64,000 nucleotides of DNA from Bizionia myxarmorum (GTDB lineage Bacteria; Bacteroidota; Bacteroidia; Flavobacteriales; Flavobacteriaceae): contig NZ_VSKK01000001.1 of the NCBI RefSeq assembly GCF_008086205.1, forward strand, positions 1,240,001 through 1,304,000. Direction: 5' to 3'. Shown here in pieces: positions 1 through 64,000 of the stretch. Below the pieces are notes generated by a model that saw nothing but the letters and a program-made list of their open reading frames with translations, had not been told where the DNA came from and made no database searches. Both the position numbers and the translations under genes were made by a program. The stretch's first letter is position 1. Each line of letters opens with the position of its first letter.

Positions 1-741
1 AAAGATGGTGATCATGTGGTTTTTATTACATCAGAAGGTGGCGCCGAAGAATTATGTAAAATTACTGGAAAAACCAATAGAGAAATTAAGAATGTTATGA
101 TCCTTGGTGGCAGTAAAATTGGTTTTAAAACGGCTCGCGATTTGGCTGGTAGTGGTTTTAATGTGAAATTAATTGAAAAAGATAAAAACCGGGCTTTTGA
201 TATTGCTGATGAACTTCCAAATGTATTGGTTATAAACGGCGACGGTAGAAATGTAGATTTATTGGAAGAAGAAAATATTGGCGATATGGATGCTTTTATT
301 GCGGTAACAGGTAATAGTGAAGTGAATATTATGTCCAGTTTGGTAGCAAAATCTAAAAACGTTAAAAAAACTATTTCGTTAGTTGAAAACATGGATTATT
401 TTGAATTATCGCAATCCATCGGTATTGATACGCTAATCAATAAAAAACTTTTGGCAGCCAATACTATTTTTAGATATGTAAGGCGTGGTGAAGTAGTAGC
501 CATGACTAAATTAAATAATATGAACGCTGAACTTTTAGAATTCAGAGTTAAAGCGCGTTCCAGAGTTTGTAATAAATTAATAAAGGATATTGATTTCCCA
601 AGATCTGCTATTATTGGTGGCGTTATTCGTGACGGCGTTGGAAATATTGCTTTAGGTTCTTTCAAAATTCAAGAAGGAGACCGTGTTGTAATTTGTGGCT
701 TGCCGCGTTCTATTAAAGATGTTGAAAAACTATTTTTATAG
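1..741 (+). CDS. trkA: Trk potassium uptake regulatory subunit TrkA, 5' end outside window
   Basis: Peripheral NAD-binding (RCK) subunit that gates the TrkH potassium channel. The reading frame is open at base 1, so the start lies upstream. The visible part begins with the end of the first TrkA_C domain (HVVFITSEGGAEEL), then a complete second Rossmann domain starting VMILGGSKIG with the acidic end of strand 2 (KLIEKDK), then a second TrkA_C domain (GDRVVICGLP). That matches the duplicated RCK_N/RCK_C plan of bacterial TrkA. The stop is two bases before trkH, so the two genes form an operon. Only about half of a typical 450-residue protein is visible. Confidence 0.93.
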   Translation, partial: KDGDHVVFITSEGGAEELCKITGKTNREIKNVMILGGSKIGFKTARDLAGSGFNVKLIEKDKNRAFDIADELPNVLVINGDGRNVDLLEEENIGDMDAFIAVTGNSEVNIMSSLVAKSKNVKKTISLVENMDYFELSQSIGIDTLINKKLLAANTIFRYVRRGEVVAMTKLNNMNAELLEFRVKARSRVCNKLIKDIDFPRSAIIGGVIRDGVGNIALGSFKIQEGDRVVICGLPRSIKDVEKLFL

Positions 742-743
742 GT

Positions 744-2237
744 ATGAAACTGAATTATAAAATTATATTTCACTTTTTAGGTCTTTTACTTCTATTTAAT
801 GGTGGCTTTATGCTGCTATCCACACTTGTAAGTTTCGCGTATACAGATGGTATAACCTTTCGTTTATTGATGGCCGCTATCAGCACTATCGTAATCGGTA
901 TTGCATTAATGCTTCCAACCCGTAATCATGAAAAGATTATGAATAAACGGGAAGGTTATATAGTGGTTACCTTTGGTTGGCTTATTATGGCTTTTTCAGG
1001 AACTTTACCTTATGTTTTTACGGGTGCCATTCCCGATTTTTCTAGTGCTTTTTTAGAAACAATGTCGGGCTACACGACAACAGGCGCTACCATTTTAAGC
1101 GATATTGAAAGTATACCAAAAGGTGTGCTGTTTTGGCGAAGTATGACGCATTGGATTGGTGGAATGGGAATTATTGTTTTGGCCATCGCCATTTTGCCCT
1201 TGTTGGGAATAGGAGGGATGCAGCTTTTTGCAGCCGAAGCACCAGGTCCAACTGGCGATAAATTACATCCTAGAATTACCGATACCGCTAAACGGTTATG
1301 GCTTATTTATGTAGGCTATACGATTGCTGAAACTATTTTATTGAAATTGGCAGGTATGAATTTCTTTGATGCTATAAATCACTCTTTAAGTACCTTGTCT
1401 ACAGGTGGGTTTTCGACTAAGAATGACAGCGTGGCTTACTGGAATGATCAACCGCTTATTCAATACATTATTATTTTCTTTATGTTTTTGGCGGGAACCA
1501 ATTTTGTTTTAAGCTATTTTGCTTTTAAAGGAAAAGTTCAAAAGGTGCTTAAAGACGAAGAGTTTAAACTCTATTTTCTGTTTACTGCTATTTTTGCTAT
1601 TATAGCTGCATTGATTATATATTTTAAAGCAGATCCATCCATTTCATCTATAGATCATCCTATGGTTTGGGGCCAAGCAGAAAGTGCTTTCCGTCATGCT
1701 TTATTTCAAGTTATAACGGTTATTACTACCACGGGTTTTATTACGGCCGATTATACCTTATGGTCGCCATTTTTAGTGGTTTTCTTTTTCGGATTGATGT
1801 TTTTAGGTGGTTCTGCTGGAAGTACCTCTGGAGGTGTGAAAGTTATGCGCCATTTAATTTTGATTAAAAATGGTTTTTTAGAATTCAAACGGGCGCTCCA
1901 TCCCAATGCTGTTCTGCCAGTTCGTTATAATTCAAGAGCCGTTTCCGGTGAAATTGTTTTTAATATTCTGGCCTTCTTTATTCTGTATATGTTGTCCTTT
2001 ATAGTAGGTTCTTTGGTATTCTCCATGTTTGGATTCGATTTAATGTCATCCATTGGAATTGCCGCTTCCAGTTTAGGTAATATAGGTCCAGCTTTTGGAG
2101 CTTTCGGACCCGTTAATAATTACGCGGCTTTACCGTCTTTAGCTAAATGGTGGGCCGCCTTCTTAATGCTGATTGGACGTTTGGAACTTTTTACGGTCTT
2201 AATATTATTGACGCCTTTTTTCTGGCGAAATAGATAA
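744..2237 (+). CDS. trkH: Trk potassium uptake channel TrkH
   Basis: Inner-membrane K+ channel subunit of the Trk system (497 aa, a normal length). It is hydrophobic throughout, with four pore-loop regions of the Trk/Ktr family, each with a filter-like glycine: SGYTTTGATIL, LSTLSTGGFSTK, ITTTGFITADY and SSLGNIGPAFG. A GGSAGSTSGGVK loop typical of TrkH (intramembrane loop of the third repeat) is present. It starts two bases after the trkA stop, so translation is probably coupled and TrkA is its cytoplasmic gating partner. A strong hairpin terminator follows. Confidence 0.95.
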   Translation: MKLNYKIIFHFLGLLLLFNGGFMLLSTLVSFAYTDGITFRLLMAAISTIVIGIALMLPTRNHEKIMNKREGYIVVTFGWLIMAFSGTLPYVFTGAIPDFSSAFLETMSGYTTTGATILSDIESIPKGVLFWRSMTHWIGGMGIIVLAIAILPLLGIGGMQLFAAEAPGPTGDKLHPRITDTAKRLWLIYVGYTIAETILLKLAGMNFFDAINHSLSTLSTGGFSTKNDSVAYWNDQPLIQYIIIFFMFLAGTNFVLSYFAFKGKVQKVLKDEEFKLYFLFTAIFAIIAALIIYFKADPSISSIDHPMVWGQAESAFRHALFQVITVITTTGFITADYTLWSPFLVVFFFGLMFLGGSAGSTSGGVKVMRHLILIKNGFLEFKRALHPNAVLPVRYNSRAVSGEIVFNILAFFILYMLSFIVGSLVFSMFGFDLMSSIGIAASSLGNIGPAFGAFGPVNNYAALPSLAKWWAAFLMLIGRLELFTVLILLTPFFWRNR

Positions 2238-2250
2238 TCTTAAAACTAAA

Positions 2251-2280
2251 AAATCCACTTCGTTTGAAGTGGATTTTTTA
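2251..2280. terminator. Bidirectional rho-independent terminator
   Basis: Perfect 11-bp stem (AAATCCACTTC / GAAGTGGATTT) with a GTTT loop, A-rich on the left and T-rich on the right. It lies between the convergent trkH and aminotransferase genes and could end both transcripts. Confidence 0.9.
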
Positions 2281-2306
2281 TATAATATAATAGGTGTTTA
2301 ATCTTT

Positions 2307-3494
2307 TTAACTTACAGCTTCCTTAATTCGCTTAATCGCTTCTACAATTTGCGCTTGGCTAGCAGCATAGGATAAACGGATGCAATTGGGATCGCCAAAA
2401 GCATCACCTGTTACGGTTGCTACCAACGCTTCTTCTAATAAGAACAATGAGAAATCGGTTGCATTATTAATTTTTATTCCTTTCAATGTTTTTCCGAAGA
2501 AAGCAGAGATATTTGGAAATACGTAAAAGGCGCCTTCTGGTGTATTGTTAATAAATCCAGGCACATCATCCAACAACGTTAAAACTAAATCACGACGAAT
2601 TTTAAACTCATCAATCATGTATTTTACACGAGTTGGCAATTCGTTTAAAGCAGTAATTACAGCGCGTTGTGCAATACAGTTAGCGCCACTAGTTACTTGA
2701 CCTTGCATTTTAGTACAAGCACGAGCTATTTTTTCTGAAGCACCTAAATAACCAATTCTCCAACCCGTCATGGCGAAAGCTTTAGAAACACCGTTAATAG
2801 TTATAGTTCTATCAAACATATCAGGAAACTGTGCCATACTTGCATGACCATCTTGTGTAAAGTTGATATGCTCGTATATTTCATCAGAAACCACATAAAT
2901 GTTTGGATATTTCACAAGAACATCAGCCAAAGCACGAAGTTCCTCTTTGCTATATAATGAGCCACTTGGATTACAAGGTGAACTGTACCAAATCATTTTA
3001 GTTTTCGGTGTAATAGCCGCCTCTAATTGCGCTGGCGTCATTTTAAAATCGGTAGCAATACTTGTTTGTACTTCTACAGGAACACCTTCCGCAAGCTCTA
3101 CAATATCTGCATAACTAACCCAATATGGACATGGTAAAATAACTTCATCTCCAGGGTTAATCATTACTTGTGCCACATTATACAATGCTTGTTTAGCACC
3201 TGTGGAAACCACAATTTGTGGTAGTGTATATGTTAAGTTGTTATCACGTTTAAATTTAGTGATAATGGCTTGTTTTAGCTCTACATACCCATCAACTGGC
3301 GTATAAGCGCTATAATTATCATTGATAGCCTGAATAGCGGCTTCTTTAATATAATCAGGTGTATTAAAATCTGGTTCACCCAAACTTAAACCAATAATAT
3401 CTTTGCCTTCCGCACGTAATTCACGTGTTTTAGCAGCCATAGCCAAAGTGGCTGAAGTGGCCATGTTTAAAACTCTATCTGAAAGTACATTCAT
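2307..3494 (-). CDS. Aspartate aminotransferase, class I PLP-dependent
   Basis: Cytosolic PLP-dependent transaminase (395 aa), most like bacterial aspartate aminotransferases of subgroup Ib (aspartate + 2-oxoglutarate to oxaloacetate + glutamate). Visible motifs: SLGEPDFNTP near residue 37, the SSPCNPSG substrate/PLP loop near 171, SDEIYEH near 203, and the Schiff-base lysine K238 in GVSKAFAMTGWRIGY. The conserved C-terminal arginine is in CIRLSYA. The ATG start is preceded by an A/T-rich leader. It is transcribed toward trkH and ends at the shared terminator. Exact substrate preference cannot be read from sequence. Confidence 0.92.
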   Translation of the reverse strand: MNVLSDRVLNMATSATLAMAAKTRELRAEGKDIIGLSLGEPDFNTPDYIKEAAIQAINDNYSAYTPVDGYVELKQAIITKFKRDNNLTYTLPQIVVSTGAKQALYNVAQVMINPGDEVILPCPYWVSYADIVELAEGVPVEVQTSIATDFKMTPAQLEAAITPKTKMIWYSSPCNPSGSLYSKEELRALADVLVKYPNIYVVSDEIYEHINFTQDGHASMAQFPDMFDRTITINGVSKAFAMTGWRIGYLGASEKIARACTKMQGQVTSGANCIAQRAVITALNELPTRVKYMIDEFKIRRDLVLTLLDDVPGFINNTPEGAFYVFPNISAFFGKTLKGIKINNATDFSLFLLEEALVATVTGDAFGDPNCIRLSYAASQAQIVEAIKRIKEAVS

Positions 3495-3525
3495 GTAGAT
3501 TTATCTTTTTAAATTGAAAAATTAA

Positions 3526-4620
3526 TTAAGCTAATACGGGTTTTACGCCAAGCACTTTTAATTGGTTGTAGTGTTCTGCAATAGCGGTCCAAATAGAATT
3601 GTATTCGTTATATGGTAAGCTAAATTCATGAGCCGTTTCCCGAACTATATTTGCTATGTTTTTATAATGCACATGGCTAATATGAGCAAACAAATGATGT
3701 TCCACTTGTCTGTTTAATCCACCTGTATAAAACTCAACCATCCAGCTTTTCGGAGAAAAATTAGATGTTGTAAATAATTGGTGAATAGCCCAGGTATTTT
3801 TCATGGTGCCGTTTTCATCTGGCATTGGCATATCTGTGTTTGGCATAACGTGCGCTAATTGGAAAATAAGACTTAAAATAACACCAGCCGTATAATGCAT
3901 AATTAAAAATCCAATTAATACTTGCCACCATGCGAAACCTAATGATAATGGTAACACTACCCAAAGGGAGTAATATAAAATTTTACCAATAATTAACTTG
4001 GTCCATTGGGTTGCTGGATTAGGAAAATCACCGTAAGATAATTTTCTTTTCAAATAAATATAGGTTTGTTTAAAATCTGTAGTAATGGCCCAGTTAACCG
4101 TTAATAATCCATAAAGAAGAAATGCATAATACTTTTGGTATTGATGAATTTTCAACCATTTAGAATGTTTAGAAAAACGGATAATACGTCCCGCATCAAT
4201 ATCTTCATCATGTCCTTGAATATTTGTGTAGGTATGGTGTAAAACATTATGTTGAACTTTCCAGTTGTAATCGTTTCCAGCAAGAATATGAATACTACTT
4301 CCCATTAAGGTGTTAACCCATTTTTTACTAGAAAAAGAACCGTGATTGGCATCATGCATAACATTCATCCCAACACCAGCAATACCAATTCCAATTACCA
4401 CTACACATATAATTTGTGCCCATCCTGGTAAACTAACCGTTAATAAAAGTATAAGTGGCCCTAAAAGTAAGGTGAACATGATAATTGCTTTGATGTATAA
4501 TTTCCAATTACCTGTTTTTTTTATATTATTCTCTTTAAAATAATCGTTGACACGTTTGTTCAGTGTTCTGAAAAATTTTGCAGAGTCGTTTCGCGAGAAA
4601 GAAAGCGCTTTATTTGTCAT
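3526..4620 (-). CDS. Membrane fatty acid desaturase (acyl-CoA/acyl-lipid type)
   Basis: Integral membrane di-iron desaturase that adds a cis double bond to fatty acyl chains; 364 aa from the chosen start. The three histidine boxes are visible: HDANH, HNVLHH and QVEHH. A QxxHH third box is typical of front-end/linoleoyl-CoA desaturase-like members of the family. Hydrophobic segments lie before and between the boxes. The ATG at 4620 (MTNKALSF) is preferred to one 57 bases further upstream because a promoter lies at 4675-4709, so the longer start would fall at or before the transcription start. Divergent from rsmG. Confidence 0.9.
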   Translation of the reverse strand: MTNKALSFSRNDSAKFFRTLNKRVNDYFKENNIKKTGNWKLYIKAIIMFTLLLGPLILLLTVSLPGWAQIICVVVIGIGIAGVGMNVMHDANHGSFSSKKWVNTLMGSSIHILAGNDYNWKVQHNVLHHTYTNIQGHDEDIDAGRIIRFSKHSKWLKIHQYQKYYAFLLYGLLTVNWAITTDFKQTYIYLKRKLSYGDFPNPATQWTKLIIGKILYYSLWVVLPLSLGFAWWQVLIGFLIMHYTAGVILSLIFQLAHVMPNTDMPMPDENGTMKNTWAIHQLFTTSNFSPKSWMVEFYTGGLNRQVEHHLFAHISHVHYKNIANIVRETAHEFSLPYNEYNSIWTAIAEHYNQLKVLGVKPVLA

Positions 4621-4674
4621 ACTATTTAATATTAAAAAGAAATAACGCTTATTTGGGTTATTTCCATATTTATG

Positions 4675-4709
4675 CAAATATAAATAATATGCACGGGTAT
4701 GTATACAAA
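4675..4709 (-). promoter_or_regulatory. Bacteroidota-type promoter for the desaturase
   Basis: On the minus strand a TTTG (-33) is followed after about 23 bases by TATATTTG (-7), matching the TTG-N(17-23)-TAnnTTTG pattern known for flavobacteria. It sits about 55 bases upstream of the ATG at 4620. Confidence 0.6.
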
Positions 4710-4740
4710 GTTTTCATAAAAATATGCGTAAAAATTTACC

Positions 4741-4748
4741 TATTTTTG
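4741..4748 (+). promoter_or_regulatory. Likely -7 promoter box for rsmG
   Basis: TATTTTTG matches TAnnTTTG, 16 bases before the rsmG ATG. No clear -33 TTG is seen at the expected distance. Confidence 0.45.
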
Positions 4749-4764
4749 TCGAAAATATTCAAGC

Positions 4765-5394
4765 ATGGAGCTTATTTTAAAGTACTTTCCTAACCTAACA
4801 GAGGAACAGATTAATAAATTTACCTTATTAGAAACGCTATATCAGGATTGGAACCTGAAGATTAATGTGGTGTCTAGAAAGGATATTGACGAGCTGTATT
4901 TACGCCACGTTTTACATTCATTAGCGATTGCGAAAGTTATAGAATTTAAACCAGGAACCCAATTAATTGACGTAGGAACAGGCGGTGGTTTTCCTGGAAT
5001 TCCTTTAGCCATATTGTTTCCAGAATGTACCTTTCATTTAGTAGATAGCATAGCCAAAAAACTGAAAGTGGTAGATGAGGTTGTTGCTGGTTTGGAACTA
5101 ACAAACGTAAAAACCACACATGCTCGCGTTGAGGATGTTAAAGGAACTTATGATTTTATTATCAGTCGCGCCGTTGCTGCAATGCCTACTTTCGTGCATT
5201 GGGTAAAGGGTAAGATTGCCAAACAGCAAAACCACGAACTTAAAAATGGAATTCTATATTTAAAAGGTGGTGATCTTTCTGAAGAACTTCAAGATTATAG
5301 AACCGCCACTATTTATGATATTTCAGATTTTTATTCTGAAGATTTTTTCAATACTAAAAAAGTCGTGCATTTACCCATTAAATTTAGAGGTTAG
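4765..5394 (+). CDS. rsmG: 16S rRNA (guanine527-N7)-methyltransferase RsmG
   Basis: SAM-dependent enzyme that methylates G527 of 16S rRNA (209 aa; E. coli RsmG is 207). The SAM-binding motif LIDVGTGGGFPGIPLA is near residue 70. The N-terminal region with NVVSRKDIDELYLRH and HSLAIAK, and the later FIISRAVAAMP, are all family signatures. The start is the first ATG after the -7 box at 4741. It is monocistronic, followed by its own hairpin terminator. Confidence 0.95.
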   Translation: MELILKYFPNLTEEQINKFTLLETLYQDWNLKINVVSRKDIDELYLRHVLHSLAIAKVIEFKPGTQLIDVGTGGGFPGIPLAILFPECTFHLVDSIAKKLKVVDEVVAGLELTNVKTTHARVEDVKGTYDFIISRAVAAMPTFVHWVKGKIAKQQNHELKNGILYLKGGDLSEELQDYRTATIYDISDFYSEDFFNTKKVVHLPIKFRG

Positions 5395-5429
5395 ATTTTC
5401 TGTTTTACTATAGAAATTAATTAAAATAA

Positions 5430-5462
5430 AAAAAGTTCCAAATGTATTTTGGAGCTTTTTCC
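5430..5462. terminator. Rho-independent terminator after rsmG
   Basis: Hairpin AAAAAGTTCCAAA / TTTGGAGCTTTTT with one G:U pair and a short loop. It is symmetric enough to serve both rsmG and the convergent hydrolase gene. Confidence 0.8.
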
Positions 5463-5480
5463 TTGATAATAATTTAGAAT

Positions 5481-7856
5481 TTATTTCACTAATAATTTCG
5501 TTTTTAAAATGGTGTTATCAGCAGATTCTATATTTAAAACATATAAACCTGAGGCCAGTTGAATTAGAAGACTCGTGCGTTGATTAATAGTTTCAATCGA
5601 ATTTAAAACCACTTTTCCAGTCATATCAACAATCGAAATTTTAGCATCTTGATATACTTGCGAACTTAAAATTGTTATGCTTTTGGAAACAGGATTTTGT
5701 TCTAATTTAATCGAATTTTGGGTAAATGAATCCGTATTTAAGGTTTGCAAAATAATTTCGTTTAAAGCAAACTCTACATTTAATGGCGTCAAGGTTACGT
5801 GTGGTTCGTTGGCATTTGGCATATACCAAGCATCAAAAGGTGTTGTGCTAGTTGTTCCGCGACCCGTTGTAACGTTTGATGGTGTATGAAACCAATTAAT
5901 TTCATTAGACGTAATTTGAAAAGCCATAGCGCTTACACTTGGTATAAAATTGAAATAGTCCGTACTTAAAGCAGAAAGAAATTCGCCAACCAATCCGTCT
6001 GTAGATAAATCCGCCGTTAATTTTATAAGATCAAACATGCCACCAGAAGCCGCATCTACACCGTTAGAAAAACTATGAGAAGTTGATTCAGCATTGCTAA
6101 TACGATCATTTGCTAAAGGAAACCACCAAGCAAAATCCAAGTGAACTTTACTATTAAATGCACGGCTTCCCGCATTTGGTGTGAGATAGGTCTTTACTTT
6201 CATATCGGCGCCAGTCGTTACATCAATATTTGCATTTACAATACGGCTTCCAGGATTTAAATCATTTTGTGCAGCCGTATTATCTGGGATTCTGGCATTA
6301 ATACCACTACCGTTAATAATAGAAATATTTCGAGATAATTCTGGGAAACCAGATGCCGTTAAATTTTTCATTCTAGCATCGAAAATACTTCTATAGGGAT
6401 GAACCATTGGCAATGTTAAACTAGTATTGAATGATACATTATCACTATTGGTAATATGTGGTTCAAATTGATCTACTAACATTTGTCTGGCTGCCGATGA
6501 ACGCAGCATACCATTAATAATTGGTTGTAATTCTTCTACGTTTTGACTTCCTAAAACCCAGAAATCATCTAATCCAAAAGCTAAAAAATTAAATTGATGT
6601 TGAAATCCAATGGGCACATTCGCACCATGATGTGGCGCGTCAAAAGAAATCCATAAACGCGTTTCATGATCCATATTGCTATTTTCCATATAGTTTAAAG
6701 CATATCTGGAAATTAAACCACCCATACTTGGACCAATTATGACGTTTGGTTCCACACCTATTTTTTCTGCATTTATAATGTTGATTAATTCTACCAATAA
6801 CATGGCGTTACGCTCAATAAAATCAACTCCGCCATCAATCATTTTAGAATCGTCAGCACGCTCGTAAACTGGAAAATTTAATATGATAACATCAAAACCT
6901 TCGTTTCTTACTAAATCGCCTAAATTGGATGTTGTACCATTTTGTTCAAAGTTTAGTAATTCATAAATACCTGTAATATCACGACCATCACCAGGATCAA
7001 AACCATCAACTAAAATAATAGGTTTGTCTAGAATATTATCGGCGCTTAAAAATAATTCATACTCACCAGTTCCTACATATGAAATGGCTTCACCGTAAGG
7101 TGATAAATCCGGTGTAATAGTAGAATTAAAAGTTGCTACTGTTCTGTTGAAATGTGACTGTAAATCGGCGTTTGAATTACTGATTTTCAATGAAGCATGG
7201 CGTACAATGACGGTTTCATCTTGAAAGATTATTTCAAAAGTTAAATTTTTATTTCCAGCCTCTGAAAACGTAATCTGAATAGTTTCATTCGCGGTTACGG
7301 ATCTAAAACCTAGACCATCATCAAAATTTATAGAGATTCTCTCAATAGCGTTTTCTGTGGTGTTGATGACGTTATTCTCTGTTAAGGTAAAGGTTGTGTT
7401 TAAACCTTTATGGTTTGTAAGTAAAGGGGAAGCGATAGAAATAGATTTCTTTTCAAAAATGTTTTCATTAGAATCTCGTCTTAAAATAGATCCTTGAGCA
7501 TCACGCGTTATTGCCTGACTTCGCATGGCGTGTTCTGTGATAGATTCAAAATCACTATGTAAAATTGCTAAAGGAACACGATGGTCCAATTGGCTTTGTT
7601 CACTTTGTTTTTTCAAATTAGAAAGGGGCTTCAAACGATTTTCAAAATCATTTTGCGCTATGGCTTTGTATGCTTGATAAAAACTATAGGTATTATTGAT
7701 TTTGTGGTTGTAATCTGTGATATCTACAACTGGTGATTGCGGCACTAAAATGCTGGTTTCCATACCAGATTTGTCAAATTTTTCAAATGCTTTTTGATTC
7801 TGTGAAAAACCAGAAATAGAAAGCAAAAAAGCGAAAAGAACGTAGTTAATTTTCAT
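5481..7856 (-). CDS. Secreted alpha/beta-hydrolase-like protein with T9SS sorting tail
   Basis: Predicted exported hydrolase of 791 aa. The N-terminus MKINYVLFAFLLSISGFSQ is a Sec signal peptide. A GPSMGG sequence (GxSxG nucleophile elbow) followed by LISRYALNYM, and ILVDGFDPGDGR before it, resemble PGAP1/lipase-like alpha/beta hydrolases. The C-terminal ~75 residues (SIKLEQNPVS... to LYVLNIES... LLVK) form a type A T9SS sorting domain that directs passage through the type IX secretion system. I chose the ATG at 7856 because a signal peptide begins there and an upstream extension would bury it. Substrate unknown; lipase, esterase or acyltransferase are all possible. Confidence 0.8.
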   Translation of the reverse strand: MKINYVLFAFLLSISGFSQNQKAFEKFDKSGMETSILVPQSPVVDITDYNHKINNTYSFYQAYKAIAQNDFENRLKPLSNLKKQSEQSQLDHRVPLAILHSDFESITEHAMRSQAITRDAQGSILRRDSNENIFEKKSISIASPLLTNHKGLNTTFTLTENNVINTTENAIERISINFDDGLGFRSVTANETIQITFSEAGNKNLTFEIIFQDETVIVRHASLKISNSNADLQSHFNRTVATFNSTITPDLSPYGEAISYVGTGEYELFLSADNILDKPIILVDGFDPGDGRDITGIYELLNFEQNGTTSNLGDLVRNEGFDVIILNFPVYERADDSKMIDGGVDFIERNAMLLVELINIINAEKIGVEPNVIIGPSMGGLISRYALNYMENSNMDHETRLWISFDAPHHGANVPIGFQHQFNFLAFGLDDFWVLGSQNVEELQPIINGMLRSSAARQMLVDQFEPHITNSDNVSFNTSLTLPMVHPYRSIFDARMKNLTASGFPELSRNISIINGSGINARIPDNTAAQNDLNPGSRIVNANIDVTTGADMKVKTYLTPNAGSRAFNSKVHLDFAWWFPLANDRISNAESTSHSFSNGVDAASGGMFDLIKLTADLSTDGLVGEFLSALSTDYFNFIPSVSAMAFQITSNEINWFHTPSNVTTGRGTTSTTPFDAWYMPNANEPHVTLTPLNVEFALNEIILQTLNTDSFTQNSIKLEQNPVSKSITILSSQVYQDAKISIVDMTGKVVLNSIETINQRTSLLIQLASGLYVLNIESADNTILKTKLLVK

Positions 7857-7928
7857 GTGGTTAAAGTATTGGTTATTTAAATATACAGTCTCCATTTGAA
7901 GCAAACTAATTGTTTGGATAAACGACAT

Positions 7929-7964
7929 AAAAAAACCCTTGACAGGTTATGAAAAGGGTTTTTT
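7929..7964 (-). terminator. Terminator downstream of pruA
   Basis: AAAAAACCCTT / AAGGGTTTTTT stem with a 12-base loop, directly after the minus-strand pruA stop. Confidence 0.8.
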
Positions 7965-7981
7965 ATAAAATTTTGTAAGTT

Positions 7982-9610
7982 TTATTCGCCTAAAAATGGA
8001 TATCTGTAATCCACTGGCGTTACAAATGTTTCTTTAATTAATCTAGGTGAAACCCAACGTAACAAGTTTTGTGAAGAACCCGCTTTGTCATTTGTTCCAG
8101 ATGCTCTTGCACCTCCAAATGGTTGTTGTCCTACAACAGCGCCTGTTGGCTTGTCATTAATATAGAAGTTACCAGCACTATTTTGAAGTGCTTTTGTAGC
8201 TTCTTCAACAGCGTAACGACACGTTGCTAAAATGGCACCTGTTAAAGCATAAGGGCTCGTTTCGTCTACCATTTTTAAAGTTTCCGTAAAATCGTTCTCG
8301 TCATAAATGTAAATGGTCATAACTGGTCCAAATAATTCTTCAACCATAGTTGTGTACTTCGGATTCGTTGTTACAATAACCGTAGGTTCAATAAAATATC
8401 CTTTCGATTTATCGTAATTTCCACCAACAATTATTTCAGCATCCTTATCAGATTTTGCGTCGTCAATGTATTTTGCTAATTTATCAAAAGAACCTTCGTT
8501 GATAACAGCCGTAATAAAGTTGCCCATATCTTCCGGAGAACCCATTTTAAAGGACTTCACATCTTCTATTACGTATTTTTTAACGTCTTCCCAAAGGTTG
8601 CTAGCAATGTAAGCTCTAGAAGCTGCACTACATTTCTGGCCTTGGAATTCAAAAGCACCACGAGAAATAGCCGTTGCTACTTGTTTAGCATCGGCCGTTT
8701 TATGCGCAACGATAAAATCTTTACCGCCCGTTTCACCTACGATTCTTGGGTATGTTTTATAATTGGTAATGTTATTTCCTATTTGTTTCCATAAATCTTG
8801 GAACACAGGTGTTGAACCCGTATAATGTAAACCAGAAAAATCTGGGCTAGCCATAACCGTATCCGTAATCATACCTGGATTACCAAAAACCACGTTAATA
8901 ACGCCATCTGGTACACCTGCTTCTTTAAAAACATCCATGATTACTTTAGCAGAGAAAATTTGGTTGTTACTCGGTTTCCAAATAACAACATTCCCCATTA
9001 ATGCCATACAGGATGGTAAGTTTCCAGCAATAGCTGTAAAGTTAAAAGGTGTTACAGCATAGGTGAAACCTTCCAATGGACGATATTCCACGCGGTTCCA
9101 TGCACTACTAGTACTTTCTGGCTGATCCTTATAAATATCAGACATGAATTGCACGTTGAAACGTAAAAAGTCAATTAACTCACAAGCTGCATCAATTTCA
9201 GCTTGGTAAATATTTTTAGATTGCGCAATCATGGTTGCGGCATTTATTTTAGCGCGGTAAGGACCTGCAATTAATTCAGCAGCTTTTAAAAAGATGCCTG
9301 CACGTTGTTCCCATGGCATTTGAGACCATTCTTTTCTCGCTTCTAAAGCTGTAGAAATAGCGTCTTCAATATGCTTCTTTTCAGCTAAATGATACGTCCC
9401 AACAATATGTTTATGATCATGAGGCGGAGACATTGTTCTCGTATTTCCTGTTTTTACATCTTTTCCATTGATGTACATTGGTACATCAACTTGTCCGTTG
9501 TACATGTCTTTGTAAGCTTTTAAAACTTCTTCGCGTTCTGGCGATCCTGGTGCATAAGATTTTACAGGCTCGTTCACTGCAGTTGGTACGTTAAAGAATC
9601 CTTTTCCCAT
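7982..9610 (-). CDS. pruA: L-glutamate gamma-semialdehyde dehydrogenase (P5C dehydrogenase)
   Basis: Second step of proline catabolism: oxidises glutamate semialdehyde (from 1-pyrroline-5-carboxylate) to glutamate with NAD+. 542 aa, the stand-alone length seen in animals and Bacteroidota rather than the fused PutA form. Catalytic Glu293 (VGETGGKD) and nucleophile Cys327 (FQGQKCSAASRA) are present, with the PFNFTAIAGNL and KPSNNQ cofactor motifs. The C-terminal QQPFGGARASGTNDKAG is a P5CDH signature. It has its own promoter-like box and terminator. No proline dehydrogenase is in the window. Confidence 0.95.
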   Translation of the reverse strand: MGKGFFNVPTAVNEPVKSYAPGSPEREEVLKAYKDMYNGQVDVPMYINGKDVKTGNTRTMSPPHDHKHIVGTYHLAEKKHIEDAISTALEARKEWSQMPWEQRAGIFLKAAELIAGPYRAKINAATMIAQSKNIYQAEIDAACELIDFLRFNVQFMSDIYKDQPESTSSAWNRVEYRPLEGFTYAVTPFNFTAIAGNLPSCMALMGNVVIWKPSNNQIFSAKVIMDVFKEAGVPDGVINVVFGNPGMITDTVMASPDFSGLHYTGSTPVFQDLWKQIGNNITNYKTYPRIVGETGGKDFIVAHKTADAKQVATAISRGAFEFQGQKCSAASRAYIASNLWEDVKKYVIEDVKSFKMGSPEDMGNFITAVINEGSFDKLAKYIDDAKSDKDAEIIVGGNYDKSKGYFIEPTVIVTTNPKYTTMVEELFGPVMTIYIYDENDFTETLKMVDETSPYALTGAILATCRYAVEEATKALQNSAGNFYINDKPTGAVVGQQPFGGARASGTNDKAGSSQNLLRWVSPRLIKETFVTPVDYRYPFLGE

Positions 9611-9651
9611 GAGTGTATGTGTATTTTAATGTTTATGTTAATTTCAAGCTG

Positions 9652-9659
9652 CAAAGGTA
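9652..9659 (-). promoter_or_regulatory. Likely -7 promoter box for pruA
   Basis: Minus strand TACCTTTG matches TAnnTTTG about 40 bases before the pruA ATG. A TTTG lies 25 bases further upstream (9685-9688), slightly farther than usual. Confidence 0.45.
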
Positions 9660-9757
9660 AGGTTTTTTAGATATTTTTTTGATACAAAGGCTCTTAAATG
9701 CGCGTTAAATCTTGAACTAATTTTGTAAGTTTCGATAATTTTAAGGACAGCATGCTT

Positions 9758-10471
9758 ATGTGTACATTAACTTTTATTCCGAAAGGTAACAACGATTTTA
9801 TTCTTACCTCCAATCGTGATGAGGCATCCAACAGACCCACACGTTCGCCTGATTTTTATATAGATAATCATGTGAAATTACTGTATCCAAAAGATGAGAA
9901 AGCCGGTGGCACGTGGATTGGTGTCAGCGAAAAAAGCAGATTAGTTTCTTTATTGAATGGAGGCTTTATGGCGCATGAACACGGCGGAACCTATCGCTTA
10001 AGTCGCGGTGTTGTTGTGAAAGATGTTTTATGTGCTACAGATTTTCTAAACACTATAGAAACGTATAATTTAATAGGCGTAGAGCCATTTACAATGGTTA
10101 TCCTAGATTGGGAAAACGATTTACAGCTCTATCAATTGGTTTGGGATGGGAATACCAAACATTTTGACCAATTACCAATGGAAGCGCGAATATGGTCTTC
10201 ATCATCTTTATATACCGAGTCTATGAAGAGTTTGCGAGAAACTTGGTTTAAAAATTTCAAAGAAAATCATGATGCTTCTGCAGAAAACTGGTTAAAGTTT
10301 CATACAACAACGGAAAAAGACAATTTGGATTTTGGGTTGCTCATGGATCGTAAAATTGTGAAAACAACCAGTATTACGCAAATAGAAAAGACGAATCAGC
10401 TCTTAAAAATGTGGTACCTCAATTTGCAAAACCAGGAAACGGTGGAGCAAGAGATGCTTTTTTCAAATTAA
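9758..10471 (+). CDS. NRDE (TANGO2-like) family protein
   Basis: 237-aa member of the NRDE/TANGO2 family. The defining Asn-Arg-Asp-Glu motif is at residues 19-22 (TSNRDEASNRP) and the family's near-invariant Cys is residue 2 (MCTLTFIP). I chose the second ATG (9758) rather than the one at 9752 because it places the Cys at position 2 and gives better spacing to AAGGA at 9743. Family roles are poorly defined; TANGO2 is linked to lipid/heme handling in eukaryotes and an Ntn-hydrolase-like fold has been suggested. A bacterial function cannot be assigned. Confidence 0.85.
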   Translation: MCTLTFIPKGNNDFILTSNRDEASNRPTRSPDFYIDNHVKLLYPKDEKAGGTWIGVSEKSRLVSLLNGGFMAHEHGGTYRLSRGVVVKDVLCATDFLNTIETYNLIGVEPFTMVILDWENDLQLYQLVWDGNTKHFDQLPMEARIWSSSSLYTESMKSLRETWFKNFKENHDASAENWLKFHTTTEKDNLDFGLLMDRKIVKTTSITQIEKTNQLLKMWYLNLQNQETVEQEMLFSN

Positions 10472-10482
10472 TAAAGTGGACT

Positions 10483-10869
10483 TTAATTTATAGCGAAAGG
10501 CGCACTTAATCTAAAAGTTGGAATATTAACTTTAAACTTTTTAGTGGTTTCTAAATTAATCATGCTATAAAAGCCTTGCATGGCACCAAAGGGCGATGTT
10601 AATAAGCAGCCGGACGTATAGGTATGTGATTCGCCAGGTTTTAAAATAGGTTTTTTCCCGATGACACCTTCACCCTTAACTATTTCAACATTATTAAGAG
10701 CGTCTAGAATAGTCCATTCTCTAGCATATAACTGCACCAATTCTTTACTTTGGTTTTCTATGGTTACTTGATAACCAAAGGCGAATTGCATTTTATAATC
10801 TTTATAAAATGAGCCTTCAAAATGGGTTTCCACCGAAATTTTAATACCTTTTGTAACTTGCTGAACCAT
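10483..10869 (-). CDS. apaG: ApaG domain protein
   Basis: 128-aa single-domain ApaG protein. This beta-sandwich family (also in F-box proteins) is linked genetically to Co2+/Mg2+ resistance in enterobacteria, but its biochemical role is unresolved. Recognised from FAFGYQVTIENQS, LYAREWTILDA, VKGEGVIGKKPILKPGE and YTSGCLLTSPFGAMQGFY, the last being the most conserved segment. The length is typical (about 125-130). Convergent with the NRDE gene; only 11 bases separate the stops. Confidence 0.92.
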   Translation of the reverse strand: MVQQVTKGIKISVETHFEGSFYKDYKMQFAFGYQVTIENQSKELVQLYAREWTILDALNNVEIVKGEGVIGKKPILKPGESHTYTSGCLLTSPFGAMQGFYSMINLETTKKFKVNIPTFRLSAPFAIN

Positions 10870-10963
10870 GCTATTAAGGGTTTCAAGGGTTTAGATTTAT
10901 GCTAATGTAGGAAATAATCACATAGAAAGAAAACAAATTAAATTTTGTCGATTAAAGGGTAAC

Positions 10964-12217
10964 TTAATTAGAAATGTTTACCGAATTCCCTTCGCCAATG
11001 CCAATAATACGGTCATATCTAGCACCCAAATCACGATAGTAAACGAGGACTTTATAATCATTTTCGGTTTGCCAATAACTACCGCCAATGGCACTTTCGC
11101 TTATAGCACCTGTTCGGTTGTCCACGATTACGTATTTAAAGTTGTAAAAACCTTGCTTTAGTATAATAGGAACTTGGTAAATGCCTTGATTGGGATTAAA
11201 CGTCATTTTAGTGAATTTGCTAATGGCATAATTATTAAAGTTTCCATAAACGTGAACCGATTGATTGGCTGGTAACTCCTTCATTAATAACGAAAAATGC
11301 ATCCAGGCATAATCGGCTTCAATATAAGGCTTCTCGGTATCGATGGCTGTTACCAAATAATTGCCGTTAATATCCGGATTGTAGGTGTAAGGCTGATTAA
11401 AACGCGGCACATTCGTGAATAGGTAATTGCTGTAAAGTTCATGTAATTCTATAAATTGAATGGCCGAATTGGCGCCACGAATATCTTTATTCTCAAAGTA
11501 GAAATATTCGTTGCCACCTTCAAAAAGAGTTTCGTGGGTGTACTTATAAATCAATTCGTTTCCAATGGTATATTGTGGTGGTACATCTCTAATAGCCGTG
11601 TTGAGGTTATTATTTTGAATAATTACCGTTTTTACCGTTTGTGCCGGATTATTAAATTGCATATTTCCGGAATTAATAACAATATCAACGCTTTGCATGG
11701 TTTCCACTTTTCTAACATCGCGCGATCTTTTAATAGAAACGCCTACGCTGGCTAAATTTTCTTGAACCATAAATTTTCTAGAAAAAATAAGTTGATCGAA
11801 ATCATTATAGATTTTAATCATATAATTCCCTGAAACTTTTAAACCTCGGGTTTGCTCATTTGGTAAACGTAATTTATAATGTGAGTAAATTTGATAGGTA
11901 TTGAAAGAGTTTTCATAATCGCGAATACGTTGATTATCAATACCGTTTAAGTATTCGGTTTGCATGAGTTGCGAGCGCGTCCAATCATAGTCAAAGTGCT
12001 CTATTTTGTAATAATAATCGTCTTCATCACCATTTAAGGCATCAAATTCCAAATTTAATTGTTGACCCAATTGTAAAATAGGCAATTGGCTTTCTCGTGT
12101 TTGACCTTGAAAGCTAATAGATTTTATATAACCTGGAGGATTCACTTCTTGCTCTACTTGCGCATAACCACCACAACTACATGCAATTACAAGTAAAGTT
12201 GTAAACGTTTTAAACAT
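10964..12217 (-). CDS. Type IX secretion system plug protein (DUF5103)
   Basis: 417-aa exported protein with signal peptide MFKTFTTLLVIACSCGGYAQ. It matches the DUF5103 family by segments such as PGYIKSISFQGQTRESQLP and YYKIEHFDYDWTRSQL, and the C-terminal AIGGSYWQTENDYKVLVYYRD. A member of this family was identified as the Plug that closes the SprA translocon of Flavobacterium johnsoniae from the periplasmic side. The T9SS substrate at 5481-7856 in the same window fits an active system. It is transcribed away from nqrA across a 198-base divergent region. Confidence 0.85.
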   Translation of the reverse strand: MFKTFTTLLVIACSCGGYAQVEQEVNPPGYIKSISFQGQTRESQLPILQLGQQLNLEFDALNGDEDDYYYKIEHFDYDWTRSQLMQTEYLNGIDNQRIRDYENSFNTYQIYSHYKLRLPNEQTRGLKVSGNYMIKIYNDFDQLIFSRKFMVQENLASVGVSIKRSRDVRKVETMQSVDIVINSGNMQFNNPAQTVKTVIIQNNNLNTAIRDVPPQYTIGNELIYKYTHETLFEGGNEYFYFENKDIRGANSAIQFIELHELYSNYLFTNVPRFNQPYTYNPDINGNYLVTAIDTEKPYIEADYAWMHFSLLMKELPANQSVHVYGNFNNYAISKFTKMTFNPNQGIYQVPIILKQGFYNFKYVIVDNRTGAISESAIGGSYWQTENDYKVLVYYRDLGARYDRIIGIGEGNSVNISN

Positions 12218-12339
12218 ACGTAATTTGTTTTAAGACGATAAAGATAAGTAAATTTTGAACGCTATAATTTTTCCTTATTTAGAAAGGGTATAAATAACAA
12301 ACTTCAGGCAAGTCTCATGTTAAATGATGTTTAATTTCG

Positions 12340-12347
12340 TAAATTTG
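12340..12347 (+). promoter_or_regulatory. Likely -7 box of the nqr operon promoter
   Basis: TAAATTTG matches TAnnTTTG, 68 bases upstream of the nqrA ATG. No convincing -33 TTG is seen. The ~65-base leader has no riboswitch that I recognise. Confidence 0.5.
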
Positions 12348-12415
12348 CACCGATTTTTTGAGTTAATCAAAGGTCAGAATCATATTTTTTACTACTAACG
12401 AATAGATTTATAAAC

Positions 12416-13771
12416 ATGTCAAACGACATTACCATTAAAAAAGGTCTAGACATCAAGCTTAAAGGTGCTGCTGAAAAAGTGACTGAAAATGCTATTATTA
12501 GCAATTTCTGCACGGTTAGACCAGAAGACTTCCACGGTGTTACACCAAAGTTAATTGCAAAAGTTGGAGCAAAAGTAAAAGCAGGAGAGCCTATTTTTTA
12601 TAACAAGGCTCAAGATTCTGTTATGTTTGTTGCACCTGTTTCAGGAACTATTGTTGATATTCCAAGAGGTGAGAAACGTCGCATTTTATCAGTTAAAATT
12701 CAAGCAGATAAAGAGCAAATTTTTCACGATCATGGTGCGTTTAACACAGCAGATGCTACTCCAGAAACCATTAAAGCGCATTTATTAGCATCAGGTTGTT
12801 GGCCTTTTATCAAGCAAAGACCTTATGATATTATTGCAGATCCAGAAAGAACGCCAAAAGCAATCTTTATTTCGGGTTATGCATCGGCGCCTCTAGTAGC
12901 AAATTACGATTATGTGCTTCAAGGAAAAGAACCTGAATTGCAAGCTGCTATCAACGCTTTAGGTAAGTTAACAACAGGTCAAGTTCACGTTTCTGTTGGT
13001 AAAAACACCAATTCGCCTTTAGCAGGTTTAAGCGGAATGACACTTCACAATGTATCTGGACCACATCCAATAGGAAACGTAGGGACACAGATTAATAAAA
13101 TAGATCCTGTTAATAAAGGAGAAACCGTATGGACTATTAATCCGCAGGATTTGGTTATTATCGGTGAGCTTTTATTAACTGGTAAATTCAATGCCGAGCG
13201 TTTGGTTGCTTTAGTAGGTTCATCTGTTAAAAAACCAAGATATTTCAAAACTAAAATAGGTAGTGAAGTTGCTACTATGGTTTATGATAATGGTGTTGAA
13301 AAAGATGGAAACGATCGTATCATTTCAGGTAGCGTATTATCAGGTAAGCAAGTAAAGCCAGACGGAAGTTTGGATTATTATAGCAATACCATTACGGTAA
13401 TTCCAGAAGGTGATGATTACGAGTTTTTTGGTTGGAATAAACCTGTTTTCGATAAAATTTCAACCTCAAGAGCGTTGACATTTTCATGGTTAACACCAAA
13501 CAAAGAATTTGAATTAACAACCAATACAAACGGTGAGCATAGAAACTTTGTTTTAACTGGAAAATATGAAGAGGTTTTTCCTTTTGATATCTACCCTTTA
13601 CAACTTTTAAAGTCTTGTATGTATAAGGATTTGGATGAAATGGAAGCTTTAGGTATGTACGAAGTGGCTCCAGAAGATTTTGCCTTAACAGAATTTATTT
13701 GCGTGTCTAAACAACCACATCAGCAAATTATTAGAGAAGGTTTGGACGTTATGATTAAAGAAATTGGTTAA
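12416..13771 (+). CDS. nqrA: Na+-translocating NADH:quinone reductase subunit A
   Basis: First gene of nqrABCDEF, whose complex oxidises NADH, reduces quinone and pumps Na+ out of the cell. NqrA is the cytoplasmic peripheral subunit next to the quinone site. 451 aa, close to the usual ~450. Family features: N-terminal KKGLDIKLKGAAE, the GEPIFYNK and PVSGTIVDIPRGEKR biotinyl-lipoyl-like segment, HPIGNVGTQINKI, and a C-terminal FPFDIYPLQLLKSCMYKDLD. A 39-base gap separates it from nqrB. Confidence 0.97.
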   Translation: MSNDITIKKGLDIKLKGAAEKVTENAIISNFCTVRPEDFHGVTPKLIAKVGAKVKAGEPIFYNKAQDSVMFVAPVSGTIVDIPRGEKRRILSVKIQADKEQIFHDHGAFNTADATPETIKAHLLASGCWPFIKQRPYDIIADPERTPKAIFISGYASAPLVANYDYVLQGKEPELQAAINALGKLTTGQVHVSVGKNTNSPLAGLSGMTLHNVSGPHPIGNVGTQINKIDPVNKGETVWTINPQDLVIIGELLLTGKFNAERLVALVGSSVKKPRYFKTKIGSEVATMVYDNGVEKDGNDRIISGSVLSGKQVKPDGSLDYYSNTITVIPEGDDYEFFGWNKPVFDKISTSRALTFSWLTPNKEFELTTNTNGEHRNFVLTGKYEEVFPFDIYPLQLLKSCMYKDLDEMEALGMYEVAPEDFALTEFICVSKQPHQQIIREGLDVMIKEIG

Positions 13772-13810
13772 TGATTCATGTTCCTTGTGAAATGAAAAAT
13801 ATATATAAAG

Positions 13811-15016
13811 ATGAGTTTAAAAAGTAATTTACATAACTTAAAGGAGAAGTACAAAGGTACCAAGATGGCACCTGCGTTTAACGCACTTCATACTTTTTTG
13901 TATTTGCCAAATGAGACCACACATAATGGGACTCATATTAAAGCTGCCGATGATTTAAAACGAACCATGAATATTGTTATTCTTGCTTTGGTTCCTTGTT
14001 TAATTTTCGGAATGTTTAATGCCGGTTATCAGCATTATTACGCGCTAGGTGAAATTGAAACAGCTAAAGGTTTTTTAGGTGCTTCTTTCTGGACTTTAGA
14101 TAATTTAATAATTGGTGCATGGACCGTTTTACCTTTAGTTGCTGTTTCTTACGGAGTAGGACTAGGAGTAGAGTTCTTATTTGCCGTTATAAAAGGACAT
14201 GAAGTAGAGGAAGGTTATTTAGTAACTGGTATGTTAGTGCCATTAATTGTGCCTGTAGATATTCCTTTATGGATGTTAGCAACGGCCGTTATTTTTGGTG
14301 TGGTAATAGGTAAAGAAGTTTTTGGAGGAACAGGAATGAATATCTTGAACCCCGCATTAACTATACGTGCTTTCTTGTTTTTCGCTTATCCAACTTGGAT
14401 GTCGGGAGATAAAGTTTGGGTTCACGGTGCTGTTGAACGTGCTGGAACGCCAGATGCTATTTCAGGTGAAACCATTTTAGGTTCCTATGCTCAAAATAGC
14501 TCTATAGCTTATGATTACTGGGATATGTTCTGGGGAATTATACCTGGATCAGTAGGGGAAACATCTAAATTCTTAATCATTATAGGCGCTTTAATTCTTA
14601 TTTTCACGAAAATTGGAAGCTGGAGAATTATTGTAAGTACACTGGTAGGTGCTTTAGTAATGGGCTTAATTTTTAACGGTGTTGTAGATGCTGGATGGAT
14701 TACAAATACAAGTAAATTTTACGGATTAATGAGTGTTCCTTTCTGGCAACATTTAATTATTGGTAGTATTTTATTTGGTGCTGTATATATGGCAACAGAT
14801 CCCGTTACCGCATCGCAAACCAACAAAGGAAAATGGATTTACGGTTTCTTAATTGGATTTTTGTCTATTATGATTCGTGTTTTCAACCCAGCATATCCAG
14901 AAGGTGTATTCTTGGCAATATTATTAATGAACGTTTTTGCACCAACTATTGATCATTATGTGATTCAAGGTAATGTGAAACGTAGAATGAAGCGTTTAAA
15001 AGTTAAAACAGCATAA
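13811..15016 (+). CDS. nqrB: Na+-NQR subunit B
   Basis: Integral membrane subunit (401 aa) that carries a covalently bound FMN and riboflavin in studied enzymes and forms the main Na+ path with others. The flavinylation motif DAISGET is visible, with the acceptor threonine at residue 221. The flanking NPALTIRAFLFFAYP and the C-terminal MATDPVTASQT are conserved. ApbE, encoded at 24780-25835, is the expected FMN transferase. The gene ends two bases before nqrC. Confidence 0.97.
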   Translation: MSLKSNLHNLKEKYKGTKMAPAFNALHTFLYLPNETTHNGTHIKAADDLKRTMNIVILALVPCLIFGMFNAGYQHYYALGEIETAKGFLGASFWTLDNLIIGAWTVLPLVAVSYGVGLGVEFLFAVIKGHEVEEGYLVTGMLVPLIVPVDIPLWMLATAVIFGVVIGKEVFGGTGMNILNPALTIRAFLFFAYPTWMSGDKVWVHGAVERAGTPDAISGETILGSYAQNSSIAYDYWDMFWGIIPGSVGETSKFLIIIGALILIFTKIGSWRIIVSTLVGALVMGLIFNGVVDAGWITNTSKFYGLMSVPFWQHLIIGSILFGAVYMATDPVTASQTNKGKWIYGFLIGFLSIMIRVFNPAYPEGVFLAILLMNVFAPTIDHYVIQGNVKRRMKRLKVKTA

Positions 15017-15018
15017 TT

Positions 15019-15813
15019 ATGGCAGTTAATACAGATAAAAATTCATACACCATACTATTTGCAGTAGTAATGGTTGTGGTAGTAGGTTCCATATTAGCGT
15101 TTACGGCATCGTCTTTAAAACCTAATATTGAAGAAAACGAAAGAATGGAAAAGCAACAGAATATTCTGTATGCTATAGGAATTAATGGAAATGAAGGACC
15201 ATCAGATATTTCCTTCATTTCAACTTCTGAAGTAGCTGAAGCTTTCTCAACTAAAATTTCAGAACAATTAGTTTTAGAATCTAAAGACGGTCAAATTATT
15301 CAGGTAATGACACGTGAAGATTATATGGCTGCTAATAATAAGCAAGAACCATACTTAATTGATGTTAAAAAGCAGCAAACTAGAGCTAAAGAAGGTAAAT
15401 CTAGATTTTTACCTTTATTCGTTGGGGAAATGGAAGGTAAAACGGTTTATGTAGCACCAATAAGAGGTAAAGGATTATGGGATGAAATTTGGGGATATGT
15501 TGCCGTAGATGAAAATATGGTAGTTAAAGGAACCTTCTTTGACCATGCCGGTGAAACGCCTGGTTTAGGAGCCAACATTAAACAACGTTATTTTATGGAC
15601 GATTTTTATGGCGAACATTTGCTGTCAGAATCGGGTGCCTTTAAAGGTATTAATGTTGCCAAAGGTAACAACGATCCTAAAAACGAAAGAAAAGAAGATC
15701 ATGCAGTTGATGCGTTAGCTGGAGCGACTATTACAGGTGATGGTATTGCTAATATGATTAAAAAAGATTTAAAACTGTATTTACCATACTTTCAAACTCT
15801 AAAAAATAATTAA
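15019..15813 (+). CDS. nqrC: Na+-NQR subunit C
   Basis: Subunit with one N-terminal membrane helix (about residues 9-30) and a periplasmic FMN domain, 264 aa. Its flavinylation motif is DALAGATIT near the C-terminus, with threonine 237 as the expected acceptor. The [12 protein letters not shown] segment near residue 176 is the family's other hallmark. One base separates it from nqrD, so it is translationally coupled. Confidence 0.97.
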
Positions 15814-15814
15814 T

Positions 15815-16459
15815 ATGGCACTTATATCAAAAAAAGACGCGAAGTTAATTACAGATCCATTAGCAGATAATAACCCAATTACCATTCAGGTACTAGGTAT
15901 TTGTTCGGCTCTGGCAATTACAGCAGAACTTAAGGCATCCATTGTAATGGGTATTGCAGTAATTTTTGTCTTGGCTATTGGTAACGTGGTTATTTCTTTA
16001 ATGCGAAATATCATTCCTTCAAAAATTAGAATTATTGTTCAACTTATCGTTGTTGCTTCATTAGTAATTGTGGTAGATCAGGTATTAAAAGCATTTGCAT
16101 TTGAACTAAGTAAAACCTTATCTGTTTTCATTGGTTTAATTATTACCAACTGTATTATTATGGGTCGTTTTGAAGCTTTTGCTTTAGGTAACGGACCCTG
16201 GAGATCATTTTTAGATGGTATTGGTAATGCTTTAGGATATACAGTTATTCTAATAATAGTTGGTTTTTTCCGCGAGTTATTAGGTTCAGGAACGTTATTT
16301 GGTTTTCCAGTTTTAGGAGATCCAATTGAAAAGACAGGGGTTTATGCGTTTGGTTATGAAAATAATGGTTTTATGTTAATGCCGCCAATGGCTTTAATTA
16401 TTGTTGGATTAATTATTTGGGTACAACGTAGTCGAAACAAAGCTTTAATAGAGGACTAG
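15815..16459 (+). CDS. nqrD: Na+-NQR subunit D
   Basis: Polytopic membrane subunit (214 aa, typical ~210) homologous to NqrE and RnfE; together NqrD and NqrE hold an intramembrane iron-sulfur centre in known structures. Visible are the N-terminal [17 protein letters not shown], with the cysteine expected near the Fe centre, and the second Cys segment [19 protein letters not shown] gap of 64 bases follows before nqrE. Confidence 0.96.
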
Positions 16460-16523
16460 TACGTTAGCCGTTTTTAAAAGCAGTTAACAGTATGTATAGT
16501 ATAAAATTTAAAAAAATAAAAAA

Positions 16524-17270
16524 ATGATAGAACATATAGAATTATTTTTTAAGTCCATCTTTATCGATAACATGGTCTTTGCGGTATTTTTAGGTATGTG
16601 TTCATACTTAGCCGTTTCTAAAAAAGTGGCAACAGCTGTAGGTCTTGGAGCAGCTGTAATATTTGTATTGGCTATAACCGTTCCTTTAAACTGGTTATTA
16701 GATCAGTATTTATTACAACCGGGCGCTTTAAAATGGTTAGGACCAGAATTTGCTGATTATGATTTAGGTTTCCTTTCTTTCATCATGTTTATTGCAACTA
16801 TTGCAACCATGGTGCAGTTAGTGGAAATTGTAGTAGAGAAATTCTCTCCTTCATTATATAACTCATTAGGTATTTTCTTGCCACTTATTGCTGTAAACTG
16901 TGCTATTTTAGGTGGCTCTTTGTTCATGCAATCTCGTGAAATTGAAACTTTAGGTTTAGCACTTAATTACGGTTTCTCTTCGGGAATTGGTTGGTTTTTA
17001 GCCATTTTAGCTATTGCAGCTATTCGTGAGAAAATTAGATATTCAAATGTTCCAGCACCATTAAGAGGTTTAGGAATTACTTTTATCATTACTGGTTTAA
17101 TGGGAATTGGATTTTTAAGTTTTGGTGGTATGTTAACAGGTGGTGATGAAGAAGGTGAGCCTTCAACAGAGCCAACAGTGCAAGTAGAGCAGGTTAAAAC
17201 TGAAGACCTGTCAGAATTTAATTCCACGCAACATGAAAATGTTGCTGAAAATACTAAAACAGTAGACTAA
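16524..17270 (+). CDS. nqrE: Na+-NQR subunit E with an acidic C-terminal extension
   Basis: Membrane subunit paired with NqrD. The core has the two conserved Cys segments ([13 protein letters not shown] near residue 26 and [14 protein letters not shown] near 120) and six predicted helices. The known family is about 200 aa; this protein is 248. The extra ~45 residues after the last helix are hydrophilic and acidic ([12 protein letters not shown], then Glu/Asp/Thr-rich). One base separates it from nqrF. I see no frame disruption; the tail is a real extension in this reading frame. Confidence 0.95.
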
Positions 17271-17271
17271 T

Positions 17272-18579
17272 ATGATTTTAGCAGCAGAAACATTCGGAAC
17301 AGTTGCAACTACAGTAATAGCGTTTTTAATTATTACGCTAGTACTAGTAAGTTTGTTATTATTTGTTAAACAGAAACTACAGCCATCAGGACCTGTTACA
17401 ATAACTATTAACGGAGAAAAAGAAATTGAAGTTTCTTCAGGAGGAACTTTACTATCTACGCTAAGTGGTAATAAAATATTTTTACCATCTGCTTGTGGTG
17501 GTGGTGGTACGTGTATTCAATGTGAATGCCACGTTGTTTCTGGAGGAGGTGAAGCTCTTCCTACCGAAACACCTCACTTTTCAAGAAAAGAATTGAAAGA
17601 TGGTGTTCGTTTAGCGTGTCAGGTTAAAGTAAAACAGGATATGGTAATTACCATTCCTGAAGAAGTATTTGGTATTAAAAAATGGGAAGCTACTGTTGTT
17701 CGGAACTATAACGTAGCGTCATTTATTAAGGAATTTGTAGTGGAAATTCCAGAAGATATGGGCTATAAAGCCGGTGGATATATTCAAATTGAAATTCCTG
17801 AGTGTGAAATTAAATTTGCAGATATAGATATTACAGCGCATCCAGAAGAGCATGAAACGCCAGATAAGTTTCAAGCAGAATGGGACAAGTTTGCGTTATG
17901 GCCATTAGTCATGAAAAATACAGAAACGGTAGAGCGTGCTTATTCTATGGCGTCTTACCCGGCAGAAGGACGTGAAGTTATGTTAAACGTACGTATTGCA
18001 ACACCACCTTTTGATCGTGCTAAGAACGGTTGGATGGATGTGAATCCAGGTATTGCCTCGTCATATATTTTTGCTCAAAAGCCAGGAGATAAAGTGATTA
18101 TTTCTGGTCCTTATGGTGAATTCTTCATCAATGAATCGGACTCTGAAATGTTATACGTTGGTGGTGGAGCTGGAATGGCGCCAATGCGTTCACACTTATA
18201 CCACTTATTCAAAACTTTAAAAACGGGTAGAAAAGTAACATATTGGTACGGTGGTCGTTCTAAACGTGAATTATTCTATTTAGAACATTTCCGTGAGTTA
18301 GAAAGAGATTTTCCTAACTTTAAGTTCTATTTGGCATTATCGGAACCTGCTCCAGAAGATAACTGGAAGGTTAAAGAAAATATTGATGCGCCAGGTGATG
18401 GTTTCGTAGGATTTATTCACAACTGTGTAATTGATAATTACTTAAATCATCATGATGCACCAGAAGATATAGAATTGTACTTCTGTGGACCTCCGTTAAT
18501 GAACCAAGCTGTTCAAAAAATGGGCGAAGATTTTGGTATTCCAGATGAAAACATTCGTTTTGATGACTTTGGAGGTTAA
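17272..18579 (+). CDS. nqrF: Na+-NQR subunit F, NADH dehydrogenase
   Basis: Electron-entry subunit (435 aa). One N-terminal helix (about residues 10-32) is followed by a 2Fe-2S ferredoxin domain with C75, C81, C84 and C116, then an FAD domain (RAYSMASYP at 222-230) and an NADH domain ([12 protein letters not shown] at 297-308; [11 protein letters not shown] near the end). The C-terminal aromatic-Gly end (FDDFGG) is typical. Last gene of the operon, closed by a strong hairpin. Confidence 0.97.
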
Positions 18580-18601
18580 TTCAAAGTTATATACAAAAGT
18601 A

Positions 18602-18632
18602 AAAGCCGACTCATTTGAGTCGGCTTTTTTTT
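18602..18632. terminator. Terminator of the nqr operon
   Basis: Twelve-base stem AAAGCCGACTCA / TGAGTCGGCTTT with a very short loop and a T-run. It lies between convergent nqrF and the PLP homeostasis gene and may work in both directions. Confidence 0.92.
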
Positions 18633-18672
18633 ATTAATTAAAATTGTAGAATTAGGTAAAAGAGTCTCTATT

Positions 18673-19395
18673 TTAGTTGGTTTCGTTCCAGTAATAACTA
18701 TCGGGATGTTCACGTTTTCCAAATATGGCGGTTCCAACTCTAACTATGGTGGCTCCTTCTTGGATAGCCACTTCTAAATCGCTGCTCATACCCATGGATA
18801 ATTCATGGGCTGAAATGCCTTTGTCAAGAAGTTGTGTTTGTATATTTTTTAATAATTTAAAACATTTTCTAACTTTTTCATCCTCTGCTGAAAATAGTCC
18901 AATAGTCATAAGGCCTTTAATGTTAATACGGTTAAACTGCTGAACATCTAAAGCAAAATTAACGGCATTTTCTGGATTCATGCCAAATTTACTTTCTTCA
19001 TAAGAGGTATTAAATTGCAAATAGGCATCTATCGTTTTGTTTTCATATTCCAGTCTGTTTTGAAGTTTTTTAGCCAATCTAAGTCTATCTAATGACTGAA
19101 TACAAGCCACATCATAGCGTAGCAATTCCTTGACTTTATTTGTTTGAAGGTGACCAATAAAATGCTGTTCATGCCGGACGCTTTTTAGGTCCTCGTATTT
19201 TTCTTTAATCTCCTGAATTTTATTCTCACCAATTAAAGTTTCACCTGCTGCAAGCGCCATTTTAATATTTTCTGCGGAAACCGTTTTAGTGGCTAACAAA
19301 AGCCTGACCTCTTTCCGACTGCGACCTGCATTTTCGCAAGCTATTTCAATGCGATTTAGAATGCTTTGAAGGTTTTTTGGAATGTCATTTTTCAT
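18673..19395 (-). CDS. PLP homeostasis protein, YggS/PROSC family
   Basis: 240-aa PLP-binding protein that keeps pyridoxal phosphate pools in balance (no enzymatic activity is established). Signatures: the PLP lysine in LLLATKTVSAENI, GENKIQEIKEKY, HFIGHLQTNKV, and SMGMSSDLEVAI followed by VRVGTAIFGKR. I chose the ATG at 19395 (MKNDIPKNL): it lies one base past the stop of the upstream ATPase gene, a typical coupling arrangement, while a start at 19419 would overlap by 23 bases. Confidence 0.93.
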   Translation of the reverse strand: MKNDIPKNLQSILNRIEIACENAGRSRKEVRLLLATKTVSAENIKMALAAGETLIGENKIQEIKEKYEDLKSVRHEQHFIGHLQTNKVKELLRYDVACIQSLDRLRLAKKLQNRLEYENKTIDAYLQFNTSYEESKFGMNPENAVNFALDVQQFNRINIKGLMTIGLFSAEDEKVRKCFKLLKNIQTQLLDKGISAHELSMGMSSDLEVAIQEGATIVRVGTAIFGKREHPDSYYWNETN

Positions 19396-19396
19396 A

Positions 19397-20443
19397 TTAT
19401 AAGATATTTCGCGAGACATAAACCCAAACAGCCGTTCCTAAATTCGTGGTTTCTTGAACGCGTTTGTAATGTGAAAGCATGTTTTTATCAATTTTGAGAA
19501 GTTCTTCACCCGTTATTTCAAAAACAAATCCATCTATCAAATCATTTTCTACTTTCGATTTCATGGCGATCTGTGGTATCATATTTTCGCCTTTGTCATG
19601 TGTCAAAGCTTCTGTACTATTCAAATTTTGAAGTTGATAACCAGAGATACTATCTTTTCTTTCTTGGCCAATTTCACTTGAAAATTGATTCTCTAAATTA
19701 TTTATAAGGAAGCCCGCATACATGAAAATTAAATGCTTTTTATTCTTTTCTAATTGAATGGCATGAGCTTTAATTTGCTGATAGGTTAAATCTTTGGCTT
19801 CTGCATAAGAAATGCCATAGGTTCTATTGATATTTGTGATGGTTTCTGGAAAACTGGAAAGGAGCCGATTATAATAACGATCTAAATTATCCTTACTTGG
19901 TAACTCGTAATTTAGTTTTATTTGAAATCTACGAAGTATTGCCGTATCAATTATATCAATATGATTGGTGGCGCAAATTAATAAGGAATTGTCTGCTAAA
20001 TAATCAACTTGTTGAATTAAGGAATTCACGAGTCGTTTCATTTCACCTGAATCCTTAATGTCATAATCTCTTAATTTTCCAATAAAATCAAATTCATCTA
20101 TAAAAAGGATGGCATTTTCAGTGGAAGCGCGCTTGAAAAGTTCAGCAAGATTTTTTCCTGTTTCACCTAAACGCGAGGAAATAAATCCACTTAAATCTAT
20201 AGTAATAACATTTTTATTGAGCGCTAATCCAATGGCATGTGCCGTTGCTGTTTTTCCGCAGCCAGTATGTCCATGTAATAAAATCTTATTATCAACCGGT
20301 ATATGTAATTTATTAAGCGCATCTATATAAGTAAATTCCTCTAAAAGCTGGTCTATTTTATCTCGGACTTCATTGTTTAAATGAAGTTCATCCAGCGTTA
20401 AAGGGTTGTTTTTTGATTTTATTGTGCTGTTTTGATAGGCCAT
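19397..20443 (-). CDS. AAA+ ATPase with a C-terminal gamma-glutamylcyclotransferase-like domain
   Basis: 348 aa. Residues ~20-235 are a classic AAA+ module: Walker A GHTGCGKT (58-65), Walker B ILFIDEFD (112-119), sensor-1 ATN (158-160) and an RR pair (171-172) as a candidate arginine finger. Residues ~237-345 resemble the GGCT/AIG2 fold: FMYAGFLI matches the F-x-YG-x-L nucleotide-like loop, SISGYQL follows, then DGFVFEITGEELLKID, HYKRV and TAVWVYV in the right order. The catalytic Glu of GGCT (LDxxE; Glu98 in the human enzyme) is Met322 here, so this domain is probably not catalytic. Coupled to the PLP homeostasis gene. The ATPase assignment is firm; the C-terminal fold is inferred. Confidence 0.85.
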   Translation of the reverse strand: MAYQNSTIKSKNNPLTLDELHLNNEVRDKIDQLLEEFTYIDALNKLHIPVDNKILLHGHTGCGKTATAHAIGLALNKNVITIDLSGFISSRLGETGKNLAELFKRASTENAILFIDEFDFIGKLRDYDIKDSGEMKRLVNSLIQQVDYLADNSLLICATNHIDIIDTAILRRFQIKLNYELPSKDNLDRYYNRLLSSFPETITNINRTYGISYAEAKDLTYQQIKAHAIQLEKNKKHLIFMYAGFLINNLENQFSSEIGQERKDSISGYQLQNLNSTEALTHDKGENMIPQIAMKSKVENDLIDGFVFEITGEELLKIDKNMLSHYKRVQETTNLGTAVWVYVSRNIL

Positions 20444-20687
20444 AAATGTTAAGAGTTTTTAAACTTAATATCCAGCCCAAATTTAGTGAAATACTTCTGG
20501 TTTCATTGCCTTTCTGTTTGAGCAATTGCTGTATTTAAATACCGTGTATTTCGAAAAAATAGCGTGTCATTTTTCCATATCATTTTCGAGGTTTGGTGTT
20601 TTCTTTAAAAATTATTTCTAAAAACGGGTAACAATTTTATGTGCTTTTTGATTTAAGAGCGAGTAACATAATTTAAATCACGTTAAA

Positions 20688-22484
20688 ATGAAGAATTTAT
20701 TAAAACTACTGCTAATGTCGTTTGTGTTCGCAAACGTATTTTCAGCCATGGCACAGGACGAGCCATTGGATCGGAATTATTTTCAATTAAGTCCACGAAT
20801 AGGATATGACTTTCCTTCTTATAATAACAATACGCCTTATATAGATTATAAAGGTGGACCAGATTTTGGTCTTTCATTGGACTATTACTGGAACTGGTTT
20901 GGTGTAGGTGCTGATTTTGATTATATAACAAATAGCCCCGAAAGCACCTATGGTACCACTGATCTTTATGAATCAGACCGCGTAACACCTATAAATACAT
21001 TCAGTTTAAGTGAAGATAAAATCACACGTATGTTTTATGGTATTGGACCAAATGCACAATACAGAACTAAAACAGGAAAGTTTACTGCTGAACTGAATAC
21101 ACGAATAGGACTGGCTTCTATTTCTGGCGGAAGAACTAATTTGGAAGGTACTTCAACCAATTTATTGGGTTTAACCACACATCCTTTAAATTTTCATGCT
21201 GGCTATAAAGATTCTGGTGTTTTAACTTTTAAAGGTCAAGTTCGTTTAACTTATTTCCTGAATAAAAACTGGGGAATAAACGGAGGCGCTTATTATATGA
21301 AGCATTTCGGTGTACAAGAGTTGAATGAATCTGGTGTTTCGGCATTATATCATCCATCCACATTAGTAACCGAAAATGTGGAGCAACCAATAAACGTTTT
21401 AGATCGTGAAGCTTTTTCTAGATCAGAACCTTGTGATTGCGATATTTCATCTATTGGTGTTTTTGCAGGTGTAACCTATAAATTTACCAAAAACAAAGTA
21501 GTTAAAGAGGTTGAAAACGTTTGTCCAGTTTGTCAGGAAGATCATTTGCCTCATTGCTGTGCAACCTGTGGTTGTGGAATAACTATAATGGCAAAAGATA
21601 AATTTACAGGCGAAATTTTACCTGAAACAGATATAATCCTAAAAAATCTAAATGGAGATATTGTGCAAAGTGGCACAACAAACGCTTACGGTGTTGTGGT
21701 TTTTAATGAGGTATTAGAGAATGATTACGTAATAAGTGGGAAACTCTACACGGTAAATTTAGAAGATGAACGCATTTCAAAAGAAGAATTTAAAAACTGT
21801 CAAAAAGATAGCGCTGGAATTCAAAAAGTGATTTTGTATACCGATGAAAACTTTATTCTTAAAGGAAATGTTGTAGAATGTAATGTAGACCAAGGAATTC
21901 AAAGTGTCAATATTATATTAAAAGACAAGTTAAATACCGGTGAAAAACATACACTATCCGATGTTGAAGGCGACTTTATGTTTCACTTAAAACAAGCATC
22001 AACTTACACCTTAAACGGTAAAAAAGATGGTTACTATTCAAGTGAAGTAGAGGTTTCAACGGATTCCTACGAACGTGATAAAACCTTGTTTATAGATTTT
22101 GAAATGTGTGTAGATCCATGTGGTAAAGCTATTAAACTGGATAATATTAATTTCGATTTAGATAAATCTGATATTCTCCCTGTATCCATTCCAGATTTGG
22201 AACGCATTGTAAAATTAATGCAAGATAATCCTAACATTCAAGTTGAAATGTCATCGCATACAGATAGTCAAGGATCTGATGTTTATAATAAGAAACTATC
22301 ACAACGTCGTGCAGATGCTACTGTCAATTACATAGCTAAACAAGGCATTTCAAAAGATCGTTTGATTGCCAGAGGTGCTGGAGAAACCGAATTAAAAAAT
22401 GCAAAATGTGCCAATAATGTACCATGTACAGATGATGAGCACCGTGTAAACCGTAGAACAGAATTTAAAGTGGTTTGCTTTTAA
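20688..22484 (+). CDS. OmpA-family outer membrane protein
   Basis: 598 aa. Signal peptide MKNLLKLLLMSFVFANVFSA. Residues ~30-265 look like an eight-stranded-type beta-barrel (alternating aromatic strands). A Cys-rich linker follows (C279, C282, C290, C291, C294, C296). Two carboxypeptidase-regulatory/SdrD-B-like beta domains come next (~300-465), then a C-terminal OmpA peptidoglycan-binding domain (~475-598) with NFDLDKSDILP, MSSHTDSQGS, LSQRRADATVNYI and NRRTEFKV. It probably links the outer membrane to peptidoglycan. The barrel assignment is inferred from pattern only. Confidence 0.88.
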   Translation: MKNLLKLLLMSFVFANVFSAMAQDEPLDRNYFQLSPRIGYDFPSYNNNTPYIDYKGGPDFGLSLDYYWNWFGVGADFDYITNSPESTYGTTDLYESDRVTPINTFSLSEDKITRMFYGIGPNAQYRTKTGKFTAELNTRIGLASISGGRTNLEGTSTNLLGLTTHPLNFHAGYKDSGVLTFKGQVRLTYFLNKNWGINGGAYYMKHFGVQELNESGVSALYHPSTLVTENVEQPINVLDREAFSRSEPCDCDISSIGVFAGVTYKFTKNKVVKEVENVCPVCQEDHLPHCCATCGCGITIMAKDKFTGEILPETDIILKNLNGDIVQSGTTNAYGVVVFNEVLENDYVISGKLYTVNLEDERISKEEFKNCQKDSAGIQKVILYTDENFILKGNVVECNVDQGIQSVNIILKDKLNTGEKHTLSDVEGDFMFHLKQASTYTLNGKKDGYYSSEVEVSTDSYERDKTLFIDFEMCVDPCGKAIKLDNINFDLDKSDILPVSIPDLERIVKLMQDNPNIQVEMSSHTDSQGSDVYNKKLSQRRADATVNYIAKQGISKDRLIARGAGETELKNAKCANNVPCTDDEHRVNRRTEFKVVCF

Positions 22485-22520
22485 TAATATTTGAATGAGT
22501 CTGCTATTAATCATTAATCC

Positions 22521-22556
22521 AATCAAGGCAGTTGTTAATTGCTGCCTTGATTTAAA
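22521..22556 (+). terminator. Terminator after the OmpA gene
   Basis: Eleven-base stem AATCAAGGCAG / CTGCCTTGATT, loop of 10, then TTTAAATTT. It lies upstream of the next gene's real start at 22567. Confidence 0.7.
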
Positions 22557-22566
22557 TTTAAAAAAC

Positions 22567-23739
22567 ATGAAATATTTATATATAAACCCCGAAAACCCAA
22601 TGTTATCAACCATAATTAATAACGCTTTCAAGTTTCTTTGCGTTATGATACTCATGTCAGTAATGTCTTGCAGCGAAGAAGATGTTTGCGCTTATGATGA
22701 AGGTTCTCTAGACCAAAGTTCTTTTGAATGTAAAGACTTGCTGCTAAATGTAGGCGATCTTTGTGACTCTAATGGAGATGGAATTAAAAATGGAATTGTA
22801 AACGATGCTTGCGAATGTCTACCCAATTCAGGTGTTTTAGATTGTGAAGATTTGCAACTTAATATAGGCGATCCATGTGATTTTGATGGAACGGGCTCTA
22901 TGGATGGCATTGTAAGTGATTCTTGTGAATGTTTGCCAGATAATCGTGTTTTTGATTGTCAAGATCTGCAACTTAATATTGGTGATGCCTGTGATTCCGA
23001 CAATGATGGAATTAATGACGGAACGATAAATGATGAATGTCAATGTATTCCAGATTTCCCAATTATAAGATCTTGTCCTGGCTTTATTCAAAATGGTGAT
23101 TTTGAAATTATAATAGGCAATCCAAATAACGTGATTGATGAAGATATAGATTTAGCCACGAACTGGAAAGCACTTTGGCAAACCGGAAGTCTTGCTGATT
23201 TGTTTGATGATTCAACAGCTAATTATGGCACGGGCTGCTTTAGTGGACCAACACCATTGTCTGGCGTTTTTGCTGGCATGTGGATTGAAAACACAACTAA
23301 TCCAGCAGGCGGACCCCTTTATAGAGAAGGTATGTTTAATGAGCTAACAACGACCATAAATCAGAATACAGGTTCATATACATTATCTTTTGACTATGCC
23401 AACATGAGTGAAAATTGTGCGAGTTCCAACGATGTTAAGGTTGGTGTATACGGTGTTTACCATCCTACTGCAAACCCATTACCAGCTAGTCCAACAGGCA
23501 TTGCAACGCCAAGCAACCTGGATTTATTTGGTGCGACAAATACGGTGTTTTTAGGTGAAGTAATCGTAACAGCAAGCACAACAAACGCTTGGATTACAAC
23601 TAGCTTGACTATAGATACAAGCTTATTAGCGTTCCCAACAAACGGAATTAACCATATTATGATTACCAATTCCCACCTGCCTTTTAATCATTATGGAAAA
23701 ATGTATTTAGGATTTGATAATTTCTGCATGATTAATTAA
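22567..23739 (+). CDS. Putative lipoprotein with three Cys/Asp-rich repeats and a C-terminal beta domain
   Basis: 390 aa from the chosen start; function unknown. A hydrophobic stretch ends in the lipobox-like VMSC, so it is probably a lipoprotein. Three tandem ~41-residue repeats follow, each with a DC-x-DLQLN(I)GD-x-CD core, a calcium-loop-like D-x-(N/D)-x-DG segment (for example DSNGDGIKNG, DSDNDGINDG) and CECLP, resembling thrombospondin type 3 repeats. The ~220-residue C-terminal part (CPGFIQNGDFE to LGFDNFCMIN) looks like a jelly-roll binding domain. A start at 22495 is rejected because the OmpA terminator hairpin would be inside the coding region; 22600 is another possible start. Confidence 0.75.
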   Translation: MKYLYINPENPMLSTIINNAFKFLCVMILMSVMSCSEEDVCAYDEGSLDQSSFECKDLLLNVGDLCDSNGDGIKNGIVNDACECLPNSGVLDCEDLQLNIGDPCDFDGTGSMDGIVSDSCECLPDNRVFDCQDLQLNIGDACDSDNDGINDGTINDECQCIPDFPIIRSCPGFIQNGDFEIIIGNPNNVIDEDIDLATNWKALWQTGSLADLFDDSTANYGTGCFSGPTPLSGVFAGMWIENTTNPAGGPLYREGMFNELTTTINQNTGSYTLSFDYANMSENCASSNDVKVGVYGVYHPTANPLPASPTGIATPSNLDLFGATNTVFLGEVIVTASTTNAWITTSLTIDTSLLAFPTNGINHIMITNSHLPFNHYGKMYLGFDNFCMIN

Positions 23740-23792
23740 GGTCTAAATTTGAAAATAAAAAGCTTAATGCTTGGAAAGCAATAGGAAGTAAG

Positions 23793-23823
23793 AAAAAACC
23801 AGCATATTGTGCTGGTTTTTTTT
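23793..23823. terminator. Bidirectional terminator
   Basis: Perfect 12-bp stem AAAAAACCAGCA / TGCTGGTTTTTT with a 5-base loop, between convergent genes. Confidence 0.92.
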
Positions 23824-23843
23824 ATATGAATTTTTATGGATAA

Positions 23844-24287
23844 TTACGTGTGAAGATCAAGCAACTCTATTTTAAAATTAAATAACGCCGTGCAATCCAT
23901 AACATCTTTTACGCCGTCCAATTTGCAAAGTTGTATAACCACACTGCATAAACCATGGAATAGGCTATTATTATCTAGTATTTCTGGTTTAAGTAGTCTG
24001 TTATTTTTAGTGATTTTGTAACCACAGCCTATCAAAAAAGATCTTTCAATCTGTAATAATTCTAAGGGTGAATAGCCATTAAATCGTCTGCCCAATCTTT
24101 GATGAAGTGAACCCAAATAATTTAATTTCTCGGTACCATGATTGTCGGTTAGGTGTTTCCACAAATCATTGTTATCTACAATATTACCAACAGCACATTG
24201 TTTGCAGTCTTCAGGGTTTAAGGTGTTATTATGAAACGCCGAATATAATTTTTCAATAGATTGATTAAAACGAAACGAATTTTTCAT
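23844..24287 (-). CDS. Conserved flavobacterial protein of unknown function, Cys-containing
   Basis: 147 aa, no signal peptide or membrane segment. C28 and C31 form a CxxC (EDCKQCAVGN); further cysteines lie in IGCGY, GLCSVV and MDCTA. I recall similar proteins being labelled as NQR subunit F in some genomes, apparently from proximity; nothing here looks like a ferredoxin or flavin domain. It is divergent from the 125-aa gene and apbE, which serve NQR, so a link to redox-centre biogenesis is conceivable but unproven. Confidence 0.75.
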   Translation of the reverse strand: MKNSFRFNQSIEKLYSAFHNNTLNPEDCKQCAVGNIVDNNDLWKHLTDNHGTEKLNYLGSLHQRLGRRFNGYSPLELLQIERSFLIGCGYKITKNNRLLKPEILDNNSLFHGLCSVVIQLCKLDGVKDVMDCTALFNFKIELLDLHT

Positions 24288-24362
24288 AGTTCTACGTTTT
24301 TTTAGTTTGCGTCAGTAAAAGTTACAAAAAAATATTTTATTTTTTAAGTATAGGTAACCTAA

Positions 24363-24394
24363 TTGGTTAGGACTCCAATAAATTAGTAATTTTG
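24363..24394 (+). promoter_or_regulatory. Promoter of the 125-aa protein-apbE operon
   Basis: TTG at 24363-24365, 21-base spacer, TAATTTTG at 24387-24394: a complete TTG-N(17-23)-TAnnTTTG match. The ATG begins only 4 bases after the -7 box, so the transcript would be nearly leaderless. Confidence 0.7.
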
Positions 24395-24398
24395 CAAG

Positions 24399-24776
24399 AT
24401 GAAAAAAGCACTTACAGAACAGGAACGCCATAATTTGGCTATGAACCATGTGGGTAAAGATTTAGAGTCACGTGGATTTGAATTTGTAGCTATTAATAGC
24501 AAACTAAAAAAGCATCCGCAATTTGTTTGCATCGACAAGAATAGTCAGTATTTCTTTGTGATTGTGCGGGCTGTTCTATTGCCAGATAATCCCAATAATT
24601 ATGATATAGTTTGGATGGAAACCTTTAAAGATCATGCTCGTGAAAAAGATGCTAAAGTTCTTTACGCCGGCGTAGGACTTGGAAATCCAGACAGCGAAGA
24701 TTTGCCTATATATTTAAATGAAGAATATCTAATTGAATATAACGGTATTCAAGTTATTGAAAATAATTTAAATTAA
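24399..24776 (+). CDS. Small conserved protein upstream of apbE
   Basis: 125-aa soluble protein of mixed alpha/beta character without recognised catalytic motifs. Notable segments: LTEQERHNLAMNHVGKDLES, FVCIDKNSQYFFVIVRAV, AGVGLGNPDSEDLPI. It starts 4 bases after a promoter -7 box and ends 3 bases before apbE, so it shares an operon with the NQR flavin transferase. In Bacteroidota small proteins like this often sit between nqr genes and apbE; I infer an accessory role in NQR maturation, without direct evidence. Confidence 0.85.
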   Translation: MKKALTEQERHNLAMNHVGKDLESRGFEFVAINSKLKKHPQFVCIDKNSQYFFVIVRAVLLPDNPNNYDIVWMETFKDHAREKDAKVLYAGVGLGNPDSEDLPIYLNEEYLIEYNGIQVIENNLN

Positions 24777-24779
24777 GTT

Positions 24780-25835
24780 ATGACACAGAGATTCACAGAG
24801 GAAACGCAAAGATTCACGGAGTTATTTTTAAAGAGTAACCATGATTCTAATCTCTCCTTGAGCGTTGCAAAGACCTTGTGCGTTTTTTTAATATTCATTT
24901 CTTTTTCTTGTAAAAAAGAACCAACAAACACCAAATTATCAGGGTCTGTTTTTGGAACGTCTTATTCAGTAATTTATGATTCTGATGTAAATTATGAAAA
25001 GCAATTTGACAGCCTTTTTGCTATAGTCAATAAATCCATGTCTACATATATTCCTGATTCTGATATTTCGAAATTAAATAGAAATGAACCTGTAACTGTT
25101 GATTCACACTTTTTACATGTTTTTAATGCATCTAACGAAATTTACCAAGCTACAGAAGGCGCTTTCGATCCTACTATTGGCGCTATTGTAAATGCTTGGG
25201 ATTTTGGTCCTGAAGGAAAAATAATTGCATTAGATAGCGTGAAAATTGATAGTCTTATGGAAGGCGTTGGTTTTAACAAGGTTTCTGTTCAAAACAACCA
25301 GATTATTAAACCAGAAATTACCTTTATAGATTTTAATGCCATAGCAAAAGGATATGGCGTGGATGTTATTGCTGTATTCTTGGAGTCAAAAAACATTAAA
25401 AACTATTTGGTTGAAATAGGAGGCGAAATTCGCACGCGTGGTAAAAATAAAGAAAAACAAAGCGACTGGAAAGTAGGCGTAGAGCTACCCAATTTTGATG
25501 GTGAACAAATTATATTAAATGCCATCAGCTTACATAATGAAGCCATGGCCACATCTGGAACGTATCGAAAATTTAAAGTGGATGAAAATGGCAACCGCTA
25601 TTCACATATTATTGATGCTAAAACGGGTTATCCGAGCAAAACAAATTTATTGAGTATTTCTGTATTAGCCAAAGATTGTATGTCGGCTGATGCTTATGCA
25701 ACGGCTTTTAAAGCTATGGGATTGGAAACTACGAAGTCATTTTTAAAAACACATACCGATTTAAAAGTGTTTTTGATTTATGAGAATGATGCAAAAGAAT
25801 TTGAAACGTTATCTATTAATGGTTTTCCAGAATAA
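24780..25835 (+). CDS. apbE: FAD:protein FMN transferase ApbE
   Basis: Attaches FMN from FAD to threonines of NqrB and NqrC; exported lipoprotein in this group (351 aa). Motifs: VFGTSYSVIY, MSTYIPDSDISKLN, EGAFDPTIGAIVNAW, IDFNAIAKGYGVD, VEIGGEIRTRGKN and SADAYATAFKAMG. The lipobox is FSC (FLIFISFSCKKE), but about 32 residues precede the hydrophobic core, far more than usual. Those residues (MTQRFTEETQRFTEL...) are encoded by a dispersed ACACAGAG/CACGGAG-type repeat. No other ATG lies between, so the repeat appears to supply the start codon. Confidence 0.93.
   Translation: MTQRFTEETQRFTELFLKSNHDSNLSLSVAKTLCVFLIFISFSCKKEPTNTKLSGSVFGTSYSVIYDSDVNYEKQFDSLFAIVNKSMSTYIPDSDISKLNRNEPVTVDSHFLHVFNASNEIYQATEGAFDPTIGAIVNAWDFGPEGKIIALDSVKIDSLMEGVGFNKVSVQNNQIIKPEITFIDFNAIAKGYGVDVIAVFLESKNIKNYLVEIGGEIRTRGKNKEKQSDWKVGVELPNFDGEQIILNAISLHNEAMATSGTYRKFKVDENGNRYSHIIDAKTGYPSKTNLLSISVLAKDCMSADAYATAFKAMGLETTKSFLKTHTDLKVFLIYENDAKEFETLSINGFPE
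24781..24886. repeat. Degenerate dispersed repeat overlapping the apbE start
   Basis: The left part reads ACACAGAGATTCACAGAG, then AAACGCAAAG and TTCACGGAG; the right part (24853-24886) has GCAAAGACCTTGTGCGTTTT in roughly inverted orientation. This vocabulary (ACACAGAG, CACGGAG, GCAAAG) is familiar from Bacteroidota intergenic repeats and relates to the inverted repeats at 26978 and 27437. Boundaries are approximate. Confidence 0.5.
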
Positions 25836-25838
25836 TAT

Positions 25839-26207
25839 CTAAAATGCGTTTATTAAAAGTAACAACCAACCAATAACCAGAAGCAAACCGCCAATAGGCG
25901 TTATCGGCCCTAAAAACCGCAGTTTCTTTCCTCTTGAATCCGATAAAACAAGTCCGTAAATACTAAATGAAAATAGTAGAATTCCTATTGTGAAACACCA
26001 ATAGATTGCTGGTGATAGATTTGTGTAGTTAAAGCCTAAAACTAATAAAACAATGGCATGATACATTTGGTATTTTACCCCCACTTCAAAACTCTGTAAT
26101 TGTTCTGCAGATAAAGTTTTCTTTAAAGCATGCGCACCAAAAGCGCCAAAAATTACAGATAACATTCCGAAAAGTGCAGCTGTTGCAATTATAATATCTT
26201 GTGTCAT
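25839..26207 (-). CDS. DUF423 family membrane protein
   Basis: 122-aa protein with four predicted membrane helices. The family signature GMLSVIFGAFGAHALKKTLS is at the N-terminus, and VKYQMYHAIVLLVLG, FSFSIYGLVLS and LGPITPIGGLLLVIGWL follow. Function of the family is unknown. It lies 7 bases after the methyltransferase stop, so it probably ends the map-(GxxExxY)-methyltransferase transcript; the stop is 3 bases from the convergent apbE stop. Confidence 0.92.
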   Translation of the reverse strand: MTQDIIIATAALFGMLSVIFGAFGAHALKKTLSAEQLQSFEVGVKYQMYHAIVLLVLGFNYTNLSPAIYWCFTIGILLFSFSIYGLVLSDSRGKKLRFLGPITPIGGLLLVIGWLLLLINAF

Positions 26208-26214
26208 ATTATTT

Positions 26215-26994
26215 TTAGATCTTATAAACTACGGGAATAATTTCACCTTTAGCTAAACAATATTTTTCAACGTCTGCTTCTGAAAGCTTCTTTGTATAAT
26301 CAACTTCTTCAACCGTGAATCCAATACTTCGGAGTTTATCAAAAAAATCACGACCATAAATCCGAACATGATCATATTGTCCAAAAATGGCAGCCCGTTC
26401 TTTTCTATCGGTTATGCTATTGTCTTCAAAAGTTTTTTCTCGTGATACATCTTGCGGAATTTGAAATATGCCATATCCATCTGGTTTCATAACCCGATAT
26501 AATTCTTTCATGGCCTTCGTATCATCAGGAATATGCTCAAATACATGATTGCATAAAATAATATCATAGCTATTATCTTCAAATGGAAGTTGGCAAATAT
26601 CCGCTTTAACATCAGCAATTGGCGACTCTAAATCGGTGGTGGTATAGTTGAGGTTTTTAAGTTTCCTGAAACGCTTTAAAAAACATTGTTCTGGCGCAAA
26701 ATGAAGCACTTTCTTTTCTTTAGTAAAAAATTCCGTTTCATTCTTTAAGTACAACCAAAGCAAACGATGTCGTTCTAAAGATAGGGTAGAAGGTGATAAC
26801 ACATTGTTCCGCTGGTTGCCATAACCATAAGGTAAAAAGGATTTAAAACTTTTTCCATCAATAGGATCTGTAAAGGTATCACCTTTCATGAAAATAGCCA
26901 AAACAGGACGTGCAACGTAGCTTAACCTAATTAGAATTGGTCTTGGAACGGTGTTTAGGATTTTTTTGAATAGTTTTTTAGACACAGATTTCAC
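26215..26994 (-). CDS. Class I SAM-dependent methyltransferase, GTG start inside a repeat
   Basis: About 259 aa. The methyltransferase core begins near residue 95 with VLHFAPEQCF, then TTDLESPIADVKADICQLPF, DIILCNHVFEHI and LYRVMKPDGYGIFQIPQ, the order of SAM motifs I-III. Substrate unknown. There is no ATG in the N-terminal region; the possible starts are GTG at 26994 or GTG at 26985, and both lie within the terminal inverted repeat of the adjacent GxxExxY element. The original start thus seems to have been replaced or borrowed from the repeat. Confidence 0.85.
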   Translation of the reverse strand: MKSVSKKLFKKILNTVPRPILIRLSYVARPVLAIFMKGDTFTDPIDGKSFKSFLPYGYGNQRNNVLSPSTLSLERHRLLWLYLKNETEFFTKEKKVLHFAPEQCFLKRFRKLKNLNYTTTDLESPIADVKADICQLPFEDNSYDIILCNHVFEHIPDDTKAMKELYRVMKPDGYGIFQIPQDVSREKTFEDNSITDRKERAAIFGQYDHVRIYGRDFFDKLRSIGFTVEEVDYTKKLSEADVEKYCLAKGEIIPVVYKI

Positions 26995-27008
26995 AGATTT
27001 GCACGGAT
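26978..27008. repeat. Left terminal inverted repeat of the GxxExxY element
   Basis: Pairs with 27437-27467 (three mismatches). It includes both candidate GTG starts of the methyltransferase; the stop codon of the GxxExxY gene overlaps its inner edge. Confidence 0.75.
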
Positions 27009-27382
27009 TAAAGGATTACTCTTTTAGTTTTTAAGCTATCCTCTCCGAAATTAATTAGTAGTCCTAATTTTAATTTTGAAACAGCTAGGTAATTTAGCGT
27101 TTGTTTAATGTACGCGTCCGTTAGTGAGCTTATAGCCTTTATTTCTAATACGATTTTGCTATCAATAGCAAAATCAGCTTTGTATTTATGAGGTAATAAG
27201 TTTCCTTTATATGTAATATCATAAATAGTTTCTCTTGAGTAATTTATATTATTATCTATAAACTCTATTTCTAATGCATCTCCATAAACAATTTCGTTAA
27301 ATCCTTTTCCCAATTCATTATGAACAGTCATGCATAAACCTATTATTTTATAAGTGTCTTCATTATAAAGTAATTGTCCCAT
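27008..27382 (-). CDS. GxxExxY protein (PD-(D/E)XK nuclease-like)
   Basis: 124 aa. The family motif is GFNEIVY (residues 27-33), preceded by the helix IIGLCMTVHNELGKG. ADFAIDSKIVLEIKAI gives the D-x(n)-E-x-K pattern of the PD-(D/E)XK nuclease fold, and Pfam places the family in that superfamily. The biological role of the family is not established. The ATG start is inside the element, and the stop codon touches the left inverted repeat. Same strand as map and the methyltransferase, so it is probably co-transcribed. Confidence 0.9.
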   Translation of the reverse strand: MGQLLYNEDTYKIIGLCMTVHNELGKGFNEIVYGDALEIEFIDNNINYSRETIYDITYKGNLLPHKYKADFAIDSKIVLEIKAISSLTDAYIKQTLNYLAVSKLKLGLLINFGEDSLKTKRVIL

Positions 27383-27436
27383 AATATTTTAGCTAATTAT
27401 ATATTGTAAATCCGTGATATTAATTTAGACGTTTCC

Positions 27437-27467
27437 ATCCGTGTTAATCCGTGAAATCTGTGTCTAA
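27437..27467. repeat. Right terminal inverted repeat of the GxxExxY element
   Basis: Inverted copy of 26978-27008. A partial extra copy (AATCCGTGATA, 27409-27419) lies just inside it. Its outer edge is 2 bases from the map stop codon. Confidence 0.75.
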
Positions 27468-27469
27468 TT

Positions 27470-28288
27470 TTATAATATAATCGCCTCCTGTCTAAACTCA
27501 TCCTCCTCATTAGAAGAAATCCCTAGCGCCTCATAGATATAAGCAAATGTAGAAAGCAATTCTGGTTTGCCATCTAAAATAGCCACATCATGCTCAAAAT
27601 GTGCTGATGGTTTATTATCTAAAGTTGTAATGGTCCAACCATCACGATGCTGTTTAATTCTATGAGTTCCCATGTTTATCATAGGTTCAATAGCAACTAC
27701 TTGACCTTCTATAAACTTTTTACCGCGACCACGTTTTCCGTAGTTAGGCATTTCTGGATCTTCGTGCATTTTAGTGCCGAGTCCATGACCTACTAATTCA
27801 CGAACAACACCATAACCGCGGTCTTCACAATATTTCTGAATGGCAAATCCTACATCACCAACACGATTGCCAACTTTAAATTCACGAATCCCTTCGTATA
27901 ACGATTGTTTGGTAACCTCTAAAAGCGTTTGCGTTTCTGGCGCAATTTCGCCAACGGCAAAAGTATAAGCATGATCGCCATAATAGTTATTTTTTATGGC
28001 ACCACAATCAATAGAAATAATATCACCCTCTTGCAACGGTTCCTTGGTAGGGAATCCATGAACGACTTGCGAATTTGGACTCATGCAAAGCGTATTTGGG
28101 AAATCATATAACCCTAAAAACCCGGGAATAGCACCTTGTTCACGAATAAAATCTTCCGCTAATTTATCTAATTGTAAAGTGGTTACACCAGGCTTCACTT
28201 CTTTGGCTAACATGCCTAAAGTTTTTGAAACAATTATAGCACTTTCGCGCATTAATTCTATCTGTTCTCTTGTTTTAACTACTATCAT
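27470..28288 (-). CDS. map: Methionine aminopeptidase, type I
   Basis: Removes the initiator methionine from nascent proteins; di-metal cytosolic enzyme, 272 aa. Metal ligands can be placed: D in ISIDCGAIKNNYYGDHAYTF (two Asp), His in LVGHGLGTKMHEDPEMPNY, Glu in VAIEPMINMG, and Glu in AHFEHDVAI. PNSQVVHGFPT carries the catalytic His. A TAnnTTTG box lies 17 bases upstream of the start. Probably first gene of a map-methyltransferase-DUF423 operon later interrupted by the GxxExxY element. Confidence 0.96.
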   Translation of the reverse strand: MIVVKTREQIELMRESAIIVSKTLGMLAKEVKPGVTTLQLDKLAEDFIREQGAIPGFLGLYDFPNTLCMSPNSQVVHGFPTKEPLQEGDIISIDCGAIKNNYYGDHAYTFAVGEIAPETQTLLEVTKQSLYEGIREFKVGNRVGDVGFAIQKYCEDRGYGVVRELVGHGLGTKMHEDPEMPNYGKRGRGKKFIEGQVVAIEPMINMGTHRIKQHRDGWTITTLDNKPSAHFEHDVAILDGKPELLSTFAYIYEALGISSNEEDEFRQEAIIL

Positions 28289-28305
28289 AAATTCAAAAAT
28301 ATGGG

Positions 28306-28313
28306 CAAAGATA
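28306..28313 (-). promoter_or_regulatory. Likely -7 promoter box for map
   Basis: Minus strand TATCTTTG matches TAnnTTTG, 17 bases before the ATG. No clear -33 TTG. Confidence 0.45.
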
Positions 28314-28410
28314 CTGAATTTTGATCACCTAGGTAATCTTTAGCTTATATGACTTTTGATAGGTTTTTATTGATTCTTTTTTAGCAACTTTGCCTTATAA
28401 AATTTATTCT

Positions 28411-29682
28411 ATGTATAAGTCAGTGACAGCTGAAGAAGCTGTAAAAATTGTTAAATCCAATAGTAAAATATATATTCAAGCAGCAGCTGCCGCACCGCAA
28501 TTGCTTATTCGTGCTTTATCTGCTCGATACGAGGAATTGCATGGTGTTGAAATTTGCCATTTACATACGGAAGGTGAAGCGCCCTATGCCAACCCAGAAT
28601 ATCGTGATAGTTTTCACGTGAATTCTTTTTTTATAGGTAAGAACGTGCGCCATACCTTGAAAGCAGGTAATGGTTCCTACACACCTGTTTTTTTAAGCGA
28701 ATTGCCGTTGCTTTTTAAACGAAATATCATCGATTTACAATATGCCTTTATTCATGTTTCGCCACCAGATAAACATGGTTATTATTCTTTAGGTGTTTCG
28801 GTGGAAGCAACTTTAGCAGCCATTGATAATGCAGATTATGTAATTGCACAAGTAAACAAGCAAATGCCAAGAACACATGGCGCAGGCATTATTCACCAGT
28901 CTGAAATTAATATTTTTGTGGAATGTGATGAGCCTTTGCCAACACATGATATGGCAGAACCTTCAGAAATTGAAAATAAAATTGGTGTTCACGTAGCGGG
29001 TTTAATCGAAGATAAAAGTACGCTTCAATTGGGAATTGGAAGTATTCCAAATGCTGTTTTAGCGCGTTTAACGCACCATAAAGATTTAGGTTTACATACG
29101 GAGATGTTTTCTGATGGTGTAATCGATTTAATAAAAAATAATGTCATCAACGGAAACTATAAAGGCATCAATCGTGGTCGTGCTTTAACCACTTTTTTAG
29201 TGGGTTCCAAAAGACTTTATGATTATGTAGATGATAATCCTTTTGTAGAAATGCGCGCATCTAATTACACAAATGATGTGTCAATAATTAAACAAAATCC
29301 ACGAATGGTAGCCATAAACTCCGCTATTGAAGTGGATGTTACTGGGCAAGTTTGTGCAGATTCTATTGGAGCACACATGTATTCTGGTGTGGGTGGACAA
29401 ATGGATTTTATCCGAGGCGCTTCCTTAAGTGAAGGTGGAAAAGCTATTATTGCCTTGCCATCTGTTACTAAAACAGGAATCAGTCGTATTGTACCTAATT
29501 TAAAACCTGGTGCTGGCGTTGTTACCACGAGAGCACATGTTCATTATGTGGTTACGGAATTTGGAATTGCCAATTTATATGGTAAAACTATTGATCAACG
29601 TGTGAAAGCATTGGTTAATATTGCACATCCAGATCACCAAGAATCTATTGATAAAAGTTATTTTAAATTAATTAGAAGTTAG
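28411..29682 (+). CDS. Acetyl-CoA hydrolase/transferase family CoA-transferase
   Basis: 423-aa class I CoA-transferase related to 4-hydroxybutyrate and acetate/succinate CoA-transferases. The catalytic glutamate is in LHTEMFSDGVIDL, forming the acyl-glutamyl-CoA intermediate in the family. The CoA/oxyanion segments QLGIGSIPNAV and YSGVGGQMDFIRGA and the C-terminal VVTEFGIANLYGKTI are conserved. The ATG at 28411 (MYKSVTAEEAV) is chosen; the longer reading would begin with TTG inside a promoter-like CAACTTTG. The natural acyl substrate cannot be told from sequence. Confidence 0.9.
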   Translation: MYKSVTAEEAVKIVKSNSKIYIQAAAAAPQLLIRALSARYEELHGVEICHLHTEGEAPYANPEYRDSFHVNSFFIGKNVRHTLKAGNGSYTPVFLSELPLLFKRNIIDLQYAFIHVSPPDKHGYYSLGVSVEATLAAIDNADYVIAQVNKQMPRTHGAGIIHQSEINIFVECDEPLPTHDMAEPSEIENKIGVHVAGLIEDKSTLQLGIGSIPNAVLARLTHHKDLGLHTEMFSDGVIDLIKNNVINGNYKGINRGRALTTFLVGSKRLYDYVDDNPFVEMRASNYTNDVSIIKQNPRMVAINSAIEVDVTGQVCADSIGAHMYSGVGGQMDFIRGASLSEGGKAIIALPSVTKTGISRIVPNLKPGAGVVTTRAHVHYVVTEFGIANLYGKTIDQRVKALVNIAHPDHQESIDKSYFKLIRS

Positions 29683-29686
29683 AGTT

Positions 29687-30100
29687 TTAACGTTTCAAAA
29701 ACGAGAAAAAACCTTTCTTCTTCGTTAAATGATTAGGATGGTATTTTGGGTTGGCAAGCATTTGATACACTTCGCCCCAGCCCAAAAGTCCTCCTATATT
29801 CCGATCATCAATAAAAATATCGGCATGGATTTTTCGGCTTTTAGAATAATCAAATTGTTCTTCAGGAAAACTTTTATTTACAGCATAGAATTCCAAACCA
29901 TTTTCTTTACAAAAATCAACAGCATCATCCAAACGTGAACCGCTTCTATACGTCCATAAAATAAGGCGATGGCCTTCCTTTTGTAAGCGCTCTAAAGTTT
30001 CAAAAGCAAATAATTTAGGCTTTCCAACCTTCGGGTACGCGTCTTCTACAATGGTGCCATCAAAATCTACGGCTATAATAAGTTTATCTGTAAAATTCAT
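29687..30100 (-). CDS. Small HAD-like hydrolase (BT0820-like)
   Basis: 137 aa with the HAD motif I AVDFDGTIVED (nucleophile Asp and acid Asp), motif II-like ILWTYRSGSRLDDAV, and motif IV-like IFIDDRNIGG. It has no cap domain. This matches short Bacteroidota HAD proteins such as B. thetaiotaomicron BT0820; substrate unknown. The C-terminus is basic (KKKGFFSFLKR). Convergent with the CoA-transferase, 4 bases apart, and 27 bases after the gpmI stop. Confidence 0.85.
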   Translation of the reverse strand: MNFTDKLIIAVDFDGTIVEDAYPKVGKPKLFAFETLERLQKEGHRLILWTYRSGSRLDDAVDFCKENGLEFYAVNKSFPEEQFDYSKSRKIHADIFIDDRNIGGLLGWGEVYQMLANPKYHPNHLTKKKGFFSFLKR

Positions 30101-30127
30101 AATATAATATAAATACTAAAATTAGGC

Positions 30128-31645
30128 TTAAATAAGGGGTTTTTGTGTCATAACTTCTGGCTGTGGAATGCCAATAAGTTTCAGAATAGTTGGTGCTAAA
30201 TCCGCTAGAACACCATCTTTAATATATTTTAAATCGTTGTCAATTAAAATTATCGGCACCGGATTCGTGGTGTGCGACGTATGTGGCGAACCGTCAGGGT
30301 TCATCATGGTTTCGCAATTTCCATGATCGGCAATTAATAAGGTGGTGTAGCTGTTTTCTAATGCAGATGTAACCACATCTTTTACGCAAACGTCCACCGC
30401 TTCGCAAGCTTTTATAGCTGCTGGCATACTTCCCGTATGGCCAACCATGTCTCCATTGGCAAAATTTAAGCAGACAAAATCGGCTTCGCCTTTTTCTAGT
30501 TCAGGGATTAAAGCATCGCGTAATTCATAGGCGCTCATTTCCGGCTTTAAATCGTAAGTGGCTACTTTTGGCGAGTTTCTTAAAATACGTGTTTCACCTT
30601 CAAACGGTTTTTCACGACCTCCAGAAAAGAAAAAGGTAACATGTGGGTATTTTTCAGTTTCCGCAATACGAATTTGCTTTTTATGATAGGTTTCTAATAC
30701 TTCACCTAATGTATTGTTGAGGTTGTCTTTATGATAAACCACATGTATATTCTGATAGGTGTCATCATAGCTTGTCATGGTAACATAATATAAATCGAGT
30801 TTATGCATGTTCTGCTCGTGAAAATCTGCCTGCGTTAAGGCTTCAGTTAATTCTCGACCTCTATCCGTTCTGAAATTAAAATAGATAATAACATCGCCAT
30901 CTTTTATAATGGCTTTCGGTTGATTATTACTGTCAACCATTATAATAGGTTTTATAAATTCATCGGTAACGCCATTCTCATAACTTTGCTCAATAGATTT
31001 TGTAGCATTTTGTGAATGTTCACCCGCGCCACGAACCAAAGCATCATAAGCTATTTTAATACGTTCCCAGCGTTTATCACGATCCATGGCGTAATAGCGG
31101 CCTGTAATACTGGCTAATTCTGTGGGTGAATTAATAATGAAATTTTCTAATGAAGAAATAAAACCGTAACCTGATTTCGGATCTACATCACGACCATCGG
31201 TAAAGGCATGAACGTATGATTTTGGAACACCCGCATTGTTAGCAGCATTAATTAAACCAAATAAATGATTGATGTGAGAATGTACGCCACCATCACTTAC
31301 CAATCCTAAAAAATGAACAGGCTTGTTATGGGTTTTGGCATATTCATAAGCATCAATAAGTGTTGGCTCGTTTTGAAGTGTTTTATTTTCAACAGCTAAA
31401 TTAATTTTCACCAAATCTTGATATATAATGCGGCCAGCACCAAGATTCATGTGGCCCACTTCACTATTTCCCATTTGGCCTACAGGAAGTCCTACATGCA
31501 AACCATCCGTTCGTAAACTAGCGTGCGGATATTTTGAATATAATGAATCAATAAAAGGCGTGTTCGCGTTATCTATAGCGGAAACTTTAGGGTCGGGAGA
31601 TTTCCCCCAGCCATCTAAAATCATCAGTATAACTTTTTTATTCAT
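30128..31645 (-). CDS. gpmI: 2,3-bisphosphoglycerate-independent phosphoglycerate mutase
   Basis: Glycolytic/gluconeogenic interconversion of 3- and 2-phosphoglycerate; Mn2+-dependent, alkaline phosphatase superfamily, 505 aa. Motifs: MILDGWG with the metal Asp, the phosphoserine nucleophile in GNSEVGHMNLGAGR, AFTDGRDVDP, YFNFRTDRGRELT, LNFANGDMVGHTG and ADHGNCETM with HTSHTTNPVP near the end. A TACCTTTG box sits just upstream. Unlinked to gap at 57-58 kb. Confidence 0.97.
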   Translation of the reverse strand: MNKKVILMILDGWGKSPDPKVSAIDNANTPFIDSLYSKYPHASLRTDGLHVGLPVGQMGNSEVGHMNLGAGRIIYQDLVKINLAVENKTLQNEPTLIDAYEYAKTHNKPVHFLGLVSDGGVHSHINHLFGLINAANNAGVPKSYVHAFTDGRDVDPKSGYGFISSLENFIINSPTELASITGRYYAMDRDKRWERIKIAYDALVRGAGEHSQNATKSIEQSYENGVTDEFIKPIIMVDSNNQPKAIIKDGDVIIYFNFRTDRGRELTEALTQADFHEQNMHKLDLYYVTMTSYDDTYQNIHVVYHKDNLNNTLGEVLETYHKKQIRIAETEKYPHVTFFFSGGREKPFEGETRILRNSPKVATYDLKPEMSAYELRDALIPELEKGEADFVCLNFANGDMVGHTGSMPAAIKACEAVDVCVKDVVTSALENSYTTLLIADHGNCETMMNPDGSPHTSHTTNPVPIILIDNDLKYIKDGVLADLAPTILKLIGIPQPEVMTQKPLI

Positions 31646-31662
31646 GGTGAAAATTTATGCTA

Positions 31663-31670
31663 CAAAGGTA
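31663..31670 (-). promoter_or_regulatory. Likely -7 promoter box for gpmI
   Basis: Minus strand TACCTTTG, 17 bases before the gpmI ATG; same box sequence as in front of pruA. Confidence 0.45.
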
Positions 31671-31778
31671 AGCGATTATTCTGTCTTGGGTTTGAAAACG
31701 GGTTCCAAAATTGGTATTCAACTTAAAGCGGAGTTCTTGATAAAGACGTAATTTATGATGAGTAATGCTATAAATAAT

Positions 31779-32252
31779 CTAATCTATTTCTTTAGACATT
31801 AGGTAGTGGATTCCAATTCCTAGAATATCAAAAGCATCACCTTCTATGCTGTATTTATGGGATTTATAAAAGTTGACAGCTTTTTCTCGAGCGTTAAACC
31901 ATAAGCGGAACACATCTCTTTTCCGTAAATATTCTTCGCCAGCAATAATTAATATTTCGCCTAAACCTTTCTTTTGAAAATCTTGCAAAATAGCCATTCC
32001 ACGTAATTGGTATTGAAAATCTTCTATAAAATCATCATGATTATTCTGTATAAATGAGGCTACTCCAATAAGAGAATCTTTAAAAAATAATCCCAAATGA
32101 AAGGTGGATTTTAAAGTGTCACCTTCAAAAACGCAGTCTTCAATTGGTTTTCCAGCTCTTAAAATGGCTTGTCTAATCGGGTAGGTGTCTTCCGCAGGAA
32201 CCAGCCGAATGCTGTAATTGGAATGGTTGATTTCAGCTAAATTATTTTCCAT
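31779..32252 (-). CDS. GNAT family N-acetyltransferase
   Basis: 157 aa. The acetyl-CoA loop is recognisable as LRGMAILQDFQKKGLGEILI, the R/Q-x-x-G-x-G/A motif A of GNAT enzymes. FNAREKAVNFYKSHKYSIEG is motif B with the conserved Tyr region. Substrate unknown. It begins one base past the stop of pepE and is therefore co-transcribed with it. Confidence 0.88.
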   Translation of the reverse strand: MENNLAEINHSNYSIRLVPAEDTYPIRQAILRAGKPIEDCVFEGDTLKSTFHLGLFFKDSLIGVASFIQNNHDDFIEDFQYQLRGMAILQDFQKKGLGEILIIAGEEYLRKRDVFRLWFNAREKAVNFYKSHKYSIEGDAFDILGIGIHYLMSKEID

Positions 32253-32253
32253 A

Positions 32254-32961
32254 TTATTTTAAATGCTGCAAGGTTGTTTCGGTCTTAATTTCATAAGGTT
32301 CTTTCCCATATTCAAAAATACGTGCATCTAAAACACCTTTTAAGATTATGGTTTTATCTGTCACTTCCAACCAACTGCCTTCACGTAAACCAATAACAGG
32401 GAAGGAATTATAAGCATGAAATTCTTTAATTCGGGTTTCGCGTGTTTCACCCATATGTTTGGTGTCAGGAATAGGGTCTAAATAATGCGGATTAATATTA
32501 AAAGGCACAAAGGCTAACGCTTTAAAACTTGGCGGATATACAATAGGCATATCATTGGTTGTGTTAATGGTTAGTCCGCAAATATTACTGCCGGCGCTAG
32601 TTCCTAAATACGGAATACCTGAACTTATAGCATCTTGCAAGGCTTCAATGCACTTATTTTTATACAGATGATTGAGCAAAACAAAGGTGTTGCCACCGCC
32701 AGTAAAAATACCTTCAGCTTGGTTAATAGCTTCTGCAGCTGATTCAAATTCATGAATGCCTTTTAGGTCCATATTTATTTTACGAAAAGCTTCACGTGCT
32801 TTTTCAGTGTAGGCATCATGAGAAATTCCGCCCGGTCTTGCATAGGGTATAAATAAAATAGTTTTACAGCTTTTAAAAAACACCTTTAAATCTTCCAATA
32901 AATAGTCTAAATAACCACTTCCGTGAATGGTGGACGTACTTGCTATCAATAATTGTTTCAT
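32254..32961 (-). CDS. pepE: Dipeptidase E (peptidase S51)
   Basis: Cytosolic serine peptidase that cleaves Asp-Xaa dipeptides; 235 aa (S. enterica PepE is 229). Signatures are FIPYARPGG, GIFTGGGNTFVLLNHL and the nucleophile Ser in YLGTSAGSNI, followed by FNINPHYLDP containing the expected His. The C-terminal GLREGSWLEV is conserved. It forms a two-gene unit with the GNAT gene downstream. Confidence 0.92.
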   Translation of the reverse strand: MKQLLIASTSTIHGSGYLDYLLEDLKVFFKSCKTILFIPYARPGGISHDAYTEKAREAFRKINMDLKGIHEFESAAEAINQAEGIFTGGGNTFVLLNHLYKNKCIEALQDAISSGIPYLGTSAGSNICGLTINTTNDMPIVYPPSFKALAFVPFNINPHYLDPIPDTKHMGETRETRIKEFHAYNSFPVIGLREGSWLEVTDKTIILKGVLDARIFEYGKEPYEIKTETTLQHLK

Positions 32962-33074
32962 GAGCCGATTTTTTGTAAATTTAAGGAAAGATTGCTTTTA
33001 ACAAAAGTTTATCAGCACTTTGCATTTTAATTAAGATTTGAAATAGTTTCTTTATTCAAACTAAACTAACCACT

Positions 33075-33854
33075 ATGAAACAACAATTACTCGGATTTAT
33101 TTTTCTACTTACTTTTGGAACCATTTTTTCTCAAACCACTAAACGTGTTGAAGTAGAAGGAAAAATTATTGCCAGCAACGATGTAGAAGGCGTTGCTATT
33201 TTCAATAAATCTTCTAAAAAAGGAACAATTGCTAGCGTTGATGGCGATTTTACTATAGAAGTGGGATTGAATGATATATTGGAAATTTCTGCATTACAGT
33301 ATGAACCGCGAACCGTTACTATTAATCAAGATGTTATGGATTCTAAAAAATTACGTTTGTTTTTAGTGGAATCTTTAACCACTTTAAGTGAAGTCCTTTT
33401 GCTTCCATCCAAATTAACTGGTGATTTACTAGTGGATATTAAAAATGCTGAAGTTCAAAAAGCCATTATTATGAGTTTCGGAAACTTAAGCAACTTTGAA
33501 TTTCCTGAAGATGCTTTTACAAAACCTATAAATACGGTAACCAATCAAGGTGATTTTTATAATGGAATTAATGTCGCCTCTATTTTAGGAATAAATAAAT
33601 GGGTTAACAAGCCCTTGAAAAAGGATACTATCAAGAATTTAGATGAAAATAGACCTTTGGATTTAAGCGATATTTATTCACCTAAATATATAAACGAAAC
33701 TTATAATATTCCATTAAATAGGGTTGAAGCCTTTTTTGCCTTTGTTACAGAAAATGGTTTTAAGGCCAGTTTGCTAGGAAAAAAAAATGAGATGAAACGT
33801 ATGGAGTTTTTAAAAACTCAAAGTAATTTGTTTTTAAAAGCAGAAAATGATTAG
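33075..33854 (+). CDS. Exported CarboxypepD_reg-like protein, paralogue 1 of 3
   Basis: 259 aa with a signal peptide (LLGFIFLLTFGTIFSQ). Residues ~20-110 form a carboxypeptidase-regulatory-like beta-sandwich of the kind at the front of TonB-dependent receptors (VEGKIIASNDVEGVAIFNKS, GTIASVDGDFTIEVGLND, LNDILEISALQYE, LTTLSEVLL). The remaining ~150 residues are a family-specific region with no barrel. Predicted periplasmic or surface protein of unknown role. The stop overlaps the next gene by 8 bases. Confidence 0.85.
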   Translation: MKQQLLGFIFLLTFGTIFSQTTKRVEVEGKIIASNDVEGVAIFNKSSKKGTIASVDGDFTIEVGLNDILEISALQYEPRTVTINQDVMDSKKLRLFLVESLTTLSEVLLLPSKLTGDLLVDIKNAEVQKAIIMSFGNLSNFEFPEDAFTKPINTVTNQGDFYNGINVASILGINKWVNKPLKKDTIKNLDENRPLDLSDIYSPKYINETYNIPLNRVEAFFAFVTENGFKASLLGKKNEMKRMEFLKTQSNLFLKAEND

Positions 33855-34626
33855 AAATAAGTTAGTTGTTTTAATCTTTCTTGTTTTCGTGCAGCAAAGC
33901 TATTCTCAAACTATTGATTTATTAGGAAAAGTTCAAAGTAAAATGGATGTTGAGAACATACATGTTATAAATAAAACAGCTCAAAAATTCACCGTTACCA
34001 ATATAGAAGGTGCGTTCAGAATTGAAGCAAGCTTAAACGATTCCATTATTTTTACATCCATTCAACATAAAACGTTGACAGTGGTTGTGGATGCAGAAAT
34101 AATTAAAAATAAAACGTTGGTAATTTCTTTGGAAGAGCAACTAAACGAACTCGATCAAGTAGTTGTTGGAAAAATACTAACGGGAAATATGAATTCTGAT
34201 ATTTCTAACGTGGAAGGTGAACCTTTAACGTCTTTGAAATTGGGAATACCTAGTTATCAAGGACCGCTGTTAACGCAAAGTGAACGCAAACTTAATGAAG
34301 CTACAACGGGCGGAGGCTTCATTCCCTTGAATCCCATAATTAATGCCATAACTGGCAGAACTAAAATGCTGAAAAAACGAATTGTATTAGAGGAAAAGGA
34401 CGATTTGATGTTTTCAATAAAAGATCGTTTATCTGACGATTTGTTTTCCGAAAATCCCTTGCCGGAACAATACGTCATGGAATATTTCTATTTTGTTTTA
34501 GAACAACCTGATTTTTTAGAACGCTGTAAAAATCAATCTTCGATACTTGTTTTAGATTATTTAATTGAAAAATTGCAAGTGTATAAGGGCAAACTTGAAA
34601 GTGTTGATTCCAATGAAAGTGATTAG
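33847..34626 (+). CDS. Exported CarboxypepD_reg-like protein, paralogue 2 of 3
   Basis: 259 aa, same architecture as its neighbours: signal peptide (LVVLIFLVFVQQSYSQ), beta-sandwich (GKVQSKMDVENIHVINKTAQ, TVTNIEGAFRIEASLND, LNELDQVVVGKIL), then a specific C-terminal region with YQGPLLTQSERKLNEA and PDFLERCKNQSSILVLDYLI. It is much closer to paralogue 3 than to paralogue 1. Start and stop overlap both neighbours (8 and 14 bases), indicating translational coupling. Confidence 0.85.
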   Translation: MIRNKLVVLIFLVFVQQSYSQTIDLLGKVQSKMDVENIHVINKTAQKFTVTNIEGAFRIEASLNDSIIFTSIQHKTLTVVVDAEIIKNKTLVISLEEQLNELDQVVVGKILTGNMNSDISNVEGEPLTSLKLGIPSYQGPLLTQSERKLNEATTGGGFIPLNPIINAITGRTKMLKKRIVLEEKDDLMFSIKDRLSDDLFSENPLPEQYVMEYFYFVLEQPDFLERCKNQSSILVLDYLIEKLQVYKGKLESVDSNESD

Positions 34627-35362
34627 ACTTGGATACGTAATATTTCTAATGGGGTTTACGTCAAGTGTGTTTTCGCAAACAACAGAACTGCATGGTCAAG
34701 TTATTACCGATTTAGAAGCTGAAAATATTCATATCATAAATAGAACTTCTCAAAAGTTTACCATTACAAATGCGACTGGGTTTTTCACAATTCCGAGTAA
34801 ATTACATGATACGCTTATTATTTCATCCATTCAACATGAATTGGTTTCGGTAATAATTGATGCGGAAATGCTAGAGAATAAGAAATTTCAAATTTTCCTA
34901 AAACCCTTAATTAATCTGTTAGATGAGGTTGTAGTTGGAAAAGTACTTTCAGGAAATTTAATGCAAGATTTGCAAAATGTTGACTGCACACCAATGACCG
35001 CTTTAAAAGCTGGCATACCAAGTTATCAAGGCAAAATGCCAACCCAAAGTGAAAGACGATTGAGTTATGCCCGCAGCGGAATGATAGGAATGATAGTAAA
35101 TAGTTTAAACGGAAATATTAAACGTTTCAAAATGCAAGTGCAGTTGGAAGAAAAGGAGGAACTAATCCATAAAATTCGCGCAGAACAGGAAGAAAATTTA
35201 TTTGCTAGCTTTCCTTTAGAATCCAATTTGCGGATGGAATTTTGGTATTTTTGTGCTGAAGGCCCCGATTTTTTGGAACGTTGTAAAAATAAAAACGGTG
35301 TTTTAGTTTTGCAATATTTAATAGAAAAGTTAGAAGTTTACAAAGAAAACAGAAGCGAATGA
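34613..35362 (+). CDS. Exported CarboxypepD_reg-like protein, paralogue 3 of 3
   Basis: 249 aa from the ATG at 34613, which gives a proper signal peptide (MKVIRLGYVIFLMGFTSSVF). An earlier in-frame ATG at 34565 would put 16 charged residues in front of it. It shares with paralogue 2 the AENIHIINRTSQKFTITNA, LLDEVVVGKVLSGNL, SYQGKMPTQSERRL and PDFLERCKNKNGVLVLQYLI segments. Function unknown; probably the product of tandem duplication. Confidence 0.85.
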   Translation: MKVIRLGYVIFLMGFTSSVFSQTTELHGQVITDLEAENIHIINRTSQKFTITNATGFFTIPSKLHDTLIISSIQHELVSVIIDAEMLENKKFQIFLKPLINLLDEVVVGKVLSGNLMQDLQNVDCTPMTALKAGIPSYQGKMPTQSERRLSYARSGMIGMIVNSLNGNIKRFKMQVQLEEKEELIHKIRAEQEENLFASFPLESNLRMEFWYFCAEGPDFLERCKNKNGVLVLQYLIEKLEVYKENRSE

Positions 35363-35501
35363 TGGTACCTTTAGATAGTTTTGAAACTTAAAACCAATCA
35401 ACTTTTTTAAATAAATAAAATATCACCTCCAATTAATTGCCGCTTGGAATACTTTTTGAAAGTATCAAATATGTACTTTAGCACTTTAAACCTAAAAGAA
35501 A

Positions 35502-36002
35502 ATGAAATCTCTTAAATATATATTGATTCTTATAGTAGTTCCACTTTTGGCCTTTACGGCGGCACACAAATACTATGTCAGTATTACGCAAGTGGAATAT
35601 GTAAAAGAGAAAGAAACGGTTCAAATTATTTCTAGGATTTTTATTGATGATTTTGAGCGTTTAATACGCACGCGTTATGATGAAACCATTACGTTATCTA
35701 AAGAAAACGAGTCAGATAAAGTAAATTATTATATCAGTAAGTATTTAAATGAAAAGATTGGCGTTCAAATCAATGGTAAGCCTGTAAAACTAGTTTTTAT
35801 TGGCAAAGAGTATGAAAACGACTTGGTATATTGCTATTTAGAAATAAAGAATGTCACATCTATCAAATCTTTCGAAATAATAAATCAAGTTTTGTTTGAT
35901 GTATTTAGTGATCAGAAAAATATTGTTAGAACCGATATAAACGGTCAAAACAAAAGCTTTATGCTCGTAAAGCGAAATGATAAAGGAATGTTAAATTTCT
36001 AA
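35502..36002 (+). CDS. DUF6702 family exported protein
   Basis: 166 aa with an N-terminal signal/anchor (YILILIVVPLLAFTAAH). HKYYVSITQVEYVKEKETVQ, RIFIDDFERLIRTRYD and LKLVFIGKEYE-like segments match the Bacteroidota DUF6702 family. It lies directly before the M1 peptidase, 66 bases apart, an arrangement suggesting co-transcription. The family's role is unknown. Confidence 0.8.
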   Translation: MKSLKYILILIVVPLLAFTAAHKYYVSITQVEYVKEKETVQIISRIFIDDFERLIRTRYDETITLSKENESDKVNYYISKYLNEKIGVQINGKPVKLVFIGKEYENDLVYCYLEIKNVTSIKSFEIINQVLFDVFSDQKNIVRTDINGQNKSFMLVKRNDKGMLNF

Positions 36003-36068
36003 TAAATTATTTTGTAAACCTTAAAAAGTGTTAAATTTCCATTCAATTACACAGTAACAACCTCCAAT

Positions 36069-38378
36069 ATGAAAAAACTAAAGTATTTATTTCTATCCGC
36101 TTTATTTGTTTCGGTCGGTGCATTTGCCCAAGATCAGGAACAAAAGCCAGAGCGCAAACCCGGTCATACCAACACTAACAAATTTAAGCAGTTGTATGAT
36201 GAGTTTTCAACACCAAACATGTTCCGAACAGCTTCGGGAGCACCAGGGCCAGCTTATTATCAGCAACAAGCGGATTATAAAATTGACATTACCTTAGATG
36301 ACGAAAAAGCCAGAATTTCTGGTTTTGAAACAATTACCTATACCAATAATTCCCCAGATCAGTTAAAGTATTTATGGGTGCAACTGGATCAAAACATGCG
36401 TGCTAAAGATTCAGAATCGCCTTTAATTGAAGGAAGTGGCGTACAACCAGCACAACAAGCAGGCGCTTTTGCTTCAGAATATATGTCTGACGGTTTTGAT
36501 GGTGGTTTTAAAATTGAATCTATTACAGATACAAACGGAAAAGCATTAGCGCACATGATTAATAATACCATGATGCGTGTAGAGTTACCAAAAGCTTTAG
36601 GAACTGGAGAGAAATTCAGTTTCGCTGTAAAGTGGTGGTATAATATTAATGATTATGTGAATATGGGTGGACGTTCAGGTTATGAATTTTTCCCAGAAGA
36701 TGGCAACAGAAACTATATTATTGCGCAATTCTATCCAAGAATGGCTGTTTATAATGATGTTGAAGGCTGGCAAAACTCCCAATTTTGGGGTCGTGATGAA
36801 TTCGCATTACCATTCGGAAATTTTGAAGTGAACATTACCGTTCCTTCAGATCATATTTTAGATGCAACTGGAAAATTGACAAACCGTAAGGAAGTGTTTT
36901 CAAAAGACATGATGAACCGTTTTGAACAAGCCCAGAAATCATACGATAAGCCAGTTATGATTGTAACACAAGCTGAAGCTGAAAAAGCTGAAAAAGGGCG
37001 TGCAAAAGGAACTAAAACTTGGAAATTTTACGCAGAAAATGTGCGTGATTTCGGTTTTGCTTCTTCAAGAAAATATATTTGGGATATGATGGCCGTTAAA
37101 ATCGGTGATAGAACGGTAATGGCTGTATCTATGTATCCTAAAGAAGGAAATCCGTTATGGGAAGAATGGTCTACTTATGCCGTTGCAAGTACATTAACGT
37201 CTTATTCTAGAATGACATTTGATTATCCATACCACAAAGCGATTTCGGTTCATGCCAAGCAACAAGGAATGGAATATCCAATGATTTGTTTTAACTATGG
37301 TCGTCCAGATAAAGATGGAAAATATAGTGATCGTACAAAATACGGGATGATAAGCGTTATTATTCATGAAGTGGGACATAACTTTTTCCCAATGATTGTA
37401 AATAGTGATGAGCGTCAATGGACATGGATGGATGAAGGTTTAAATACGTTCTTACAATATGTTGCCGAGCAAGATTTTGGTGGATGGTATCCAAAAGCGC
37501 TCTCTAAAGGTGATGCAAAATATCCTTCAAGCCGCGGACCTGCAGCTAATATTGTTCCTTACATGGGCGGTGATCAAGATTATATTGCACCAATTATGAC
37601 CAAGGGTTTAAATACCTACCAATTTGGAAATAATGCTTACGGAAAACCAGGAACAGCTCTTAATATTTTGAGAGAAACAGTTATGGGGCATGAGTTATTT
37701 GATTATGCTTTTAGAGAATATTCTCACCGTTGGATGTTTAAACACCCAACTCCAGAAGATTTTTTCAGAACCATGGAAGATGCATCCGCATTTGATTTAG
37801 ATTGGTATTGGAGAGGTTGGTTCTATACTACAGATTATGTGGATATGGGCGTGAAAGATGTGAAGAAATATTACGTATCTGCAGAACCAAACGAGCAAGT
37901 TAAAGCTATGGTTAAGCAGCGTGGTATGAAAATGAGCGATTTACCACCATTAGTTTATATGGTTGAAGAAGGAAGTGAAGAGTTCAACGAGAACATGAAA
38001 AAAGGAACGTTATTAGAAAATTCACCAACTTTAAACGAGTATGTTATGGATAACTTTACGCCTGAAGAGCGTAAGAATATCAAACAACCAAAATACTTCT
38101 ATAGTGTAACGTTTGAAAAACCAGGCGGATTGGTAATGCCTATTATTGTAGAATATACATATGCTGATGGTACTACTAAAATGGAGAAATATCCAGCACA
38201 AATTTGGAGATTAAATGATAAGGAAGTTAGTAAAGCGGTTGCTTCAGATAAGGAAATTGTAAAAATTACAGTAGATCCTAATTTAGAAACTGCCGATGTA
38301 GATACATCTAACAACTCTTGGCCAAGAGAGGTAACTCAAAGCCAATTTGACAAGTTCAAAAATAAGTCTAAAGACTAA
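36069..38378 (+). CDS. M1 family metallopeptidase (exported)
   Basis: 769-aa gluzincin aminopeptidase-like enzyme with signal peptide (YLFLSALFVSVGAFAQ). Zinc site HEVGH at 433-437 with the third ligand Glu456 (TWMDEGLNTFLQ), giving the HExxH-18-E pattern. The substrate loop usually GxMEN reads GMEYPM here, as in Bacteroidota relatives. Residues 60-280 fit the N-terminal M1 beta domain (DITLDDEKARISGFETITY). No T9SS tail is apparent. Likely periplasmic peptide degradation. Ends at a strong terminator. Confidence 0.92.
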   Translation: MKKLKYLFLSALFVSVGAFAQDQEQKPERKPGHTNTNKFKQLYDEFSTPNMFRTASGAPGPAYYQQQADYKIDITLDDEKARISGFETITYTNNSPDQLKYLWVQLDQNMRAKDSESPLIEGSGVQPAQQAGAFASEYMSDGFDGGFKIESITDTNGKALAHMINNTMMRVELPKALGTGEKFSFAVKWWYNINDYVNMGGRSGYEFFPEDGNRNYIIAQFYPRMAVYNDVEGWQNSQFWGRDEFALPFGNFEVNITVPSDHILDATGKLTNRKEVFSKDMMNRFEQAQKSYDKPVMIVTQAEAEKAEKGRAKGTKTWKFYAENVRDFGFASSRKYIWDMMAVKIGDRTVMAVSMYPKEGNPLWEEWSTYAVASTLTSYSRMTFDYPYHKAISVHAKQQGMEYPMICFNYGRPDKDGKYSDRTKYGMISVIIHEVGHNFFPMIVNSDERQWTWMDEGLNTFLQYVAEQDFGGWYPKALSKGDAKYPSSRGPAANIVPYMGGDQDYIAPIMTKGLNTYQFGNNAYGKPGTALNILRETVMGHELFDYAFREYSHRWMFKHPTPEDFFRTMEDASAFDLDWYWRGWFYTTDYVDMGVKDVKKYYVSAEPNEQVKAMVKQRGMKMSDLPPLVYMVEEGSEEFNENMKKGTLLENSPTLNEYVMDNFTPEERKNIKQPKYFYSVTFEKPGGLVMPIIVEYTYADGTTKMEKYPAQIWRLNDKEVSKAVASDKEIVKITVDPNLETADVDTSNNSWPREVTQSQFDKFKNKSKD

Positions 38379-38395
38379 TTAGAATAAATTTTATT

Positions 38396-38428
38396 AAAAG
38401 CCGACTATTTATCAGTCGGCTTTTTTTA
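38396..38428. terminator. Terminator after the M1 peptidase
   Basis: Stem AAAAGCCGACT / AGTCGGCTTTT with a T-run; the same stem core (GCCGACT) as at the nqr operon end. Confidence 0.92.
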
Positions 38429-38447
38429 TTCGTATCATTCTACTTAC

Positions 38448-38455
38448 TATATTTG
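38448..38455 (+). promoter_or_regulatory. -7 promoter box directly before tatA
   Basis: TATATTTG matches TAnnTTTG. The predicted GTG start of tatA follows after 4 bases, where transcription should begin. Confidence 0.55.
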
Positions 38456-38459
38456 CATC

Positions 38460-38747
38460 GTGATACAGCAAGTAATATTTTTATTCATCGGTACAACCGA
38501 AATCATGTTTATACTATTTATAGTAATCATGGTTTTTGGTGCTGATAAAATCCCGGAAATTGCCCGCGGATTAGGAAAAGGAATGCGTATGCTGAAAGAT
38601 GCTTCCAATGATATCAAATCGGAAATCACGAAAAGTGCTGAAAAAAACGGTATTGATACCAGCGTTACTAAAGACGTTCAAGACGAACTTAATAAAGTAA
38701 AAGACCAATTAGAGGATTTTACGGGTTCCGTGAGACGTAAGTTATAA
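38460..38747 (+). CDS. tatA: Twin-arginine translocase subunit TatA/TatB family
   Basis: 95-aa Tat component. A single N-terminal helix (EIMFILFIVIMVFG), FG hinge, and amphipathic helix ADKIPEIARGLGKGMRMLKD are the TatA signature, followed by a charged tail. The start is GTG at 38460, since the first ATG (38505) would remove the beginning of the membrane helix. The -7 box 4 bases before implies a leaderless or almost leaderless mRNA. tatC is not in the window. Confidence 0.9.
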   Translation: MIQQVIFLFIGTTEIMFILFIVIMVFGADKIPEIARGLGKGMRMLKDASNDIKSEITKSAEKNGIDTSVTKDVQDELNKVKDQLEDFTGSVRRKL

Positions 38748-38784
38748 ATTCCTGCGAAGGCAGGAAGGCAGGAAGGCAGGAAAT
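38748..38784. repeat. TCCTGC/GCAGGA palindrome with amplified right arm
   Basis: Begins directly after the tatA TAA. ATTCCTGC-GAAG-GCAGGAA is followed by additional GAAGGCAG units (three in all), as if the right arm slipped during replication. Same family as 39960, 45560, 45714, 46124 and 52661. Confidence 0.8.
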
Positions 38785-39072
38785 CCAAGATTTAGAGAAG
38801 CTAATCTCATTTTTAACATCTGTTTTTACAAAGTATTTAGACAAATAATTTCTTGACAGACTTTACTTTTCTTGAATTGTTGTGTTCAAGTTATATGAGC
38901 AATTGGTTAAGTTGATTTTTTTTCTTTATAGTTCACGTTTAGTATAACCGCAGTTACGGGATTAAATTTAATGTTTTTCGGTTATGCACCGACGGTAGCA
39001 ATTAGGCGTGGATTCGGACGCAGTCGAATCCGCCGTAATTGCGGTTATACATTGTTGTAAAGCGTTTTTTAT
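38785..39072. other. Gene-free stretch with a long inverted repeat
   Basis: No coding region seen on either strand. From 38785 to 38940 only A/T-rich sequence and a small CTTGAA/TTCAAG hairpin. The structured part is the inverted repeat at 38942-39050, listed separately. Confidence 0.6.
38942..39050. repeat. 109-bp attC-like imperfect inverted repeat
   Basis: Outer arms GTATAACCGCAGTTACGG (38942-38959) and CCGTAATTGCGGTTATAC (39033-39050) pair at 17 of 18 positions. Inside, GGATTCG (39010) and CGAATCC (39025) form a stem with an 8-base loop, extended by GGCG/CGCC and AATTA/TAATT with single bulged bases. The right arm can pair with either the outer or an inner partner. Bulged bases in a long hairpin next to small genes recall integron attC sites, but no clean R box is present. 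Confidence 0.55.
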
Positions 39073-39483
39073 TTACTGGTTGACTTTACAAACTGCAAAA
39101 GTTTTTCTATCCGACAGTAAATAGAGATAGTAGATTTTGTCATATTTATTCTCCGTGATTAATGATTTGGACATATTCAATATTTCGAGGTCATTATTAT
39201 AAATGTAGTCGTTCAATTCGATATTTAAGTAGAACGTACCTTTCTTAAACCTATCATTTGTTAAAATTGAATTTTCCAAATATTGAAAATCTAAAGAGTC
39301 AATTCTGAATAGGCTGTACTCTGCCATAGGTTCAAGAAACCCGTTTTCTTCTCCAGATTGAATCAAAGTTGGTTTGTAAACTCTATCAAATTGAGCCATT
39401 TCATTTACGTTATCAAATAGTTCGGTGTCATTTTGACAACTGGTAAATGATAATATGGCTACTATTAATAAAAGTCGGTTCAT
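39073..39483 (-). CDS. Small putative lipoprotein of unknown function
   Basis: 136 aa with a lipoprotein signal peptide (LLLIVAILSFTSCQND, Cys16 as the expected lipidated residue). The mature part is acidic and rich in Tyr/Asn/Leu; no known domain recognised. It lies between the 38942-39050 inverted repeat and the direct repeat at 39495, isolated from neighbouring operons, and looks like accessory cargo. Confidence 0.7.
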   Translation of the reverse strand: MNRLLLIVAILSFTSCQNDTELFDNVNEMAQFDRVYKPTLIQSGEENGFLEPMAEYSLFRIDSLDFQYLENSILTNDRFKKGTFYLNIELNDYIYNNDLEILNMSKSLITENKYDKIYYLYLLSDRKTFAVCKVNQ

Positions 39484-39494
39484 TTTAATGCTTT

Positions 39495-39530
39495 ACAACG
39501 TCATGATATGAAATCGTTTGAATGTTTTAT
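39495..39530. repeat. Direct repeat copy 1, 5' of the small lipoprotein gene
   Basis: 36 bases, 29 identical to 39885-39920; shared cores ACAAC, CATGAT and TGAAATCGTTT. It lies 11 bases upstream of the minus-strand lipoprotein start. Confidence 0.7.
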
Positions 39531-39616
39531 ATCAATTGTAAACGAAGTTCGTTCTTTTTTTTAAGAAAGTCAAGTTTCAACTTTTCTGCTAAATGACAAG
39601 CTATAAGGAATTAGGA

Positions 39617-39841
39617 TTACTCTATAATCTCATAATCAATATCCAATTTTCTTAAAGCTCTCAAAGCTGATCCCGAGTTTTTATCATCCACTTCAATATC
39701 TACAGCGTCTCCTTCTAAAAGTATATCTGCAAGTTCATGAGATAAGGAATCACTTATGTTAATTGAAACCTCTGCAATACATTTGGCTATGGCTCTTTTG
39801 TCGGGTCTTTGAGCATCACATGACAATAGGTTTAGTTTCAT
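39617..39841 (-). CDS. Small acidic protein, possibly ribosomal L7/L12 C-terminal-like
   Basis: 74 aa. Pattern: a helix with Lys/Arg (DKRAIAKCIAEVSINI), a second helix ending in a Gly (SHELADILLEGDAVDIEV), then a helix and strand (ALRALRKLDIDYEIIE). The order and the ELADILLEG / ALRALRKLDIDYEI spacing resemble the L7/L12 C-terminal domain fold, but identity is low and this is only a suggestion. Start ATG is preceded by an A/T-rich leader and the second direct repeat. Confidence 0.65.
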   Translation of the reverse strand: MKLNLLSCDAQRPDKRAIAKCIAEVSINISDSLSHELADILLEGDAVDIEVDDKNSGSALRALRKLDIDYEIIE

Positions 39842-39884
39842 ATTAAGATAATTTATTAATGTAATATATTAGGATTTAGATAAC

Positions 39885-39920
39885 ACAACAACATGATGTG
39901 AAATCGTTTATCTGATTTAT
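39885..39920. repeat. Direct repeat copy 2, 5' of the 74-aa gene
   Basis: Matches 39495-39530 at 29 of 36 positions, 390 bases away, same orientation. Each copy precedes one small minus-strand gene. Confidence 0.7.
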
Positions 39921-39959
39921 AACTGACAGAAACCAAGTTAGCTAAATTTATACAAACAG

Positions 39960-39979
39960 ATTCCTGCTTCCGCAGGAAT
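39960..39979. repeat. TCCTGC/GCAGGA palindrome at the O-methyltransferase 3' end
   Basis: 20-bp ATTCCTGC-TTCC-GCAGGAAT. The next base begins the stop codon of the minus-strand methyltransferase, so the palindrome starts exactly where coding ends. Confidence 0.8.
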
Positions 39980-40624
39980 TTACAACTTCCTACTAATAGT
40001 CATGCCATCACGAATGGGCAACAAAACCGTTTCTACCCGTGAATCTTCTTTCAGTAATTTATTGTAAGCAATAAGTGCCGGGGTAGAAGTGTCATCCTTT
40101 TTAAAGCTTGTATCAAGCACTTTTCCGCTCCAAAGCACATTATCAGACAAGATAATGCCACCTGTATTTAAACGGGCTATAATTAACTCAAAATAGGCTG
40201 CATAATTATCCTTGTCGGCGTCAATAAACACCAAATCGAATTTTTTATTAAGGGTTGGAATAATATCTAAAGCATTTCCTAAATGTTGGTGAATTTGCTT
40301 TCCATAGTCAGATTTGTCAAAATACATCCTTTGGAAATCTACTAATTCTTCATTTATATCAATGGTATGAAGTTCGCCCGTTTTTTGAATCCCTTCTGCT
40401 AAACATAAAGCTGAATATCCTGTATAGGTACCAATTTCTAAAATGTTTTCAGGATTTACCAATTTGGAAAGCATACTTAAAACACGACCTTGATAATGCC
40501 CGCTTAACATGCGTGGCTGCAAAATTTTCTGGTAGGTTTCGCGTGTTAATTGCTGTAGTAATGCCGGCTCGTCTTCCGAATGGTTTACAACATACGTATC
40601 TAAATCTTCTGAAAGGAAATGCAT
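39980..40624 (-). CDS. O-methyltransferase, caffeoyl-CoA/catechol type
   Basis: 214-aa class I SAM methyltransferase of the Methyltransf_3 family. Motifs: ILEIGTYTGYSALCLAEG, LHTIDINEELVDF, DLVFIDADKDNYAAYFELI and GGIILSDNVLWSGKV, with the Asp-Asp-Asn metal ligands in the usual places. Such enzymes methylate catechol-type hydroxyls, Mg2+-dependent; the natural substrate is unknown. It is adjacent to but separated from the kynurenine cluster by 180 bases with repeats. 3-Hydroxylated aromatics from that pathway are one possible substrate (speculative). Confidence 0.9.
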   Translation of the reverse strand: MHFLSEDLDTYVVNHSEDEPALLQQLTRETYQKILQPRMLSGHYQGRVLSMLSKLVNPENILEIGTYTGYSALCLAEGIQKTGELHTIDINEELVDFQRMYFDKSDYGKQIHQHLGNALDIIPTLNKKFDLVFIDADKDNYAAYFELIIARLNTGGIILSDNVLWSGKVLDTSFKKDDTSTPALIAYNKLLKEDSRVETVLLPIRDGMTISRKL

Positions 40625-40804
40625 TATTTCAAGTTATGAGTTATGAGATATCTGTTATGAGTTATGGGTTGTCCGGTTGAGCGCCATATCTCACGACAGG
40701 CAGGCAGTCGAAACCTATTTCAAATAGTGAAATATAATCTAGGCGCATTCAACTTATAACATTCTATAAAAATATAAATTACTGTTGTATTGGAGCAGAG
40801 ACCC
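40625..40804. other. Intergenic repeats, no gene
   Basis: Contains a short tandem duplication (TTATGAGTTATG at two places, 40634-40675), then GGTTGAGCGC and CAGTCGAAACC separated by 20 bases holding GACAGGCAGG, and a hairpin TATTTCA/TGAAATA. GAGCGCAGTCGAAA-type repeats are common in flavobacteria; here the unit seems interrupted. Confidence 0.5.
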
Positions 40805-41893
40805 TTATCCTAAAATCCGATTCACTAATTTCTTTTTGGCAGCTTCATCATCACCACAAAGCCACTGAATCACGTTATCTTCCCAAATAGCATCACGCTC
40901 CGTTTCGCTAATAATTTTTTGTTCCATGGCCAAGTCCAAAATCTTTCCTGGGTAAGATGATTGTTGGGCGCTTTCCATTTCTCCTAAAGGATACGGATCA
41001 TCCAGTCCCATTAATACTTGCTTGGATCCTTGATTTTTTATCAATAATTGCAGTCCGCCGGTATCATGAACAAGCGTATCAAAAAATATGTTTTTGTGTC
41101 CAACCGCTTTTCTTGGATGACTTTTCCCTTCAAATAAATCCGGTCTACCATCAAAACCTTGAATACGTCTGCCTAAATTAATTTGTGCTAATTGTCCGCC
41201 ATGCGCAAAACAGGTTCGCATATTTGGGTATTTATCTTGGTAACCATTTAAAGTTAAAAAATGATAGGCATCAGCACATTGCGCCAACATCCATATCAAA
41301 TGAAAACGCCAAGATGTATTTTCCAATTTTATAAATTTTTCACCATCATACGGGTGAATTTCTACTGCTAAATTATATTTGTTGGCCAGTTCAAAAATAG
41401 GCTCATTTTCTTCATCAAAAATACAACGCCAAGTACCAATCGTATCCATGTAATGCGTTGGAAGGCAAAGTAATTGCATGCCTAATTCGTTAACGCAGCG
41501 TTCAATTTCCCAACAAGCACCATCTACAAAACCAGGATGAACTACAAAACCACAGGTAAATTTACTTGGATTTTCACGTTGGGCTTTCGCATTAAAATCA
41601 TTTTGAAAACGTAAAGCTTTGCGCATTTCTTCCACGCGTAACCCGTTTCCATATAATTGAGAAAGGTTTAAAACCACCGCATGGTCAATATTAAAACGCT
41701 CCATCCACGCTAACTTTTCATCTAAAAAGAAACTAGAATCCGTAATTGGTCGGTTCCAATCTTTTTGAAGCATGAATTTCCGATCTTTATCTACCCAGAA
41801 AATTTCCTTATCCTGCATAAATTGCGGAATTTCCTCTGGATAGGGAAGTAGGTGAGAGTGACCGTTAATGCGAAGTTTTCGTCTAGATTCCAT
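40805..41893 (-). CDS. 2-amino-3-carboxymuconate-6-semialdehyde decarboxylase (ACMSD)
   Basis: Amidohydrolase-family Zn enzyme (362 aa) that decarboxylates ACMS to 2-aminomuconate semialdehyde, steering tryptophan carbon away from quinolinate. Metal ligands: HxH at residues 12 and 14 (NGHSHLLPYP), His in LAVEIHPYDG, His in TCFAHGGQLAQ, and Asp in VLMGLDDPYPLGEM, which matches ACMSD. Lies 48 bases after the dioxygenase gene that makes its substrate. Confidence 0.92.
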   Translation of the reverse strand: MESRRKLRINGHSHLLPYPEEIPQFMQDKEIFWVDKDRKFMLQKDWNRPITDSSFFLDEKLAWMERFNIDHAVVLNLSQLYGNGLRVEEMRKALRFQNDFNAKAQRENPSKFTCGFVVHPGFVDGACWEIERCVNELGMQLLCLPTHYMDTIGTWRCIFDEENEPIFELANKYNLAVEIHPYDGEKFIKLENTSWRFHLIWMLAQCADAYHFLTLNGYQDKYPNMRTCFAHGGQLAQINLGRRIQGFDGRPDLFEGKSHPRKAVGHKNIFFDTLVHDTGGLQLLIKNQGSKQVLMGLDDPYPLGEMESAQQSSYPGKILDLAMEQKIISETERDAIWEDNVIQWLCGDDEAAKKKLVNRILG

Positions 41894-41941
41894 AAGTTAT
41901 TGTGCGCTGTAAAATGTTTGTTTAATATTAAAAAAAGCTAT

Positions 41942-42475
41942 TTAATCAATCTGAACTTTTTTTGGCGGCTCCATCGTTTCGCCACAATTAGGACACTGGC
42001 GTTTTTGGGTATCGCTGTAATATTTGTCGAAAATTACCGGCATATCGGTTTCAATATTTTCAACAGTAAAATCCTCTTCGTATAGTTTGGTTGTGCAATT
42101 TTCGCAGAACCATAACAAGGCATCACGCATACCTTCTGGACGCTTATATTCAATAACCAATCCGACAGTATTGGCTTCTCTTTGCGGGGAATGAGGTACT
42201 TTTGGTGGTAATAAATAAATATCACCTTCTCTAATATGCACATCTTTTGGCGTGCCATTATCAATTATTTTCAGCACCATATCACCCTCCACTTGGTAGA
42301 AAAATTCGGGTGTTTCGTTGTAGTGATAATCCTTTCGGTTATTCGGTCCACCAACAACCATCACAATAAAATCGCCATCTTTCCAGACTACTTTATTTCC
42401 AACTGGTGGTTTTAATAAATGTCTATTTTCCTCAATCCAAGCCTTGAAATTTAAAGGCGAAACTAATTGACTCAT
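41942..42475 (-). CDS. 3-hydroxyanthranilate 3,4-dioxygenase
   Basis: Fe(II) cupin dioxygenase opening the ring of 3-hydroxyanthranilate to ACMS (177 aa). Iron ligands fit H and E in DYHYNETPEFFYQ and the His in LPPKVPHSPQRE. The C-terminus carries two CxxC pairs (FCENC and QCPNCGE), the rubredoxin-like second iron site of bacterial HAO. Followed by ACMSD on the same strand. Gene names in use for this enzyme include nbaC and haaO. Confidence 0.95.
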   Translation of the reverse strand: MSQLVSPLNFKAWIEENRHLLKPPVGNKVVWKDGDFIVMVVGGPNNRKDYHYNETPEFFYQVEGDMVLKIIDNGTPKDVHIREGDIYLLPPKVPHSPQREANTVGLVIEYKRPEGMRDALLWFCENCTTKLYEEDFTVENIETDMPVIFDKYYSDTQKRQCPNCGETMEPPKKVQID

Positions 42476-42490
42476 AAGCTATTTGTTTTT

Positions 42491-42600
42491 TTGGGCGTTC
42501 CGTTACTTCGCTTAAGCTGCGTAACGTCAGGCTTTCGCAAGTCGCTTCCCGATGAAAAAATCGGGAGAGCTCCAACAATTGCTCAATCCTTAACGCAGAA
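42491..42600. repeat. Dispersed flavobacterial-type repeat upstream of the dioxygenase
   Basis: Three nested hairpins: CGTTAC/GTAACG (42500-42535), CCCGAT/ATCGGG (42548-42565), and outer TTGGGCG near the start. It ends AATCCTTAACGCAGAA. The vocabulary (TTGGGCGTTCC, GGGAGAGCTCC, CAATCC-TAACGCAG) is familiar from intergenic repeats in this group. No coding potential seen. Confidence 0.55.
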
Positions 42601-42619
42601 TAATCTTATAAATATACAA

Positions 42620-42652
42620 AGACCTCACAGGTTTTGAAAACCTGTGAGGTCT
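42620..42652. repeat. 33-bp perfect palindrome, possible bidirectional terminator
   Basis: AGACCTCACAGGTTTT, a central G, and its exact reverse complement, followed by ATTTTT. Similar GACCTCACAGGTTTT palindromes are widespread in flavobacterial intergenic regions. The rest of 42653-42768 holds nothing I can assign. Confidence 0.8.
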
Positions 42653-42768
42653 ATTTTTATAAACAATTTTAATTTGTTCGTTTTTCGAACGCTTCACCTT
42701 GTTTAGGTTCATTAGAATTGGTTATACCTTAACTGATAAATTATGAAAACGTAAATTCTCATTTGGAA

Positions 42769-43218
42769 TCAATTTGTGATATAATCACTGGTATTTATTT
42801 TCCGCTTCTTACCAAATTGAAGGTCTATTATTTTATAGGAGTCGTTAACGAATTCAACCGTAAAGTAAATTTGATACCGCGGTTTTAATTCCGATTTTGT
42901 CTTTTTGTAAAAGTTCCGCTCGTACCAAACAATATTTCGGTCATCATTAATATAATGGTGCGCATTAGAATTTGCGTTTTTTCTGGTATACTCTAATGAT
43001 AAGAATGCCGATTCGGTGTTTAAGTATACACGGTCTACCGTATTGGGGTTTTCCAACAACGGTATCACATTATTACTATTGTTAAATTGAATCCAATTAG
43101 CAATTTCTTCAACCGCTGGTAACTGATCTATTTCCGCATTCGAATAATTTTCTATAACATATTGAGCGTGACCAATGGCGGATAACATCAGAAATAGGCA
43201 CGTGATGTAGGTTTTCAT
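42769..43218 (-). CDS. Small exported protein of unknown function
   Basis: 149 aa, signal peptide (YITCLFLMLSAIGHAQ). The mature part alternates polar and aromatic residues (YQIYFTVEFVNDSYKIIDLQFG), suggesting beta structure. No family recognised. It starts 8 bases after the SDR gene stop, so it is probably in the kynurenine-cluster transcript. Confidence 0.7.
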   Translation of the reverse strand: MKTYITCLFLMLSAIGHAQYVIENYSNAEIDQLPAVEEIANWIQFNNSNNVIPLLENPNTVDRVYLNTESAFLSLEYTRKNANSNAHHYINDDRNIVWYERNFYKKTKSELKPRYQIYFTVEFVNDSYKIIDLQFGKKRKINTSDYITN

Positions 43219-43226
43219 ATGTTTTT

Positions 43227-44009
43227 TTATAAGCTTTTAGTACGCCCACCGTCAACAGGTAGATTGATACCGTTTATATAACCAGCGCGTTCACTTGCTA
43301 AAAAAATTATAGCATCCGCTAATTCTTCTGGTTTGGCAAAACGTTTGGCAGGAACCGCTTGTTTCATAGCATTGGCAGCTTCTTCTTCAGTATTACCAGA
43401 TTTAGCCGATTTGTTTTTAATTATTTCCGCTAACCGATCCGTTCCTGTAGCGCCGGGCAACACATTATTAACCGTGATTCCAAAAGATCCTAATTCGTTA
43501 GATAAGGTTTTACTCCAATTGGCAACGGCACCACGAATGGTATTACTAACACCCAAACCGTCCAAAGGTTGTTTCACGGATGTAGAGATAACGTTTACAA
43601 TCCGACCATAACCCGCTTCTTTCATAAACGGAACAACCGCTTGCGCTAAAACGTGATTACATTTTAAATGCTGGGTAAACGCTTTTTGAAATTCATCTAG
43701 ATTTGCCGAAAAAACAGGTCCGCCTGCTGGCCCACCCGTATTATTTACTAAAATATGAAACCCATTATTTTCAGAAATGAATTCTGATACTTTTTGATGT
43801 AATTCCTCTGGATTTGAAAAATCAGCAACAATATAACTATGTCTTCCTCCTTTTGGTAATTCGGCTAAAACAGCTTTTAACTTCTCTTCGTTTCTGGCAA
43901 TTAAAGTTACGTTAGCGCCTTCGGAAGCTAAAGACATAGCTGTTGCTTTTCCAATTCCTGCTGTACTTCCGCAAACTAGTGCGTTTTTATTATTTAAGTT
44001 TAGATTCAT
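43227..44009 (-). CDS. Short-chain dehydrogenase/reductase
   Basis: 260-aa Rossmann-fold oxidoreductase. NAD(P)-binding ALVCGSTAGIGKATA near residue 10, LVNNTGGPAGGP (NNxG variant), catalytic Ser in NVISTSVKQP, but the usual YxxxK reads VSNTIRGAVANW, so the catalytic Tyr and Lys are absent or displaced. The C-terminal YINGINLPVDGGRT is typical. This matches a subgroup of SDR proteins with an atypical active site. Within the kynurenine cluster; its reaction there, if any, is unknown. Confidence 0.88.
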   Translation of the reverse strand: MNLNLNNKNALVCGSTAGIGKATAMSLASEGANVTLIARNEEKLKAVLAELPKGGRHSYIVADFSNPEELHQKVSEFISENNGFHILVNNTGGPAGGPVFSANLDEFQKAFTQHLKCNHVLAQAVVPFMKEAGYGRIVNVISTSVKQPLDGLGVSNTIRGAVANWSKTLSNELGSFGITVNNVLPGATGTDRLAEIIKNKSAKSGNTEEEAANAMKQAVPAKRFAKPEELADAIIFLASERAGYINGINLPVDGGRTKSL

Positions 44010-44014
44010 AATGT

Positions 44015-44127
44015 TCCCATCCTAACCTTCCCCAAGGGAAGGAACTCCTGTTTTGGGTAGCGGAGTTCGTTAATATTTATTTTTTATTCCCGTCTCACTA
44101 CCTCCCTTTGGGAGGGTCGGGGTGGGA
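44015..44127. mobile_element. 113-bp MITE-like element, copy A
   Basis: Ends are inverted: TCCCATCCTAACCTTCCCC... on the left and ...GGAGGGTCGGGGTGGGA on the right, about 75% complementary, each with its own small hairpin. An inner stem AACTCC/GGAGTT lies at 44043-44067. The right end abuts the stop codon of the aldehyde dehydrogenase. Copy B at 46170-46282 has exactly the same length. Confidence 0.7.
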
Positions 44128-45606
44128 TTAATACTTTATACAAACATTCTTCGCTTCGGTAAAAAAGCGCAAAGCTTCAAATCCGCCTTCTCTACCAACG
44201 CCTGATGCTTTTACACCACCAAAAGGTGTGCGTAAATCGCGCATCAACCAAGTGTTAACCCAGACAATACCGACTTGTAATTTGTTACTCATTCTCATGG
44301 TGCGTTTTAAATCGTTGGTCCATAAGGTAGCTGATAAACCATATTTGACTTTATTGGCCATTTGCAAAACGTCATCTTCTGTTTGAAATGGCATAATTGT
44401 GACAACAGGTCCGAAAATTTCTTCTTGGTTTACCCGACATTCATCCGTTGGAACTTCAATAACGGTCGGTTCTAAATAATACCCATTTTCAAATCCCGGA
44501 ATGGTTACTTGATTACCGCCACACAAAATAGTTCCGTTTTCGTCTTTGGCAATTTGGATATATTCCAGTACTTTTTCTAAATGTGGTTTGGAAACCAATG
44601 CCCCAATATCGGTGGTGCTTTCCGATGGATGTCCCACTTTTAAAGCTTTAACTTTCGCAACGAAATCGTTTTTGAATTTCTCGTAAATGGATGCTTCAAC
44701 AAAAATGCGACTACCGCATAAACAAATCTGCCCTTGATTGGCAAATGAGGATTTGACAGTAGTATTCAACATATCGTCATAATCACAATCCGCAAAAATG
44801 ATGTTGGGGTTTTTTCCGCCTAATTCTAAAGATAATTTTTTAAACATCGGTGCAGCTATTCTGGCAATATGCGCGCCAGTTGCTGTTCCACCTGTAAAAG
44901 AAATGGCTTTAATATCGGGATGTTCAATAATAGCTTGACCTGTTGAGCCACCTAAACCGTGAACAATATTTAAAACACCTTTTGGTAAACCGGCTTCATT
45001 ACAAATTTGGCCTAATAAATAAGCCGTCATGGGTGTCACTTCACTTGGTTTAGCAACTACGCAGTTTCCGGCAGCAATAGCTGGGGCAATTTTCCAAGTA
45101 AATAAATACAACGGTAAATTCCAAGGTGAAATACAACCCACCACACCAATTGGTTGGCGTAGCGTGTAATTTATGGCATCTTGACCAACACTTTCATGAC
45201 TTTCACTAGAAAACTGTGTGATAGCGTTGGCAAAAAAGCGAAAATTACTTGAAGCTCTTGGAATGTCAATAGCTTTTGCTAAAATAATAGGTTTGCCGTT
45301 ATCCTTACTTTCGGCTTCGGCGAGAGCATCTAAATTCTGCTCAATTAATTCCGAAATTTTAAGCATAATGCGACTACGTTCATCTAAAGTTGTTTTCGAC
45401 CAAGTAGGAAAAGCTGATTTTGCTGCTATATAGGCATTCTCAACATCTTCTTTTGATGAATTTGGAATTTGCCCATATATTTTGCCACAAGAAGGATCGT
45501 AATTGTCCAACCACCCATTAGCAATGGGAGGCATGAATTTTCCGTTTATATAATTTTTAATTCCTGCGAAGGCAGGAATCTCTATGTTTTCTGCTATGGT
45601 TCCCAC
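44128..45606 (-). CDS. Aldehyde dehydrogenase, probable 2-aminomuconate semialdehyde dehydrogenase
   Basis: 492-aa NAD+-dependent ALDH. Motifs: PWNLPLYLFTWKIAPA, KPSEVTPMTA, SFTGGTATG, catalytic Glu in LELGGKNPNI, catalytic Cys in NQGQICLCGSRI, EEIFGPVV, and TPFGGVKASGVGREGG. Its position between RidA-type deaminase and the dioxygenase/decarboxylase genes supports 2-aminomuconate semialdehyde oxidation. There is no ATG before residue 26, so the start is GTG at 45606, and a palindromic repeat encodes residues ~10-16 (IPAFAGI). Confidence 0.9.
   Translation of the reverse strand: MGTIAENIEIPAFAGIKNYINGKFMPPIANGWLDNYDPSCGKIYGQIPNSSKEDVENAYIAAKSAFPTWSKTTLDERSRIMLKISELIEQNLDALAEAESKDNGKPIILAKAIDIPRASSNFRFFANAITQFSSESHESVGQDAINYTLRQPIGVVGCISPWNLPLYLFTWKIAPAIAAGNCVVAKPSEVTPMTAYLLGQICNEAGLPKGVLNIVHGLGGSTGQAIIEHPDIKAISFTGGTATGAHIARIAAPMFKKLSLELGGKNPNIIFADCDYDDMLNTTVKSSFANQGQICLCGSRIFVEASIYEKFKNDFVAKVKALKVGHPSESTTDIGALVSKPHLEKVLEYIQIAKDENGTILCGGNQVTIPGFENGYYLEPTVIEVPTDECRVNQEEIFGPVVTIMPFQTEDDVLQMANKVKYGLSATLWTNDLKRTMRMSNKLQVGIVWVNTWLMRDLRTPFGGVKASGVGREGGFEALRFFTEAKNVCIKY
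45560..45579. repeat. In-frame palindrome inside the aldehyde dehydrogenase N-terminus
   Basis: 20-bp ATTCCTGC-GAAG-GCAGGAAT. On the coding (minus) strand it reads IPAFAGI. Confidence 0.85.
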
Positions 45607-45713
45607 TTGCTAGTGATTTTATCTAAAGTTCTCTGTATTGAGAATATAGAATTTTTATAAATTCCGATTTAAAAGAATCTAGTAACCTCGAATTCTTTTC
45701 GTCTTTTTATGAG

Positions 45714-45733
45714 ACTCCTACCTACGCAGGAGT
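45714..45733. repeat. Palindrome containing the stop codon of the RidA gene
   Basis: ACTCCTACCTACGCAGGAGT. On the minus strand it gives the last residues PTPA (the proline and alanine from CCT GCG) and the TAG stop in its centre. Confidence 0.8.
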
Positions 45734-46162
45734 TGGTTTATAAGCCGTCACCTTAATTTCCACGACCAAATCGGGGTGTGGTAATTGGTGTACGGCAACC
45801 GTTGTTCTAGTTGGACCTGTTTCCTTATCGAAAAATTCCGCGTAGGCTTTATTATAACCGGCAAAATCGTTCATATTAACTAAAAAGGACGACACATCAA
45901 CCACATCTTTTATAGACGCCCCAACGGTTTGTAAATTCTTGTCAATATTCTTTAAAATTTCACGTGTTTGAACTTCGGCGTTAAGGTGTTTTGTTCCCAT
46001 TTCGTCAATAATATCGACGCCAGCAATCGTATTATCTGCTTTACGTGAACTAGTTCCCGATACAAATATAAAATCGCCGACACGTTTTACGGCTGGATAG
46101 GCTCCTCTTGGTGTTACCTTCGTTCCTGCGGAGGCAGGAGCCTCATTTTTTTTATCGCTCAT
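45722..46162 (-). CDS. RidA-family protein, probable 2-aminomuconate deaminase
   Basis: 146 aa from the ATG at 46162 (MSDKKNEAP). RidA/YjgF fold signatures: [67 protein letters not shown], including the conserved Arg near the end. In the 2-aminomuconate pathway the deaminase (AmnD type) belongs to this family, and the neighbours supply the preceding steps. Repeats touch both ends: residues EAPASAGT come from one palindrome, the stop from another. The upstream extension to 46189 is repeat copy B, not coding. Confidence 0.85.
46124..46139. repeat. In-frame palindrome inside the RidA N-terminus
   Basis: TCCTGCGGAGGCAGGA; on the coding strand it reads A-P-A-S-A-G, the same phase as in the aldehyde dehydrogenase. 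Confidence 0.8.
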
Positions 46163-46169
46163 AATATAA

Positions 46170-46282
46170 TCCCATCCTAACCTTCCCAAAGGGAAGGGAC
46201 TCTTACTCGGGCGGTTAAGAGTGCTTAATTAATAATTTTACCGTTTTCTATACTCCCACCCTTTGGGAGGGCAGGGGCGGGA
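46170..46282. mobile_element. 113-bp MITE-like element, copy B
   Basis: Same length and ends as copy A (left TCCCATCCTAACCTTCCC, right GGGAGGGCAGGGGCGGGA). Inner stem ACTCTTA/TAAGAGT (46198-46222) replaces AACTCC/GGAGTT of copy A, so paired bases changed together. The right end is 2 bases from the kmo stop codon. Confidence 0.7.
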
Positions 46283-46284
46283 TT

Positions 46285-47691
46285 TTACTTATTTGCTAAA
46301 ATCGCTTCTGTTTCTGCTTTTACTTTCTCTAAAATTAGACCTAATTCTTCTTTGCTTAAATTTTTACTGTGACTAATTCTGCCATCCGCGAGCATATTCA
46401 ATATGGCTTTATCTTGTGCACGACCTCGCAACATGGCTTCTCGATAACCAACTTCTTCATTAAACGTAACTAATGAGTATTTTGAGGAATACTCATTAGG
46501 GAATGTTTTTTCGAAAGCCATCTCTAAACTGCGTTTTTCTCTGAAATTCGGGTGATTTACATGACCTTTCATTTCATGGAAATTATCGATTGCTAGATCC
46601 GCAATGGCATCGGTATCTTGTTTTCGAGATTTTTCATAAGCCTTAAAAATAGATTCCCAGTCTTCATGTCCTTCATCTAAAACTTTATCAAATTCAACAA
46701 CATCTTCAAAAGAAGCATTCATGCCTTGTCCGTAAAATGGCACAATAGCATGGGCGGAATCACCCATTAAAAGCGCGTTGCCTTTATAATGCCATGGCGA
46801 ACATTTAACAGTTCCTAAAGGTGCTGTAGGATTTGCGAAGAAATCTTCCACCAAATTCGGCATTAAATCCAAAGCATCTTTAAAATATTTGGTAAAGAAT
46901 TCTAAAACGCGCTCTTTGGTTGTTAAGTTATTGAAATTATAGTCGCCTTCCTCATAACTTAAAAACAAGGTTACGGTAAAACTACCATCTAAATTTGGCA
47001 AGGCAATTAGCATAAAAGCTTCACGTCCCCAAATGTGCAAAGCGTTTTTATAGGTTTTATAACTGCCGTTTTCACCTGGCAGAATGCTTAATTCTTTATA
47101 ACCATGGCTTAAATAGTCTTGTGAAAAACTAAATAAAAATTTTCGTCCTAAATAATAACTTTGACGAAGAGCAGAACCAGCGCCGTCTGTAGCGATAATG
47201 ATATCGGCATCTTCTATGAATTCTTTTTTGGTATCGAATTCAGTAAAATGCGCGGTGGTATTTTCAAAATCTACCGATTCGCATTTTCTGTTGAAATATA
47301 TGTTGACATTATCATGTTTTTCCGCTTCATCTAAAAGCAAAGCATTCAACATACCTCGAGAAATAGAATTAATATATTCATGCTCGCGACCACTATATGG
47401 TGCAAGCGTTGTGTTTCCTTCAATATCGTGCAATAAACGGCCATTCATAGGAATACAAAGTGGTTCAATTTTATCTTGAATACCTACCAAATTCATAGCT
47501 TTAATACCCCGATCGGAAAGTGCTAAATTAATAGAACGACCAGCGCTAATATCGGTTTTTCGTAAATCGGGACGCATTTCAATCACGGTAACCTTATAGC
47601 CGCGTTGACCTAAACGCAAGGCTAAAAGTGAACCACAAAGTCCGGCGCCAATGATGAGTATGTTTTGTTTTTCTGAACCGCTATTCTGCAT
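46285..47691 (-). CDS. kmo: Kynurenine 3-monooxygenase
   Basis: FAD-dependent hydroxylase converting L-kynurenine to 3-hydroxykynurenine with NADPH and O2 (468 aa). FAD-binding ILIIGAGLCGSLLALRLG at the N-terminus, the KMO-specific GRSINLALSDRGIKAM, FAD/NADPH DG motif DIIIATDGAGSALR, and GD motif LMGDSAHAIVPFYGQGMN with ASFEDV. Its start overlaps the end of the 113-aa gene by 11 bases. Third gene of the kynU-PH-kmo unit. Confidence 0.96.
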   Translation of the reverse strand: MQNSGSEKQNILIIGAGLCGSLLALRLGQRGYKVTVIEMRPDLRKTDISAGRSINLALSDRGIKAMNLVGIQDKIEPLCIPMNGRLLHDIEGNTTLAPYSGREHEYINSISRGMLNALLLDEAEKHDNVNIYFNRKCESVDFENTTAHFTEFDTKKEFIEDADIIIATDGAGSALRQSYYLGRKFLFSFSQDYLSHGYKELSILPGENGSYKTYKNALHIWGREAFMLIALPNLDGSFTVTLFLSYEEGDYNFNNLTTKERVLEFFTKYFKDALDLMPNLVEDFFANPTAPLGTVKCSPWHYKGNALLMGDSAHAIVPFYGQGMNASFEDVVEFDKVLDEGHEDWESIFKAYEKSRKQDTDAIADLAIDNFHEMKGHVNHPNFREKRSLEMAFEKTFPNEYSSKYSLVTFNEEVGYREAMLRGRAQDKAILNMLADGRISHSKNLSKEELGLILEKVKAETEAILANK

Positions 47692-48022
47692 GTAATTGAT
47701 GTTTTATGTATTGATAATCATCGTATTCTAATTTTAAGTCTGTTAGCGACACCTTTTTTTCTTCGTTATTTAGTGTGAAAAAGGTTAGCACATCGGACTT
47801 TGAATTAAAACTAATTTTGTAAAAATCGTTGTATTCTATATTGTGCTTAATACTATCTTTTTGAGTTATTATAATTCGCTTATCCGTTATTATGAAAAAG
47901 TTGTTTCTTCTTTCTGTAAATAAACTTAAAACTCCTAATAATTGGTATTGCCAAAAGGCTATATCACTTTTAGTTTTTATTTTAACGATTACTTTTTCTC
48001 CAGAAATTAATTTTTGAAACAT
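47681..48022 (-). CDS. Small protein, possible bacterial PH-like domain
   Basis: 113 aa between kynU and kmo, one base after kynU and overlapping kmo by 11 bases, so tightly coupled to both. FFIITDKRIIITQKDSIKHNIEYNDFYKISFNSK looks like the strand pattern of bacterial PH-like (YdbT/YokE) domains, in which a ITDKRII turn is typical. N-terminal hydrophobic stretch is weak; likely soluble. No recognised role in tryptophan catabolism. Confidence 0.8.
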   Translation of the reverse strand: MFQKLISGEKVIVKIKTKSDIAFWQYQLLGVLSLFTERRNNFFIITDKRIIITQKDSIKHNIEYNDFYKISFNSKSDVLTFFTLNNEEKKVSLTDLKLEYDDYQYIKHQLHAE

Positions 48023-48023
48023 A

Positions 48024-49295
48024 TTAATTTTCTAATATTTCTTTTAAACGTTCCACCATTCTGTAAACATCTTCATAAGAATTGTATAATGGAATGGGTG
48101 CACAGCGAATAACGTCAGGTTCGCGCCAATCACTAATAACGCCGGCTTCGGTTAATTTATCATGTAAACTTCTGTCCGCATTTTTAACCTGAATAGACAA
48201 TTGACATCCGCGTTCGTCTGGATTTTCAGGTGTAATGATTCGAATAGCATCTTCGCCTATTTGCTTTAGTAGAAACTCAAAATAAGCTGTAAGATTTCGC
48301 GATTTTTCATTTAGTTTTTTCATGCCAACTTCTGCAAACATATCTAATGACGCTAAAATAGCGGCCATAGATAAAATAGGAGGGTTGCTTAATTGCCAGC
48401 CTTCAGCACCAGGAATAACATCAAATTCATCCCGCATTTTAAAGCGCGTTTCTTTATTATGACTCCACCAACCTGTTAAGCGATTTAAACTTTCGTCATG
48501 TGCATGACGCTCATGGACAAAGCAACCACCTAAACTGCCAGGACCAGAATTTAAATATTTATAGGTACACCATACGGCAAAATCCGCACCTGAATCGTGA
48601 AGGTTTAATTCCACATTTCCGGCGCCATGCGCGCAATCAAAACCAACCACGCAACCGTGTTTATGTCCGAGTTCGGTAATGCGTTTCAAATCGAAAAACT
48701 GTCCTGTGTAATAATTAACACCGCCAATCATTACTAATGCCACTTCTTGGCCGTGCGCTTCTAAAATGGCTTCTAAATCTTCATAACGCAGTAATTCCTC
48801 ACCTTCACGCGCTTTCCAAAGTATTAAACCATCTTTATCATCGTAACCATGATGACGTAACTGCGATTCTACAGCATATTTATCAGATGGAAAAGCATCT
48901 GCTTCAATGACAATTTTATAACGCTTGGCAGTTGGTTTGTAAAAAGAAACCATCATAAAGTGCAAGTTGGCCGTTAAGGTATTCATAACAACCACTTCTA
49001 TAGGTTTGGCGCCAACTACTTTTGCCATGCTTTCCGTTAAAAATTCATGATATCGCAACCAAGGTCTTTTAGCATGTGTATGACCTTCAACACCTAGATT
49101 TGCCCAATCTTCTAATTCCTGATTTATATAATCTTTGGTCGCTTTTGGTTGTAAACCTAAAGAGTTTCCACAGAGGTAAATCATGTCACTTCCTTGTTTG
49201 TCTTTAGGAATATGAAATTGATTTCTATAAGCGGCTAATGTGTCGTTTTTGTCTTGGTTTTTTGCGAAATCAAGACCAGTTTGGAAGTTGGACAA
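48024..49295 (-). CDS. kynU: Kynureninase
   Basis: PLP enzyme that cleaves kynurenine or 3-hydroxykynurenine to (3-hydroxy)anthranilate and alanine. Signatures: NFQTGLDFAKNQD, IYLCGNSLGLQPK, VVGFDCAHGAGNVELNLHD, PLP lysine in WCTYKYLNSGPGSLGG, GWWSHNKETRF. No ATG lies near the conserved N-terminus. I chose TTG at 49295 (LSNFQTG), about 423 aa; TTG at 49322 is inside a TATTTTTG promoter-like box (49320-49327) and cannot be translated if that box is used. Confidence 0.93.
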   Translation of the reverse strand: MSNFQTGLDFAKNQDKNDTLAAYRNQFHIPKDKQGSDMIYLCGNSLGLQPKATKDYINQELEDWANLGVEGHTHAKRPWLRYHEFLTESMAKVVGAKPIEVVVMNTLTANLHFMMVSFYKPTAKRYKIVIEADAFPSDKYAVESQLRHHGYDDKDGLILWKAREGEELLRYEDLEAILEAHGQEVALVMIGGVNYYTGQFFDLKRITELGHKHGCVVGFDCAHGAGNVELNLHDSGADFAVWCTYKYLNSGPGSLGGCFVHERHAHDESLNRLTGWWSHNKETRFKMRDEFDVIPGAEGWQLSNPPILSMAAILASLDMFAEVGMKKLNEKSRNLTAYFEFLLKQIGEDAIRIITPENPDERGCQLSIQVKNADRSLHDKLTEAGVISDWREPDVIRCAPIPLYNSYEDVYRMVERLKEILEN

Positions 49296-49362
49296 AGTGT
49301 TTTGTTTTTCGGTTTCACACAAAAATAAGAATTATAATTTTAGGAATGACCGCTAAAAAGAA

Positions 49363-49393
49363 AAAGCACTTCAACCATTGATTGAAGTGCTTT
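49363..49393 (-). terminator. Terminator of the 49470-50144 gene
   Basis: Twelve-base stem AAAGCACTTCAA / TTGAAGTGCTTT; the T-run is on the minus strand. A second A/T-rich hairpin (ATATATAGA/TCTATATAT, ~49402-49437) follows. Confidence 0.8.
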
Positions 49394-49469
49394 CTGAATA
49401 TATATATAGACGCTTGAAGCGGGATATTTCTATATATACGTGTAAACTATATGTTTGGATGTTTCCGAA

Positions 49470-50144
49470 TTAATTTATGCTAACATAGGTAAAAAATAAC
49501 TCCCAATTATCTTCTGTTTTCTTATGACTTAAAGACATCAATAACCCTTTTAAATCCGTGTTATTTTCCCATGTTGATACCATAGTGGGTTCTGCAGAGT
49601 TTCCTTTTCTGTAAATCCATTCTTCAATAAGGTAATCATCATTGTAAAAAAAATCGTAGGCATCACCAGGTGTGTAACCACCATCATTTGGATAGGTTAC
49701 AGTTAATTTATTAAGCTTTTTTTGGCTAATTGGCGCTAATTCTTGAACGGGTTCTGATTTTGTTGTTCCAGAATCCCAAACTAAATTGTAAGGTGCTAAC
49801 AACCAGAATTTATCATTAACAAAGGCTTGATCTGCCCTAATTAAAGTACTGTCCATATTATTTCTGTTATAATTTAACGTATCGCTGCCTGATGTAAAGT
49901 AGATATCGTTAGTTTTTGGCGACCATTTCCAAGAGCGTTTAAAAAGCGTTGAATCTTTTTTTACATTAAATGAAAAGGTTATTTCGTTAACCGTGTCCCA
50001 ATTTTCGATACCATAAGCTTGTGCTATTTTTTCGGAAACTGTTAATGGTGTTTCATCTAACTCGGTCGTGGTTTTATTGTCTTTATCTGTTTTACAAGAC
50101 ATAATTACTAGTGAAATAGTAAAAAGAAGAACGTATTTTTTCAT
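49470..50144 (-). CDS. Putative lipoprotein of unknown function
   Basis: 224 aa with lipoprotein signal (LLFTISLVIMSCKTD, Cys17). The mature region begins with a Thr/Asp-rich linker, then a compact domain with ITFSFNVKKDSTLFKRSWKW and KLTVTYPNDGGYTPGDAYDFFYNDDYLIEEWIY, resembling outer-membrane lipoprotein beta folds (LolA/LolB-like) that occur often in Bacteroidota; not confirmed. Monocistronic with its own terminator. Confidence 0.78.
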   Translation of the reverse strand: MKKYVLLFTISLVIMSCKTDKDNKTTTELDETPLTVSEKIAQAYGIENWDTVNEITFSFNVKKDSTLFKRSWKWSPKTNDIYFTSGSDTLNYNRNNMDSTLIRADQAFVNDKFWLLAPYNLVWDSGTTKSEPVQELAPISQKKLNKLTVTYPNDGGYTPGDAYDFFYNDDYLIEEWIYRKGNSAEPTMVSTWENNTDLKGLLMSLSHKKTEDNWELFFTYVSIN

Positions 50145-50204
50145 GGGTATAAAGTTTAAGAAGTTGTAAAGTTATAGTAAATTAGGCAGAAATATTGCGC
50201 GATT

Positions 50205-51008
50205 ATGGATTTAGAAAAAAACTATTTTTTCATAAATAAACAGACTTGGAATACTAAAGTGAAAGTTCATTCAGAAAGTGAAATGTACGATATGTGTGCT
50301 TTTAAATCGGGCAAATCCTCTTTAATGTCATATGAATTAGAGGCTTTAGGAAATGTTTCTGGAAAGTCTTTATTGCACTTGCAATGTCATTTTGGTCAAG
50401 ATACTTTAAGTTGGAGTAGGTTAGGAGCTAAATGTGTTGGTGTCGATTTAAGTGATGAAGGTATCAAATTAGCCAAAGAATTAAACGTGGAATTACAATT
50501 GGATGCTGAATTTGTTTGCTGCAATGTTTTAGATACATCGGAGCATATTTCGGAACAATTTGATATTGTTTTCACCAGTTATGGTGTGATAGGATGGTTG
50601 CCGGATTTAAAGCCTTGGGGAAAAATGATTGCTGAACGTCTTAAAGTTGGCGGTACTTTTTTTATGGCTGAATTTCATCCTATAGTTTGGATGTTTGATT
50701 ATTTAGAAGGTAAACCCGCTATGAAATATGGTTATATGCAGGATGAACCTATTTATGAAGAATATGAAGGTACATACGCCAAACAAGATTCTAAAATGAT
50801 AAGTAAGGAATATGGTTGGAATCACGGTTTAAGTGAAGTCATCAATGCGTTAACCGTAGCTGGATTACATATTGAATATTTAAATGAATATTCCGAAAGT
50901 CCTTATAATGTGTTGCCTAATTTAATTAAAACAAAAAACGGCATGTATAAGACTGCCGCTGATTTGTATCCTTTAATTTTCACGTTAAAAGCAACTAAAA
51001 TAAAATAA
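50205..51008 (+). CDS. Class I SAM-dependent methyltransferase
   Basis: 267 aa. LLHLQCHFGQDTLSWSRLGAKCVGVDLSDEGIKLA holds SAM motif I and the ribose-binding Asp; FDIVFTSYGVIGWLPDL is motif II-III and RLKVGGTFFMAEFHP the post-motif. This LQCHFG variant defines a bacterial methyltransferase subgroup of unknown substrate. Divergent from the lipoprotein gene; followed by a bidirectional terminator. Confidence 0.88.
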   Translation: MDLEKNYFFINKQTWNTKVKVHSESEMYDMCAFKSGKSSLMSYELEALGNVSGKSLLHLQCHFGQDTLSWSRLGAKCVGVDLSDEGIKLAKELNVELQLDAEFVCCNVLDTSEHISEQFDIVFTSYGVIGWLPDLKPWGKMIAERLKVGGTFFMAEFHPIVWMFDYLEGKPAMKYGYMQDEPIYEEYEGTYAKQDSKMISKEYGWNHGLSEVINALTVAGLHIEYLNEYSESPYNVLPNLIKTKNGMYKTAADLYPLIFTLKATKIK

Positions 51009-51010
51009 AA

Positions 51011-51048
51011 AATCATTCTGAATACACGATTTTGTAGTCAGAATGATT
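51011..51048. terminator. Bidirectional terminator
   Basis: AATCATTCTGA / TCAGAATGATT stem with a 16-base loop between convergent methyltransferase and msrA genes. Confidence 0.75.
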
Positions 51049-51055
51049 GAATTGT

Positions 51056-51712
51056 TTAATGATTTGCTTTTAGAATTTCAGGCATTTTTCGTTTGAAATT
51101 ATTTAATCTAGGAATCGATACATTTTGGATGTAAGGATTATCTGGGTTTAAACGCTCATAGTTTTGATGATAATCTTCCGCATTCCAAAACTTTTGAAAT
51201 GGATAGACTTCAGCCGCAACTTTTATGTCTAACTGTTTTTCCAATGCTGCTATTTTTTTTGAAATAATAGCTTTCTGTTCCGCATTCTGATAAAATATAA
51301 TTGAACGGTATTGAGAACCATTATCTGGACCTTGACCATTTACTTGCGCTGGATTTTGAGATGCAAAATACACATCTAATAAGGTTTCAAAACTAACCAC
51401 TTTCGGGTCGTAAATTACTTCCACAGCTTCGGCATGACCCGTTCTTCCCGTATTACTAGACTCGTAAGTTGGGTTAGCGGTATGACCACCTGCATAACCA
51501 GAAATAGATTCTTCTACGCCTATTACACTTTCATAAACGGCTTCTACACACCAGAAACAACCACTGGCAAAATAGGCTTTTGCTTTTCCGTTTTGGATGG
51601 CAACCTCAATAGGTTCCGCATTCATAATATCTTGTTGTTTTGGGTTAACTTGTGCTGTGTTATTACAACTAAATAACATAGCCACGAAGACTATTACGAG
51701 TAACTTATTCAT
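51056..51712 (-). CDS. msrA: Peptide-methionine (S)-S-oxide reductase, lipoprotein form
   Basis: Repairs oxidised methionine; 218 aa. Catalytic Cys in AYFASGCFWCVEAVYE, with GYAGGHTANPTYE, GHAEAVEVIYDP and the C-terminal AEDYHQNYERLNP. An N-terminal lipobox (VFVAMLFSCNN, Cys16) indicates export and membrane anchoring, so it probably protects envelope proteins rather than cytosolic ones. Confidence 0.95.
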   Translation of the reverse strand: MNKLLVIVFVAMLFSCNNTAQVNPKQQDIMNAEPIEVAIQNGKAKAYFASGCFWCVEAVYESVIGVEESISGYAGGHTANPTYESSNTGRTGHAEAVEVIYDPKVVSFETLLDVYFASQNPAQVNGQGPDNGSQYRSIIFYQNAEQKAIISKKIAALEKQLDIKVAAEVYPFQKFWNAEDYHQNYERLNPDNPYIQNVSIPRLNNFKRKMPEILKANH

Positions 51713-51784
51713 AGTTTTATTTTTGTATTAAGTCGAATGAAATGTAAAATCCTTATAAATTAAATACTAAAGTTATATTAAAAA

Positions 51785-51812
51785 AAAAGCCCTCAATAGT
51801 TTGAGGGCTTTT
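51785..51812 (-). terminator. Terminator after the coiled-coil protein gene
   Basis: AAAAGCCCTCAA / TTGAGGGCTTTT stem with TAGT loop; A-rich left side gives a T-run on the minus strand. Confidence 0.9.
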
Positions 51813-51832
51813 ATATAATTAAGAATTTGCTT

Positions 51833-52612
51833 TTATAATTTAGCAAAAAGCTTTTCCATTTTCGTGCGTTCTTCGTCAGCTAATGCCGCGTCTACTAAAA
51901 TACGACCACTGTGTTCGTCAGTGATGATTTTTTTACGAGCTGCAATCTCCATTTGAACTTGTGGCGGAATAGTAAAGAAAGATCCACCTGCTGCACCTCT
52001 TTCAATTGGCACAACTGCTAATCCATTTTTTACGTTCGTTCTGATTCTCGTGTAAGCAGCAACTAAACGCTCTTCGATAGATTTTTTAAATTCGTCCGAT
52101 TTTTTAACCAGTGCTTCTTCTTCTTTTTCAGTTTCAGCTAGAATGTCATCCAATTCACCTTTTTTATGCTTCAGGTGTGTCTGGCGTTCCTTTAGGCGTT
52201 CTTTAGTTTGTGCTACCACATCCTTTTTCTGCTCAATTTGAACTTTAAACTCGTTGATGTTTTTGTCAGCTAATTGAATTTCTAATTCTTGAAACTCAAT
52301 TTCTTTTGAAATAGAGTTGAATTCTCTATTATTACGAACATTTTTTTGTTGCTCGTTATACTTTTTGATAAGTGCTTTGGCTTCTTCAATCAAGTTCTTT
52401 TTAGAACTGATGTCATTTTTGATTACATCCAAGCTGTCTTCAAGCTTTTCGTATCTGGTGTTTAGGCCAGCAACTTCATCTTCTAAATCGCGTACTTCTA
52501 AAGGAAGTTCTCCACGAACATTTCTAATTTCATCGATGCGAGAGTCTACAAGTTGTAAATCATACAATGCTCTTAAACGCTCTTCTACCGTTGCTTCTTT
52601 CTTCTTTGCCAT
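51833..52612 (-). CDS. Coiled-coil protein of the C4 zinc-ribbon family, zinc ribbon lost
   Basis: 259 aa. Residues ~10-180 form a long antiparallel coiled coil (heptad-rich Glu/Lys/Leu), as in the bacterial zf-RING_7/C4-type family usually encoded beside NIF3. The C-terminal end keeps the fold's residues (FFTIPPQVQMEIA ... HSGRIL) but all four expected zinc cysteines are replaced: RGAAGGSF where C-x2-C is usual and DEHSG where CxxCG is usual. Three bases downstream of NIF3, so co-transcribed. The family may act in nucleic-acid binding; role unsettled. Confidence 0.87.
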   Translation of the reverse strand: MAKKKEATVEERLRALYDLQLVDSRIDEIRNVRGELPLEVRDLEDEVAGLNTRYEKLEDSLDVIKNDISSKKNLIEEAKALIKKYNEQQKNVRNNREFNSISKEIEFQELEIQLADKNINEFKVQIEQKKDVVAQTKERLKERQTHLKHKKGELDDILAETEKEEEALVKKSDEFKKSIEERLVAAYTRIRTNVKNGLAVVPIERGAAGGSFFTIPPQVQMEIAARKKIITDEHSGRILVDAALADEERTKMEKLFAKL

Positions 52613-52615
52613 ACT

Positions 52616-53731
52616 CTAATAATACTTAACAGGATTTGTATTGGTATTTGATAAAATGAGCCTACCTTCCGGTAAGGCAGGTGCAAAATTAGTGATTTTT
52701 TTCATAAGAAATGCTACTAAAAGGTTTTTTGTGAACTGCTCACTTTCATAATGTCCAATATCAGCAAGAATCAAGGCTTTTTCTGCTTGAAAAAAATCAT
52801 GATATTTTAAATCTGCTGTTATAAATATATCAGCTCCAGCACGTTTAGCGGCCGAAATAGCAAAGCTACCTGAGCCACCCAAAACAGCAACCTTAAGAAT
52901 TGGTTTATTTAGTAAAGCAGAATGTCTAATCGTATTTGTTTGCATGTGATTTTTCAAATAATTCAAAAAATCAACTTCTTCCATCGGAATCTCTAAAGTA
53001 CCAATCATTCCCATGCCAATATGCTGATTGGTGTTCTCTATACTGATGATTTCATAGGCCACTTCTTCATAAGAATGTGTGGTGAAAAGTGCTTTTAAGA
53101 TTTGCGATTCTAAATGTTTTGGAAAGGTTACTGAAATTTGAGTTTCAGACTCGGAATGATCTTTTAAAATTTCGCCTTTAGTAGGATTGGAATCTTCTCT
53201 ACCTCTAAACGTGCCAGTTCCTTCTAAATTAAAACTACAATGATCATAATTGCCAATACTTCCAGCGCCCGCTTTAAAAAGTGCTTCTCGGATAGCGGCC
53301 GCTTCAGCAATGGGTGCATAGGTAGTTAGTTTTTTTATGGTGCCCAATTGTGGAATAAGAATCTGTCTGTTTTTTAAATTCAATTTTTCACAAATCATAT
53401 CATTTACACCTTGAAACGAATTATCTAGTGCTGTATGAATAGCGAAAATGGCAATATTATGTTGAATGGCTTTTATAACCACACGCTCCACATAATTTTT
53501 CCCAGTAATTTTTTTTAAACCAGAAAAAATAATAGGATGAAAACTAACAATCAGGTTACATTTGTTTGCTATGGCTTCATCAATTACAGCTTCTGTAGTA
53601 TCTAATGTTACTAAAATTCCCGAAATAGTTTCCTGGTTATTACCAACCAATAAACCCACATTATCAAAATCTTCAGCGTAGGAAGTGGGTGCGAAATTTT
53701 CTAAAGAATCTATAACGTCTTGAACAATCAT
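52616..53731 (-). CDS. NIF3/YbgI family dinuclear-metal protein
   Basis: 371 aa, the long Bacteroidota form with a PII-like insert (about 125-230) between the two halves of the NIF3 domain. Metal ligands: HPIIFSGLKK and HTALDNSFQGVND in the first half, ADIGHYESEQ in the second. It is often labelled GTP cyclohydrolase 1 type 2 on weak grounds. The C-terminus reads FAPALPEGRLILSN, where PALPEGR is encoded by a palindromic repeat (52661-52681). Confidence 0.92.
   Translation of the reverse strand: MIVQDVIDSLENFAPTSYAEDFDNVGLLVGNNQETISGILVTLDTTEAVIDEAIANKCNLIVSFHPIIFSGLKKITGKNYVERVVIKAIQHNIAIFAIHTALDNSFQGVNDMICEKLNLKNRQILIPQLGTIKKLTTYAPIAEAAAIREALFKAGAGSIGNYDHCSFNLEGTGTFRGREDSNPTKGEILKDHSESETQISVTFPKHLESQILKALFTTHSYEEVAYEIISIENTNQHIGMGMIGTLEIPMEEVDFLNYLKNHMQTNTIRHSALLNKPILKVAVLGGSGSFAISAAKRAGADIFITADLKYHDFFQAEKALILADIGHYESEQFTKNLLVAFLMKKITNFAPALPEGRLILSNTNTNPVKYY
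52661..52681. repeat. In-frame palindrome near the NIF3 C-terminus
   Basis: 21-bp CCTACCTT-CCGGT-AAGGCAGG. On the coding strand it reads P-A-L-P-E-G-R, in the same CCT GCC phase as in the aldehyde dehydrogenase and RidA. Confidence 0.8.
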
Positions 53732-53778
53732 TTCTTTTTATGTTTAAGTTCAAAGATAAAATAATTACTTTCGTTGTT

Positions 53779-54789
53779 ATGAAGCTTCTGCGAAAAATAT
53801 TAGTTCCTATTGTTCCCATTTACTATTTGGTAACGTGGTTGCGAAATCGGTTTTACGATTGGGGAATTTTTAAGAGCAAATCTTACAATCAAGCCATTAT
53901 TTGCGTTGGTAATTTAAGTACGGGCGGCACCGGAAAGTCACCTATGATTGAGTTTTTAATTGAACGTCTTAAAAACTCCTATCAAATAGCAACCTTAAGC
54001 CGCGGTTATAAAAGAGAAACAGATGGTTTTAGACTGGCCAATGATTCTGATAATGCGAAAACGTTAGGGGATGAACCTTTTCAGTTTTATAATAAATACC
54101 ATAACGAAATTCAAGTTTCAGTTGATTCCAACCGCCAACGAGGTATTGAAAACTTAATGGGTTTAAGCAAAAAGCCAGATGTTATTTTATTGGATGATGC
54201 TTTTCAACATCGGAAAGTTAGCGCGGGATTTAATATTTTACTCACCACCTATCACGAATTATATACAGATGATTGGGTTTTGCCTACTGGCAATCTGCGC
54301 GAACCAAAACAAGGCGCTAAACGTGCTCAAATAATTGTAGTTACTAAATGTCCTGAAGAAATTTCAACGTCTGAAAAAGAACAGATTATTTCAAAGTTGA
54401 AACCTGAAACATTTCAACAGGTATTCTTTAGTTCTATTGGGTATTCTGATCTTGTTTTTTCAGAAAATGAATCAAGAAGTTTGATGGATTTAGAATCTTT
54501 TACTCTGATTACAGGTATTGCTAATGCAAATCCGTTGGTTGCGTATTTGAAAAATAAAGGATTAGAGTTTGAACATTTAAATTTCCCAGATCATCACGTT
54601 TTTACGGATTCTGATATCAATAAACTAGAGGAAAAAGGTTTGTTGCTTACCACGGAAAAAGACTTTATGCGTTTAAAAACTTTTCAAAGTCTGAATGCTA
54701 ATTTGTTTTATCTACCTATTAAAGCAGTTGTTCACGAGGAAGAAGTTTTTAATACTTCTATATTGAACTATGTAAATACAGAGGTTTAA
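53779..54789 (+). CDS. lpxK: Tetraacyldisaccharide 4'-kinase
   Basis: Phosphorylates the lipid A precursor to lipid IVA at the inner membrane; 336 aa. N-terminal hydrophobic anchor, then the P-loop VGNLSTGGTGKSP (residues 43-55), YQIATLSRGYKRETDGF, LGDEPFQFYNKY, LLDDAFQHRKV, LPTGNLREPKQGAKRA. I chose ATG 53779 (MKLLRKIL); the 39-base upstream extension begins in the promoter region. Its stop overlaps the convergent kinase gene by 4 bases. Confidence 0.95.
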   Translation: MKLLRKILVPIVPIYYLVTWLRNRFYDWGIFKSKSYNQAIICVGNLSTGGTGKSPMIEFLIERLKNSYQIATLSRGYKRETDGFRLANDSDNAKTLGDEPFQFYNKYHNEIQVSVDSNRQRGIENLMGLSKKPDVILLDDAFQHRKVSAGFNILLTTYHELYTDDWVLPTGNLREPKQGAKRAQIIVVTKCPEEISTSEKEQIISKLKPETFQQVFFSSIGYSDLVFSENESRSLMDLESFTLITGIANANPLVAYLKNKGLEFEHLNFPDHHVFTDSDINKLEEKGLLLTTEKDFMRLKTFQSLNANLFYLPIKAVVHEEEVFNTSILNYVNTEV

Positions 54790-57015
54790 ACTGTTTTAGT
54801 TTCGCCATTATCAATTAATGCTTCGTACAGTTTTTTCTCAAAATCCTCTTGTTTAAATGGTTTCGAAATAATATCTGTAAAACCAGCTTCATCAAATTCA
54901 TGCATTTTATCTTCAATAGTCACGGCCGTTAAAGCAAAAATAGTCAAGTCTTTATTGAATTCCCTGATAAGTCTAGTCGCTTCAAGTCCGCTGATTCCTG
55001 GCATATGAATATCCATTAAAATCACATCGTAATTTTCGTTCCGGGCTTTTTCAACGGCTTCTTCACCATTATCAACGATGTCGCAATTAAGCTTCATTTT
55101 GTTCAGGATCTTTTTAGTAATCATTTGATTAATCTTGTTATCCTCAACAACCAAAATTTTAATATTGTCTAAATCTATATCCGCTATATTACTGAAATAT
55201 TCAATCTTTTTAGGTTTAGCAACAGGTTCAGAATATTTCATAGGAACTTCAAACGTAAATTTAGAGCCTTTGCCTAATTCACTTTTTAGATAAATATTTC
55301 CTTTTAAAATATCAATTAAACCTTTCACAATAGATAAGCCTAAACCGGTTCCACCATATTTACGGTTAATTTGAATAGATCCTTGAGAAAAACTTTCAAA
55401 CAAACGCTCCTGTTTCTCCTTACTAATGCCAATTCCATTATCCTCAACTTCAAAACGGATGGTGTAATTATCACCATCTTGATTCAGTTTTTTAGCACGA
55501 ATCCAAATATTTCCATCTTTTGTAAACTTGATGGAGTTACCTATTAAATTGATCAAGATTTGCGAAATTTTAAGTTGATCTGCATTATAAGTTTCAGGAA
55601 TATCACTGTCATATTCTAAATGCAATTTGGTATTATTATCATTGGCTGAATTATTAAGAGCCGCGATAACATTGGTCATTTTCTTTTTAAGGTTGAAATT
55701 TTCTGGTTCAATATCGACTTTACTCGCTTCAATTTTATTTATTTGAAGAATATCATTAATAAAGGTTAGCAAATATTCTCCCGAAAATTTAAGTGACTTT
55801 AAATGTTGAACTTGGTTGGGTTTTGGATCTTCATCCAATAACATATTTGTTAATCCTGTAACAGCGTAGAGCGGTGTTCGTAATTCATGAGTTACAGTAG
55901 ATAGGAAATTAGCTTTTGTTTTAGATGCTAATTCAGCTTTTTCCATGGCAACAATCAGTTCACTATTTTTAATGTGAAGCATATTGTTGGTTTTTAAACG
56001 AATATTATTGTTTTTGTAAAGTGATAATGTTAGTAAGGATAAAATAGTAATTAAGGCTATACTTAAAATAGTAGTTAGCTTACTTAAATTATTTTCTTTG
56101 ATTTTTTCCTCTAAATTCGCGGCTTGTTCCTTTTGAAATTCAGTTTGATTATTCAATAAGATTTTAACGCGTTTCTCTGGCGAAAGGTTATCACGTTTAA
56201 CCTGAAGCAAAGAATCAGATAAATTCATGTGTTTTCTTAAGTAATCGGCTGAAGCTTGATAATCGCCATTTTTTTCATTTAATTCGCTTAAAATTAAATA
56301 GCCATTGCTTAAAATAGTATGAAATTTATAATCTTTCGCTAGTTTAACACCATCCATTGTGTAGCGTAATCCTTCTTTATCATTACCTAAATTTGTTAAA
56401 GCTAATCCATTATGGATCATGGCACTACTTCTAATTTTATCTAAATCGTAGCGTTTTGACAAGCTAATGGATTTTTCCAATTGCTTGTTGGCTTTATCAT
56501 AATCATTTAATTTAAGGAGTGTTTTACCTTCATTAAGAAGAACTTCTGCTACAAAATCGTCTAAACCTTCTTGTGCAAAAAGCGTGTTGGCGGATACGTA
56601 ATAATCTAGAGCTTGCCTGTAATCTTTTTTACTGCTGTAAACATTACCAATAATTTTGTAAGTCTCGGCTCGGTTAACATCATCTTTAATAATGCGTTGA
56701 ATTTCATTAGCTCTAAATAAACTTACAAGTGCAGCGTCTGGTTCTTCAATAATGTATTGGAGTTTACCAAGTTTGGCATAAATAATTCCGATACTTTTTT
56801 TGGTGCTTATTTTTTCAGCAAGTGCTAAAGCTATTTCCAGTTTTTTTTTGGGCCTCAAAATAGTTGCTGCTTTCAATATCCTGTTGCGCCTGATTTATTT
56901 TGTAGTCAATGTTAATCTGAATAGTCTCATGATCTTCATTAATTTCATTTTGAGCTGAAAGGCTAAAACTTAACAGCATTAATAAAGCACCTATATATTT
57001 ATATTTCTGGGACAT
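54786..57015 (-). pseudogene. Hybrid histidine kinase with TPR sensor, frameshifted at an A9 tract
   Basis: Two overlapping minus-strand frames form one protein. 57015-56841 encodes a signal peptide (YIGALLMLLSFSLSAQ) and the start of the sensor. At a run of nine A's (T's at 56841-56849) the frame shifts; with eight it would continue as QKKLEIALALAEK into the long frame. That holds TPR repeats, a membrane helix (LTTILSIALITILSLLTLSLYK), HisKA with His330 (FLSTVTHELRTP), HATPase (NLIGNSIKF, DNGIG, GGTGLGL) and a receiver (VVEDN, Asp622 in LMDIHMPG); numbering is of the long frame. Intact length would be about 742. It may be inactive, phase-variable, rescued by slippage, or a sequencing error. 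Confidence 0.8.
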
Positions 57016-57035
57016 TTCAGCTTAACTATTATAAA

Positions 57036-57043
57036 CAAATATA
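57036..57043 (-). promoter_or_regulatory. Likely -7 promoter box for the histidine kinase
   Basis: Minus strand TATATTTG, 20 bases before the ATG at 57015. This supports 57015 as the true start of the split kinase gene. Confidence 0.5.
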
Positions 57044-57062
57044 ATTATTTGGCAGATAAAAG

Positions 57063-58061
57063 TTATTTTTTTGCCGACAAAAAGCAAATTAAATCAATGA
57101 TTCTTTGGGAGTAGGCCGTTTCGTTATCATACCAGCCAATAATTTTAACCATGTTTCCAATAACCGAGGTCATTTCTGAATCGAAAACACAAGAATTGGG
57201 ATTTCCTACGATATCTATGGAGACAATCGGGTCTTCTGTATAAGCGAGCACATTTTTTAAATACCCTTCAGAAGCTGTTTTAAAAGCCGTGTTAATAGCT
57301 TCAATACTGACCGCTTTTTCAACGTTAAAGGTAATATCAGTTAAGGAACCATTTGCAACAGGAACGCGAATTCCGCAACCACCGATAACATCAGAAAGTT
57401 CAGGGAAAATACGTGTTAAAGCTTTTGCAGCACCGGTTGTAGTTGGTACAATAGATTGTCCAGCTGCACGCGCACGACGTAAATCACGATGTGGTTGGTC
57501 ATGCAAACTTTGGTCTGTAGTGTAAGAATGAACGGTTGTAATATAAGCCTGTTTTATGCCGCATAACTTATTAATAACATCCATCATGGGTGCGGCATTG
57601 TTGGTGGTACAAGACGCATTTGATATTATAGTTTCAGTTCCATCCAAACTAGATTCATTGATGCCCATTACAATAGTTTTGATGGCATCATCTTCTGGAG
57701 GAACACTTAAAATAACGCGTTTGGCACCATTTTCCAGATGATGTTGTAAAGCTTCGGTTGTTTTAAATTTACCGGTGGCTTCAATTACATAATCCACATT
57801 AGACGTTTTCCAGTTAATATTTTCTGGAGAATTATGATGGGATAAACTTATTTTCTGATCGTTAACCAAAATATGGTCTTCGTCATAGGAGATTTCTTCA
57901 TGAAAAATACCATGAATACTATCGTATTTTAATAAATGACTCAAGGTTCTAGAATCGGCTAAATCATTTATGGCCACCACTTCTAAAAGTGGATGATTAT
58001 GCAATAGTCTGAAAACACGTCTGCCAATTCGGCCGAAACCGTTAATGCCTATTCGAATCAT
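57063..58061 (-). CDS. gap: Glyceraldehyde-3-phosphate dehydrogenase, type I
   Basis: 332-aa NAD(P)-dependent glycolytic enzyme. NAD-binding GINGFGRIGRRVFR, catalytic Cys151 in SNASCTTNNAAP, base His in YITTVHSYTTDQ, RRARAAGQSIVPTTTGAAKA, and WYDNETAYSQR at the C-terminus. The usual C/T position before the catalytic motif and length are normal. The ATG overlaps the lipA stop by one base (TAATG), so the genes are coupled. Flavobacteria often carry more than one gap; whether this is the glycolytic or gluconeogenic one is open. Confidence 0.95.
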   Translation of the reverse strand: MIRIGINGFGRIGRRVFRLLHNHPLLEVVAINDLADSRTLSHLLKYDSIHGIFHEEISYDEDHILVNDQKISLSHHNSPENINWKTSNVDYVIEATGKFKTTEALQHHLENGAKRVILSVPPEDDAIKTIVMGINESSLDGTETIISNASCTTNNAAPMMDVINKLCGIKQAYITTVHSYTTDQSLHDQPHRDLRRARAAGQSIVPTTTGAAKALTRIFPELSDVIGGCGIRVPVANGSLTDITFNVEKAVSIEAINTAFKTASEGYLKNVLAYTEDPIVSIDIVGNPNSCVFDSEMTSVIGNMVKIIGWYDNETAYSQRIIDLICFLSAKK

Positions 58062-58939
58062 TAATTAATATGTTTTTGTGCTTTATAAGAAGAACGAACC
58101 AGCGCACTACTTTCCACATGTCTGAAGCCTAAATCTAATCCAATTTCTCTGTATTCTTCAAACTGATCTGGAGTTACAAAACTTTGAACAGGTAAGTGTT
58201 TTTTACTAGGTTGTAGATATTGACCAATGGTTACTACATCCACATCATGCGCTCTTAAATCGTGAAGTGTTTCAATTACTTCCTCGCGCTTTTCACCTAA
58301 ACCAAGCATAATGCCCGATTTAGTTCTGCGTTGTCCTTGCGATTTTAAATATTTTAAAACCCCTAAACTACGATCATATTTAGCTTGAATGCGGACCTCA
58401 CGCGTTAAACGACGTACGGTTTCAATATTATGAGAAACCACTTCTGGCGCAACAGCAATAATTCTATCAATATGTTGTTCTATACCTTGAAAATCAGGAA
58501 TAAGCGTTTCTAAAGTTGTATCAGGATTCATACGTCTCACAGATTGTACAGTTTCTGCCCACATAATACTTCCCATATCTTTTAAATCATCACGATCTAC
58601 ACTGGTTAAAACGGCATGTTTAATTTGCATGAGTTTAATAGAACGTGCTACTTTTTCAGGTTCATCCCAATCTACCGTTTCTGGTCTACCGGTTTTAACG
58701 CCACAAAAGCCGCAAGAACGTGTACAAACATTTCCTAAAATCATGAATGTTGCGGTACCTTCTCCCCAGCATTCTCCCATATTTGGGCAACTTCCAGAGG
58801 TGCAAATTGTATTTAAACTGTATTTGTCAACCAAGGTGCGCAATTCGGTATATTTTTTACCGGTCGGCAATTTTACACGCAGCCATTTAGGTTTGGCTTG
58901 TCTTTCAGGTAAAATACTTGGAGCTGTTTCTATTTTCAT
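58061..58939 (-). CDS. lipA: Lipoyl synthase
   Basis: Radical-SAM enzyme inserting two sulfurs into octanoyl groups of lipoyl domains; 292 aa. Auxiliary cluster cysteines C46, C51, C57 ([14 protein letters not shown]) and radical-SAM CxxxCxxC at C72, C76, C79 (CTRSCGFC). The C-terminal RSSYKA carries the conserved Ser ligand. [10 protein letters not shown] and [10 protein letters not shown] are family segments. A TATCTTTG -7 box is at 58958-58965. Confidence 0.97.
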
Positions 58940-58957
58940 ATACTAAAATTTGCTTTG

Positions 58958-58965
58958 CAAAGATA
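58958..58965 (-). promoter_or_regulatory. Likely -7 promoter box for lipA-gap
   Basis: Minus strand TATCTTTG (TAnnTTTG), 19 bases before the lipA ATG; same box as in front of map. Confidence 0.45.
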
Positions 58966-59023
58966 CAAAGTATTATGGAAAAAATATATGGATTCCGTTA
59001 AAGTCCTATTAAGTAAAATAGAC

Positions 59024-59578
59024 TTAAGATGGGCTAGAATGAATGATTTCTGCGAGTAATTTCTTGGCGCGAAGCAACTTAACTTTCACGTTGTTAATGG
59101 GTTCGTCTATTTCTGTTGAAATTTCTTTGTAACTCAACTCTTGAAAATATCTTAAATTGATGACTTCCTGGTAATGTGGTTTCAATTTTTTAATGTCGCG
59201 AAGTAAATTTGCTAAATTTTGTTCAGAAATTAATTTATCAGCTGGTGAAGGTGAATCATCTAAAATATCTTGATAGTTCTCGTCATCTCGAATCGTAATA
59301 TTTTGGGAAATGGAGTTCTTTTGTTTCCGCACTAAATCAATGTGAATATTCTTGGAAATAGTAATCAACCAAGTTTTAAAATTATAGTCACTTTTGTAAG
59401 TATCTATTTTATCAAAAGCTTTTGAAAACGTTTGGATGGTAATATCCTCGGCATCATTTTCGTTTTTAACCCGTTTTAATTGGAAGCCATAGACATAGTC
59501 CCAAAAGGTATCCAATAAAAAATTAAAGGCTTTTTGGTCATTGCTTTTGGCACGTTCAATAGCTTGATTTATTTCCAA
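59024..59578 (-). CDS. ECF-type RNA polymerase sigma factor
   Basis: 184 aa. Region 2: FWDYVYGFQLKRVKNENDAEDITIQTF, then FKTWLITISKNIHIDLVRKQ. Region 4: INLRYFQELSYKEISTEIDEPINNVKVKLLRAKKLL, a helix-turn-helix. It overlaps the glycosyltransferase stop by 10 bases, a coupling seen in related flavobacteria. No anti-sigma gene follows, so its control is unclear. Confidence 0.93.
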   Translation of the reverse strand: MEINQAIERAKSNDQKAFNFLLDTFWDYVYGFQLKRVKNENDAEDITIQTFSKAFDKIDTYKSDYNFKTWLITISKNIHIDLVRKQKNSISQNITIRDDENYQDILDDSPSPADKLISEQNLANLLRDIKKLKPHYQEVINLRYFQELSYKEISTEIDEPINNVKVKLLRAKKLLAEIIHSSPS

Positions 59579-60681
59579 TGTTTAGGTTTTGATACGAGGT
59601 TGGATATAAATATAGTCAATTGAAAAATAATTAAAAAGAATTCTAAAAAAGGAAGTAGTGGCAAGAGGTCTTGCTCGTCTAATTTTTTGGCTGTGTATGT
59701 TACAATTATAAATTGACTGATAAAGCGCAAAAGCAGAAAACACAAGATAACTTCCCAATAAAATAAAAAGCTTAAAAGAATAATTCCAGAAAGCCAGAAT
59801 AATAATTGTGACGCGTAAAATAAACCTAAAAGAACTTTATGAACTGGTTTATAATGATTGGCCGTTGTAACGTGACGTTTTTTCTGATTTACCCAAGACT
59901 TAAAGGTTGTTTCAGGATGCGAAATAGTAAAACTATCTTTAGATACGCAAACACTGGTATTAGTAGCTGTTGCAATTTCATTGATAAACAAGTCATCGTC
60001 GCCAGAGCGAATATGCATATGTTTCATGAAACCGCTAGCTTTAAAAAAATCGTCTTTAGTATAAGCTAAATTTCGGCCAACACCCATATAAGGCATTCCG
60101 ATTTTAGCAAACGATAAATACTGCATGGCGGTAAATAAGGTTTCAAAACGAATTAATTTATTGAGTAAAGATTTTTTAATTTTAAAGTAGCCACCATAAC
60201 CTAAAACAATATGTTTTTCAGAACTAAAATGAGCACTCATTTGAGAAATCCAATTGCTTGAAATAGGTTTGCAGTCGGCATCTGTAAATAATAAATGGTT
60301 ATGCGTTGCAGCCTTGATGCCTAAAGTTAGTGCGTATTTTTTATTGGCCCAAAAGGCTTCATTATTTCTAACGTTTACTATTTTAATATTGGAATGTTTA
60401 AAAGCAAAATCTTCCATAACTTCCAATGAATAGTCATAAGAAGCATCGTTAATTAAAACAATTTCAAAATTGGGGTAATTTTGACTAATTACTGAAGGTA
60501 GAAATTCTTTTAAGTTTTCTTCTTCGTTTTTAGCACATATTATAACGGAAATCGGAATGTTTTTAGGAACGGGTACCGTTTCTTTTTGAAAAGCAAATTG
60601 ACTAAAAAAGATCAAATAATAGGCAACCTGAAAACTCGCTACTATGATAAACACATAGTAGAGAATGTCTAATATGAGCAT
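59569..60681 (-). CDS. Membrane glycosyltransferase, family 2
   Basis: 370 aa. One N-terminal membrane helix (residues ~3-28), a GT-A domain beginning ISVIICAKNEEENL with the DxD-like FTDADCKPIS, acceptor-site SGDDDLFINEIA, and the QKKRHVTTANHY (QxxRW-like) motif, then two or three C-terminal helices. Probable polysaccharide or lipid-linked sugar transfer; acceptor unknown. Overlaps the sigma factor gene. Confidence 0.9.
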   Translation of the reverse strand: MLILDILYYVFIIVASFQVAYYLIFFSQFAFQKETVPVPKNIPISVIICAKNEEENLKEFLPSVISQNYPNFEIVLINDASYDYSLEVMEDFAFKHSNIKIVNVRNNEAFWANKKYALTLGIKAATHNHLLFTDADCKPISSNWISQMSAHFSSEKHIVLGYGGYFKIKKSLLNKLIRFETLFTAMQYLSFAKIGMPYMGVGRNLAYTKDDFFKASGFMKHMHIRSGDDDLFINEIATATNTSVCVSKDSFTISHPETTFKSWVNQKKRHVTTANHYKPVHKVLLGLFYASQLLFWLSGIILLSFLFYWEVILCFLLLRFISQFIIVTYTAKKLDEQDLLPLLPFLEFFLIIFQLTIFISNLVSKPKHWK

Positions 60682-60686
60682 TAAAT

Positions 60687-60890
60687 TTACGAGTGTTGAG
60701 GTTCGTTACAGTTTTCAAATTGCTCTGGTAATTTCCCGCAGAAACCACATGATTCACCTGTTGTATTCAACATAGGATTTTGGCTTGCACAAGTACCAGC
60801 AAATTTTCCGTCTTTTTTTGCCCATAATTTAATGGCAATTCCTGCTACGGCAATCCCTAGCAATACTAATGTTATTAAAAAGAGTTTCAT
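60687..60890 (-). CDS. Small membrane protein with a Cys-rich tail
   Basis: 67 aa from ATG 60890 (MKLFLITLVLLG); the earlier in-frame start only adds 19 unlikely residues. One helix (residues 2-22), then KKDGKFAGTCASQNPMLN, ESCGFCGK and FENCNE: four cysteines including a CxxC. Short conserved proteins like this occur in flavobacteria and are called membrane or secreted proteins; role unknown, possibly metal or redox. Confidence 0.75.
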   Translation of the reverse strand: MKLFLITLVLLGIAVAGIAIKLWAKKDGKFAGTCASQNPMLNTTGESCGFCGKLPEQFENCNEPQHS

Positions 60891-60982
60891 AAAATTTGTT
60901 TTTGCAAAGATACGGAATTTCGTAAATAATAAGACCTCGATTATCAAAGAAAACCGAGGTCAAATATTATGGTAAAAAAGTG

Positions 60983-61777
60983 TTATTTATTTAGTGTAAT
61001 TTCTGCAACAGAATTTTCTTTATTTGCAGTCATTTTACTACCTCTTTGTTCTATAGTGATACTTAATGCAAGTGCATCTTCAGTATAAGGGATAGATTTT
61101 AATTCTCTATCAGATTCATTTAGGATACCTAAATTCACCATTTTGTCTTCTAATTCAGCCCAAATTTGGTAACACTGCTCTTCTGGTAATCGCGGTAAAG
61201 AAACCACATCAATCATGGATGTTTTATCTTTAGGATTTATGTAAGCAACTGTTTTTAGGTTTTTAGCACGATTGTTACCATTTATAATATATTTCTCGGT
61301 TTCTGGATTGTTTAATTGTTTCATCTGACGCATAATTTCATCTAAACGTCTGTTCTTATTATCCAAATCATCTAACCTGTCATAAATTTCATCAGCAATT
61401 TTCTGATTTTCAATTTTTAATAATTGATTTTGCTGAAAGAATATATAAGATGTACCGGCAAACATAATGGCAACAACACTAGCAGCAATGCTTAATTGAA
61501 AACGTCTTTTACGAGATCTTGGTTTAGGCATTGAATAAACCGGTGTTTCCTCATCAAGCTTATCCAAAATGGAGTTAAGGACAGCTTGAGGTGCTTTAAC
61601 AGCCTGCGTTTGTGAAACCAATTCTAATTGATTCTGCATGTTGTTATAAGCGCGCTCTACTTCTGGATATTCTGCAAGGTAAATTTCTACCATGTCAGTT
61701 TGCTCTGAAGTCGTTTGGCCTAAAAGATACTTTTCTAGTAGGTCAGAATTTAAAAATGTAGTTATTTTATCATTCAT
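60983..61777 (-). CDS. Anti-sigma factor (RskA-like)
   Basis: 264 aa. The N-terminal part (LEKYLLGQTTSEQTDMVEIYL) resembles the cytoplasmic sigma-binding zinc-less anti-sigma domain. One membrane helix (LSIAASVVAIMFAGTSYIFF, about 93-112), a coiled coil (120-150), and a C-terminal RskA-like beta domain (VVSLPRLPEEQCYQIWAELEDKMVNLG, EDALALSITIEQRG). Start overlaps the sigma factor stop by 4 bases, so the two genes form a regulatory pair. Confidence 0.92.
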   Translation of the reverse strand: MNDKITTFLNSDLLEKYLLGQTTSEQTDMVEIYLAEYPEVERAYNNMQNQLELVSQTQAVKAPQAVLNSILDKLDEETPVYSMPKPRSRKRRFQLSIAASVVAIMFAGTSYIFFQQNQLLKIENQKIADEIYDRLDDLDNKNRRLDEIMRQMKQLNNPETEKYIINGNNRAKNLKTVAYINPKDKTSMIDVVSLPRLPEEQCYQIWAELEDKMVNLGILNESDRELKSIPYTEDALALSITIEQRGSKMTANKENSVAEITLNK

Positions 61778-62319
61778 GACTGTTTTGTTTCTGGGTCGTA
61801 AATCTTCTTCAACTCACGCAATCCAATTTTTAATCTTGATTTTATAGTGCCAAGAGGAATGTCCAACTCATCACTAGCTTCTTGTTGTGTCATGCCCTCA
61901 AAGAAGAGTGCATGGATAACAATCTGATATTTTTCATCAATAGAACTTAAATGCTTTTGAATATCTAGCGTGTCCTGGTTTAAACTATCACCTGTTAATG
62001 TATATACGTTTGAAGCGTCCATTTGGATTTCCTTCCCCGTTTTATTATTGTAGGAGCGGACTTTGTCAATGGCTGTGTTATAGGCAATTCTATATAGCCA
62101 AGTAAATAGTTTAGCTTTTTTAGAATCGTAAGATTTTCCTTTCTTCCAAACTTTAATGAAGGTTTCCTGTAAAGCATCTTGTGCTAAATCCGAATCGGTG
62201 AGCACTTTGGATATGACGCCAAAAAGGGCATCACCATAGTTTTCATATAATAATGAAATGGCTCTTTTGTCGCCTTGTTTTAATAAGCCAACTATTTCTT
62301 CTTCTATTGGTGTACTCAA
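61774..62319 (-). CDS. ECF sigma factor paired with the anti-sigma gene
   Basis: 181 aa. Region 2: SLLYENYGDALFGVI, DLAQDALQETFIKVWKK and KLFTWLYRIAYNTAIDKVRS. Region 4: VIHALFFEGMTQQEASDELDIPLGTIKSRLK. The downstream overlapping RskA-like gene suggests it is released from the membrane on an envelope signal. The signal and regulon are not visible. Confidence 0.94.
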   Translation of the reverse strand: MSTPIEEEIVGLLKQGDKRAISLLYENYGDALFGVISKVLTDSDLAQDALQETFIKVWKKGKSYDSKKAKLFTWLYRIAYNTAIDKVRSYNNKTGKEIQMDASNVYTLTGDSLNQDTLDIQKHLSSIDEKYQIVIHALFFEGMTQQEASDELDIPLGTIKSRLKIGLRELKKIYDPETKQS

Positions 62320-62394
62320 AATATTAATTAGATGACGTTATAGTTTGTTAGTTTTTGTTAGCAACAAGGGCCAAAGTTATAGAATTTTAGCCAA

Positions 62395-63408
62395 TTAAAG
62401 GATATTTACCTCGGCTTCAATTTGAATATTAAACAGGCGTTGAATGGTATGCTGAATTAACTCTGAAAGCTTTAAAATATCCGATCCTTTAGCGTTGCCA
62501 TAATTAACCAGAACAAGTGCTTGTTTTTTATGAACGCCATAATCACCAAAACGCTTGCCTTTAAATCCGGCTTTTTCAATAAGCCAGCCTGTCGGTACTT
62601 TTACTTCTGTTTCCGAAATAACATAACCAGGTACATCAGGAAACTGTGATTTTAGAATACTGTATGCTTCTGAAGAAATAACGGGGTTTTTAAAAAAGCT
62701 TCCGCTATTTCCAATTTCTTTGGGATCTGGTAATTTGCTTTGTCTTATAGCAATAACAGCTTTTGAAATATCTTGAATAGTTGGATTCTTAATGCTCATT
62801 TCCTCTAATTGATTCGAAATAGCACCGTAATTGGTATGTAATTCGTGATTATTTTTAGTGAGTTGAAACGTGACGCTAAAAATTACATAGTGACCTTTTG
62901 CTTCTTGTTTAAAAATAGAATTTCTATAATCGAATTGGCAAGCTGTTTTATCAAAGGTTTTAATAGTTCCGGTGGAAATTTCTAAAGCTTCACAAGACAC
63001 AAAACTATCTTTTAATTCAATGCCATAAGCACCTATATTTTGAATGGGTGCCGTTCCAACATTGCCGGGAATTAGGGATAAGTTTTCTAATCCACCAAAA
63101 TCATGTTCCAAGCACCATAAAACAAATTCATGCCAATTTTCACCAGCATGGGCTTTAATATTTACGGTATTTTCAGTTTCAGAAACAACCGAAATACCTT
63201 TAATATTCAAATGAATAACCAGAGCCTCTAAATTTTTCGTGAGTAGCATATTACTGCCGCCACCTAAAATAAATTTTTCTAAATAGTCTGGTAAAGCCAA
63301 CACCTTTTGTAAAGCTGCTAAACTGCTAACCGAAATAAAATGTTTCGCAGTTGCATCAATACCAAAGGTGTTATATGGTTTTAATGATATGTTTTTTAAG
63401 ATTTGCAC
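62395..63408 (-). CDS. murB: UDP-N-acetylenolpyruvoylglucosamine reductase
   Basis: Peptidoglycan precursor synthesis: reduces UDP-GlcNAc-enolpyruvate to UDP-MurNAc. 337 aa, type I. FAD motifs FILGGGSNMLL and SLIPGNVGTAPIQNIGAYGIEL; YRNSIFK; catalytic Ser in GNSGSFFKNPV; GWLIEKAGFKG near the end. The stop codon of the upstream aminotransferase overlaps its start by 1 base. Confidence 0.96.
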   Translation of the reverse strand: MQILKNISLKPYNTFGIDATAKHFISVSSLAALQKVLALPDYLEKFILGGGSNMLLTKNLEALVIHLNIKGISVVSETENTVNIKAHAGENWHEFVLWCLEHDFGGLENLSLIPGNVGTAPIQNIGAYGIELKDSFVSCEALEISTGTIKTFDKTACQFDYRNSIFKQEAKGHYVIFSVTFQLTKNNHELHTNYGAISNQLEEMSIKNPTIQDISKAVIAIRQSKLPDPKEIGNSGSFFKNPVISSEAYSILKSQFPDVPGYVISETEVKVPTGWLIEKAGFKGKRFGDYGVHKKQALVLVNYGNAKGSDILKLSELIQHTIQRLFNIQIEAEVNIL

Positions 63409-64000
63409 TAATCTTTATACACTTTTAAGGCTTCTTTTAAAATGTGGACCGCTTTTACTAAACTCTCTTTTTGTAAAACATAGGCAATTCTAATTTGGTT
63501 TAATCCTACGCCAGGCGTTGAATAAAAACCAGCAGCTGGAGCAACCATTACTGTTTCACCATCCACATCAAAATCTTCCAATAACCACTGGGCAAAAACA
63601 TCCGAGTTTTTAATAGGTAATTCTACAATACAATAAAATGCGCCTTTTGGTTTGGCAACTTTGACACCTTCAATTTTCTCTAATTCTTGAATTAATATAT
63701 CGCGACGGGCAACATATTCTGTTTTCACATCGTCAAAATAACTTTGAGGCGTTTGCAAAGCAGCTTCACTCGCAATTTGAGCTAAAGTTGGTGGGCTTAA
63801 ACGTGCTTGCGCAAATTTTAAAACCGTAGACATAACCTCTTTATTTTTTGAAACTAAACAACCAATTCTAGCGCCACACATGCTGTAACGTTTAGAGACG
63901 GAATCTATCATAATAGCATGTTCTTCCAAACCTTCTTCCTGCATGATGGAGTAATGCGTGATGCCATCATAGGCGAATTCACGATACACTTCATCAGCAA
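63408..64000 (-). CDS. Class I PLP-dependent aminotransferase, 5' end outside window
   Basis: Reads into the window edge (ADEVYREF is open at the end, the SDEVYREF-type PLP loop), so only the C-terminal half is present. PLP lysine in SVSKRYSMCGARIGCLVS, IRIAYVL carries the conserved Arg. This is a different subgroup from the 2307-3494 enzyme; the MCGAR variant of the MTGWR motif is distinctive. Coupled to murB by a 1-base overlap. Substrate not assigned. Confidence 0.9.
   Translation of the reverse strand, partial: ADEVYREFAYDGITHYSIMQEEGLEEHAIMIDSVSKRYSMCGARIGCLVSKNKEVMSTVLKFAQARLSPPTLAQIASEAALQTPQSYFDDVKTEYVARRDILIQELEKIEGVKVAKPKGAFYCIVELPIKNSDVFAQWLLEDFDVDGETVMVAPAAGFYSTPGVGLNQIRIAYVLQKESLVKAVHILKEALKVYKD

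Follow-up and report, generated by a model that had tools for sequence, protein, structure and literature searches.

Free-standing homing endonuclease genes, of the HNH/NUMOD4 and PD-(D/E)XK types, are lone nuclease genes that occupy shared sites and undergo gain and loss; to our knowledge, the known ones are not defined by cognate inverted ends. The 23S rRNA intervening sequences (IVS) are described as sub-kilobase inserts that have inverted ends and short tandem repeats and contain a single small ORF and no transposase, all of which they share with the element reported here, the IVS of Coxiella having a 28-bp stem and tandem heptamers around a four-helix-bundle gene (PMC4990558). The locus under study lies in a window, i.e. 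the whole stretch of 64 kb that was analysed, from Bizionia myxarmorum. Judging from sequence comparisons, we consider it probable (roughly 60%) that positions 26978-27467 are a ~490-bp mobile mini-element composed of a stand-alone Cas4/RecB-like PD-(D/E)XK nuclease gene and its cognate inverted ends, which would spread in a homing-like manner by break and repair.

This segment fills the gap between map and a methyltransferase gene (Table 1), and the only gene inside it is a GxxExxY gene. As a preliminary description of this DNA had claimed, that gene alone is enclosed by inverted arms of 31 nt each that match at 28 of 31 bases. The arms are separated by 428 nt, and each is built from three ~9-10 bp units. 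The tight fit noted at the time is equally plain, the end of the map ORF lying two bases from the nearer arm and the GTG start codon of the methyltransferase ORF falling within the other one. With up to three mismatches allowed, the pattern CACAGATTTCACAGATT has three matches in the window, two of which are the arms (100 shuffles: mean 0.34, maximum 2), and the pattern TCACGGATTAACACGGAT has two, both in the arms (0.01 expected). The TTTT duplication suspected on both sides, in contrast, fell away: the bases just outside the arms are A/T-rich, and in 67 elements bearing ends of the window type, direct repeats of more than 3 bp did not rise above shuffles, direct matches of 3 bp being found beside the ends of 11 of the 67 vs 5.1 in shuffles (shuffle maximum 10). 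The window's assembly as a whole holds one GxxExxY gene and eight window-type ends, two at the locus and six elsewhere. We note that a gap elsewhere in this genome (L022, 1-2400, G000:C10), devoid of any GxxExxY gene, carries several CACGGATT arrays, one of which extends over the start of a hypothetical ORF (MKSVSKK..). Within the window itself, the solitary array of the second clade's end type perhaps provides the start of the ApbE ORF (MTQRFTEETQRFTELF) in which it lies.

Table 1. Features of the element and its surroundings (window coordinates)
Feature	Position	Strand	Remarks
Inverted end downstream of GxxExxY gene	26978..27008		three ~9-10 bp units, tip GACAC at 26981
Inverted end upstream of GxxExxY gene	27437..27467		tip at 27464; 28/31 bases identical to other arm
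GxxExxY gene	27008..27382	-	124 aa; predicted minimal Cas4/RecB-like PD-(D/E)XK nuclease; E30, D70, E80, K82, Q94, Y98
Degenerate additional end unit, just within upstream arm (direct repeat D7)	27405..27420		
map, type I methionyl aminopeptidase	27470..28288	-	upstream host gene at insertion junction
Methyltransferase gene	26215..26994	-	downstream host gene at junction
Second-clade end type (CACAGAGATTCACAGAG..), solitary four-unit array	24783..24823	+	within first codons of ApbE ORF

The 124-aa product is the only ORF of at least 60 aa within the element. It belongs to PF13366 PDDEXK_3 (E 3e-33) and TIGR04256 GxxExxY (E 6e-38; 129.7 bits against a curated cut-off of 35) and has the E..D..ExK motif. 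The nuclease pattern recognized earlier is well founded, E30, D70, E80 and K82 being conserved at 99-100% across 169 genes (98-100% with Q94 and Y98 included) and the fold matching Cas4/RecB-like proteins; the Q-Y pair resembles the motif known from RecB and Cas4. The best PDB matches of an AlphaFold model (pLDDT 95) are the chains of 4ic1 (SSO0001), which we take to be a Cas4 (E 5e-5, TM 0.53-0.61 by query); 3syy is matched with an E of 1e-4, and the other folds matched best are those of LHK-Exo, lambda exonuclease, RecE and AdnAB. Searches by sequence gave weak matches, at best E 0.08 in the PDB and E 0.034 in PHROGs. From the modelled fold, the protein is predicted to be a minimal Cas4/RecB-like PD-(D/E)XK nuclease and, since its catalytic residues are conserved over the 169 genes, enzymatic activity is probably maintained even as the ends drift. 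We discarded the ideas of a defence gene (PADLOC gave no match), of phage cargo (none of 50,697 phage records, and 35 candidates from an IMG/VR pattern scan of which none was confirmed) and of plasmid cargo (present in 8 of 72,556 plasmid records).

GxxExxY genes occur in 73 of 299 genomes of the family. In all, 179 loci were gathered from the same genus, from the family and from named genomes in several phyla, which supplied the best 80 among 529 relatives of the window's clade. From the family search hits, 30 loci, then 60 and 18 regions and 12 fragment regions were taken, with a few weak matches below the cut-off excluded. Of the 179, five loci without 80 model positions (L062, L140, L143, L227, L250) and nine duplicates were dropped and four loci had a second gene, which gives the 169 distinct genes. 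The upstream flank of each locus was aligned to the reverse complement of its downstream flank, with 886 shifted positions at the same loci as controls, and 167 loci entered the test, the short flanks of L148 and L152 leading to their exclusion. Inverted flanks scored above the 95th percentile of the controls at 123 of the 167 loci and above the 99th at 95 (median 115 at the loci vs 65 in the controls; window locus 128, 99th percentile of controls 109); about a quarter of the loci have no arms above the 95th percentile. The feared case of a gene that sits at the map site without inverted ends is not what the relatives present, 49 of 54 map-site loci exceeding the 95th and 39 the 99th percentile; for the loci elsewhere the figures are 74 and 56 of 113. 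Flanks paired across loci exceeded the 99th percentile of the shifted controls in 9.7% of cases, as expected where end types are common to loci. The package of gene plus ends is thus widespread across the family.

The make-up of the arms varies with the protein. Each arm is a run of ~9-10 bp units, with a sequence that tracks the protein clade: the window's clade has GACACnnATTTCACnnATTTTCACnnATT ends, the SAYQEC (second) clade CACAGAGATTCACAGAG, SVYEEI CGCAAAGGCGCAAAG, SVYEAV CCCGCAGATTTCGCAGA, VYQRA TGTCTGAACCTTGATT and part of the KDA clade GCCACGAATACACGAAT. Among 81 loci with arms away from the map site, the nearest arm came from the locus's own clade in a fraction of 0.63 vs 0.11 after shuffling, clades being set by sequence motifs and the window's clade by tree. 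One locus (L048) had a chance-level arm match in the clade comparison, yet its ends are readable in the junction sequence. The units of the window's clade are mostly CACnGATT or CACnAATT, a choice that tends to track the protein subclade, with exceptions. The variable dinucleotides of left and right arms agree more often than in shuffles, at 0.44 vs 0.21 in 30 loci that share history (0 of 5000 shuffles as high) and at 0.39 vs 0.21 in 24 map-site loci (6 of 5000), where the shared locus history calls for light weight.

Matched arms of this kind could also be kept for a role at the RNA level, like that of a 23S rRNA intervening sequence, the arms pairing in the operon transcript, RNase III removing the insert and the repeat being maintained for pairing. 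The anatomy is similar to that of the Coxiella IVS, with terminal inverted repeats forming the stem, a small ORF and tandem heptamers, as described in PMC4990558, and the genes on either side of the common sites identified run in one direction. If the hairpin mattered as RNA, wobble-compatible differences between arms should be in excess; the count of 112 sense-strand G-U-compatible differences vs 147 others departs in the opposite direction (p 0.03) and so does not support it. The ends, moreover, also exist as gene-less solitary units and doublets, and positions 24000-29000 of the window gave no Rfam match at gathering thresholds. We regard this explanation as improbable.

The map-methyltransferase junction itself has a varied history. 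It harbours 53 of the 169 genes, which come from two clades with different ends. In two genomes of the window's genus (G003, G004) the junction is bare, consisting of the map stop, two bases and the methyltransferase ATG; two others (G001, G002) carry an element there, and the genes of these have identical counterparts in Bizionia algoritergicola (L110) and B. argentinensis (L102). The search for complete copies and for empty junctions, proposed in the preliminary description, turned up both. We compared 77 junctions, of which 39 hold a window-type element, 14 one of the second clade and 9 something else (L041, L049 and L050 being assigned to this state by hand), and 15 are empty, meaning a gap of less than 160 bp (52 bp or less in 14 of the 15); since the 53 occupied by GxxExxY elements were largely found through the element, these frequencies are biased. 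Other occupants include cupin and DUF3050 genes and, in two other genera, an HNH gene resembling homing endonucleases (L043, NUMOD4 and HNH_3; L049, HNH_3). At four loci (L112, L113, L115, L241) the element cuts into the C-terminus of map. The terminal GTGTC of many window-type elements has its GTG right next to lysine codons of the methyltransferase, and from its position this GTG could serve as the methyltransferase start.

Such a distribution might go back to one or two ancient insertions at map that were inherited vertically with diverging ends and lost many times. Several close hosts do carry close genes (L112/L113, L125/L127, L093/L225, L096/L103 and four Polaribacter), and on a host tree of map plus methyltransferase (IQ-TREE) the four states, i.e. 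the two clades, empty and other, change 31 times vs 34.4 in shuffles (13 of 200 as low), a slight clustering. The two element clades, in contrast, are mixed on that tree, with 12 switches between them vs 12.6 in shuffles (85 of 200 as low); FastTree gave 13 switches vs 12.6 and 30 changes of the four states vs 34.5. An AU test rejects the grouping of all second-type hosts in one clade (p 5.9e-5). Hosts that are close and connected by starred branches have unlike states (L085/L103, L046/L242, L210/L091+L097, L067/L106, L076/L126), and the empty L032 and L033 are joined by such a branch to L034, whose junction state differs. The distances of map and methyltransferase correlate at 0.18 only, which left a gene-host rank correlation uninformative, and trees and AU tests took its place. 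On the gene tree, the window gene falls with Lacinutrix and Mariniflexile genes (L091, L092; support 87) apart from those of its congeners, a placement with the latter being marginally disfavoured (AU p 0.037, 124 columns); of the three AU tests on the gene tree, a second was also marginal (p 0.047) and L092+L100 was not rejected (p 0.072). By eye, remnants of replaced elements are visible as well: a left end resembling the window's that stands outside a different element in G002, a window-like right end in G001, right ends like those of the second clade ahead of the methyltransferase start in L091 and L107, and a window-type tip outside a second-clade element in L210. Such ancient insertion followed by vertical inheritance and losses is, in our view, very improbable; the junction is a re-used site whose occupant has changed many times among two element clades, nothing and other genes.

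Other clades have other junctions, as seen from flanking-gene clusters for each of which one example gene was identified. Seven of 18 KDA loci lie between tsaC-like and CCA-nucleotidyltransferase-like genes, six to seven of 12 SVYEEI loci between alaS and GSCFA genes, nine of 12 SVYEAV loci between ABC-transporter genes and all four EEA loci after a cysD cluster (cysN being identified downstream in L230), and the VYQRA clade has six of 25 loci after an hsdM-like cluster and six before an hsdS-like cluster, three of them in both groups. The flanking genes identified run in the direction of the element. Through shared flanking-gene clusters, each clade shows a conserved site of its own; common sites of this kind can owe something to vertical descent and, as the map site shows, to exchange as well. 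We note that an outlying member of the window's clade from Verrucomicrobia (L137) follows the same cysD-type gene as EEA, making this a second two-clade junction. The closest pair within a genome among the 169 genes is a tandem of two GxxExxY genes, 95% identical and each with SVYEAV-type ends, between ABC-transporter genes (L203, G247:C1), and no recent copy at a second site of the same genome was found among these genes. Across two genomes, L144 and L145 have genes 94.6% identical over 406 bp in unrelated flanks; L104 and L105, identical over 6,372 bases, are probably an assembly duplicate.

Ends without the gene are also on record. With two mismatches allowed, window-type ends were detected in 22 of 299 family genomes, at 1-50 per genome (50 in G275, 23 each in G112 and G184), and a reversed-pattern control gave none. 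By hand-compiled counts, they are present in 13 of 14 genomes with an intact or broken gene of the window's clade and in 9 of 285 in which none was found (Fisher p 3.6e-16); 12 further gene fragments that were checked included none of this clade (L330 had no match). Gene-less forms include, besides solitary ends, inverted doublets of 69-89 bp (L304-L306) and 83 bp (L308) and elements of 116-325 bp (L262, L266, L268, L269, L272, L280).

The ends might instead move in trans, by means of the transposase of an IS, a reverse transcriptase or the repair functions of the host, with the nuclease as a passenger or maintenance factor. The nine genomes in which no cognate gene was found, G275 and G112 with their many ends among them, fit this explanation, as do four-helix-bundle genes, which encode no nuclease and have ends of similar style. 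It sits poorly with an end sequence that tracks the nuclease clade and with ends that track the presence of the gene, and relic ends can outlive a lost gene: a congener of G112 (G318) retains a decayed gene of the window's clade. We deem mobilization in trans unlikely.

A few arrangements of ends deserve mention in their own right. Ends of several clades stand side by side or nested in single gaps (by eye; L300, L310, L312, L313, L316-L318), the mixed gaps L300, L312 and L316-L318 giving the impression that elements tend to insert next to one another. In L308 (G097:C1:131400-132900), a unit of ~212-220 bp with a window-type doublet and second-clade-like ends is repeated about five times in tandem. 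Decayed genes of the window's clade, one with a split frame and one with an internal deletion, adjoin window-type ends in L294 and L295. The six most alike gene-less copies of G275 (L261-L273) are contained in a larger composite whose outer inverted repeats are CAGCTACGGTGTAC/GTACACCGTAGCTG; L262 and L269 share part of this composite; the repeated gene-less family of this genome was accordingly dismissed as a case of clean transposition by GACAC ends, the family being the larger composite with other outer ends.

The empty junctions in genus and family, the occurrence of the same or clade-specific ends elsewhere, the scattered gene-less ends and the L144/L145 pair bear out the earlier suggestion of a mini mobile element. 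As to how a break-and-repair element might spread, the ~9-10 bp units would be the binding sites of the nuclease, which would cut at or near the tips in empty alleles, rival alleles and scattered ends. Repair of the double-strand break from an element-bearing copy would then install or replace the element, a homing-like or gene-conversion type of spread, while new sites and gene-less copies would arise from occasional ectopic repair. A model of cutting and repair copying would account for clade-matched ends, for the lack of target duplications longer than 3 bp and for replacements that leave one old end. A homing-like route is suggested by the shared clade-specific sites, the exchange of occupants with remnants and the HNH gene at the map junction in two genera; the role of the nuclease in moving the element is one that we infer. 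More tentatively, GxxExxY elements might form a class of their own among self-spreading DNA and count as some of the smallest mobile elements with one gene, in which a lone Cas4-like nuclease reads its own end units and each clade has its own end code and operon junction; a wider class with inverted ends of tandem units would include a four-helix-bundle (IVS/S23) branch.

In the literature searched by GxxExxY/TIGR04256, PF13366 and related topics, we found no published description of GxxExxY mini-elements and no described function of GxxExxY; in the portions accessible, the family is mentioned in passing as a CRISPR-RT neighbour (PMC8934634) and also named in PMC12085832. The element is apparently of an undescribed kind. 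If GxxExxY is recognized as the gene of a mobile mini-element, the end code that can be read for each clade might account for numerous repeats between genes and for certain unusual N-terminal leader peptides of annotated genes. The element also lends itself to studying how break and repair could allow a single PD-(D/E)XK nuclease to spread. It also reopens the question of how IVS/four-helix-bundle elements move and, more speculatively, points to a possible source of domesticated Cas4-like nucleases.

Set against known systems, the element shares with Cas4/RecB-family nucleases the fold and the conserved E..D..ExK..Q-Y residues, and departs from them in its size (124 aa vs 202-206 aa for the 4ic1 chains), its own inverted ends and the absence of a PADLOC match. 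Like insertion sequences and MITEs, it has inverted ends and gene-less derivatives; unlike them, it has neither a transposase or recombinase gene nor target duplications longer than 3 bp. From the 23S rRNA IVS with their S23/four-helix-bundle ORF it differs in its protein, in its position between protein genes and in the lack of any sign of selection for RNA pairing. Four-helix-bundle genes of TIGR02436 were found in 145 of 199 family genomes searched, and many of the loci taken (L171-L200) have the gene enclosed by runs of 7-9 bp units in inverted orientation (GGTTGTT, AGTTCTT, AGATTGCT); of the 25 loci analysed out of 30, 13 scored above 99 in the flank test (99th percentile of 100 shifted controls, 94) and seven above 116, the cross-locus 99th percentile. 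With REPIN/RAYT systems the element has in common a single gene flanked by end repeats, gene-less copies that include short inverted doublets and an end type that tracks the enzyme clade; it differs in that its enzyme is a PD-(D/E)XK nuclease and its ends are runs of ~9-10 bp units. The ends are also fewer, at 1-50 in the 22 genomes with a match, whereas REPs often exceed 100 according to the accessible part of PMC2817692. Profile and structure searches found no gene in the element for a tyrosine (Y1) transposase, the hallmark enzyme by which REPIN/RAYT systems are defined. With free-standing homing genes it shares a lone nuclease gene, common sites and gain and loss, an HNH gene occupying the very same junction in L043 and L049. 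The GxxExxY element lacks the enzyme of a REPIN/RAYT system and would work like a cross between such a system and a homing gene.
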